Assembly: GCA_014896315.1 (NCBI GenBank)
Contig: JADBKP010000014.1
Coordinates: forward strand, 1-35,171
Length of the DNA: 35,171 nucleotides
From: Limnochordales bacterium
GTDB lineage: Bacteria > Bacillota > Limnochordia > Limnochordales > DUMU01
Reading direction: 5' to 3'
Under the pieces are notes generated by a model, which searched no databases, was not told the DNA's origin, and worked only from the letters and a program-made list of their open reading frames with translations. Shown piece after piece: positions 1 to 35,171 of this stretch. How positions within the stretch are numbered: position 1 is the stretch's first letter; each line of letters opens with the position of its first letter. Both the position numbers and the translations under genes were made by a program.

Positions 1-696
1 CAGCGCTTCTTCTCCGGACACGCGCTCAAATGGGCATTTCACTGTCAAACTCCCGACCGACAGAAAGTCCCGGCAAAAACTGGAGGCAGGAGGTAGCCGG
101 CCGGCCGCCACCACTAGGCCGGCCACGCGCCCCTCGGGGCCGGCGACCGGGGCGGCGACAATCAGTCTTCGTTGCGGGGTCAGCAAGTACAACTGCCGGG
201 GATCCGTGACCCCGGCCAGGGCCGCGGTGATCAGCGGTTGTAAGGCCGGGTCTGAGCTAATCATGGCCTGAGCTTGGCCAGCGGCCGCGCGGGGTTCAGC
301 GGCCAGAACCCGCCGCCGCGCGTCCGCTACGGCCAGAAAATCGCCGGGTTCTTGAAGCTGGCCGCCGGCGAAAGAGATCGTGAGAACGGCGCCGCTCCCG
401 GCGGCGGAACCATTTAGGCCGGCTCGCAGCAACCAGCTCTCCAGGCCGGGGATACCCGGCACTTCACCCTTCAGGAACGGATAGACTTCCGACGAGCTCT
501 CTATCAGAGCCTTGGCTGCCAGGCCGGGCAGGTATCTCGGACTGTTCACCACCGCTACCAGAATTCCCAGGGCCAGGATCTCCACCGTGGCCAGGGCGGC
601 AGCAGTGACCAGGGTGTAGCTCAAAGTGAGCTTCCAGCTAAGCCGTGCCAACGGCGCGGCCAGCCAGGTTACTCTGCGGACGCTGCTCCTACCCAT
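1..696 (-). CDS. Membrane sensor protein, N-terminal part (runs off left edge)
   Basis: An open frame begins with ATG at 694-696 and stays open to base 1, giving 232 residues without a stop. The N-terminus is short and basic (MGRSSVRRVTWLAAPLARL), followed by a hydrophobic segment at about residues 21-50 that fits a first membrane helix. About 160 residues of extracytoplasmic-looking sequence rich in Ala, Gly and Leu follow. This is the usual beginning of a sensor histidine kinase or similar membrane sensor, but the kinase part is outside the window, so the class is an inference. No second membrane helix is visible before the edge, and the last residues (around SVGSLTVKCPF) read less like a transmembrane entry than expected, so a frameshift near the edge is possible. 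The start lies 28 bases inside the preceding metalloprotein gene, which suggests translational coupling in the same operon. Confidence 0.6.
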   Translation of the reverse strand, partial: MGRSSVRRVTWLAAPLARLSWKLTLSYTLVTAAALATVEILALGILVAVVNSPRYLPGLAAKALIESSSEVYPFLKGEVPGIPGLESWLLRAGLNGSAAGSGAVLTISFAGGQLQEPGDFLAVADARRRVLAAEPRAAAGQAQAMISSDPALQPLITAALAGVTDPRQLYLLTPQRRLIVAAPVAGPEGRVAGLVVAAGRLPPASSFCRDFLSVGSLTVKCPFERVSGEEAL

Positions 697-1952
697 TTCG
701 CCAGCAAGTCCTCGAGGGCCACGGGCCTCATGGCTTCGGCGTGCCAGGGCACATTCAAACGGTCTAAAACCAGCGCCTGCCCGCTGCCCAGGGTGTACCA
801 TGCGTCGCTTCCCACGGCCCCCTGGCCGATCTGGCCGATGAGCTCTTCGGCACCCCAGCTGAAGCCCGTGCGCGATTGCCCCGCCCGGTACCCGTGGAAA
901 GCCGGGTCGCCGAGCAAGGCCCCGGTGGGATGGTATCCTGGCGCCGAGCCAATCTGCCATGCCCGAATCTCAACATAGCGGGCCAAGCCCTCGGTCCATT
1001 CCTGCTGGCGCTCCAACTCAATGGCGCAAGCAGCATCCGGACCCAGGATCTGCTCCATCCGTTGACGCCGCACGGTGCGCGCCCGCAGAAACTCCCTGGC
1101 ATAGCGGACTATGCGTTCGCGATCCGTACCCTCGAGCGCCCTGGATAGCCATTCGCCCTCCCGGCGCTGCAGCTCCTGGACCTGCTGGTCTTCGTACGCC
1201 CGCTCCAGCGGGACGTCGCCCTCTTCGTTGCCGTGGCTGCAATTCTCCTGCGTTCTCTGCATCCACAGGCGAAGCGCGTCCCATTGGTAGACGTGAAACG
1301 CCTCATGCACCAAGACTGTAACGTAAAGATCGCTGGGAACCAACTCATCAGCGATGCGGGGGCCTCCCAGGGTCTTCAGTAATCCTTCTTGTCCTCTACT
1401 AAAATCGTGGGCCTGCAGTTCGCTGGCAAAGCTGCCCGAAAGCAAGGTCCGACCCGGGGCCACGGCGGCCATCTCCCGCGCCGGGACCTCGAAAACTGCG
1501 TCGTCAGGTGTCCTGCGCAAGAAGTCCGGCCGCACGGGAAGCACGGTGGCTACATCGACGGTGACGACCGGCCGGCGCAGGTGCAACGCTACCACGCCAT
1601 TTACGACCAGCTTCTTGCCGGGCAGGTTTTCCTTCCCGGAATAGTTTATCAGGTAGTTTTGGCCTCCCTTTTTGATAATCAAGAACGCAATCTTCGAGGG
1701 ATCAAAGTCCTTAAAGGTTGCCTCACCCACGGCGCGCCCCAAACGCTGCGCCTCTTGAACATAGGCCGCATCCAAAGGAAGAAAATCCTGACCCCCGGGC
1801 AGCCAATTCCAGGCCGCCACCAGAGCGATCCCGACGGCCAGAGCCCCTGCGATAGCAACGCGGGTTGTCCTGCTTATCCCGGCCGGGGCCATATGAACCG
1901 GCTTTGCGTTGGCCGCGCTCCTCTTTGCTTCGATCTTCTTGCCGGTAACCAT
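669..1952 (-). CDS. Membrane-anchored HExxH metallopeptidase-like protein
   Basis: A 427-residue protein with a basic N-terminus, one membrane helix at about residues 31-50 and a large domain that should lie outside the cytoplasm. The zinc-protease signature HEAFH is at residues 216-220 (VLVHEAFHVYQW). A second conserved-looking motif, WTEGLARYVE near residue 321, could give the third zinc ligand (Glu), as in gluzincins, where HExxH is followed about 100 residues later by a Glu. Both motifs are visible; the assignment of E321 is inferred. I do not recognise a named family. The gene starts ten bases after the ABC permease gene ends and its 3' end overlaps the sensor gene, so all four appear to be one transcription unit. 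A role in processing or sensing an exported peptide or envelope protein would fit, but the sequence does not show a substrate. Confidence 0.75.
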   Translation of the reverse strand: MVTGKKIEAKRSAANAKPVHMAPAGISRTTRVAIAGALAVGIALVAAWNWLPGGQDFLPLDAAYVQEAQRLGRAVGEATFKDFDPSKIAFLIIKKGGQNYLINYSGKENLPGKKLVVNGVVALHLRRPVVTVDVATVLPVRPDFLRRTPDDAVFEVPAREMAAVAPGRTLLSGSFASELQAHDFSRGQEGLLKTLGGPRIADELVPSDLYVTVLVHEAFHVYQWDALRLWMQRTQENCSHGNEEGDVPLERAYEDQQVQELQRREGEWLSRALEGTDRERIVRYAREFLRARTVRRQRMEQILGPDAACAIELERQQEWTEGLARYVEIRAWQIGSAPGYHPTGALLGDPAFHGYRAGQSRTGFSWGAEELIGQIGQGAVGSDAWYTLGSGQALVLDRLNVPWHAEAMRPVALEDLLAKWVGAASAE

Positions 1953-1961
1953 CGTCTACCA

Positions 1962-2771
1962 TCACACTTCCTTTCCGTACAGGCTGACGGCAGTTAGCAA
2001 CACGCCGAAGTAAAGCCAGATGAGTGCCGACAGGTAGACCTTTGCATCAATTACTGCGCCGGGCGCGAGGAATTTGGCGGCTTCCGCCGCAATCTCGTTC
2101 ACCGGAGGGAGGAACCACAGAGCAACGGAACGCAGGGCCTCCCAAAAGGCGGTACTGGCTCCGCGTTCCAGCGTGCCAATGATCTTCATCTGTAGCCCCA
2201 GATCGAGCAATCCCCGCAAGGCGCCGGCCACATACGCGCCAAGGCCCAAGAAGCCCGCCACCGCCCCGGGCAGCCGGGTGGAAAGGAGCGTGGTTAGGCA
2301 AGCGGTGAATGCCACGTTGAGGCTCAGGGTCAAAAGGCCAGGCACCAGAGATAGCAGGTAGTGTGTGTTGGCGCCTCTGGCGGCAAGGACCAATACCAGC
2401 CCCAGCGACACGAGCGCGTACAGGATCCAGGCCGTAAGGATGTTGCCCAGGAGCAGTTCCAGGGCCACCTGCCAGCGTTCGACGGGCCGGACCAGCAGCA
2501 GGTGAATGGTTTTGCGTTCGAACTCCCGGGGAACTGTGTTCATGCTGAGCACTACGGCGACTACGGCACTGAAGAGCCCGATGATGCTGAAACCAATCTG
2601 CACGGTGCCCAATAAACTGTCGGTGAGGTTGACTGCCCGGCCGCCCCCCGCACTTTGCTCTACCGTACCACCCAAAAGCAAGGCGGCAACGGCCGCGATT
2701 CCGAGGAGGGCTAGCAGATACAGCACTTTGTTACGAAGGTTTTCGCGCACCGCGTTGGCCGCGATCCTCAT
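1962..2771 (-). CDS. ABC-2 type transporter permease
   Basis: The 269-residue protein is strongly hydrophobic with about six membrane helices. The first is at residues 15-35, and the last ends just before the C-terminal LYGKEV. The cytoplasmic loop REFERKTIHLLLVRP near residues 84-98 is typical of ABC-2/NosY-like permeases, where this loop contacts the ATPase. It should form the membrane part of an exporter with the ATPase encoded immediately upstream. The start ATG overlaps the ATPase stop codon (ATGA at 2768-2771) and has a strong GGGGAGGAG ribosome site inside the upstream gene, so the two are translationally coupled. The substrate cannot be told from sequence. The same operon carries a membrane HExxH protein and a sensor, which would suit export or stress sensing at the envelope. 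Confidence 0.88.
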   Translation of the reverse strand: MRIAANAVRENLRNKVLYLLALLGIAAVAALLLGGTVEQSAGGGRAVNLTDSLLGTVQIGFSIIGLFSAVVAVVLSMNTVPREFERKTIHLLLVRPVERWQVALELLLGNILTAWILYALVSLGLVLVLAARGANTHYLLSLVPGLLTLSLNVAFTACLTTLLSTRLPGAVAGFLGLGAYVAGALRGLLDLGLQMKIIGTLERGASTAFWEALRSVALWFLPPVNEIAAEAAKFLAPGAVIDAKVYLSALIWLYFGVLLTAVSLYGKEV

Positions 2772-3724
2772 TGCTCCTCCCCGCCTTTGCGCATGATTTC
2801 CATATAGATGTCCTCGAGCGTCGCCTGCTTGCGCTGGAGCTGGTAGACTTGTGCACGGTGTTCCGCCAACACGCTCAGCAGTTCCGGTTCTTGACCGGGC
2901 TGGAGGTTCATCACCGAAAGGCGCGGTTCATCGTAATGAACGTTCCAGCCCATCCGGCGCAGGGTAGCCAGGGCTTCTTCCGGGAGGGCGCGCACTTCGA
3001 CTTCTACTTCCAGTTCGGGCATTTCATTGTTCAACAGGCGGTCAGCTACGATCCGTCCGGCTTTGATCACAATAACCCGGTCGCAGACGGCCTCGATGTC
3101 GCTCAGGATGTGGCTGCTCAACAGGATCGTCTTGCCGCTTTGCTTCAGCTCCTGGATAATCTGGCGCATTTCCAGCCGGCCCTCCGGATCCAGGCCCGAT
3201 GAGGGCTCATCGAGGAATAGAATCTCGGGATCTCCCAGGAGGCTTTGAGCCACGGCGAGCCGCTGGACCATACCCTTGGAGAAATGCCCAACTTTGCGGC
3301 TGCGGGCAGCCTCGAGGCCCGTAGCGCGTAGAACTCGGTCAACGCTGGCCCGCACGGATTCGATGCCTTGCAGGCCGGCGTAAAAGGCGAGAATCTCTTC
3401 GGCGGTCAAGAAGGGGTAAAAGTAGGGCGTTTCCGGGGAGTAGCCCATGCGCCGCCGGGCCTCAGCGGTGACGGGCGTGCTGCCGAACACCCGGACGACG
3501 CCCCGGGTAGGACGCGTCAGCCCCAGGCAAACCTTGATAGTGGTGCTCTTGCCGGCCCCGTTGGGGCCTAGCAGCCCTACCACCTGTCCCTTGGGCACAA
3601 GAAAGCTAATGCCGCGGACGGCCACAACCTTTCCGTAAGATTTCACCAGCCCGTCCACTTCCAAGGCGGGTTCCTCCGCTGGTGGTGCGATTTGGGCCGC
3701 ATGGTTTAAGGTCGGCACGTTCAC
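2768..3724 (-). CDS. ABC transporter ATP-binding protein
   Basis: The 318-residue protein has all nucleotide-binding motifs: Walker A GPNGAGKST, ABC signature FSKGM, Walker B ILFLDEPSSGLDP and the switch His in LSSHIL. After the core domain there is a C-terminal extension of about 80 residues ending in QRKQATLEDIYMEIMR, usual for ATPases of ABC-2 exporters of the CcmA/NatA type. The protein should hydrolyse ATP at the inner face of the membrane and drive the permease encoded next. The start is GTG at 3722-3724, preceded by AAGGAG at good spacing. It is the first gene of the minus-strand unit that continues to the left edge. Confidence 0.93.
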   Translation of the reverse strand: MNVPTLNHAAQIAPPAEEPALEVDGLVKSYGKVVAVRGISFLVPKGQVVGLLGPNGAGKSTTIKVCLGLTRPTRGVVRVFGSTPVTAEARRRMGYSPETPYFYPFLTAEEILAFYAGLQGIESVRASVDRVLRATGLEAARSRKVGHFSKGMVQRLAVAQSLLGDPEILFLDEPSSGLDPEGRLEMRQIIQELKQSGKTILLSSHILSDIEAVCDRVIVIKAGRIVADRLLNNEMPELEVEVEVRALPEEALATLRRMGWNVHYDEPRLSVMNLQPGQEPELLSVLAEHRAQVYQLQRKQATLEDIYMEIMRKGGEEQ

Positions 3725-3801
3725 GGATCACTCCTTACCTATGAGCTGTAGAACACCGGAGTACCCGGCTCTGCCGGGCCTCATCCCGGTCAAAGCCCAT
3801 A

Positions 3802-4035
3802 CTACCCGCATCGCCACTTTGACCCGGTTCGGCCAGGGCCGGCAGGACGGCCGAGGCGCACCGCCCGCACCTCGGGGAAGGGCTTGAATTCCCGGCAGAA
3901 CCTGTCCGGTTGCTCCAGGGTGGCAGGCGCCACCGGGCTCGCCTCGTAGAGCCGGGCGACCGGCGCCTCCCTGGCAAGGGCCTCGTACCATTCTCTGTTC
4001 AGGAAGGCCACCGTGTAAGCCTTCTTTTTGTGCAC
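3802..4035 (-). CDS. Small hypothetical protein or gene remnant
   Basis: The 340 bases between the oxidoreductase and the ABC ATPase contain one minus-strand frame of 77 residues that reads like real protein in its first 60 residues (HKKKAYTVAFLNREWYEALA at the start) and then dissolves into Gly/Arg/Pro-rich sequence. The GTG start has no evident ribosome site. I do not recognise the family. It could be a small gene, or the remaining part of a larger gene whose end has been frameshifted. The composition of the first part, with aromatic and charged residues, is the only support. Confidence 0.25.
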   Translation of the reverse strand: MHKKKAYTVAFLNREWYEALAREAPVARLYEASPVAPATLEQPDRFCREFKPFPEVRAVRLGRPAGPGRTGSKWRCG

Positions 4036-4062
4036 GCGTTTTCAGGTGCTTGTCCCAAGGGT

Positions 4063-6165
4063 TCAAGCCCTGACCTCCGGATATAGGGCGTTGGCGGCCA
4101 GGGTGCCGGAGATGATCACCCCCTCGATGCCGGCCCCCGGGAAAACGCCGGCGCCGGCCAGGTAGAGCCGCTCCACGGGGCTTTTGGCCGTCGGCTGCCA
4201 CTGACCGGCGGGGCCGTAGATGGCGCCACCGGTCGTCCGGGCATAGCGGGCGAAGGTGGCCGGGCTGGCCTCTTCTCTGAAGACGATGTGCTCCCGCAAA
4301 CCGGGCAGCACCCCTTCAGCCAGGGAGATTAACGCGTCGCCGAACTCTCTTTTGCGCCAGGCATAGTCGGGCGCCCGGCGATCCCAGGTTGTTACCTCCG
4401 CCTGGGGAACCAGGGTCATCAGTGTTATGGCGGCGTGTCCGGGCGGTGCCAGTCCGGGGTCCACCCGGGAAGGAGTCATTATGCCCAACCCCCGGTCGTC
4501 ATCGGTGCGGACCAGCGTGACCGCCTCCAAATCCGGCGCGAAGTCAACGCCCAGGAAGACCGCAAAGGCGGAAGCGGAAAACTCCAGGTCCTCGATGCGT
4601 CGGACGAAATCGGGCGGCAGGTGTTCCCGCCCCACCAATTCCAGGAAGGTCTGGCGGACGTCGGCGTTGGAGATAACGGCCTGCGCACGGTGGACCCGGC
4701 CGTCGGCCAGGATTACGCCTGCAGCCCGGCCTCCTTCGATGAGGATGCGCTGCACGGGCGCGCCGAGGAGCAGCCGGCCGCCGTGCGCCTCGATCACCTC
4801 CGCCAGCGCGTTGGCAAGGGCCCGGGAGCCGCCGACCGGGTAGTAGCCGCCGTCGAAGTAGTAGCCGAAAAGGGGGGCCATCTGGGCAGCGGTGAGCGTT
4901 TCCGGCCGGTCACTCAGGTAGCCCGTCAGGAGGAGCAGAAACTGTTTCAAAGATGCATTCTGGCAAAACCGCTCCAGCATTGCCGTATACGGGACGTCCA
5001 TCCAGCGAAAGGCATACCGGTGGGTGCGCGGGTAGGCGAGCATCTCCTCCGGCGTGCGCGGAGGACACGGCACGCCGCCGGTGCGCTCCACGTCGGCGTA
5101 GAGGTCCCGGTAGACACCCTCCATCTCGGCGAAGAACGCAGCTATGGCCTCTCGTTCCGCGGGAAAGCGCGCCTGCAAGGCCTTGACCAGGCCCTCCGCC
5201 GTGCCGGGCACCTTGAGCCGGAAACCCGGCAGCACATACTCGTGGCCCACCCGCCGCCATTCCAGACGGTTGCCGATTTCCAGTTGGCGCAGAAGATTGG
5301 TCACCGGACCGCGCGGCCCCAGGCCGCTCACGTCGTGCACCCCGGCGTCAAAGACGTAACGGAGCCGCTGGCCGTCCCTCCGCACGTGCCGCTCCCACGA
5401 AGTGCAGAAGCCACCCGGCAGGTAGTGCTGCTCCGCCACCAGCACTTTAAGACCCCGCCGTGCCAGCAGAGCCGCCGCCGTGAGGCCACCGATGCCTGAA
5501 CCCACGACGATCACATCGTGCTCGGTGTCACCGGCCGGCCGTGCGGGGCCGAAGACGGGACGGGGCCACCGGTAGGGCTCCCGGCCAGCTATCTCCTGCG
5601 CCAGAACGCGCTTCGGGTACCAGTTGGGGAAAAGAAGGGAAAAAGCGATGCCGGCCCCGATGGCGGTGTTGGGGACAGCCACGGTGAGCCAGAGGCTGGC
5701 CTCCGGCCCGGCGAGCGCCAGCGCCCCCAGGGCGGCGTTGAGGGTGAAAATGACGCCCCAGACCGCGGTAATAATGGCGTTGGTGCGGTAAAAGAGGGGA
5801 TGGCGCCAGTATTCGCGCGGCCAGTCCTCGCGGGCGTATTGGTAGGTGAAAGGTGAGCCCGCCAGGAGCGTCCCCCAGGCCATCAGCGCCAAGGTAGCGC
5901 CGACCAGCACGGCGCTGTAGGCCTGAAAGAGCGGGGAACCCAAGACGACGGTCACCGCGAAATGGGCGGCAAAAAAGGCAAGCGTCACCAGCTCCATCGC
6001 CTTGGCCTGACGTTGCCGGAGTCGGTAGGCGTTTAAGGCCAGTGAGGTGGCCAGGCCGGCCGTCACCGCTTCCGTCCAGAAGCCGTATCCCGAGAGCACC
6101 CAATACAGTATCCAGGGGACAAAGCTGATGAATATCCAGACCATACCGGGCATTTTCCTACCCAC
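4063..6165 (-). CDS. CrtI/CrtISO-like FAD oxidoreductase with N-terminal membrane domain
   Basis: The 700-residue protein has two parts. Residues 1-185 are hydrophobic, with about five membrane helices. From residue 217 there is a complete FAD-dependent amine-oxidase-fold domain: dinucleotide motif VIVVGSGIGGLTAAALLARR followed by the acidic residue of VLVAEQHYLPGG, a GGYYPVGGSRALANAL segment, and the C-terminal FAD motif LYLAGAGVFPGAGIEGV. This domain resembles phytoene desaturases, carotenoid isomerases and retinol saturases, which act on lipid-soluble polyenes at the membrane. Such enzymes are usually about 500 residues, so the extra 200 are an extension. The start is GTG at 6163-6165 with AGGAGGG nine bases upstream. 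No phytoene synthase or other carotenoid gene is nearby, so the substrate is open. The membrane part could anchor the enzyme or link it to an electron carrier. Confidence 0.8.
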   Translation of the reverse strand: MGRKMPGMVWIFISFVPWILYWVLSGYGFWTEAVTAGLATSLALNAYRLRQRQAKAMELVTLAFFAAHFAVTVVLGSPLFQAYSAVLVGATLALMAWGTLLAGSPFTYQYAREDWPREYWRHPLFYRTNAIITAVWGVIFTLNAALGALALAGPEASLWLTVAVPNTAIGAGIAFSLLFPNWYPKRVLAQEIAGREPYRWPRPVFGPARPAGDTEHDVIVVGSGIGGLTAAALLARRGLKVLVAEQHYLPGGFCTSWERHVRRDGQRLRYVFDAGVHDVSGLGPRGPVTNLLRQLEIGNRLEWRRVGHEYVLPGFRLKVPGTAEGLVKALQARFPAEREAIAAFFAEMEGVYRDLYADVERTGGVPCPPRTPEEMLAYPRTHRYAFRWMDVPYTAMLERFCQNASLKQFLLLLTGYLSDRPETLTAAQMAPLFGYYFDGGYYPVGGSRALANALAEVIEAHGGRLLLGAPVQRILIEGGRAAGVILADGRVHRAQAVISNADVRQTFLELVGREHLPPDFVRRIEDLEFSASAFAVFLGVDFAPDLEAVTLVRTDDDRGLGIMTPSRVDPGLAPPGHAAITLMTLVPQAEVTTWDRRAPDYAWRKREFGDALISLAEGVLPGLREHIVFREEASPATFARYARTTGGAIYGPAGQWQPTAKSPVERLYLAGAGVFPGAGIEGVIISGTLAANALYPEVRA

Positions 6166-6257
6166 GGGCGCTTCCCTCCTGTATCACCGCGGCCAGCGCG
6201 GTGTCGCACCAAGCGACGGCCCCCCGGGCGAAGCGGCGGCCGCATCAGCGGGGCGTA

Positions 6258-6878
6258 TCAGCCCAACAGCGCCCGCCGCCGTTTCTTTTCCGCCCGGTAG
6301 ATCAGGTAGACGGCGGCGGCCAGAAAAGGCAGGGCGGGAACCCCGTCCAGGAGCAGGCCCGCCACCAGCGCAACCTCCAACGCCAGCAAGGGCACGAGAT
6401 ACACCCACCCCGGCAGGCCCGGCAGCCTGACCAGGGTATAGTAGATGACAAAGAGAAACACCACGTCCCCCACCCCCACCATGGGCTGCACCGCCCCGCG
6501 GTAGGGGAGGGAGAAGGAAAGATACTGCAACCAAAGGCTGCTGCGAACCGCGGCCTTCATGACGTCCCCGGTAACGCCGAAATAAAAGGACATGACATCC
6601 GCCACGGCTGCCGCGATCATGAAAGCCAAGAGAGATCCGAGACCAGATACAGCGCGGCCGAGCAGCCAGCCAAGAAGGCAACCGCCCAGCAAAACCACCA
6701 CGTCGGTCAGTCAGTACGGCACCTGGCCGCCCACGCCGAAGGCCAGGCCCGTGCTCAGGACCACGCCGGCCACGGCCACCACCACTAACCGGCCATGCCG
6801 GTGAAAAAGGCGGGCCAGGGTGTAAAGCACGCCGACGGAGAAAACTATCGCTGCGGAGGCCCACCAGAAAAGGCTTAT
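6258..6878 (-). pseudogene. Membrane protein gene interrupted by in-frame TGA
   Basis: One minus-strand frame reads as a continuous hydrophobic protein of about 205 residues, with a single TGA at 6711-6713. Upstream of it the frame encodes a membrane helix pair (SLFWWASAAIVFSVGVLYTL, later GLAFGVGGQVPY). Directly after it comes LTDVVVLLGGCLLGWLLGR and four or more further helices, ending in a basic tail (RAEKKRRRALLG). The context around the TGA suggests a former Trp codon (TGG to TGA). No ATG, GTG or TTG sits at a good distance from the GGGGAG site; an ATA at 6876-6878 is placed where an ATG might have been. The frame is closed by TAG just upstream. The downstream part alone (6258-6701, GTG start) could still be made as a 147-residue protein. 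Family not recognised. Confidence 0.6.
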
Positions 6879-6903
6879 CCCACCAGCAACTCTCCCCTTT
6901 GTC

Positions 6904-7235
6904 TAGCGAATAAAGATCAGCGCCGCCAAGCGTACCTGCTCATAGGCTAAGTGGGCGAGATATCGTGCACCTCGTGGTTGGCCTATGGTTCAAATCTATA
7001 ACACCATTATGGATCCGCCAAGTAAAGGTTGGGTTGAGGCGGTACTAAGCGTGAGTTAATTTTATGTTTGCCTGACCGCAGGCAGGCATAATAGGACCTC
7101 CGGCCGTCAGCTGAGTAACATATGCTCCTGTAGACAAAGGATTGTTTTGCGTGCTACGCATCTTCATTGATGGACTTGACACTCCACAGCTTGTCCCGAT
7201 CTTCGTGGAATTTGAGTGGTGACCCCCCGTGTAAT
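6904..7235 (-). other. Intergenic stretch, no gene seen
   Basis: No convincing coding frame, tRNA or terminator is visible here. There is a weak hairpin around 7069-7087 (GCCTG...CAGGC) without a T tract. The part next to the transposase relic (about 7180-7235) contains CGTGGAATTTGAGTGG, which has a loose match to GTGTGGAAATGTGCG on the other side of the relic at about 8303-8317. It may be what is left of a terminal inverted repeat. Confidence 0.35.
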
Positions 7236-8233
7236 TCACGCTGTTTGGATGGATTCCTCTCGACCTGGGTTTCCCTGTCCCACTTGCTTTCGTAAGGCGT
7301 CTTGCAGCACAGCCATCAAGAGATAGCCACGAATCCGGCGAAAGCCTTTCTCAGCGGTAAGAAAGGCCACGGCTACCCAACGGTCGACCTGTCTGCCTGA
7401 CCCCCATTTCTTGACCCGCTTGGCCTGCGCTGAGAATGAGAGCGCTGAGCACCTTGTGATTCCAACACCGCTGCTCATCAGCCTCCGGCAGAGACTCGGA
7501 GCGCTCCCCAGATCCCCAAGTGCCCGTCCCCGATCACCAGACGGGGTGCATTCATCCCCCGGTCTCGCAAGTCCCGCAATACCTCCGACCAATTCTCCAC
7601 TGATTCCCGGTAACCAGGAGTAACCGCTACCACCTCCTTGCGGCCATCTACTAAACCGGCTACGGCCACCAGCAATGCAGCTCGTTCTCGTTCTAGTCCT
7701 GCTTTCACGTAGATCCCATCTATCCAAAGGTAAACCACCCGTAGGTCGTCGAGCCGTCGTGTTCGCCAGGCTTCCCATTCGGCCTGCCATTGCTCCTTCA
7801 GCCGGGCCACCGTGCTGGCCGACACAGGTGCTCCCTCTCCCAACAGCCCTCGCAGGGCTAGGTCAAAGTCCCCCTCTGCCAGCCCGTGCAGGTACAGCTC
7901 TGGCAAGAGCTCGGAAACCTCTTTCGTGCGCCGCACAAACAAGGGTAGAATCCGGCTCTCGAACCGTTCCTCCAGGCCTCGCACTCGTGGACGGCGAAGG
8001 GTGATGGTACCCAGGGGAGTCGTTAGCTTCCGCGGCTTGCCATACCCATTTCGGTAGCCGGGTGGGCCGTCAACGACGGCCCGGCGCTGATACCGAACAC
8101 GGCCCAAAAGCTCAGTTACCTCATCCTCCAGCAATTCCTGAATAAGCTCCTGGATCCTATCCCGAAGCCATTCATGCAGTCCTTCCCAAGTGGGACTTGA
8201 CGGCAGGCTGCTCGATGTGGTCCGCTTGTCCAT
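7236..8233 (-). mobile_element. IS256-family transposase relic, frameshifted and internally deleted
   Basis: The N-terminal 250 residues (8233 down to 7478) match IS256/Mutator-type transposases: a DRIQELIQELLEDEVTELLG helix region, YRNGYGKPRKLTTPLG, and the catalytic-domain stretch VYLWIDGIYVKAG with a VIGDGHLGIW segment carrying the second Asp. The frame then breaks near 7490. In another frame the sequence resumes as LPEADEQRCWNHKVLSALI, the usual continuation. Within a few codons it jumps to the C-terminal KRVKKWGSGRQVDRWVAVAF region and ends near 7236. The roughly 100 residues that normally lie between, including the TNPIES-type motif and the third catalytic acidic residue, are missing. 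The element therefore has a frameshift plus an internal deletion and cannot encode an active transposase. Terminal inverted repeats are only loosely recognisable. Confidence 0.85.
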
Positions 8234-8660
8234 GGCGGTGTCTCTCCTCCTTACTGGGGCCCATTGCCCCGCCTGGTTGTCTCAACAGGAGGGTACACCG
8301 CCTACGCACATTTCCACACCTTTTGAGGGTATCTCGCCCGGGGGGGGGAGGCACCCATCGCAAAAAACGAAATGGTGCTGGACGCTCACTCGAACCCGTT
8401 ACACCTCACACACCCGAAGCGGGCAACAACAGGCCAAGAACGAGTTGACAGTAGTGCTCGTGCTTGGGCCGGGTATCCTGTCAGGCCAGCCTCGAGAAGG
8501 TCGGGTGACTGGTGACTGCTGCGCCCACCAAGCGCCCCGCGATCGCGATATAGTACAATCGCGCCGGCATCAGCGAAGGCAGAGGCTGCAAGCGATAGGT
8601 ACGGCCGGAATCAGTGGCCGTTTCGGCAGGAGTCCGCAACTAAACACGGAGGGCGATAAC
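8234..8660 (+). other. IS flank and leader of the second ABC operon
   Basis: The left half (to about 8340) is the outer end of the IS256 relic, including its ribosome site on the minus strand (GGAGGAGAG). A run of nine G lies at about 8340-8349. The right half carries no convincing gene. A TACAAT at 8554-8559 could be a -10 element for the ABC genes, but no good -35 is seen. The frame of the ABC ATPase stays open leftward to 8190, but codon quality is poor before 8661. Confidence 0.35.
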
Positions 8661-9539
8661 GTGCGAGACAGCATGGATCACCTGATTGATGCTGATACGG
8701 GGACGAGCCCGGCTGAACGTGACGCTTCTCCCCTGCTGACCGTTGCCGGGCTCAGCAAGCGGTACAACGGGGCGTTTGCGCTCACGGACGTCTCCTTTGC
8801 CCTCTACCCGGGCGAGATCGTCGCCCTGCTCGGACCCAACGGGGCAGGGAAGACCACCACCCTCAAACTCGTGGCTGGTCTGCTGCAGCCCGACGCGGGT
8901 ACGATCAGCGTCGCGGGGGTCGCACACCGTTCAGAAGCTGCCCGGAATGCCCTTGCCTACATTCCCGAACAGCCCGCCCTCTTCGAACTGCTGACCGTCT
9001 GGGAACACCTGGCTTTCACCGCCCAGGCTTACTCGCTCCGCAGCTGGGAGGAGCGGGCTCTGCAACTGCTGCACCGTTTTGAACTGTTCTCGAAACGCTA
9101 TGAGATCGTGGCCTCGCTCTCCAAAGGGATGCGCCAGAAAGTGATGATCGCTTGCGCCCTGCTGCGGTCGGCGTCAGTCTTCCTTTATGATGAGCCAGTG
9201 GTCGGTCTCGATCCCGCCGGCACGGCGGAGCTGATTGGTGCCATCCGTGAACAGGCAGCGGCCGGAGCGGCCGTTCTGGTCTCGACCCACCAGCTGTCGC
9301 TAGCGGAGCGGCTCTGCCACCGGGTGTTAGTCCTGCAGGCCGGGCGGCTGGTGGCGGCCGGTAAACTGGATGAGTTGCGGCGGCAGCTGGCGCTGGAAGG
9401 GCGTGCTTCCCTCGAGGACGTGTTCTTTGCCTTGTTGGCCGGCGCGAGTCCTCGGTCCGGGGAGTCCGGGGAGTCCGGGGAGTCCCGGGAGGATGGTGAC
9501 GCCCGTGCCGGGCGCGGAGAGGCAGAGGAGGGGCCCTGA
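8661..9539 (+). CDS. ABC transporter ATP-binding protein
   Basis: A 292-residue ATPase with Walker A GPNGAGKTT, signature LSKGM, Walker B VFLYDEPVVGLDP and switch His in VSTHQL. The C-terminal part ends the conserved fold at EDVFFALLAGA and then has a low-complexity tail with three GES units. The chosen start is GTG at 8661 because GGAGGG lies seven bases upstream; an ATG at 8673 is an alternative. The stop overlaps the start of the next gene by one base (TGATG), so the two should be coupled. It belongs to the exporter-type ABC ATPases that pair with large ABC-2 like membrane subunits. Confidence 0.92.
   Translation: MRDSMDHLIDADTGTSPAERDASPLLTVAGLSKRYNGAFALTDVSFALYPGEIVALLGPNGAGKTTTLKLVAGLLQPDAGTISVAGVAHRSEAARNALAYIPEQPALFELLTVWEHLAFTAQAYSLRSWEERALQLLHRFELFSKRYEIVASLSKGMRQKVMIACALLRSASVFLYDEPVVGLDPAGTAELIGAIREQAAAGAAVLVSTHQLSLAERLCHRVLVLQAGRLVAAGKLDELRRQLALEGRASLEDVFFALLAGASPRSGESGESGESREDGDARAGRGEAEEGP
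9455..9490 (+). repeat. 9-base tandem repeat in ABC ATPase tail
   Basis: Four tandem copies of GTCCGGGGA (the last with one change, GTCCCGGGA). They encode SGE/GES repeats near the C-terminus of the ATPase. Such in-frame repeats can change copy number without breaking the frame. Confidence 0.9.
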
Positions 9540-11251
9540 TGCGGACGGTACTGCTTCTCGCTTACCTCACGACGAAAGCCAGGATCAGACACTGGTTCGG
9601 GAATCCCCGGCGGGCGGTGGTGGTGCTGACCGGGCTCGGCCTGCTCTCAGGCTTTATCCTTTGGTTTGTCCTGGCCGATCCGCAGTTTGCCGGGGTGGGC
9701 GCCCTGTGGGGCGCTTCCTCCGTTGCTGCCTGGCCGGCAGAGGCCGTAACCGGGATGCTCCTCTTGTACTTTGGTATCCCCCTGGCTTTGACCTTTCTCA
9801 GTAGCGCGGGTGGAGCTCCGTTTTACCTCGACTCGTCCATGTCATACTGGCTGGCGCTATCGCCTGTTTCCGAACGGGCGATAGCTTCCTTCTATTTCTT
9901 CTCGGGCCTGATTCCGAGCGGCGTGACAGCGGCCGTCTTCACTCCGCTCGTCACCGGTTCACAGGCGGGTGTGGCGCAGCCCATTTGGTCGGCTTGGCTG
10001 GCCCTCTTCAGCGTCTCGCTCTGGGTGAAGTGCCTCTCCTACCTGCTGTATTTCCGCCGTGCCCGCCGCCCCGGCTCCCCACCACCCGCACAACGGTTAT
10101 CGCTAGACCACCTGCCTACCGCTGCAGGGAAAACGGTGGCTCGCGGGAAGTCACCCGCTCAAGGGAAAACGGCTGCTCAAGGGAGCACGGCCGCCGACCC
10201 GCTGCTACTTGCCCTGGTTGCGGCCATCCTGGTAGTGGCTGTGGTCGGTACGGTGCGGGCGGGTGGGGTGGCCCAGTTTGTGACAGCTTTAGGAGATCTG
10301 CCACCCTGGAACTGGCTGCGGCATCTACTGGCCGGCCAGGGTCGGGGACTTGCGAATCAGGCGGGTAACATTTCTACTGACTTGCTGGCTATTCTCGCTC
10401 TGGATACGCTCGCAGCCGCAGCCGTTGTCTGGCAGGCCCGGGGGTTCATGCCCGACCTGTTGGAGCGGTCCGAGCAGCAGGAGAAGCTGGTGCAATATGC
10501 CACCCAGGCCAACCCCGAAGCACTCATCGCGACGTGGTACAGGGTGCGCGGTGGCGAGCCACCGCTACGCCCGCGCGCGTCCGGACCGTGGGCCCTCTCC
10601 TGGGTGGTGGGAGTCAGCCGGCTGCGGTTTTTGCGGGCTGCCTGGAAAGCGAGTCTCTTCGGATGGGTGGTTTCGACGGCGCTAATGGCCTGGGGACTCG
10701 GCTATCTGGTTCGTACTAATTGGGTGAGTCCGGCCCTGCTGCCGCTACTTCCGGCTATGGGGGTTATCCTGAGTTCGGGCCAGTTGGTGCTGGTGGCAGT
10801 GCAGCAGCCCTCGATCTATCTGATTCCCGGATCGGGTTTTCACCGTCTGGCAGCCTTGACCCTGCCTTTGGCGGTGGAAAATGCGGGCAAGATGGCAGTT
10901 CAGTGGGCGGTGGTTGCGGTCTGGCTGCATCTGTCGCCGGCACTCCTGCTTGCCGGGGAGGGTGTGATGATAGCTGCAGCGTTGCTGCAAGCCGGAATGG
11001 CGGCCTGGCGGATCAGCTTTCTCCGTTCGTTCTGGGGCAGGTTCTATGTAAGTTGGGGGATTTCCGGGCTCGCAGCCCTGGTCGTGGCCGCACCCGTGTT
11101 CGTGATATGTGAAATGCTGGACGGGAGCGGTCTTGTGTACGAAGTCGCGGGTGGGCTCGGGGCCGGCAGCCTTACCGTCTTGCTGGCTCTGTTGATCGCC
11201 CTGGGGTTGACCTGGGTGGCAGGTTCCCGGCTTGGCCTGTCTGATATTTAA
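9539..11251 (+). CDS. ABC exporter membrane protein
   Basis: A 570-residue polytopic membrane protein, one base overlapping the ATPase gene upstream. Hydrophobic segments occur at about residues 30-50, 65-95, 115-140 and 145-170, then again across residues 220-245 and through most of residues 350-565. A hydrophilic Gly/Lys/Ala linker at about residues 195-222 carries three related units (ARGKSP, AQGKTA, AQGSTA) and separates two membrane halves. Architecture and coupling identify it as the permease of the pair. It resembles the large, poorly characterised ABC-2 like permeases of Bacillota, not a sugar permease, so it is unlikely to serve the downstream binding protein. The substrate is unknown. 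Confidence 0.8.
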   Translation: MRTVLLLAYLTTKARIRHWFGNPRRAVVVLTGLGLLSGFILWFVLADPQFAGVGALWGASSVAAWPAEAVTGMLLLYFGIPLALTFLSSAGGAPFYLDSSMSYWLALSPVSERAIASFYFFSGLIPSGVTAAVFTPLVTGSQAGVAQPIWSAWLALFSVSLWVKCLSYLLYFRRARRPGSPPPAQRLSLDHLPTAAGKTVARGKSPAQGKTAAQGSTAADPLLLALVAAILVVAVVGTVRAGGVAQFVTALGDLPPWNWLRHLLAGQGRGLANQAGNISTDLLAILALDTLAAAAVVWQARGFMPDLLERSEQQEKLVQYATQANPEALIATWYRVRGGEPPLRPRASGPWALSWVVGVSRLRFLRAAWKASLFGWVVSTALMAWGLGYLVRTNWVSPALLPLLPAMGVILSSGQLVLVAVQQPSIYLIPGSGFHRLAALTLPLAVENAGKMAVQWAVVAVWLHLSPALLLAGEGVMIAAALLQAGMAAWRISFLRSFWGRFYVSWGISGLAALVVAAPVFVICEMLDGSGLVYEVAGGLGAGSLTVLLALLIALGLTWVAGSRLGLSDI

Positions 11252-11329
11252 AGTCTATGGCGACCATCATAGGAATATCGACAATATCGTCGAATGACGC
11301 GAGGAATAGTGCTGAAAGGAAGGTGTACC

Positions 11330-12673
11330 ATGAGGCGTCTCCAGTTCATAGGGTTCGTGTCGTTGTTCGCGGTCATTTATCTGATGATCGCGTGTACGGC
11401 TGCGAGAGTATCGGCCCAACCGACTTCCAGTACGCCCGTAACCATCACGCTTTTCTTGGACCAACGAGACGTTCCCACCATGAACTGGTTCAAGGACACC
11501 GCCAAACGTTTCGAGGAAGGCCATCCCGGTATCAAAGTCGAGATCATCACCAGCGCAGGTTCGAACTACATGACCAAGCTGACAACTCTCTGGGCGACGG
11601 GCATGCCGCCGGATATTTGGGGGCAGGCCGGGACGGGGCATGGGTGGCAAAAGCAGGGGTGGTTGCTGGACCTGACGCCGTATGTTCAAAAAGATCTGGC
11701 TGAACTGGACGTGAAAGACTTCTTGCCGTTTGCCTGGCAGTCGGCGCAGCGGGATGGCAAGGTGTGGGGGCTGCCTGCTATCAGCACTGCTTCGCCGGTA
11801 TTCTACAACGCCGATATGTTCGAGGAACGGGGTGTCGTGGTGCCGCCCCATGTCTGGTCGGACAAGGGTTGGACGTGGCAGGACATGGTAGCTGCAGCCC
11901 GCAAGTTGACGGTAGCTAAGCCGGACGGGCGGCTGCAGCAGGCGGGAGTAGGGATCGATACCGACCCCATCGGGTACATCACTTTCTCTTACACCTGGGG
12001 AGCGGATTGGTTCGACGAGGATGCGTATCGCACGGGAAAGGTGAGCAGAGTTCTGATTGACAGCGACAAGAACAAGCGGGCCTGGCGCGAAGTACGGGCG
12101 CTGGCATGGGAGCACCACGTGGCGGCGCGGCCGACGGACGGATTCGACGCCTGGAGCGGGTTCCAGGGTGGCAAGGTGGGCATGCACCTGGGGGCTTCCC
12201 CCTGGGTAGTCATGGGGAAGCGGAACGTTTTGCGGTTTCGCTGGGGCATGGCGGCCCAGCCCATGGGTGAGGATCGGACGAGTATCGTCTACACTGACCT
12301 CTGGTTCGTGGGAGCGAAAACCAAACATCCCCGCGAGGCCTGGGAGTTCGTCAAGTACTTGGCCAGTCCCGAAGTCCAAAAGAGCTATGTCGCCATCGCA
12401 GATCTGCCGCCGGCACGAATCTCTGCTCTCGGGCCATATATGCAGCGGATGGCTGAGTTCTCCCGTTTCCAATCTGCCCAGGACATCTTGCTGGCTTTCA
12501 TGGGAGGCCAGCAATACGGACGGCTGCTGTGGCTTTCGGTTATCGATGCGTCCGACCAGTTAGCCGCTCTGATCAATCCCCGGTTGCAGGACATCGTCGC
12601 CAACCGTATGGGTGTGGAGGAGGGGTTGACGAAGGCGGCCGAATCAGTACGTGCCTATCTCAAGATGAACTGA
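11330..12673 (+). CDS. Family 1 extracellular solute-binding protein (sugar type), orphan
   Basis: A 447-residue binding protein. The start is ATG at 11330, with GAAAGGAAGG just upstream; an upstream in-frame ATG at 11294 lacks a ribosome site. The N-terminus is a signal peptide (basic MRR, then a hydrophobic core). It ends either at the possible lipobox MIAC, which would make it a lipoprotein, or at the VSAQ signal-peptidase I site. The mature part has the usual family-1 features: RFEEGHPGIKVEIITSAG, GMPPDIWGQ, GWLLDLTPYV, DGKVWGLPA, a middle FYNADMFEERG and the late EAWEFVKYLASPEVQ. It should capture an oligosaccharide or sugar outside the cell for an ABC importer, but no permease gene is next to it. 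It follows the exporter operon after about 80 bases and probably has its own promoter. Confidence 0.9.
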   Translation: MRRLQFIGFVSLFAVIYLMIACTAARVSAQPTSSTPVTITLFLDQRDVPTMNWFKDTAKRFEEGHPGIKVEIITSAGSNYMTKLTTLWATGMPPDIWGQAGTGHGWQKQGWLLDLTPYVQKDLAELDVKDFLPFAWQSAQRDGKVWGLPAISTASPVFYNADMFEERGVVVPPHVWSDKGWTWQDMVAAARKLTVAKPDGRLQQAGVGIDTDPIGYITFSYTWGADWFDEDAYRTGKVSRVLIDSDKNKRAWREVRALAWEHHVAARPTDGFDAWSGFQGGKVGMHLGASPWVVMGKRNVLRFRWGMAAQPMGEDRTSIVYTDLWFVGAKTKHPREAWEFVKYLASPEVQKSYVAIADLPPARISALGPYMQRMAEFSRFQSAQDILLAFMGGQQYGRLLWLSVIDASDQLAALINPRLQDIVANRMGVEEGLTKAAESVRAYLKMN

Positions 12674-12727
12674 GATACGCACATCGACCGAACGGATCAG
12701 AGTATCCGTTGGCCCTGGGGCCTGCGC

Positions 12728-12789
12728 AGACGGGTGGCCTGTTGTTGACCGGGACCGGTTGAACGGTCAGGTGAGAAGGCCACCCGTCT
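12728..12789. terminator. Long hairpin between convergent genes
   Basis: AGACGGGTGGCCT at 12728-12740 is the exact inverse complement of AGGCCACCCGTCT at 12777-12789. The 36-base interior contains its own GACCG/CGGTC pairing. It lies between the convergent solute-binding protein and regulator-hydrolase genes, so it probably stops transcription from both sides. The T tracts are weak. Confidence 0.55.
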
Positions 12790-12806
12790 TGTTGCCGGCC
12801 GAAATG

Positions 12807-14510
12807 TCACGCTTGGGAAGGCAGCGGAGCCCAGCGGCAGGTGCGGTTCACCAGATCGTCGAGGGTGAGCTCCTCCATACCCACGACCCAGCTTTGCATC
12901 CGGTCTCCGAGGGGCTCACGCCAGGCAGACGGGATACCGGCCGTACCGACCAGTACTCCGGCGATCGCTCCGGCCTGGCCGGCGGTGCAGTCCGTGTCGC
13001 CGCCGCACATGGTTGTAATACAGATGGTGCGGCCGAAGTCGCCGCGACCAAACCAAAGGCCGATGATGACGGCCGGGATGTTGGACAGGGTGTGCACCCA
13101 ATGGTAGCGTGCCACCCAATTGGGGGCGATTTTGGCCCAGGCTTCTTGCCAGTTGGACGACTTCGTGCAAGCGGCAACCGTCTCGCGGACGGCCCGGGCG
13201 AAGAGGCTGCCTGCCGGGACGTACTTCAGGGCCTGCTCGATGAGGTCAGGTACCTCGGGGTGCCCGTAGGCCAGACTGACCATGACCGCATTGAAGACCT
13301 CGCCGTACATGCCTTCCCGTACATGGGAAACCAGGGCATCCCGCCAGGCCAGTGTCGCAGCACGTTCAGGAGAGAGGGGAGCGACGAAGCCGCAGACTTC
13401 TCCCCGCATCTGTGCACCGATCCATTCGGCATAAGGATTGTTGAGCCAGGCAGACAAGGGTGGGAGGATTCCTTGCTGCATATTGCGGATGGCCATCTCT
13501 TCTGCAGTGCAGGCTACGGGGATTCTTTCCACCCATTCGAGTCCCAGGTCCTGGCTGGTTGGTTCACCGGCGGTTCTTTCCATGGCAGCCAAGAAGGTGA
13601 GTTCGTAGGCGGTATCATCGTTGAAAGTGTCTGGCCGGCGAAGGTACCCTTTGACCTCGCCATACTCCTGCAAAATCTTATCCTTGGGCCAGCCTTCGAC
13701 CGGCGTCCCCAGTGCCCCCCCGATCATCTTGCCCAGCCAACCCGCCCGCGTCCTGTCCTCGTACTCAGCACGGGATAACCGTGGCTTGGACTGTGGGGAG
13801 TGCTCAACCTGCAGTACCGGCTCTCGTGGCCATGCGGTTACGGTAGCGGCTAACCCCCGCCAGGTGGTGGGCCGTTCGGGGTCGTCATTTGTCTCAAGCC
13901 GTGTGAGAAGCCGCGCGTCGTCCTCCAGGCCGGGCAAGAGCGGCGCGGGGCCGTGGCGCTGGCGCAGGGCATGACGAATCAGCGCGATCTGCCGCCACAA
14001 GCGGCCGGCGTCGTCATCAGCCAGGGCTCTTTGCCCCTCTTGCACCAGGGGCTCGAGGTCTGTAGTGTCGTGACCGAGTTCACGCAGAGCCCGCAGCGTG
14101 TCCCCGATGTGAAAGATCCATTGGCGGCGTGCTTCCTCCCGCCAGGCTACCTTTGCTTGATCTTGTGCCACGGCTTTCTCTCCTCCCAATATGCGGCGTA
14201 GCGTGACCTGGGTGCCACCCGGGTTACCCACCAGGGCGTTGCGCAGGTGCTGCGGCAGTTTCCCGGCCAGCAGTATCAACGAATCTGGATCAGGATGGTG
14301 GAAGTAAGCGGCCAGGCGGCGAACCAAGGCTTCCGAAGGTCGCTCTACTTCCCGTTCCAGCTGGCTCAAGTACACGTAGTGAACACCGAGCTCTGCGGCC
14401 AGCTTGCGCAGGCTGAGCTTGTGAGCTTTACGTTGTTCCCGCAGCCATACCCCGAAACTCGTTGATGCTGTAGTGGGCGGCTGCGGCTCATGGCCGTACG
14501 AGATCGCAAT
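12807..14510 (-). CDS. XRE-type HTH fused to ADP-ribosylglycohydrolase (DraG/ARH family)
   Basis: The frame encodes, in order: an XRE/Cro helix-turn-helix at about residues 20-70 (VWLREQRKAHKLSLRKLAAE, then VYLSQLER), a helical linker, and from about residue 245 an ADP-ribosylglycohydrolase domain. The metal-binding signatures are visible: RTRAGWLGKMIGGALG, FNDDTAYE at about 296 and GGDTDC at about 503 followed by AGAIAGVLVG. Members of this family remove ADP-ribose from proteins or small molecules using two Mg ions. The fusion suggests a DNA-binding protein whose C-terminal domain binds or cleaves an ADP-ribose-like or sugar signal. The full HTH needs sequence upstream of the first GTG at 14373-14375. 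In the HTH frame there is no ATG/GTG/TTG; ATT at 14508-14510 after GGAGAGG is the best start, while an ATG at 14489-14491 is out of frame, so a frameshift is possible. Divergent from a solute-binding protein gene. Confidence 0.82.
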   Translation of the reverse strand: MAISYGHEPQPPTTASTSFGVWLREQRKAHKLSLRKLAAELGVHYVYLSQLEREVERPSEALVRRLAAYFHHPDPDSLILLAGKLPQHLRNALVGNPGGTQVTLRRILGGEKAVAQDQAKVAWREEARRQWIFHIGDTLRALRELGHDTTDLEPLVQEGQRALADDDAGRLWRQIALIRHALRQRHGPAPLLPGLEDDARLLTRLETNDDPERPTTWRGLAATVTAWPREPVLQVEHSPQSKPRLSRAEYEDRTRAGWLGKMIGGALGTPVEGWPKDKILQEYGEVKGYLRRPDTFNDDTAYELTFLAAMERTAGEPTSQDLGLEWVERIPVACTAEEMAIRNMQQGILPPLSAWLNNPYAEWIGAQMRGEVCGFVAPLSPERAATLAWRDALVSHVREGMYGEVFNAVMVSLAYGHPEVPDLIEQALKYVPAGSLFARAVRETVAACTKSSNWQEAWAKIAPNWVARYHWVHTLSNIPAVIIGLWFGRGDFGRTICITTMCGGDTDCTAGQAGAIAGVLVGTAGIPSAWREPLGDRMQSWVVGMEELTLDDLVNRTCRWAPLPSQA

Positions 14511-14530
14511 CTACCTCTCCTGCAGGTGTT

Positions 14531-14590
14531 TACTATACTTTTCGCCGCGCGGTAGGAATCTCCTTTGTAGTGTAGAATACCCTACACTAA
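14531..14590. promoter_or_regulatory. Palindromic operator candidate in divergent promoter region
   Basis: TAGTGTAG at 14568-14575 and CTACACTA at 14582-14589 form a perfect 8-base inverted repeat with a 6-base centre, the size of an XRE-family operator. TAGAAT inside it (14573-14578) could be the -10 of the plus-strand binding-protein gene, and TATAGT on the minus strand (14532-14537) the -10 of the regulator-hydrolase gene. The simplest reading is that the fusion protein controls both genes from here. The -35 elements are not clear. Confidence 0.5.
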
Positions 14591-14642
14591 AGGGAGAGAG
14601 CAAGCCCGTTTGCGCCGGGATAAAGCAAGGAGGTCAGGCAGC

Positions 14643-15983
14643 ATGCAGGTAAATGGACAAACATCGTGGCGGCATCACGCTTGGCGTTTGATTCGTAAGG
14701 GGTTCTTGGTTTCGTGCGTGTTGCATTTGTTGGCAGCGGGCATGCTTCCGGCAAGCCCGGCAGCAGCTGCATCCGGACCGGTGGTGCTTCGCGTGGTTTC
14801 GGTGGCCGACCCCGGCGAAAACGAAATCCGCCAGGAGATCGCCCGCATGTTTGAGAAGCTGCACCCGAATATCAAAGTTCAACTGCTGCCCGTCTCCAAC
14901 CGCGTAACCGAACAGCTGGTGCGAATTGCCGGTGGCGACCCGCCTGACGTGCTCTACCTGAACCCCGGATTTTTTCAGTCCTTCGTACGCCAGGGCATCC
15001 TGCTGGACCTGACCCCCTACGTCCGGCGCGATGGCCTGGACATGAGCAAGCTGTACTCATCGTTTGTGCAGCAACTGCAAAACGACGGCAAGCTCTATGC
15101 CATGCCCTTCGAAGTAACGTCTATCGCCATGCTCTACAACCAGACTGCTTTCGATGAAGTAGGACTTCCGTTTCTTCCAACCCGGTGGAACGACGACAGG
15201 TGGACATGGAAGACGCTGGTGGAGTATGGACGGAAACTGACCAGGGATAGAAATGGTGACGGCAGGATAGACCAGTGGGCGATAGGCCTCGTTCTTGGTG
15301 CCCTTGACCAGATCACATATCCGTTTGTCTTCCAGAATGGTGGCAAGATCTTTGACGACAAGACCAATCGCTTTCTTCTCAACTCAAAGGAAAGCGTGGA
15401 GGCACTCCAGTGGATCGCCGATTTGATCAACAAAGAAAAGATCGCACGCGCGCCAATATGGGGTGGTGACGCTTTCCTCAATGAACAGGTAGCGATGTTT
15501 CCATATGGCAGATGGCTGAAGCAGTTCCAGTCGGCCAAATTCGCCTGGAATGCCGCCCCCCTGCCAAAGCAACGACAGGCGGCCACCATGATCGTCTGGC
15601 TGGCATACGGGATTGCTGCCAATTCACCTCACAAGGAAGAAGCCTGGGAGTTCTTGAAGTTCCTCATCTCTCCGGAAGTGCAAGTGCTCAACACAGCGCG
15701 TGGTCAGGCTCTTTCAGCTCTACCGCAACTGGAGGAGCATGCTTTGTTACAGAACGCGCCGCCGCGCGGTCACTACCAGGTCTTTGCCGGCGGCATTCCC
15801 TTTGCTCAACCGGTGCCGTACGCAGATAATGATGCCGCGGTTTCGGGCGAGATCTGGAACGCGCTCTATCCTGTTTGGTTGGGTAGGCGGAGCGCTCAGG
15901 AGGCAATGGATAGCATCGCCTCGAAAGTCGAAAGTCTGCTTGCGGAAAGCAAGAAGGGGATGGTCTCTCCCACGACGAAGTAA
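14643..15983 (+). CDS. Family 1 extracellular solute-binding protein (sugar type), orphan
   Basis: A 446-residue binding protein. The start is ATG at 14643, with a full AAGGAGGT at 14627-14634. It has a long basic N-terminus (about 20 residues), a hydrophobic core and a PASPAAAASG cleavage region, so it should be secreted. Family features are ARMFEKLHPNIKVQLLP, GGDPPDVLYLNPGF, GILLDLTPYV, DGKLYAMPFE, a MLYNQTAFDEVGL segment and the C-terminal EAWEFLKFLISPEVQ. A DRNGDGRIDQW loop near residues 200-210 has the spacing of an EF-hand calcium loop, known in some binding proteins. No permease or ATPase is nearby. It is transcribed away from the XRE-glycohydrolase gene across the palindrome at 14568-14589, so that protein is the likely regulator. 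Confidence 0.92.
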   Translation: MQVNGQTSWRHHAWRLIRKGFLVSCVLHLLAAGMLPASPAAAASGPVVLRVVSVADPGENEIRQEIARMFEKLHPNIKVQLLPVSNRVTEQLVRIAGGDPPDVLYLNPGFFQSFVRQGILLDLTPYVRRDGLDMSKLYSSFVQQLQNDGKLYAMPFEVTSIAMLYNQTAFDEVGLPFLPTRWNDDRWTWKTLVEYGRKLTRDRNGDGRIDQWAIGLVLGALDQITYPFVFQNGGKIFDDKTNRFLLNSKESVEALQWIADLINKEKIARAPIWGGDAFLNEQVAMFPYGRWLKQFQSAKFAWNAAPLPKQRQAATMIVWLAYGIAANSPHKEEAWEFLKFLISPEVQVLNTARGQALSALPQLEEHALLQNAPPRGHYQVFAGGIPFAQPVPYADNDAAVSGEIWNALYPVWLGRRSAQEAMDSIASKVESLLAESKKGMVSPTTK

Positions 15984-16020
15984 GGCCTCGGGCTCGGTTG
16001 TTGGTGACAAAAGCAACCAC

Positions 16021-16051
16021 ACCGGAGGCTTCCGGATCGGGAGTCTCCGGT
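16021..16051 (+). terminator. Weak hairpin after the second binding protein gene
   Basis: ACCGGAG at 16021-16027 pairs with CTCCGGT at 16045-16051, 38 bases after the stop codon. A T-rich but interrupted stretch follows. It is a possible terminator for the binding-protein gene. Confidence 0.3.
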
Positions 16052-16067
16052 GATTCAGTTTCATAGC

Positions 16068-16376
16068 GGCTTGACGGACGAGAACGAGCGCGTGCATCTG
16101 GGAGGGTTCCCGGCCTGCTGCGCGGCTTGTGTGGGGTGTGGGTGGAAGAGTTCGACGTGCTGCCTCCCGGGCAACTAACCGCGGTTCGCGTGTGTGAACC
16201 TCGCGGGATGCTGGCGGGGAAGTACAAGGCTGAACTGTGGTGTGATGTCATCCACTCGGAAGGCGTCCGCGTACTGGCCACCTTTGGCGCCGACTATTAC
16301 GCCGGCATGCCCGCGTTGACCGAGAACCTGGTGGGCAAAGGCCGTGTAATCCCCGTGGGCACCGCGTCGGGTGGCT
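16068..16376 (+). pseudogene. GH42 beta-galactosidase fragment
   Basis: Two adjoining frames give about 100 residues that read as the trimerisation domain of family 42 beta-galactosidases: GLTDENERVHLGGFP in one frame, then after a one-base loss near 16110 LLRGLCGVWVEEFDVLPPGQ and KAELWCDVIHSEGVRVLATF up to GKGRVIPVGTA. The catalytic TIM barrel is absent, and no start lies upstream. This is a decayed remnant. GH42 enzymes cleave beta-galactosides and commonly sit beside sugar ABC importers, which agrees with the binding proteins next to it. The roughly 90 bases that follow (to 16465) keep an open frame (VLDAPELLVDANLG) that I cannot assign. Confidence 0.7.
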
Positions 16377-16474
16377 GGCGTCGGTCCAAGGGGTCGCGCA
16401 GGTGCTCGACGCGCCGGAACTGCTGGTGGATGCGAACCTGGGCAGGTCCCTGCGGTCGGTGGGTATCCGGATCC

Positions 16475-16605
16475 TTAGATTCCTTATCTCACCGGAAGTG
16501 CAAGTGCTCGGCACCGCGCACCGCAGAGATCTGGAGCTTCTCTCGCCCTCGTGCCTCATGGTATACTTGCAGTCGACCGGCGCGATTTGCTGGACCATGT
16601 GGTAA
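16475..16605 (+). pseudogene. C-terminal fragment of a third solute-binding protein
   Basis: The frame RFLISPEVQVLGTAHRR repeats the FLISPEVQVLNTARG segment of the binding protein encoded just upstream. Eighteen bases are identical (CCGGAAGTGCAAGTGCTC at 16492-16509 and 15672-15689). No other part of a binding protein is present, so this is a scar from a duplicated or recombined gene. A stop closes the frame at 16603-16605, immediately before the CRISPR leader. Confidence 0.6.
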
Positions 16606-16756
16606 GTGTTGGCAGGCTAGCAGGGCGGTGTGTAGCATTGATGCTGCTAGCGAGGCTGTCACGTGTGCCGTCGACCCCCCGGGGGTTAGCCGGTTACCGG
16701 GGGTCGACTGCAAAATCAGCCGCCACGTACCCGGGTTACCTGGGCTTTTGCCCTTA
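16606..16756 (+). promoter_or_regulatory. CRISPR leader with two hairpins
   Basis: This is the 150 bases before the first repeat. The leader is assigned to this side because the repeats end in ATTGAAA(T/C), which gives the transcript direction, and because degenerate repeats lie at the other end. It contains a strong inverted repeat, GTCGACCCCC at 16670-16679 with GGGGGTCGAC at 16699-16708, and a small perfect hairpin GGGC-TTTT-GCCC at 16743-16754 that nearly touches the first repeat. It is not AT-rich like many leaders. A clear promoter is not seen. Confidence 0.55.
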
Positions 16757-19700
16757 GTTCCAATCGAACCAGTGTGGGATTGAAATTGGGAGGTGGCAGA
16801 GAGTGATCCTATTGCAGCGCCGGTTCCAATCGAACCAGTGTGGGATTGAAATCGTTCCCAATAGCCGACAGTTGAACGGTCTACCCCCAGTTCCAATCGA
16901 ACCAGTGTGGGATTGAAATTTTCTTCTTTTTCAAACTGCTTTACGAATTGGACGAGTTCCAATCGAACCAGTGTGGGATTGAAATGCGGTCGAGCCTGCG
17001 CACGCTGCTCATCGGCGGGAAGTTCCAATCGAACCAGTGTGGGATTGAAATTGTTCAAGCCCAAAAAGTATGCGTTTCATGTACTCTGTTCCAATCGAAC
17101 CAGTGTGGGATTGAAATGACACAACAGGAAGGCTCAGGAGCGATTTTGGGTAGGTTCCAATCGAACCAGTGTGGGATTGAAATGGCAATACCACCGGAAC
17201 AGAATATCCAAGCAGGTAGGTTCCAATCGAACCAGTGTGGGATTGAAATATGGTAGGGGATGAATAGTCCCGTGTCAATAGGGTAAGTTCCAATCGAACC
17301 AGTGTGGGATTGAAATACCATCGCGTTGTCGGACAAGCTTATCCGTACCGAGGGTTCCAATCGAACCAGTGTGGGATTGAAATGCAGTTGGCTGCAATTG
17401 GTATTCTTCACTCCAGGCGTTCCAATCGAACCAGTGTGGGATTGAAATTCAATCCGGCTTACATGCAACAGTGCGCTGAGTCTTGTTCCAATCGAACCAG
17501 TGTGGGATTGAAATTGAGATGTTGCGGGGACAGTTTCGTGAGCTTTATCATGTTCCAATCGAACCAGTGGGGGATTGAAATAGCACGAGCTCAGGCCGCT
17601 CGGTCAAGAATTTCACCAGTTCCAATCGAACCAGTGTGGGATTGAAATAAGGATCTCTTGCAGTCGTTCGCGATTGATCAACGTGTTCCAATCGAACCAG
17701 TGTGGGATTGAAATGGTCGCTGGTGCTCCGCAAACACTACAACGTGCCCTGTTCCAATCGAACCAGTGTGGGATTGAAATGAGAACAGTCTACGAACGTT
17801 ACGGTGCAGCGAACGGAGTTCCAATCGAACCAGTGTGGGATTGAAATTGGTGGAAGCTGTACGTCGCAAGGCGCAAGAAATCGGTTCCAATCGAACCAGT
17901 GTGGGATTGAAATGGTTACTCCTGTTCCCAAACCCCAATGCACCAGAAAGTTCCAATCGAACCAGTGTGGGATTGAAATTCGCCTCCGGGACGGAGACAC
18001 CGATCTTTTCGGCGAGTTCCAATCGAACCAGTGTGGGATTGAAATGGTGCGAACGGGTACCTGGGTCCGGATATGGCGCGGGTTCCAATCGAACCAGTGT
18101 GGGATTGAAATGCCTTCTATAGCCAGCAGCACACCATTCAGGACCGGCCGTTCCAATCGAACCAGTGTGGGATTGAAATGTCGGCGCCGGTGATCGACTC
18201 TGGCTTGCGTACAAGTTCCAATCGAACCAGTGTGGGATTGAAATAAGGGAAGGCCTACACCGTGCGCGGGGCGTATCAGATAGTTCCAATCGAACCAGTG
18301 TGGGATTGAAATCAATGAACCCGCTTCGCCGGTTGCGGGAAGAGAAAGGCGTTCCAATCGAACCAGTGTGGGATTGAAATGGTGAGCTTGCTAGGGGAGG
18401 CGGATAAGCAGTGTGGGTTCCAATCGAACCAGTGTGGGATTGAAATTGCAGAGATGCAATCCACGAGCGCTTACGGAAAACTGTTCCAATCGAACCAGTG
18501 TGGGATTGAAATGTAACCGTCGCGGCCCAGCGCTACGTGTGTTCAACGTTCCAATCGAACCAGTGTGGGATTGAAATGAATACGTCGAGGAGCTCCCAGA
18601 CGAGGTGCTCCTGGTTCCAATCGAACCAGTGTGGGATTGAAATCAAATGAACGATTGCAGCTGGTGGCGTCACCAGTGGGTTCCAATCGAACCAGTGTGG
18701 GATTGAAATGTAGGATCAGGCTCGATGCGGTGAAGGTGCGGTAGTCGTTCCAATCGAACCAGTGTGGGATTGAAATTTTCTTCGTCCAATACCAGGTCAG
18801 CCACGTTATTCCGTTCCAATCGAACCAGTGTGGGATTGAAATTCGCCAATACGGTGAACAAGCTACTGGGCTGGCTTGGTTCCAATCGAACCAGTGTGGG
18901 ATTGAAATCTGACGTATTCAGTCGTGGTAACCGCAACTCTGTCACGTTCCAATCGAACCAGTGTGGGATTGAAATGCCAGCACTGGCGCGGCCTGGCCTG
19001 CGAGGTCGCCGGTTCCAATCGAACCAGTGTGGGATTGAAATCGGCAAGCGCGATGCGCAAGCGCTTGTCCGGCTCGGTTCCAATCGAACCAGTGTGGGAT
19101 TGAAATTATTTCGAGCTGTGGAAGGCGAAGGGGATCATCAGCGTTCCAATCGAACCAGTGTGGGATTGAAATTGACGCATCCGTCCAGCTGTAAATCTTG
19201 CCATCATCGTTCCAATCGAACCAGTGTGGGATTGAAATGGAGCAGCAGTCTCATTCACGCGCGGTTTGGCGGTAGTTCCAATCGAACCAGTGTGGGATTG
19301 AAATTGAGCTCGGCTAGCGTTTCGGCTTCGAACTCCTGCGTTCCAATCGAACCAGTGTGGGATTGAAATTGGCCTTCGCCTGCATCTGGCCCAGAGCGGT
19401 GACGAGTTCCAATCGAACCAGTGTGGGATTGAAATGTGGGCAAGGCGAAACACGATGGGATGTATGATCTCGTTCCAATCGAACCAGTGTGGGGTTGAAA
19501 TGCTATTCATCTTGGCCTGCTTCCTAATGGGAACAGTGTTCCAATCGAACCAGTGTGGGATTGAAATGAGGTTGTAGTCGTCGGGCAGAGAGCCAGCGAC
19601 AAGTTCCAATCGAACCAGTGTGGGATTGAAATTAGAAGTACGGGTCGAGCACTTGGAGCTCGACGGTGTTCCAATCGAACCAGTGTGGGATTGAAATCGT

Positions 19701-20953
19701 TGAGCGACTGCCCTACGCCCAGTGGCAGGCGGGTTCCAATCGAACCAGTGTGGGATTGAAATCCGGAACCCGAGACCGAGGTCGCGGTGCCTGATTCGTT
19801 CCAATCGAACCAGTGTGGGATTGAAATATGTTCCCGTTGTAAATCTGGCCAAGGCCCGGAATCGTTCCAATCGAACCAGTGTGGGATTGAAATGTTGGTG
19901 GTAGAGGAGGCGTGAGCATGGACTGGGCAGGTTCCAATCGAACCAGTGTGGGATTGAAATGACGTGACGCTGCCATCGAGTTACGGTTGGCACAGGGTTC
20001 CAATCGAACCAGTGTGGGATTGAAATCGATTTCAGCAAGTCTCGCATTGACGCTCATTGTTCTAGTTCCAATCGAACCAGTGTGGGATTGAAATCTCGCT
20101 TGACACTAAGTCGCAGCGGCTGTCGTTTGCGTTCCAATCGAACCAGTGTGGGATTGAAATAACTCTGGCAGATCGATGTGGATTAACTGCCCGGCTGGTT
20201 CCAATCGAACCAGTGTGGGATTGAAATCAGGAGGGCGTAGAGCCCAGGAAGGAGGCTACCTGGTTCCAATCGAACCAGTGTGGGATTGAAACGGCTAGAG
20301 CCGGTCTTCTCGTCACCGCCATGAAAGAGTTCCAATCGAACCAGTGTGGGATTGAAACCGATGGGCCGGCGCTGTGCTAGCAGACAATAGCGTCGTTCCA
20401 ATCGAACCAGTGTGGGATTGAAACTTAACCCACGCGCCCGCGATCGTCAACCTGCCGCAGTTCCAATCGAACCAGTGTGGGATTGAAACCGCCGCCCCCG
20501 ACCCCGCGCAGCTTGCCCTGCTGGCAGGTTCCAATCGAACCAGTGTGGGATTGAAATCAGGCTGCCCGTGAGCTGTATTGTGAACGGGTCCCGTGTTCCA
20601 ATCGAACCAGTGTGGGATTGAAACGGGAGATGACAAGGCGTACGATGGAGGCTATCGACAAGTTCCAATCGAACCAGTGTGGGATTGAAACCAGCTCAAA
20701 CGGGATCGGTCCGCCCGTGTCCCGGTGTTCCAATCGAACCATTGTGGGATTGAAACGGTGCTGTTAACACTGCTGAGTTCAAGATGTATCGGTTCCAATC
20801 GAACCAGTGTGGGATTGAAACCAGCTCAAACGGGATCGGTCCGCCCGTGTCCCGGTGTTCCAATCGAACCATTGTGGGATTGAAACGCGTCCGGCGGATC
20901 TGTGAAAGCCGGTCCGCCAGCTGGTTCCAATCGAACCATTGTGGGATTGAAAC
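16757..20953 (+). CRISPR. CRISPR array, 64 repeats and 63 spacers
   Basis: The 30-base repeat starts GTTCCAATCGAACC and ends GTGGGATTGAAAT. I located 64 copies at a pitch of 65-68 bases, giving 63 spacers of 35-38 bases. The ATTGAAA(T/C) end is the 8-base handle typical of type I-A/I-B and many type III arrays. The last base is T in repeats 1-53 and 58 and C in 54-57 and 59-64. Other variants: T to G at repeat 13 (17552-17581), A to G at repeat 42 (19472-19501), and G to T (ACCATTG) at repeats 61, 63 and 64. Degeneration at the right end marks it as the old end, so growth is from the left. No cas genes lie in the window, so the effector must be elsewhere in the genome. The long open frames through the array are by-products of the repeat and are not genes. 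Confidence 0.99.
20692..20886 (+). repeat. Duplicated spacer with its repeat
   Basis: The 35-base spacer at 20692-20726 (starting CAGCTCAAACGGG) recurs exactly at 20822-20856. In both places it is preceded by a normal repeat and followed by one with the ACCATTG variant. A different spacer lies between the two copies. The shared variant shows that the copy arose by recombination within the array and was not acquired a second time. Confidence 0.95.
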
Positions 20954-20995
20954 GCGCATTATCTTGAACACTTTCAAAGGGGAGCAGTGTTCCAC

Positions 20996-21032
20996 AAAAA
21001 AGGACTCCCACCAGCGCTGCCCGGTGGGAGTC
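20996..21032 (-). terminator. Rho-independent terminator of the Gfo/Idh gene
   Basis: On the minus strand a perfect 10-base stem (GACTCCCACC / GGTGGGAGTC, 21003-21012 with 21023-21032) and a 10-base loop is followed by six T (plus-strand A tract at 20996-21001). It ends transcription of the oxidoreductase gene about 50 bases after its stop and so protects the CRISPR array from antisense transcription. Confidence 0.85.
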
Positions 21033-21084
21033 GAGTCTGCAAGGGCCGGTATAGCGTACGGCCCGAATTCAAGGTGACCACGGT

Positions 21085-22149
21085 TCACACTGTCTGGTAT
21101 TGCGGCGTATACTCGGCGGTCCGGTCGACATCGACGGGCACGCCTTCGGCCCGGGCAGAGCGGAGTATGTCGAAGACCATCTTGGCGTCGCCAAATTCCA
21201 TCTCGGGGGTGACGCTGATCGGCTCTTCGCCTACCGCCGCCTTCCAGAAGTTCAGGAACTCGTTGTAGTAACCCCGGTGCGGCCGGAAGTTGATCATCTC
21301 GTGACGCCCGTCCTTATAGAAGATGTTGATCACTCCGCATTCCCGATCCTCAAGGTAGATCTGACCGCCGGTTCCAAAGATGCGCAGCCCGATCAGGGGA
21401 CGCTGGACCTCTTTGCCCTGTACGAAGAAGGAGTAGTGGCCCATAACGCCGGAGTGGAAAACCATGTTCACCTGTATCAGGGAGAACGGTCCGAAATCTT
21501 CCTGTTGCCGCCGCCCGAAGGCGGATACGGTGCGGACCGCGCCGAAAATATGGCGTAAGGCGGCCATGTGGTGGACGCCGGTGTCCAGGAAGATGCCACC
21601 CTCAAACTGCGGGTGTTGCCGCCACTCCCGGTGGGCATAGCTGTCGGGGCCGGTCATCAGTTGCGGGAAGTCGACTGTCTCGTTCTGGATGAAGTAGATG
21701 GGGTCGCCGACCCGCCGCGTCCGGACGAGGTCGCGCAGCAGGTTGACCTCTTCGTTATAACGGTAGTTCTCAGCTATCATGATAGGTACGCCGGCCTGCT
21801 TGGCCAGATCCCTGTGGGCAGCCGCCTCCTCCAATGAACCACCGAGCGGTTTCTCGCAGATGATCGGCTTGCGGGCCGCCGCTACCTGGCGGGTGACCGC
21901 ATAGTTGGCTTCGATAGGTACAATGACATCAAAAGCGTCAATGTCAGGCAACTCGATCATGCGGTGCAGGTCGGTGAAGACGCGGTCGGAGGGAAGGCCG
22001 AGCTTTCGCCCCCATTCCTCAGCCTTGACGTGGTCGACGTCACAGATGGCAACAATCTGAAACTTGTCGTTCAACTCCTGTATAACTGGCAGGTGCAGGC
22101 GTTCGAACGCCAGGCCAGTGCCCACGATACCCAGGCGTATCTGCTTCAC
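21085..22149 (-). CDS. Gfo/Idh/MocA family oxidoreductase
   Basis: A 354-residue NAD(P)-dependent dehydrogenase. The N-terminal Rossmann fold opens with IRLGIVGTGLAFERLHLPV. The family motif is ICEKPLGGSLEEA, where the Lys of EKP is the usual catalytic residue. The C-terminal alpha/beta domain includes GGIFLDTGVHHMAALRHIFG, with the conserved D..H pair. The start chosen is GTG at 22147-22149, with AAAGGGG eight bases before it; the frame stays open to 22227 but that extension has no family similarity. Such enzymes oxidise or reduce sugars, inositols and related compounds, in keeping with the binding proteins and LacI regulator in this window, but the substrate cannot be read here. It is monocistronic, with its own terminator, and divergent from the helicase gene. 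Confidence 0.92.
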   Translation of the reverse strand: MKQIRLGIVGTGLAFERLHLPVIQELNDKFQIVAICDVDHVKAEEWGRKLGLPSDRVFTDLHRMIELPDIDAFDVIVPIEANYAVTRQVAAARKPIICEKPLGGSLEEAAAHRDLAKQAGVPIMIAENYRYNEEVNLLRDLVRTRRVGDPIYFIQNETVDFPQLMTGPDSYAHREWRQHPQFEGGIFLDTGVHHMAALRHIFGAVRTVSAFGRRQQEDFGPFSLIQVNMVFHSGVMGHYSFFVQGKEVQRPLIGLRIFGTGGQIYLEDRECGVINIFYKDGRHEMINFRPHRGYYNEFLNFWKAAVGEEPISVTPEMEFGDAKMVFDILRSARAEGVPVDVDRTAEYTPQYQTV

Positions 22150-22209
22150 CCCATGTTCCCCTTTCGTTCCCGAGGTTACGCGCCTAGCTTTCCCCTGTAC
22201 TGTCGCTTC

Positions 22210-22277
22210 TACATAACCTTCTCTCACCAGAATGTGGCGGCGCTGTGTAACCGTGCTGTGAGGACGCAGGTTATGTA
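22210..22277. promoter_or_regulatory. Inverted repeat pair in divergent promoter region
   Basis: TACATAACCT at 22210-22219 and AGGTTATGTA at 22268-22277 are exact inverse complements, 48 bases apart, between the divergent oxidoreductase and helicase genes. Each arm carries TTATGTA pointing towards its own gene and could be a -10-like element; alternatively the arms are paired sites for one regulator. Confidence 0.45.
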
Positions 22278-22312
22278 AAGCTGACGCAGAAGAGAAACAG
22301 AAAGCAGCTGCA

Positions 22313-25300
22313 GTGGAGTCAGGGACGGGGATAGGGACAGGGATGGGGAACGGTACGGTTATGTTTCACCCGATAGTTGAGGAGTGGTTTGCGGCGCGCT
22401 TTGGCGCTCCCACGCCCCCGCAAGCGGCAGGCTGGCCGGCCATTCAGCAGGGAGAGAACGTCCTGATCGTCGCCCCGACCGGCTCTGGCAAGACGTTTGC
22501 CGGTTTTCTCGTTTTCATCGACCGACTGTTGCGGGAGAGGGAGAGGGAGAGGGAAGGCGAGAGCGCGAGCGATTCCCCGGCCAACCCGCACGGCGGGGGC
22601 GTCCGGGTGGTTTATATCTCACCGCTGCGGGCGCTGGACAACGATATCCACCGGAACCTCACTCCGGCTCTGACGGAAATATCGCAGCTGGCGGAGGCCC
22701 GTCTTCCCGGCTGGCGGCCGCTGCGGGCCGCAGTTCGCACCGGTGATACTTCCCCGGCTGAACGGCGCCGTCAACTCAACCATCCTCCTGATCTGCTGAT
22801 CACCACCCCTGAATCTCTTTTCTTGCTGATGGTTTCACCACGGGGACGGCAGATACTGCGGACGGTCGAAGCAGTGATAGTGGACGAGTTGCATGCCCTG
22901 GCGGCCAACAAACGCGGGGTGCAGCTCGCCCTCACCCTGGAATGGCTCGAATGGTGGACCGCAAAGCCCCTGCAGAGGGTCGGCCTCTCCGCCACCCAGC
23001 GCCCCATCTCGCGCCTTGCGACCTTCTTGGCAGGCAAGCGCCCGGTCACCGTGATCGACACCGGCCTGCGTAAAGGGATGGATCTCGTGGTGGACATACC
23101 CGCCCCCGATCTCGCCGCCGGCCGGACTCCTGAAGGGAGTATCTGGCCGTCCATCTACCGGAAACTTCATCAACTAATAGAGAGTGAACGGCAAGCCGCC
23201 CGTTCCACCCTGGTATTCGTAAACAGCCGGGCGCAAGCAGAAAGAGTGACAGCCCGCCTCAACCAGCTGGCGAGCGAGACCGACCCCGAAGTCGGCCGGC
23301 TTGCTGCCGCCCACCACGGCAGCCTCTCCCGCAACATCCGGGAGAAAGTGGAAAAGAATTTCCAGCGAGGTGAACTGCCGGCGGTGGTCGCCACCGGTTC
23401 ACTCGAGCTGGGGATCGATATAGGATTGGTGGATCTGGTGGTACAGGTCGAATCGCCCCATGCGGTCACCCGGGGGCTGCAACGGGTGGGCCGGGCCGGC
23501 CACCTCTTCGGCGCCCGCAGCCGGGGGGTGATCCTGGCCAAGACCCGGATGGACCTGCTCGAGGCCGCCGTTGTCGGCGAGGCCATCCTCCACGCCGACA
23601 TCGAACCGATCGCCCTTCCCCGCGCACCTCTGGACGTGCTTGCACAACAGGTGGCGGCCATGGTTGCCTGCGATGATTGGTCGGGCGAGGGGCTCTACCG
23701 GCTGGTCAAGCAGGCAGGGCCTTACTTATCGCTGACCCGCAGCGCCTTCCGCAGCGTGCTGCGGCTACTTGCTGGCGGCTTCCGCCATCCGTTGCTGACC
23801 CGTCTCAGGCCGCGGCTTGTTTGGGACGAAGAGGCCGACCTCCTGCGGGGACTGCCGGGAACGCGGCTGGTGGTCCTGCGAGGAAGCGGTACGATTCCCG
23901 ATCGCGGCACATACGCCGTTTACACTGTGAAAGACCGCCGCCATCTGGGCGAACTGGATGAGGAGTTTGTCTTTGAGACGCGCCGGGGTGACGTCGTCCT
24001 GCTCGGCACTACTGCCTGCCGGGTTGAACGGATCGAGAAAGACCGGGTGCTGGTGGAGCCGCTCGGCGGTGCAAAGCAGGCTGCTCCCGCCCTTGTGGCG
24101 CAGGGGACCGGCGAGCGACTGCAGCTGGCGCAAGGACCACTGGTGCGGCTGCCTTTCTGGCGCGGCGAAGGACTGGGAAGGAGCACTTTCCTGGGCTTGC
24201 GGGTCGGTCGTTTCCTGCGCGAGGTCGAGGGCTGGATCAAAGAGAGAGGGGGAAAAGGCGCGCTGTCGTCCGGCGATGCGCAGACCCTCGGCCAGCAACA
24301 TGATCAGCTGGCGGCCGAACTGGCCGCCTGGCTGAAGCGGCGCCTTCCGTTGACCGAAGCGGCCGCTGCCGCGCTGGCCGACCATCTCCTGCGGCAGTAC
24401 GAACGGGTCGGCGCCCTGCCCTCAGACCGTTGCGTGCTGGTAGAAGAGTTTCCGGACGTTAACGGCGACCCGCTGATTGTGATCCATTCGCCCTTTGGCA
24501 GTCGGGTCAACCGGGCCTGGCGGTTGGCGCTGGCCGATGCCCTGGCGGAGCGATGGGGCGTGGAGGCGGAGATTCTGGCAACGGACGACGGCCTGCTCCT
24601 GCGCCTGCCTGGTAACCTGTCCCGTCCTGCCGCCCAACCTTTCCTCCAGCAGCTGGTTCACCTTGTGGGCCCAGATGAGGTAGAGAGCCGGATCTGGCGG
24701 TCTTTGCAGGGAAGCGCACTCCTGGGGTCGGCTTTCCGGGCGGCGGCCGGCCGGGCTTTGCTGCTCTCGCGCGGGTTGGCGGGACGCCGGGTGCCGCTCT
24801 GGCTGCAGCGCCTCCAGGCTCAGGATCTCTGGGAAGCCACCCGCCATTTCGCGGATTTCCCTATCATGCTTGAGGCCGTCCGGGAAGTCTTCCAGGAGAA
24901 TCTGGATGTTCCTGCTTTGCGGGCGGTGCTGCACGGTATCGAACGGGGGAGGATCCGGGTCGTGCCGGTTGTCAGCCGGTACCCCACGCCTTTCACCGCC
25001 GGTCTGCTTTTTGACTATGCCGGTGCTTTCATCTACGACACCGATGAACCGCGCGCGGCCGCTTCGGCCCGCCCGGGGGTGGCCCGGGAGATCAGTTGGG
25101 TTCAGGGGACTCTGGCCCTGACCGGCGGCGACCTGCGCTCCCTGCTCGACCAGGAGGTGCTGGAGGAGCTCAGGGCGGAGATGGGGCAGGAGCGGGCAGG
25201 GGAAGGGGAAGAGGAAGCGACAGGGGCAAGGGCAGAGCCAGGGGCAGGGCCGGGGGCAGGGCCAGCGGCAGGGCCAGGGGCAAGGGCGATGGCAGGGGCA

Positions 25301-27259
25301 GGCAAGACCCGGGCGACCTCGGGCTGTGAGGTCACGGAGAGGGAGCCGACGGAAGAAAGGGTGCGAGAGTATGCCCTGATCCGGGGGCCGTTTACCCTGG
25401 ATGAGCTGGCAGAGGAGCTGGGGGCTGACAGCCGGTTCCGGGATGCGGTGACGAGACTGGTGGCTTGCGGCGAGTTGGCCGTGGGTTGCTTCCGGGAGGC
25501 AGCACCTGCGAGCGGGAGCAGAAACGACCGGGGTACCGAGTATTCGGAGTACTGTCATGTTGACTTTCTGCGTGTCTGGGAGCGGCGCACGCTGGCGCGC
25601 CGGCGGCGGCAGGCCGTTGCCGTTCCGTTCAGCCGGTACCTGTACTTCCTGCTGCGGCGACATCTGTCGGCGGCGGACGGAGGATTGGCGAACGCGCTGC
25701 ACCCGCTGCTGGGCCTTCCTTTTGGCTGGGATTCCTGGTGTCACCGGTTGCTCGGCGTACGGCTGCCCAAGGAATGTGGGGAATGGGGGGCCGGCCGTAC
25801 CGTATCCTTATCGCCTACTGAGAGGTTGCGGGCGCGTGAGGTCGCCGTGATGGCCGGGCTGGCGGAACTTGGACGTGCCGGTCACTTGATCTGGCAGGTG
25901 CGGGGCGGACCGTCCGCCTCCGAGCCGATGGTGATCTTCTGGCCGCCGCCGGAGCCGCGGGAGACCGACGCTGATCTTGATGATTTTGAACCTGCAGATG
26001 GGCGGGCGGAATGGTCCTCCGTTACGCTCGAGCTATGGCAAACCCTGCGCCGGCGCGGGGCGCTTTTCCTGTACCAGCTGGAGAATGCCTGGCGCGGGAG
26101 GGGCGCGGACGGTGCGGGCAGCGCGGGCAGTACCGATGAAGTCCGGTCAGCCTTGGCCCGGCTATTCCTGCAGGGGCTGATCACCTCTGACAGCCCCCAG
26201 CCGCTGGCCGTTCTCCCGCAGCTCGCAGCGCTCGCGCAAGGGGGGAAGTTGCCGGAGCCCGAACCTGCGTTGCGGTCTGAGTTCGCACCCTGGCCGGTTG
26301 TGCGGGGGATCAGCCGTTCACCCCGGACGCGGCGGGCGCTGCGCGAGGCAAAGCGAAGGGCGCAGGTGGCAGTTGAGCGGCTCATGATGAAACCGGCGGG
26401 AGCGGCCGAGACGGCGCTGAGCGACGGCCGGTGGTGGGTCCTGGGCCAGGTCGGTATGGACGCCGGCCGCTGGCTGGATCAGGTGCTCGAGCTTTACGGC
26501 GTCGTTACCCCCAGCGTCTGGGCGGCTTTCCGTCGGCTCGTGGGCGAGAGCAGCCGGCCGTCCCCTGATGCTGATGATGCCTGCCCTGAGCTGGCTTTTC
26601 CGGCCTGGTCGGTGGTCTACGAGGAGCTGCGGCGCCGGGAATGGCAGGGCAGTGTCTTGCGGGGCAGCTTTGTCGAAGAACTGGACGATCCCCAGTTTAT
26701 GCGGGCCGCGGATGTCGGCAAGCTGGCCGTGACAGATGAAGAGGAGACGGCTGAGCTTTTGTTGGTTTCTGCCGCCGATCCCGTCAATCCTTATGGATTG
26801 TTGCTTGGCTGGCCCGGGATCGTGCAGACTGAAGATGAGAGCCAATCCGAGGAGTGGTCTGAACCCGTGCGACCGGGCGAGGTGGGCAGGCAGCTGCCAC
26901 TGCCGCTGCGGCGGGAGGCGCCGGTCTGGCTCCTTTTCCACCTGCACAAAGGGGAGGCGACACTGCTCCTTGCTTACGCGGCCCGCAATGGTCTCTTACG
27001 GGTTTGGCAGCAGACATGGCAATCGTTGACTGAGAGCTGGCAGGTGGCTGCCGCCCGTGCTCTCCGCCGCCTTTTCTCTCTTGAACCGGTGGTGGCGTCC
27101 GCCGGTAAACTCGCGGTGACCGGATATGAGGAGGTAGGTTCGGGGTCGCCGGCGGGGCAATCCCTGTCCGTCTGGGGTAGCCCGGTGGAACGGCCGCTGC
27201 GGGAGGCGGGCTTTCGCTCTGCGCCCCGGGGCCTGGTTTTGTATGCGGTTGAGGAGTAA
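22313..27259 (+). CDS. lhr: Lhr-type large DEAD/DEAH-box helicase
   Basis: A very large superfamily-2 helicase (1,648 residues; bacterial Lhr is about 1,400-1,550). RecA-1 shows FHPIVEEWFAARFG with the Q-like motif PTPPQ, motif I APTGSGKT at about 54-61, SPLRALDND, motif II DELH at 191-194 and LSATQRP. RecA-2 has TLVFVNSR, ATGSLELGIDIG and QRVGRAGH. The winged-helix and Lhr-core regions and a long C-terminal extension follow. Lhr proteins unwind RNA:DNA or DNA duplexes 3' to 5' and act in DNA repair. The start is uncertain: GTG at 22313, ATG at 22343 or ATG at 22361. The last gives MFHPIVEEWF, where homologues begin, and the sequence before it is a GGGACAGGG-like simple repeat. A Gly/Ala/Pro-rich linker lies near residues 960-1000. 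The gene stands alone. Confidence 0.93.
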   Translation: MESGTGIGTGMGNGTVMFHPIVEEWFAARFGAPTPPQAAGWPAIQQGENVLIVAPTGSGKTFAGFLVFIDRLLREREREREGESASDSPANPHGGGVRVVYISPLRALDNDIHRNLTPALTEISQLAEARLPGWRPLRAAVRTGDTSPAERRRQLNHPPDLLITTPESLFLLMVSPRGRQILRTVEAVIVDELHALAANKRGVQLALTLEWLEWWTAKPLQRVGLSATQRPISRLATFLAGKRPVTVIDTGLRKGMDLVVDIPAPDLAAGRTPEGSIWPSIYRKLHQLIESERQAARSTLVFVNSRAQAERVTARLNQLASETDPEVGRLAAAHHGSLSRNIREKVEKNFQRGELPAVVATGSLELGIDIGLVDLVVQVESPHAVTRGLQRVGRAGHLFGARSRGVILAKTRMDLLEAAVVGEAILHADIEPIALPRAPLDVLAQQVAAMVACDDWSGEGLYRLVKQAGPYLSLTRSAFRSVLRLLAGGFRHPLLTRLRPRLVWDEEADLLRGLPGTRLVVLRGSGTIPDRGTYAVYTVKDRRHLGELDEEFVFETRRGDVVLLGTTACRVERIEKDRVLVEPLGGAKQAAPALVAQGTGERLQLAQGPLVRLPFWRGEGLGRSTFLGLRVGRFLREVEGWIKERGGKGALSSGDAQTLGQQHDQLAAELAAWLKRRLPLTEAAAAALADHLLRQYERVGALPSDRCVLVEEFPDVNGDPLIVIHSPFGSRVNRAWRLALADALAERWGVEAEILATDDGLLLRLPGNLSRPAAQPFLQQLVHLVGPDEVESRIWRSLQGSALLGSAFRAAAGRALLLSRGLAGRRVPLWLQRLQAQDLWEATRHFADFPIMLEAVREVFQENLDVPALRAVLHGIERGRIRVVPVVSRYPTPFTAGLLFDYAGAFIYDTDEPRAAASARPGVAREISWVQGTLALTGGDLRSLLDQEVLEELRAEMGQERAGEGEEEATGARAEPGAGPGAGPAAGPGARAMAGAGKTRATSGCEVTEREPTEERVREYALIRGPFTLDELAEELGADSRFRDAVTRLVACGELAVGCFREAAPASGSRNDRGTEYSEYCHVDFLRVWERRTLARRRRQAVAVPFSRYLYFLLRRHLSAADGGLANALHPLLGLPFGWDSWCHRLLGVRLPKECGEWGAGRTVSLSPTERLRAREVAVMAGLAELGRAGHLIWQVRGGPSASEPMVIFWPPPEPRETDADLDDFEPADGRAEWSSVTLELWQTLRRRGALFLYQLENAWRGRGADGAGSAGSTDEVRSALARLFLQGLITSDSPQPLAVLPQLAALAQGGKLPEPEPALRSEFAPWPVVRGISRSPRTRRALREAKRRAQVAVERLMMKPAGAAETALSDGRWWVLGQVGMDAGRWLDQVLELYGVVTPSVWAAFRRLVGESSRPSPDADDACPELAFPAWSVVYEELRRREWQGSVLRGSFVEELDDPQFMRAADVGKLAVTDEEETAELLLVSAADPVNPYGLLLGWPGIVQTEDESQSEEWSEPVRPGEVGRQLPLPLRREAPVWLLFHLHKGEATLLLAYAARNGLLRVWQQTWQSLTESWQVAAARALRRLFSLEPVVASAGKLAVTGYEEVGSGSPAGQSLSVWGSPVERPLREAGFRSAPRGLVLYAVEE
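25193..25302 (+). repeat. GGGCAGGGC-type simple repeat inside lhr
   Basis: A purine-rich imperfect repeat of 6-12 base units (GGGGCAGGGCC and similar) encodes Glu/Gly/Ala/Pro-rich residues such as GAGPGAGPAAGPGARAMAGA between two conserved parts of the helicase. The same kind of sequence occurs at the gene's 5' end (22319-22350). It is probably a flexible linker expanded by slippage. Confidence 0.85.
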
Positions 27260-27270
27260 AATGGGTTGCG

Positions 27271-27299
27271 TTGACAAACACTGGGAACAAGAATAGAAT
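27271..27299 (+). promoter_or_regulatory. Sigma-A type promoter for metG
   Basis: A consensus -35 TTGACA at 27271-27276 and TAGAAT at 27294-27299 with a 17-base spacer, starting 12 bases after the lhr stop. Transcription would begin near 27306, then AGGGGGAG at 27317-27324 and TTG at 27331. This supports the later start of metG, because the earlier TTG at 27271 is itself the -35 element. Confidence 0.85.
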
Positions 27300-27330
27300 A
27301 GCAGCCACACGCCCGCAGGGGGAGTTGACT

Positions 27331-29316
27331 TTGGCTAAGTTTTACCTCACGACCGCCATTGATTATGTTAATGGCGAACCTCACCTCGGTCACGCCTATG
27401 AGAAGATAGCTGCCGATGTGATTGCTCGCTATCACCGTCTGGCAGGCGATGACACGCTCTTTCTCACCGGCACTGATGAACACAGCCTCAACGTCGCTCG
27501 CCGGGCCCATGAAGAAGGGATCTCACCCAAGGAGCTTTGTGACCGTATGGTAGCCGCCTTCAAGCGGGCCTGGGAAGTCTTAGACATCAGTTATGATCGG
27601 TTCATCCGGACAACCGATGAAGATCATATTGCTACGGTAAAGGACATTGTTCGGCGGATTTACGAGAACGGATATATCTATCAAGGGACGTATGCCGGTT
27701 GGTATTGCGTCTCCTGTGAGCGTTTTCTGAATGAAAGCGACCTGGTAGATGGGCGTTGCCCGGTTCATCCAACTCGCAATGTGGAATGGGTCGAAGAGAA
27801 AAACTACTACTTCGCTTTGTCCAAATTCCAGGAACGGTTGCTGCAACATATTCAGGCACATCCGGAGTTTGTTCAACCGGAGACAAGACGCAACGAGGTG
27901 TTGAATCGCATTCAGGAAGGCCTGCAGGACGTCAGCATTAGCCGTTCCACAGTGGAATGGGGAATTCCCCTACCGATAGATGAGAAGCAAGTAGTATACG
28001 TTTGGTTTGATGCTCTGATTAATTACGTGACGGGCGCGGGCTATGTCGAACCGGAGCGATTTGGCTATTGGTGGCCGGCGGATCTGCATATCGTCGGCAA
28101 AGACATTACGTGGTTTCACTGCGTGATCTGGCCGGCCATTCTGATGGCTGCCGGCCTGCCGCTCCCCAAGACCGTGTTCGGCCATGGTTTCATCAATATT
28201 CAGGGGGCGCGCCTGAGCAAATCGGCCGGAGTGGTGGTCGATCCCGTCAAACTGGCGGAGGAATACGGTTCAGACGCGGTTCGGTACTACTTGATGCGGG
28301 AAGTCTCCTTCGGCAAGGACGGCGACTTCAGCATCCCGAGCCTGCGGGAACGTTACAATGCCGATCTGGCCAACGATCTGGGCAATCTGCTCAACCGGAC
28401 GCTGGCGATGATCGAGCGCTTTCTCGGCGGGGTGGTGCGGCGGCGGGAAGTTGAGAGGATCGGCGATGAGCGGGATGCGGCGCTGGTACGCACGGCACAG
28501 GCGGCGGTGAGGGCGTACCAGGAGCGGATGGAGGCGCTGGACCTGTCCGAGGCCCTGGCCGCCGTCTGGACCATCGTCGGTGATGCCAACAAGTACATTG
28601 ACGAGAAGATGCCGTGGGCGTTGGCGAAAGATCCGGCGCGGCGGGAGCAACTGGAGCTGGTGATGTACAATCTGGCCGAGGCGCTGCGAGTGGTGGCGGT
28701 GTTGGTCAGCCCGTTCATACCGCGGGCGGCGAGAGGCATATGGCAGCAGTTGGGGCTGGAAGGGCTACCGGGGGCAGCGACACCGGACGAGGCCGGGTTG
28801 GCGAGCTGCCGCGAGTGGGGTTGGCTTCCCGACGGCACGCAGGTGAAGAAGGGAGCACCGCTCTTCCCACGGTTGGAACCGACTCCGGCTGAGGATGCCG
28901 GGGCTGCCACACCGGCGCCGGCAGTTTCGCAGGCGGCGGGGGGTGCGGGTGCGGCCGGGAAGACCGACAAGACCGAAGAGGGTGCTGATCTGATCAGCAT
29001 TGAGGAGTTCGCCCGGATTGAACTGCGGGTCGCCCGAGTGCTGGCGGCGGAGAAAGTGGCCGGGGCGGATAAACTTTTGCGGCTGGAGATAGATCTCGGT
29101 GGGGAGAGGCGGCAGATTGTGGCCGGGATCGCCAGGTTTTACACGCCGGAAGAGATGGTGGGGAAGGAGATCGTGGTGGTAGCCAACCTGAAGCCGGCCA
29201 AACTGCGGGGGATCGTCTCCGAGGGGATGCTTCTGGCCGCCACCTCGGCGGACGGGCAGAGCCTTGCCCTGGTCACTCCCGAGCGGCCCGTAGGCCCGGG
29301 GGCGAAGGTGAAGTGA
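27331..29316 (+). CDS. metG: Methionyl-tRNA synthetase
   Basis: A 661-residue class I aminoacyl-tRNA synthetase that charges tRNA-Met. The HIGH motif is HLGH at residues 18-21, and the KMSKS loop is LSKSA near residue 295. A zinc-knuckle region CVSC...C is at about residues 130-145. The anticodon-binding helical domain follows (NADLANDLGNLLNR), then an Ala/Gly-rich linker, then the C-terminal tRNA-binding domain of the Trbp111/EMAP type from about residue 555 (FARIELRVARVLAAEKVAGA, GIVSEGMLLAA). The start is TTG, supported by AGGGGGAG six bases upstream and by the promoter at 27271-27299; a start at 27271 would add 20 residues encoded by the promoter. Gene-sized and intact. Confidence 0.97.
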   Translation: MAKFYLTTAIDYVNGEPHLGHAYEKIAADVIARYHRLAGDDTLFLTGTDEHSLNVARRAHEEGISPKELCDRMVAAFKRAWEVLDISYDRFIRTTDEDHIATVKDIVRRIYENGYIYQGTYAGWYCVSCERFLNESDLVDGRCPVHPTRNVEWVEEKNYYFALSKFQERLLQHIQAHPEFVQPETRRNEVLNRIQEGLQDVSISRSTVEWGIPLPIDEKQVVYVWFDALINYVTGAGYVEPERFGYWWPADLHIVGKDITWFHCVIWPAILMAAGLPLPKTVFGHGFINIQGARLSKSAGVVVDPVKLAEEYGSDAVRYYLMREVSFGKDGDFSIPSLRERYNADLANDLGNLLNRTLAMIERFLGGVVRRREVERIGDERDAALVRTAQAAVRAYQERMEALDLSEALAAVWTIVGDANKYIDEKMPWALAKDPARREQLELVMYNLAEALRVVAVLVSPFIPRAARGIWQQLGLEGLPGAATPDEAGLASCREWGWLPDGTQVKKGAPLFPRLEPTPAEDAGAATPAPAVSQAAGGAGAAGKTDKTEEGADLISIEEFARIELRVARVLAAEKVAGADKLLRLEIDLGGERRQIVAGIARFYTPEEMVGKEIVVVANLKPAKLRGIVSEGMLLAATSADGQSLALVTPERPVGPGAKVK

Positions 29317-29474
29317 CCGGATCGGTGCCCGGGCCGTACGGGCCGGAGGCCAGGACTACAGATGCGCCGGAGGCAGGGTCACCAGATGGGCCGCGGGGCA
29401 GGGCCGCAGGGACGGGCCGCACCGGACGGTCCGGCTCCCTTTTCCACGTTGCGACGTGATGATATTCTGGCAAT

Positions 29475-30125
29475 ATGGAACAGCGACCCTTGCGCGTTCT
29501 AATCCTGGGCGGGAAGGTCCGGGAATTTCACCGGTTCGACCTCATGGGGCCGATCATGAAGGAGGCGTTGGAGAGCAGAGGCCTTGCCGTTGAACTGACC
29601 GAGGACAGAGACGTGCTTCTCGAGCAGAACCTGGAGAAGTATGATGCTCTGGTCATCTACACCACCCGGGATCACCTGACCCAGGACCAGGTGGCCGGGT
29701 TGGTGCGGTGGGTAGCGGCGGGCAAGGGCGTGGTCGGCCTGCACGGAGCAACAGCCTCCTTTAAGGAAAACCACGAGTACATCGCGCTGATCGGCGGCAA
29801 GTTTATCCGCCATCCTCCCCTGCAACCGCTTCATATCCGCGTGGTCGATTCGGAGCACCCGATTACCGCCGGTATTCAGGACTTCAACGTAGTGGATGAG
29901 CTTTATCTGGTGGATTGCGACCCGGCCACTTTCCGGGTGTTGCTCGACTGCGAGTACGAGGGGGAGCGGGTCCCGGTGGCGTGGGTGCGTTCCTTCGGCA
30001 AGGGCCGTGTTTTCTACCTGTCCCTCGGTCACGGGCCGGAGACTCACACGCACCCCACCTACCAGGAATTGCTCTACAGAGGGATTATGTGGGTCGTCGC
30101 AGTTCACCAGCAGGGAAACAGGTAG
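29475..30125 (+). CDS. ThuA-like domain protein
   Basis: A 216-residue cytoplasmic protein with the glutamine-amidotransferase-like fold of the ThuA family: RVLILGGKVREFHRF at the start, the DALVIYTTRDHLT strand, GKGVVGLHGATASF, IALIGGKFIRHPP, and near the end GKGRVFYLSLGHGPETHTHP with YQELLYRGIMW. ThuA proteins are linked to trehalose and other sugar metabolism and often occur with Gfo/Idh oxidoreductases and LacI regulators, both present in this window. The precise activity is unknown. The start ATG at 29475 has only a weak ribosome site. A gap of 158 bases separates it from metG, so it probably has its own promoter. Confidence 0.85.
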   Translation: MEQRPLRVLILGGKVREFHRFDLMGPIMKEALESRGLAVELTEDRDVLLEQNLEKYDALVIYTTRDHLTQDQVAGLVRWVAAGKGVVGLHGATASFKENHEYIALIGGKFIRHPPLQPLHIRVVDSEHPITAGIQDFNVVDELYLVDCDPATFRVLLDCEYEGERVPVAWVRSFGKGRVFYLSLGHGPETHTHPTYQELLYRGIMWVVAVHQQGNR

Positions 30126-30148
30126 ACGGGTAACCAGGAGGTGGCAAG

Positions 30149-30727
30149 ATGGCATTTGACCCCACAGACAACACGGAGACAAAAGAGGACGCCGGAGCAG
30201 CAGTGCCCAGGAGGTTGTATCGCAAGCGTCAGGGAAGCATGCTCGCCGGCGTGGCGGCAGGGCTTGCCGACTATTTCCAGCTGGATGTCTCCCTGGTCCG
30301 GCTGCTTATTATACTCCTGACCGTACTCTCCGCCGGTGCGGGCATAGTTGGATACATCCTGGCCTGGATAATAGTTCCAGAAGAGCCGGACGCGCCGTGG
30401 GCGGCGGCCTCAGGGCAGGGCCGTACTTTCGTCGGCACGGTTGAAGCGCAATCAGATACCGGGAACCGCGGGGAAGCCGGCGCCGGGAATGCCGGGAACG
30501 TCTGGAGGGCCAGGGATGAGGAGAGTGGCGGGGGAGAGCTGGGAGGAGCGGAATACCAGCATCAACTCTTTCGGCGGCGTCAGCTTCTTGGCTGGGCTCT
30601 GGTCCTCATCGGCCTTTGGGCGCTGATCGACCGTGTCTTCCCCTGGTTTAGGTGGGATCTCTTCTGGCCGGTCGGTCTCATCCTGGTCGGCCTTGCACTG
30701 GTATTCCACTCCAGCCACGGACGCTAG
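30149..30727 (+). CDS. PspC domain protein
   Basis: The 192-residue protein has a PspC domain at about residues 15-75: RRLYRKRQGSMLAGVAAGLA, DYFQLDVSLVRLLIILLTVL, and a membrane helix into GIVGYILAWIIVPEEP. A hydrophilic Gly/Glu-rich region (about 80-140) follows, then two further hydrophobic segments (QLLGWALVLIGLWALIDRVF, DLFWPVGLILVGLALVF). PspC proteins sit in the cytoplasmic membrane and respond to envelope stress. The start has AGGAGGTGG just upstream. The next gene begins 12 bases later and encodes a LiaF-like protein, so the two probably form a small stress operon. Confidence 0.88.
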   Translation: MAFDPTDNTETKEDAGAAVPRRLYRKRQGSMLAGVAAGLADYFQLDVSLVRLLIILLTVLSAGAGIVGYILAWIIVPEEPDAPWAAASGQGRTFVGTVEAQSDTGNRGEAGAGNAGNVWRARDEESGGGELGGAEYQHQLFRRRQLLGWALVLIGLWALIDRVFPWFRWDLFWPVGLILVGLALVFHSSHGR

Positions 30728-30739
30728 GGGAGAGTAACC

Positions 30740-31804
30740 ATGCGATGGGAACGATGGCTCGGCATCATCTTCATCTTCGCCGGTGTTTACTGGCTCGGGG
30801 TGCTGAGGCACTGGTGGCCGTGGATTGCTTTCGAGCACTGGATCGGGTTGGCCTTTGATTACTGGCCGATCTGGTTGATCCTTGCCGGCGGTCTGATTCT
30901 GCTCTCCCCGCGCTGGTCGCTTCGGAGTGTTCTAGGGCTAGTCCTGGGTCTTATCATCCTGCTTCTCCTTCTGGGTCTTCCATCAGCCTTTGTTGTCGAC
31001 GTAAGGCCGTTTGCTTATCGTTCCTGGGGCCTGCGCCTGTTCGAGACGACTCTGGACTATCCCCGGTCTCCGGCACCGGGAGAACAGGTTGAGGTAGAGC
31101 TGGACCTGGCCGCAGGTGTGGTGGCCCTGGACATCGGAGCTCTTGGCCCGGCCGACTCTCCAGAGAAGAACCTGCTGCGTGCTTCCCTTGAGTACTGGCG
31201 TGCCAGGCCCAGGGTGATCCTGGACACTGCCATTGGGTATGGCACTGGCGGGGGCCAGGTGCATCGGATTGAAGTCAAACAAGGGCGCGAAGGCGTTGGC
31301 GTTGATTGGGTGAACCTGGGGTTCCTGCGGGGCCGAGGAGCCCACTGGCGACTGGATCTCTCCCCGGCTGCAGTCTGGGCGGTGCGGGCCCAAACCGGTG
31401 CCTCCAGTTGTACCTGGGACTTCAGTCGCCTGCCTCTTTCACGCCTTGATGTCGATGCCGGGGCGGGCAGCCTGGATATCACGCTCCCTGACGTGACAGC
31501 CTGGTCGGCAGCCGGCGCTCCTCTTCCTGCTCAACCGATTCCCGTAATTCTGGAAGCAGGTGCTGTCTCCCTGACCGTCAGGGTGCCTGAGGATGCAGGT
31601 GTCGAAGTTCACCTCGATACTGCGCTGAGCAGCCATAATCTCATTGAAGAGGGTCTTGTCAAGGATAGTGCCGGGCGCTACGTGACCGAGGATTTCACGA
31701 CGGCACGGCTGCGCTATTCCATCGAAGCCGACCTGGGAGTAACCAGCTTCGCGCTGGAACGTATTCCAGCCGGCACTCTACCTCCGGTGTCGGCCTCCAT
31801 ATGA
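30740..31804 (+). CDS. LiaF-like membrane protein with toast-rack type domain
   Basis: A 354-residue protein with three membrane helices in residues 1-90 (WLGIIFIFAGVYWLGVL; YWPIWLILAGGLILL; LGLVLGLIILLLLLGL). A beta-rich extracytoplasmic or cytoplasmic domain follows, with regularly spaced Gly-Ala-Gly-containing strands (SRLDVDAGAGSLDITLPD, ILEAGAVSLTVRVPEDAGVE). This arrangement is that of LiaF/DUF5668 and adhesin-like proteins that act with two-component systems in the response to cell-wall antibiotics. The assignment rests on architecture. It is translated from an ATG with GGGGAGAG close upstream, 12 bases after the PspC gene. Confidence 0.75.
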   Translation: MRWERWLGIIFIFAGVYWLGVLRHWWPWIAFEHWIGLAFDYWPIWLILAGGLILLSPRWSLRSVLGLVLGLIILLLLLGLPSAFVVDVRPFAYRSWGLRLFETTLDYPRSPAPGEQVEVELDLAAGVVALDIGALGPADSPEKNLLRASLEYWRARPRVILDTAIGYGTGGGQVHRIEVKQGREGVGVDWVNLGFLRGRGAHWRLDLSPAAVWAVRAQTGASSCTWDFSRLPLSRLDVDAGAGSLDITLPDVTAWSAAGAPLPAQPIPVILEAGAVSLTVRVPEDAGVEVHLDTALSSHNLIEEGLVKDSAGRYVTEDFTTARLRYSIEADLGVTSFALERIPAGTLPPVSASI

Positions 31805-31823
31805 AGAGGAATGCGAGCAAGCG

Positions 31824-32741
31824 ATGGATGTGGCAGGTGAGACGGGTATGTCAGAAGGGGCAGTAAGCGCCAGCGCTCTGCGGCGGGTCGGTTGGATCGG
31901 CCTTGGGATTATGGGACGACCGATGGCATTCAACCTGTTGCGAGCAGGATATGCATTGACCGTCTACAGCCGGCGTCGCTCCAGCGCTGATCAACTGGTG
32001 GCCGCCGGGGCTACCTGGAGGGATTCCCCGGCGCAAGTGGCGGCAGAAAGCGACATCGTCTTCACTACGGTCACCGATTCGGCTGCGGTGGAAGAAGTGG
32101 TGCTGGGCAAAGAGGGCGTTTTCGCCGGCGCGCGGCCCGGGTTAATTTTCGTGGACATGAGCACCATCGCCCCGGCGGTAAGCCGGAGGATAGCGGCGGA
32201 AGGGGAGAGACGGGGAGTCAGGTGCCTGGATGCCCCCGTGAGCGGCGGTGAGAAAGGCGCACGGGAAAGGACTCTCTCCATCATGGTCGGAGGGGACGCG
32301 GAGACGCTGGCCGCCTGCCGACCCTTACTGGAGATCCTGGGCAAGAAGATCACCCACGTCGGCCCGGCGGGAGCCGGTCAGACCTTGAAGCTGGTCAACC
32401 AGGTGATCTGCGGCCTGAATCTCCTGGCCATGGCCGAGGGGTTGGCGCTGGCCGACCGGGCTGGCCTTGACCTCAACACTGTGGTCGAGGCCGTCAGCGG
32501 TGGGGCGGCCGGCTCATGGATGGTGGCCAACCTGGGGCCGAAAGTGGCAGCGGGTGATTTTACGCCCGGGTTTATGATAAAACTGCAGCAGAAGGACCTG
32601 CGCCTGGCGCTCGAGATGGCTGCCGAACTGGCCCAACCGCTTCCGGGCACTGCCCTCGTCCACCAGCTGTTCCGCTACCTCGAGGCCGGGGGAGCGGCGG
32701 AAGAGGGGACGCAGGCACTTTACAAAGTATTGCGGGGATAG
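31824..32741 (+). CDS. 3-hydroxyisobutyrate/tartronate-semialdehyde type dehydrogenase
   Basis: A 305-residue NAD(P)-dependent beta-hydroxyacid dehydrogenase. The Rossmann motif is VGWIGLGIMGRPMAFNLLRA. The substrate motif is CLDAPVSGGEKGA, and the catalytic Lys sits in GAGQTLKLVNQ, followed by GLNLLAMAEGLALA. The C-terminal helical domain has FTPGFMIKLQQKDLRLALEM. All family hallmarks are present, so the enzyme should be active. Family members oxidise or reduce 3-hydroxyisobutyrate, tartronate semialdehyde or 2-hydroxy-3-oxopropionate. Two start codons are possible, ATG at 31824 and ATG at 31848; neither has a strong ribosome site. The next gene begins 15 bases later. Confidence 0.92.
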   Translation: MDVAGETGMSEGAVSASALRRVGWIGLGIMGRPMAFNLLRAGYALTVYSRRRSSADQLVAAGATWRDSPAQVAAESDIVFTTVTDSAAVEEVVLGKEGVFAGARPGLIFVDMSTIAPAVSRRIAAEGERRGVRCLDAPVSGGEKGARERTLSIMVGGDAETLAACRPLLEILGKKITHVGPAGAGQTLKLVNQVICGLNLLAMAEGLALADRAGLDLNTVVEAVSGGAAGSWMVANLGPKVAAGDFTPGFMIKLQQKDLRLALEMAAELAQPLPGTALVHQLFRYLEAGGAAEEGTQALYKVLRG

Positions 32742-32756
32742 AGGGGGATCGGACAC

Positions 32757-33341
32757 ATGGATGTTTTTGAGGCGATCATGCAGCGTCGCAGCGTTCGCCA
32801 GTACAAACCGGATGAGGTGAGTGTCTCGGACATCAAGAAAGTCCTGGAAGCTGCAAACTGGGCGCCCTCGGCCCGTAATACGCAACCCTGGCATTTTATT
32901 GTTGCCCGGGGCGCGAAGAAAGACGAGTTTGCCCGTCTCTACGGTCAGATCGTTGAACGGGGCATGCCTCCTGCCGGGCAACGGACTCCCGACCAGGAGC
33001 GCCGCGTCGAATGGGCCAGAACGCTGGGCAAAGCTCCGGTGCTGATCGTGGCGCTGACGCGCCGGGGGAATGATGCGGCAGGGACCAAGGCGAGTCTGGA
33101 GAGTACCTGCGCCGCCCTGGAGAATCTGATGCTGGCTGCCACTGCGCTGGGGTTGGGAACCTGCTGGATGACCGGCCCATTGGCCGAGGAAGCGAAGCTG
33201 CGTGAGATCTTCTCCATCGGCCCGGAATGGGAGGTTGTCGCTACCACGCCGCTTGGCTATCCCGACGGCCTGCCGAATCCTCCCGCGCGCCAGGATCCTG
33301 AATTGAAGCAGAAGGTGACCTGGATCGGGTTTAGCTCTTGA
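32757..33341 (+). CDS. Nitroreductase family protein
   Basis: A 194-residue FMN-dependent oxidoreductase. The FMN-binding N-terminus is typical: MDVFEAIMQRRSVRQYKPDE, then AANWAPSARNTQPWHFIVAR. The ALENLMLAATALGLGTCWM stretch and the final VATTPLGYPD also fit the family. Such enzymes reduce nitro compounds, quinones or enals with NAD(P)H, usually as dimers; the natural substrate is unknown. GAGGGGGATC precedes the ATG. It follows the dehydrogenase gene closely and could be cotranscribed. Confidence 0.93.
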   Translation: MDVFEAIMQRRSVRQYKPDEVSVSDIKKVLEAANWAPSARNTQPWHFIVARGAKKDEFARLYGQIVERGMPPAGQRTPDQERRVEWARTLGKAPVLIVALTRRGNDAAGTKASLESTCAALENLMLAATALGLGTCWMTGPLAEEAKLREIFSIGPEWEVVATTPLGYPDGLPNPPARQDPELKQKVTWIGFSS

Positions 33342-33650
33342 CCGCGGATAAAGGGACCACCCGGTTCAACAGTGCAACAAGCCGGTACTAATTGCGGTAG
33401 AACTTGCCGATGGTGAGGAGCGGCTGCGCTGTAGGCCACAGCCGCTCCCGGGGTTCTTCGGAATAGCCGCGTTGATGGCTTCTGGGGCTTCGGCGAAGGT
33501 AGTAGGCCGCTCGCGGTTGCGCATTGTGCATGCGCCTCTTGAGCCCTCCCACAGAGCCGTGCGCCGGCCCAGGGTCTCGGCCTGCCAACCGCCCTTTCCA
33601 AAGGGTCTCCTGGCTGCTACAATCGATTGCGAGGAAAGGGGCGGCTAAGA
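33342..33650 (-). other. Intergenic stretch with hairpin and possible gene remnant
   Basis: A nine-base inverted repeat, GAGCGGCTG at 33418-33426 and CAGCCGCTC at 33439-33447, lies about 80 bases after the nitroreductase gene and may end transcription. On the minus strand a frame of 66 residues (33388-33588) ends RLWPTAQPLLTIGKFYRN before a stop; its end reads like a protein C-terminus. I do not recognise it. The minus-strand sequence CACGGCTCTGTGGGAGGG near 33541-33558 resembles the 3' side of a group II intron domain V, but the other half of that helix is missing. Confidence 0.3.
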
Positions 33651-34652
33651 GTGCGGTTGAAGGATGTCGCGCAGCAGCTGGGGCTTGCCCCCTCCACCGT
33701 CTCGCGGGCGCTCAACCATCCGGAAATGGTGGCTGCCGAGACCCGCATTCGGGTTCTGCAGGCTGTGCAGAAAGCCGGCTATCAGCCAGACCGGATCGCG
33801 CGGAGCCTCCGCGTCCGGCACACCTTCACCATCGGGCTGATCGTATCGGACATCCTCAATCCCTTCCATGCTGAACTTGCCCGCACCGTAGAGCAGGCAG
33901 CCCGCCAACGGGGCTACACCGTTATTTTCGGAAACAGCAATGAGGAAGAAGAGCAGGAACGGAATTACCTCGAATCTTTCGTATCCAGCAGAGTTGCGGG
34001 CATCATACTTGCTCCGTCTGGTAAGAGTTCCGAAACTCTGCAGCGGGTGATCAACCAAGGTATCCCGGTGGTTCAGGTTGACCGCCTTGCTCCCGGGTTG
34101 GAGACGGACGCGGTGCTCCTGGATAACCAGAAAGGTGCCGCCTTGGCCGTTAAGCACCTCTTTGACCTGGGCCACCGGCGAATAGGCATGATTGCCGGGC
34201 CACAACACCTGACCTCTGGAAAAGAAAGATTGGAAGGGTACAGGTCCACGCTTCTCGCCTGCGGGCTCGCCTACAACCCCGAGCTCGTTTACGTAGCCGA
34301 TTTTCGCGAGGGCGGAGGTTACGAGGGAACACGGGCGCTCCTGTCATTGCCCGATCCGCCCACCGCTCTTCTCGTTGCTAATAGCGAGATGGCTGCCGGC
34401 GCAGTCCGTGCTCTTCAGGAGGCGAACCTTGTCATAGGTAAAGATATCTCGCTCGTTACCTTCGACGACACGCGATGGGCCCGCTACATGCTTCCCCCAC
34501 TCACGGTAGTCGCGCAGCCGGTGGAGGAAATCGGACGCACCGCGGTAGACGTCCTTTTCCGCCGCCTGGAACGGCGTACCTCCCGTTCCACCGTCTACAC
34601 ACTGCAGCCGTATCTGGTAGAACGGGCCTCAACCGGACGGCCAGCCCGATAA
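33651..34652 (+). CDS. LacI family transcriptional regulator
   Basis: A 333-residue regulator. The HTH is VRLKDVAQQLGLAPSTVSRA followed by the hinge-helix region GYQPDRIARSLRVR. The ligand-binding domain is of the periplasmic-binding-protein type: FTIGLIVSDILNPFHAELAR, GIILAPSG, GIPVVQVDR, LGHRRIGMIAGP, and LLVANSEMAAGAVRAL, SLVTFDDTRWA near the end. It should bind an operator as a dimer and release on binding a sugar. The start is GTG at 33651, nine bases after GAGGAAAGGGG; a longer reading from 33627 is possible. No target operon is adjacent. The gene on the other side is a broken fragment, so the regulator may have lost its former neighbour. Confidence 0.93.
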   Translation: MRLKDVAQQLGLAPSTVSRALNHPEMVAAETRIRVLQAVQKAGYQPDRIARSLRVRHTFTIGLIVSDILNPFHAELARTVEQAARQRGYTVIFGNSNEEEEQERNYLESFVSSRVAGIILAPSGKSSETLQRVINQGIPVVQVDRLAPGLETDAVLLDNQKGAALAVKHLFDLGHRRIGMIAGPQHLTSGKERLEGYRSTLLACGLAYNPELVYVADFREGGGYEGTRALLSLPDPPTALLVANSEMAAGAVRALQEANLVIGKDISLVTFDDTRWARYMLPPLTVVAQPVEEIGRTAVDVLFRRLERRTSRSTVYTLQPYLVERASTGRPAR

Positions 34653-34684
34653 GCTCCCCTCCCCCGCTGACACCATGCTCGGGA

Positions 34685-34870
34685 TCAGAGTATCCACTCC
34701 CGGCCACAGGGTTTCACCCGCACTCCGGTAAGGTCACCATGGAGAACCTCGATCTCCGGGACTAGCTCACCGGTAACGGAGTCTCGGCGCTCACGATAGA
34801 TCCCCCAGCCCCGGACGGCAGTTTGACAGGAAAATGCCCCTTTCGGGGGATGCTGGAGAAGAACAGCTGC
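34685..34870 (-). pseudogene. C-terminal fragment of unidentified gene, frameshifted
   Basis: Two minus-strand frames join into a plausible C-terminal sequence: LIEQLFFSSIPRKGHFPVKL from about 34870, then after a shift near 34812 GWGIYRERRDSVTGELVPEI and VLHGDLTGVRVKPCG to a TGA at 34685-34687. The composition is protein-like in both halves, and the switch occurs in a G-rich run (GGGGCTGGGGGA). I do not recognise the family. The gene body to the right is replaced by the transposase element, so the insertion probably broke the gene. Confidence 0.45.
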
Positions 34871-34942
34871 TCAATTAGTCGGGAGGAGGTTCGCGCGGCC
34901 AGGCTAACATGCTGCGATCCGTAGTGGAAGGAGGCGCCCCGC

Positions 34943-35171
34943 GTGTTTCTGCGGCGTAAGATCGTTCGCCAGTCCGGCAAAGAGTACGTCTATTGGCAGC
35001 TGGTAGAGAATGAGCGGCACAACGGCAAGGTCAGGCAGAAGGTCATCTGCACGATTGGCCGAGAGGAAGAGATGGATCGGGATCGGGTGGACAAGATGGT
35101 CGCCGCCCTGGCCAGCCAGACCCACAAGCTGCAGGTGCTGGACCTGGAAAAAGACCTGATACTCAAGCATA
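34943..35171 (+). CDS. IS1634/IS4-like transposase, N-terminal part (runs off right edge)
   Basis: The frame begins with GTG at 34943-34945, has GGAAGGAGG ten bases upstream, and stays open for 76 codons to the edge. The start FLRRKIVRQSGKEYVYWQLV and then GKVRQKVICTIGREEE match the beginning of IS1634-type (IS4 superfamily) transposases, which open with a short strand-rich region followed by KVRQ..L..LG. The catalytic DDE core is outside the window. The left terminal repeat is not identified; the element probably begins between about 34860 and 34930. Confidence 0.75.
   Translation, partial: MFLRRKIVRQSGKEYVYWQLVENERHNGKVRQKVICTIGREEEMDRDRVDKMVAALASQTHKLQVLDLEKDLILKH

Follow-up and report, generated by a model that had tools for sequence, protein, structure and literature searches.

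We have identified a gene that joins an XRE-type helix-turn-helix (HTH) to a complete ADP-ribosylglycohydrolase (ARH) domain in the 35,171-nucleotide stretch of Limnochordales DNA that was analysed (the window). The fusion is probably, at a probability of roughly 0.7, a local one-component transcription regulator with an enzyme-derived ARH sensor, acting at a palindrome between its own gene and a divergent solute-binding protein (SBP) gene. In the proposed mechanism, the XRE domain, probably dimeric, would bind TAGTGTAG-N6-CTACACTA between the two divergent genes, and the bound regulator would control, most likely repress, its own gene and the opposite SBP gene. The ARH domain, which comes from a metal-dependent glycohydrolase, would do the sensing, its metal site binding an imported glycoside or nucleoside, or a product of either, with a resulting change in DNA binding. 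Because the catalytic residues are kept, the ARH domain may also hydrolyse its ligand and so limit its own signal. An earlier note on this DNA had proposed a regulator of this design, and an ARH-sensor regulator at the palindrome is strongly supported by comparison, namely by the conserved fusion, the operator motif in paralogues and the importer neighbours; its DNA binding, dimerisation, repression, ligand and catalysis are what we infer from sequence.

The fusion is encoded as one protein on the minus strand, with the following parts:

12807..14510, minus strand: XRE-ARH fusion gene, 567 aa, start probably ATT unless one base of the assembly is wrong; stop codon at 12807-12809
14259..14462, minus strand: XRE-type helix-turn-helix domain, residues 17-84 (Pfam HTH_3/HTH_31, model helices, HigA match)
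13779..14258, minus strand: helical linker, residues 85-244 (alignments and model)
12816..13778, minus strand: ADP-ribosylglycohydrolase domain, residues 245-565 (Pfam E 6.3e-50; Z 33 to ARH3 and MJ1187)

We regard the frame as real because its product is 66% identical to a homologue in the congeneric genome G001 in a MAFFT alignment (70% and 64% over two segments in another comparison). Both domains of the XRE and DraG/ARH fusion recognized in the earlier note exceed their Pfam cut-offs within this single frame: HTH_3 (PF01381) at residues 23-70 (E 3.9e-9; 36.8 bits against a gathering cut-off of 23), with HTH_31 also matched, and ADP_ribosyl_GH (PF03747) at residues 257-528 (170.9 bits against 26.2), covering positions 2-286 of the 287-position profile. 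No Nudix match was found in the protein with Pfam, and the sensor part is ARH. An AlphaFold2 model built with 40 sequences as input had a mean pLDDT of 84.9 and placed the helices of the XRE domain at residues 19-29, 34-41, 45-52 and 60-69. Modelled residues 17-84 matched the HigA antitoxin in complex with operator DNA (Z 11.7), and the modelled ARH part superimposed on ARH3 and MJ1187 with an rmsd of 2.5-2.6 Å over 286-296 residues. The second part of the linker is the counterpart of the N-terminal helical domain in unfused ARH enzymes.

The gene lacks an in-frame ATG, GTG or TTG ahead of the HTH, its first in-frame GTG (14375) would split the HTH in half, and an ATG sits out of frame at the place where the start is expected. 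Such features might mark a decaying gene, but a pseudogene is improbable given that 567 codons are open, that identity to the G001 homologue is high over them, and that the HTH and the catalytic residues are intact. The only good start, ATT 14510, is preceded by AGGAGAGG, and the homologues in genomes G073 and G364 likewise have a non-ATG first listed start (TTG); a single assembly error would equally account for the absent start. Thus, either the gene starts at AUU or the assembly has one wrong base, and the N-terminus was taken as real because the HTH is conserved with relatives.

The surroundings of the fusion gene that bear on its regulation are as follows:

14643..15983, plus strand: divergent SBP gene, SBP_bac_1 (Pfam E 8.7e-44), the predicted target, with Shine-Dalgarno AAGGAGG before ATG 14643
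14568..14589, no strand: predicted operator TAGTGTAG-N6-CTACACTA, inside TTTGTAGTGTAG-N6-CTACACTAAAGG, unique in the genome and with a half-site common to XRE regulators
11294..12673, plus strand: second SBP gene, on the other side of the fusion (Pfam), 32% identical to the divergent SBP

The SBP_bac_1 match, with ATG 14643 as the best start, bears out the divergent arrangement described earlier, and the description of this SBP as an orphan holds locally, as no permease gene was recognized beside it within the window. The genome (G000) has 78 SBP_bac_1 matches in 2.6 Mb, seemingly unusually many, so one SBP neighbour is weak evidence alone and chance adjacency was considered. The divergent SBP is 24-27% identical to those beside other XRE-ARH fusions and is not their orthologue, and it is uncertain whether the second SBP gene is part of the regulatory unit. 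The 40 bases at 16480-16519 share 87.5% identity with the 3' part of the SBP gene nearby; no intact gene was seen in that region, and a duplicated SBP may have left this stretch behind. A CRISPR array (16757-20822) begins about 0.8 kb beyond the SBP gene and has 60 copies of the 30-base repeat GTTCCAATCGAACCAGTGTGGGATTGAAAT, spaced 65-68 bases among the copies listed. Elsewhere in the window are a 251-aa frame that by eye resembles an IS256/mutator-type transposase (7478-8233) and a 427-aa frame with the zinc-protease-like motif HEAFHVYQWD (669-1952), which lies beside ABC-transporter-like frames.

The palindrome, described in the earlier note as perfect, is indeed exact (TAGTGTAG-AATACC-CTACACTA). 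Some 58 bases separate it from the fusion's ATT start and 54 from the SBP gene's ATG, and the genome holds no other match at up to 2 mismatches. Taken alone it is only modestly surprising against chance: when the intergenic region was dinucleotide-shuffled 5000 times, 81 of the shuffled versions also contained a perfect inverted repeat of 8 bp with a spacer of 3-12 bases. The palindrome becomes convincing, and chance was dropped as an explanation, because the motif recurs at paralogous loci. The half-site TGTAGTGTAG (at most 1 mismatch) was found upstream of all seven XRE regulators, comprising four XRE-ARHs and three XRE-GHL10s, where random expectation by arithmetic is ~0.02 per 320 bp, and the four GntR/LacI fusions scanned all lacked it upstream. 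The XRE-ARH of G001 has a degenerate operator copy whose spacer is shorter, and G073 has the half-site alone, with no full palindrome. No sigma-70 consensus was found in the fusion/SBP intergenic region. An inverted repeat of this kind can fold into a hairpin, and might act in RNA or as a bidirectional terminator rather than as an operator; we give this idea hardly any weight, since there is neither a T run nor a terminator call at the palindrome, G073 carries just the half-site, and the motif precedes the start of every XRE regulator but of none of the scanned GntR/LacI fusions.

The paralogues that share this motif join the XRE module of the window fusion to F5/8C and GHL10 (glycosyl-hydrolase-like) domains in G000, G001 and G002. 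Each of these genes is divergent from an SBP gene, and each regulator/SBP intergenic region holds TGTAGTGTAG-N5-CTACACTACA. These three XRE-GHL10 genomes each hold one exact copy of the sequence GTAGTGTAG-N5-CTACACTAC, which is absent in exact form from 70 other genomes of the class, one of which (G049) has a 2-mismatch site; at up to 1 mismatch it was found among 398 genomes of the phylum in G000 only, the other 397 lacking it. The N6 spacing of the window site as against N5 could keep the two XRE regulators of a cell apart. In the XRE-GHL10 regulators, 37 of the 95 positions that are invariant in six GHL10 enzymes are changed, including His to Phe/Tyr and Asp to Ala/Thr, as would be expected of a sensor that has lost catalysis. 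At G000:C2 (L036:1136-8426), L037 and L038, the regulator lies beside an exported-type F5/8C-GHL10, an SBP and a cytosolic GHL10, and its sensor looks like a copy of a pathway enzyme for this reason. By these comparisons, XRE-GHL10 is a second enzyme-derived regulator with the same predicted operator: it shares with the window fusion the XRE module, the operator half-site and the divergent SBP gene, and differs in that its sensor is a discoidin and GHL10 enzyme unit and in its proximity to GHL10 enzymes.

A genome survey of the kind suggested in the earlier note found the XRE-ARH fusion conserved in four genomes of two lineages, G000 and its congener G001, and G073 and its congener G364; among 61 relatives of the window's genome it was found in G000 and G001. 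An unconserved fusion, named in the earlier note as grounds against its reading, was not the outcome. The G073 fusion (locus L058; Bacillota MAG, DUMQ01000069.1) came up when GTDB species genomes were scanned with an alignment as query, a single-protein query having returned nothing. GntR-ARH fusions occur in four genomes (G004, G005, G007 and uncultured bacterium L103) and a LacI-ARH fusion in one (G045), with no further LacI-ARH in 398 genomes of the phylum; G004 was called by alignment to a GntR-ARH query and the others by Pfam. Long-frame ARHs of G138, G243, G268 and G151 had, by eye, no HTH in their first 100 residues. The survey comprised ~1,800 genome scans including repeats, gene calls in neighbourhoods were mechanical, and contig ends limit some operons (G045).

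A tree of ARH domains has two well supported clades, one holding the XRE-ARHs, which are placed near the base of the unfused-ARH clade, and the other holding the GntR- and LacI-ARHs. Forcing all nine fused ARHs into one clade was 190 log units worse (p-AU 1.2e-57), and a single origin of all HTH-ARH fusions was rejected. This result means that there were at least two independent HTH-ARH joinings, and probably three in all. The AU test neither supported nor rejected a single clade of the four XRE-ARHs, or one of the four GntR-ARHs.

Eight of the nine fusions adjoin SBP or permease genes, one of them with a small gene between. The HTH-ARH gene is followed by SBP, MalF-like and MalG-like genes in G004, G005, G007 and L103 (GntR) and in G364 (XRE), and at L058 a glyoxalase-like gene separates the XRE-ARH from SBP/MalF/MalG genes; the G001 fusion lies directly behind an mtnA-like gene, not an SBP. 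An unfused ARH is present in four of the eight importer-linked loci, after the permeases in G004, G007 and G364 and after a permease fragment behind the LacI-ARH in G045. In the XRE-ARH operon of G364 the SBP is 57%, 50% and 44% identical to the SBPs of the GntR-ARH operons of G004, G005 and L103, respectively, so a single type of transporter goes with ARH sensors that carry two different kinds of HTH. Since the ARHs come from different clades, one HTH-ARH has been replaced by another, rather than the HTH simply having been swapped.

Unfused ARHs of the subfamily (from Clostridia, Brucella, Sedimentibacter and others) have the same domain behind a ~140-residue helical N-terminus and are roughly 29-39% identical to the window protein. 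They differ in having no HTH and in their neighbours: in the window's own clade, unfused ARHs adjoin genes resembling those of nucleoside importers (Bmp and BPD_transp_2) as well as genes for nucleoside hydrolase and purine nucleoside phosphorylase. Of 80 ARH loci scanned, which mix both clades and in which clusters were counted by similarity and named by Pfam from one representative each, 27 had a Bmp gene nearby, 31 a BPD_transp_2 permease, 19 a nucleoside hydrolase and 11 a nucleoside phosphorylase. At one locus (L061:6362-8588) a ribokinase-like gene comes directly after an unfused ARH, and amidohydrolase-like genes were recognized nearby by eye; this arrangement fits ribose release from nucleosides. 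At another (L068:8077-10074) a single frame adjoining an unfused ARH contains a LacI HTH, a periplasmic-binding domain and a PfkB sugar kinase and is another regulator-enzyme fusion.

The active site of the window protein is made up of the following elements:

13695..13697, minus strand: Glu272 codon, invariant in alignments
13611..13622, minus strand: NDDT motif, first half of the metal site (sequence and residue comparison)
13323..13328, minus strand: Ser395-His396, the His invariant (alignment and residue comparison)
12987..13004, minus strand: GGDTDC motif, second half of the metal site (alignment and residue comparison)

Both metal-site motifs reported earlier, FNDDT and GGDTD (here within GGDTDC), are present as written, and the dinuclear metal site is complete, with the Asp pairs of xDDx and DxD, the Glu and the His. 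Glu272 occupies what we take to be the position of the catalytic Glu in ARH enzymes. Together with Asp298, Asp299, His396, Asp505, Asp507 and Cys508, it is identical in all nine fused ARHs and in the unfused ARHs compared; Cys508 replaces the Thr of the classical DxDT, as it does in the compared unfused relatives of the subfamily. At other conserved places the XRE-ARHs are changed relative to the nucleoside-linked enzymes (Y274W, W334C/Y, S335T, N399E, Y475L/F), which suggests another ligand. We know of no characterised member of this ARH subfamily.

The intact site can be read in other ways. The HTH might repress just its own gene and the neighbour, with the ARH an ordinary hydrolase and no ligand signalling between the domains; retention of all catalytic positions, unlike in the NrtR/AraR regulators with their impaired Nudix motif (PMC4666351), would suit such an autoregulated enzyme. 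We consider this unlikely, as two or three independent HTH-ARH joinings and the separate unfused ARH genes in four of the fusion loci both argue for coupling, and the same HTH is found on a GHL10 altered in the manner expected of a sensor. Alternatively, the protein could be a DNA-targeted ADP-ribosyl hydrolase, or an antitoxin-like protein, that reverses ADP-ribosylation by DraT/DraG or DarT/DarG logic. Its fold does match DraG and ART-immunity ARHs as well as ARH3 in structure searches, but it falls far short of the equivalog cut-offs for DraG (TIGR02662; 32.4 against 337 bits) and for the Tri1 ADP-ribosylarginine hydrolase (NF041672; 29 against 490 bits), its neighbours are importers, and no ADP-ribosyltransferase was recognized among the fusion-adjacent genes, which were read without ART models. 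There is thus only a slight chance that reversal of ADP-ribosylation is its role. Of the ligands listed in the earlier note (ADP-ribose, a nucleotide sugar or a glycoside), the neighbours point to an imported glycoside or nucleoside and nothing was found for ADP-ribose itself; a glycoside or nucleoside would be the more likely ligand.

A bolder form of the ARH-sensor regulator, which we put forward tentatively and with some doubt, is a self-terminating sensor. Here a working glycohydrolase would be the ligand domain, and its substrate would free the protein from DNA or recruit it there, then be destroyed. Such sensors would have arisen repeatedly, each time through the joining of a DNA-binding module to a copied pathway enzyme: XRE, GntR or LacI to ARH, and the same XRE to GHL10.

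Among known systems, the NrtR/AraR regulators combine an enzyme-fold sensor, its Nudix motif impaired, with an HTH, and L-arabinose is the effector of BtAraR (PMC4666351). Like the regulator proposed for the window they are one-component proteins whose sensor is an enzyme fold handling ADP-ribose-like ligands, and they can control sugar use. They differ in their Nudix sensor, whereas the fusion has an all-helical, dinuclear-metal ARH with its motif intact and an N-terminal HTH of other families; the fusion would thus work like NrtR, its closest working model, and not be a member of the NrtR-type Nudix regulators. In E. coli, the separate GntR protein GgaR (YegW) senses ADP-glucose and represses yegTUV, in which yegU encodes an ARH (PMC10819704). 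Here too an ARH accompanies a nucleoside-type transporter and a sugar kinase under a GntR regulator, although HTH and ARH are separate proteins and GgaR itself is not an ARH. A survey of the ARG (ARH) domain describes systems where ARG proteins come together with HTH regulators whose sensors are Nudix or WYL; the consulted parts make no mention of an HTH joined to ARH (PMC9503650). We found no description of an HTH-ARH regulator in the open-access papers searched; subscription papers lay outside this scope, so that absence is unproven.

ARH enzymes have mostly been studied for taking ADP-ribose off proteins. The fusions described here point to an ARH subfamily linked to nutrient import that was recruited on more than one occasion as a regulator's sensor. 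Because its relatives adjoin sugar-import genes and unrelated HTHs were joined to it more than once, bacteria seem to have repeatedly made an ARH enzyme into a nutrient sensor. The regulator would offer a handle on the substrates of a large ARH subfamily, through the compound that releases it from its operator, together with a defined operator. It also presents a case in which an enzyme, related to another encoded in the same operon, may have become a regulator and stayed active.
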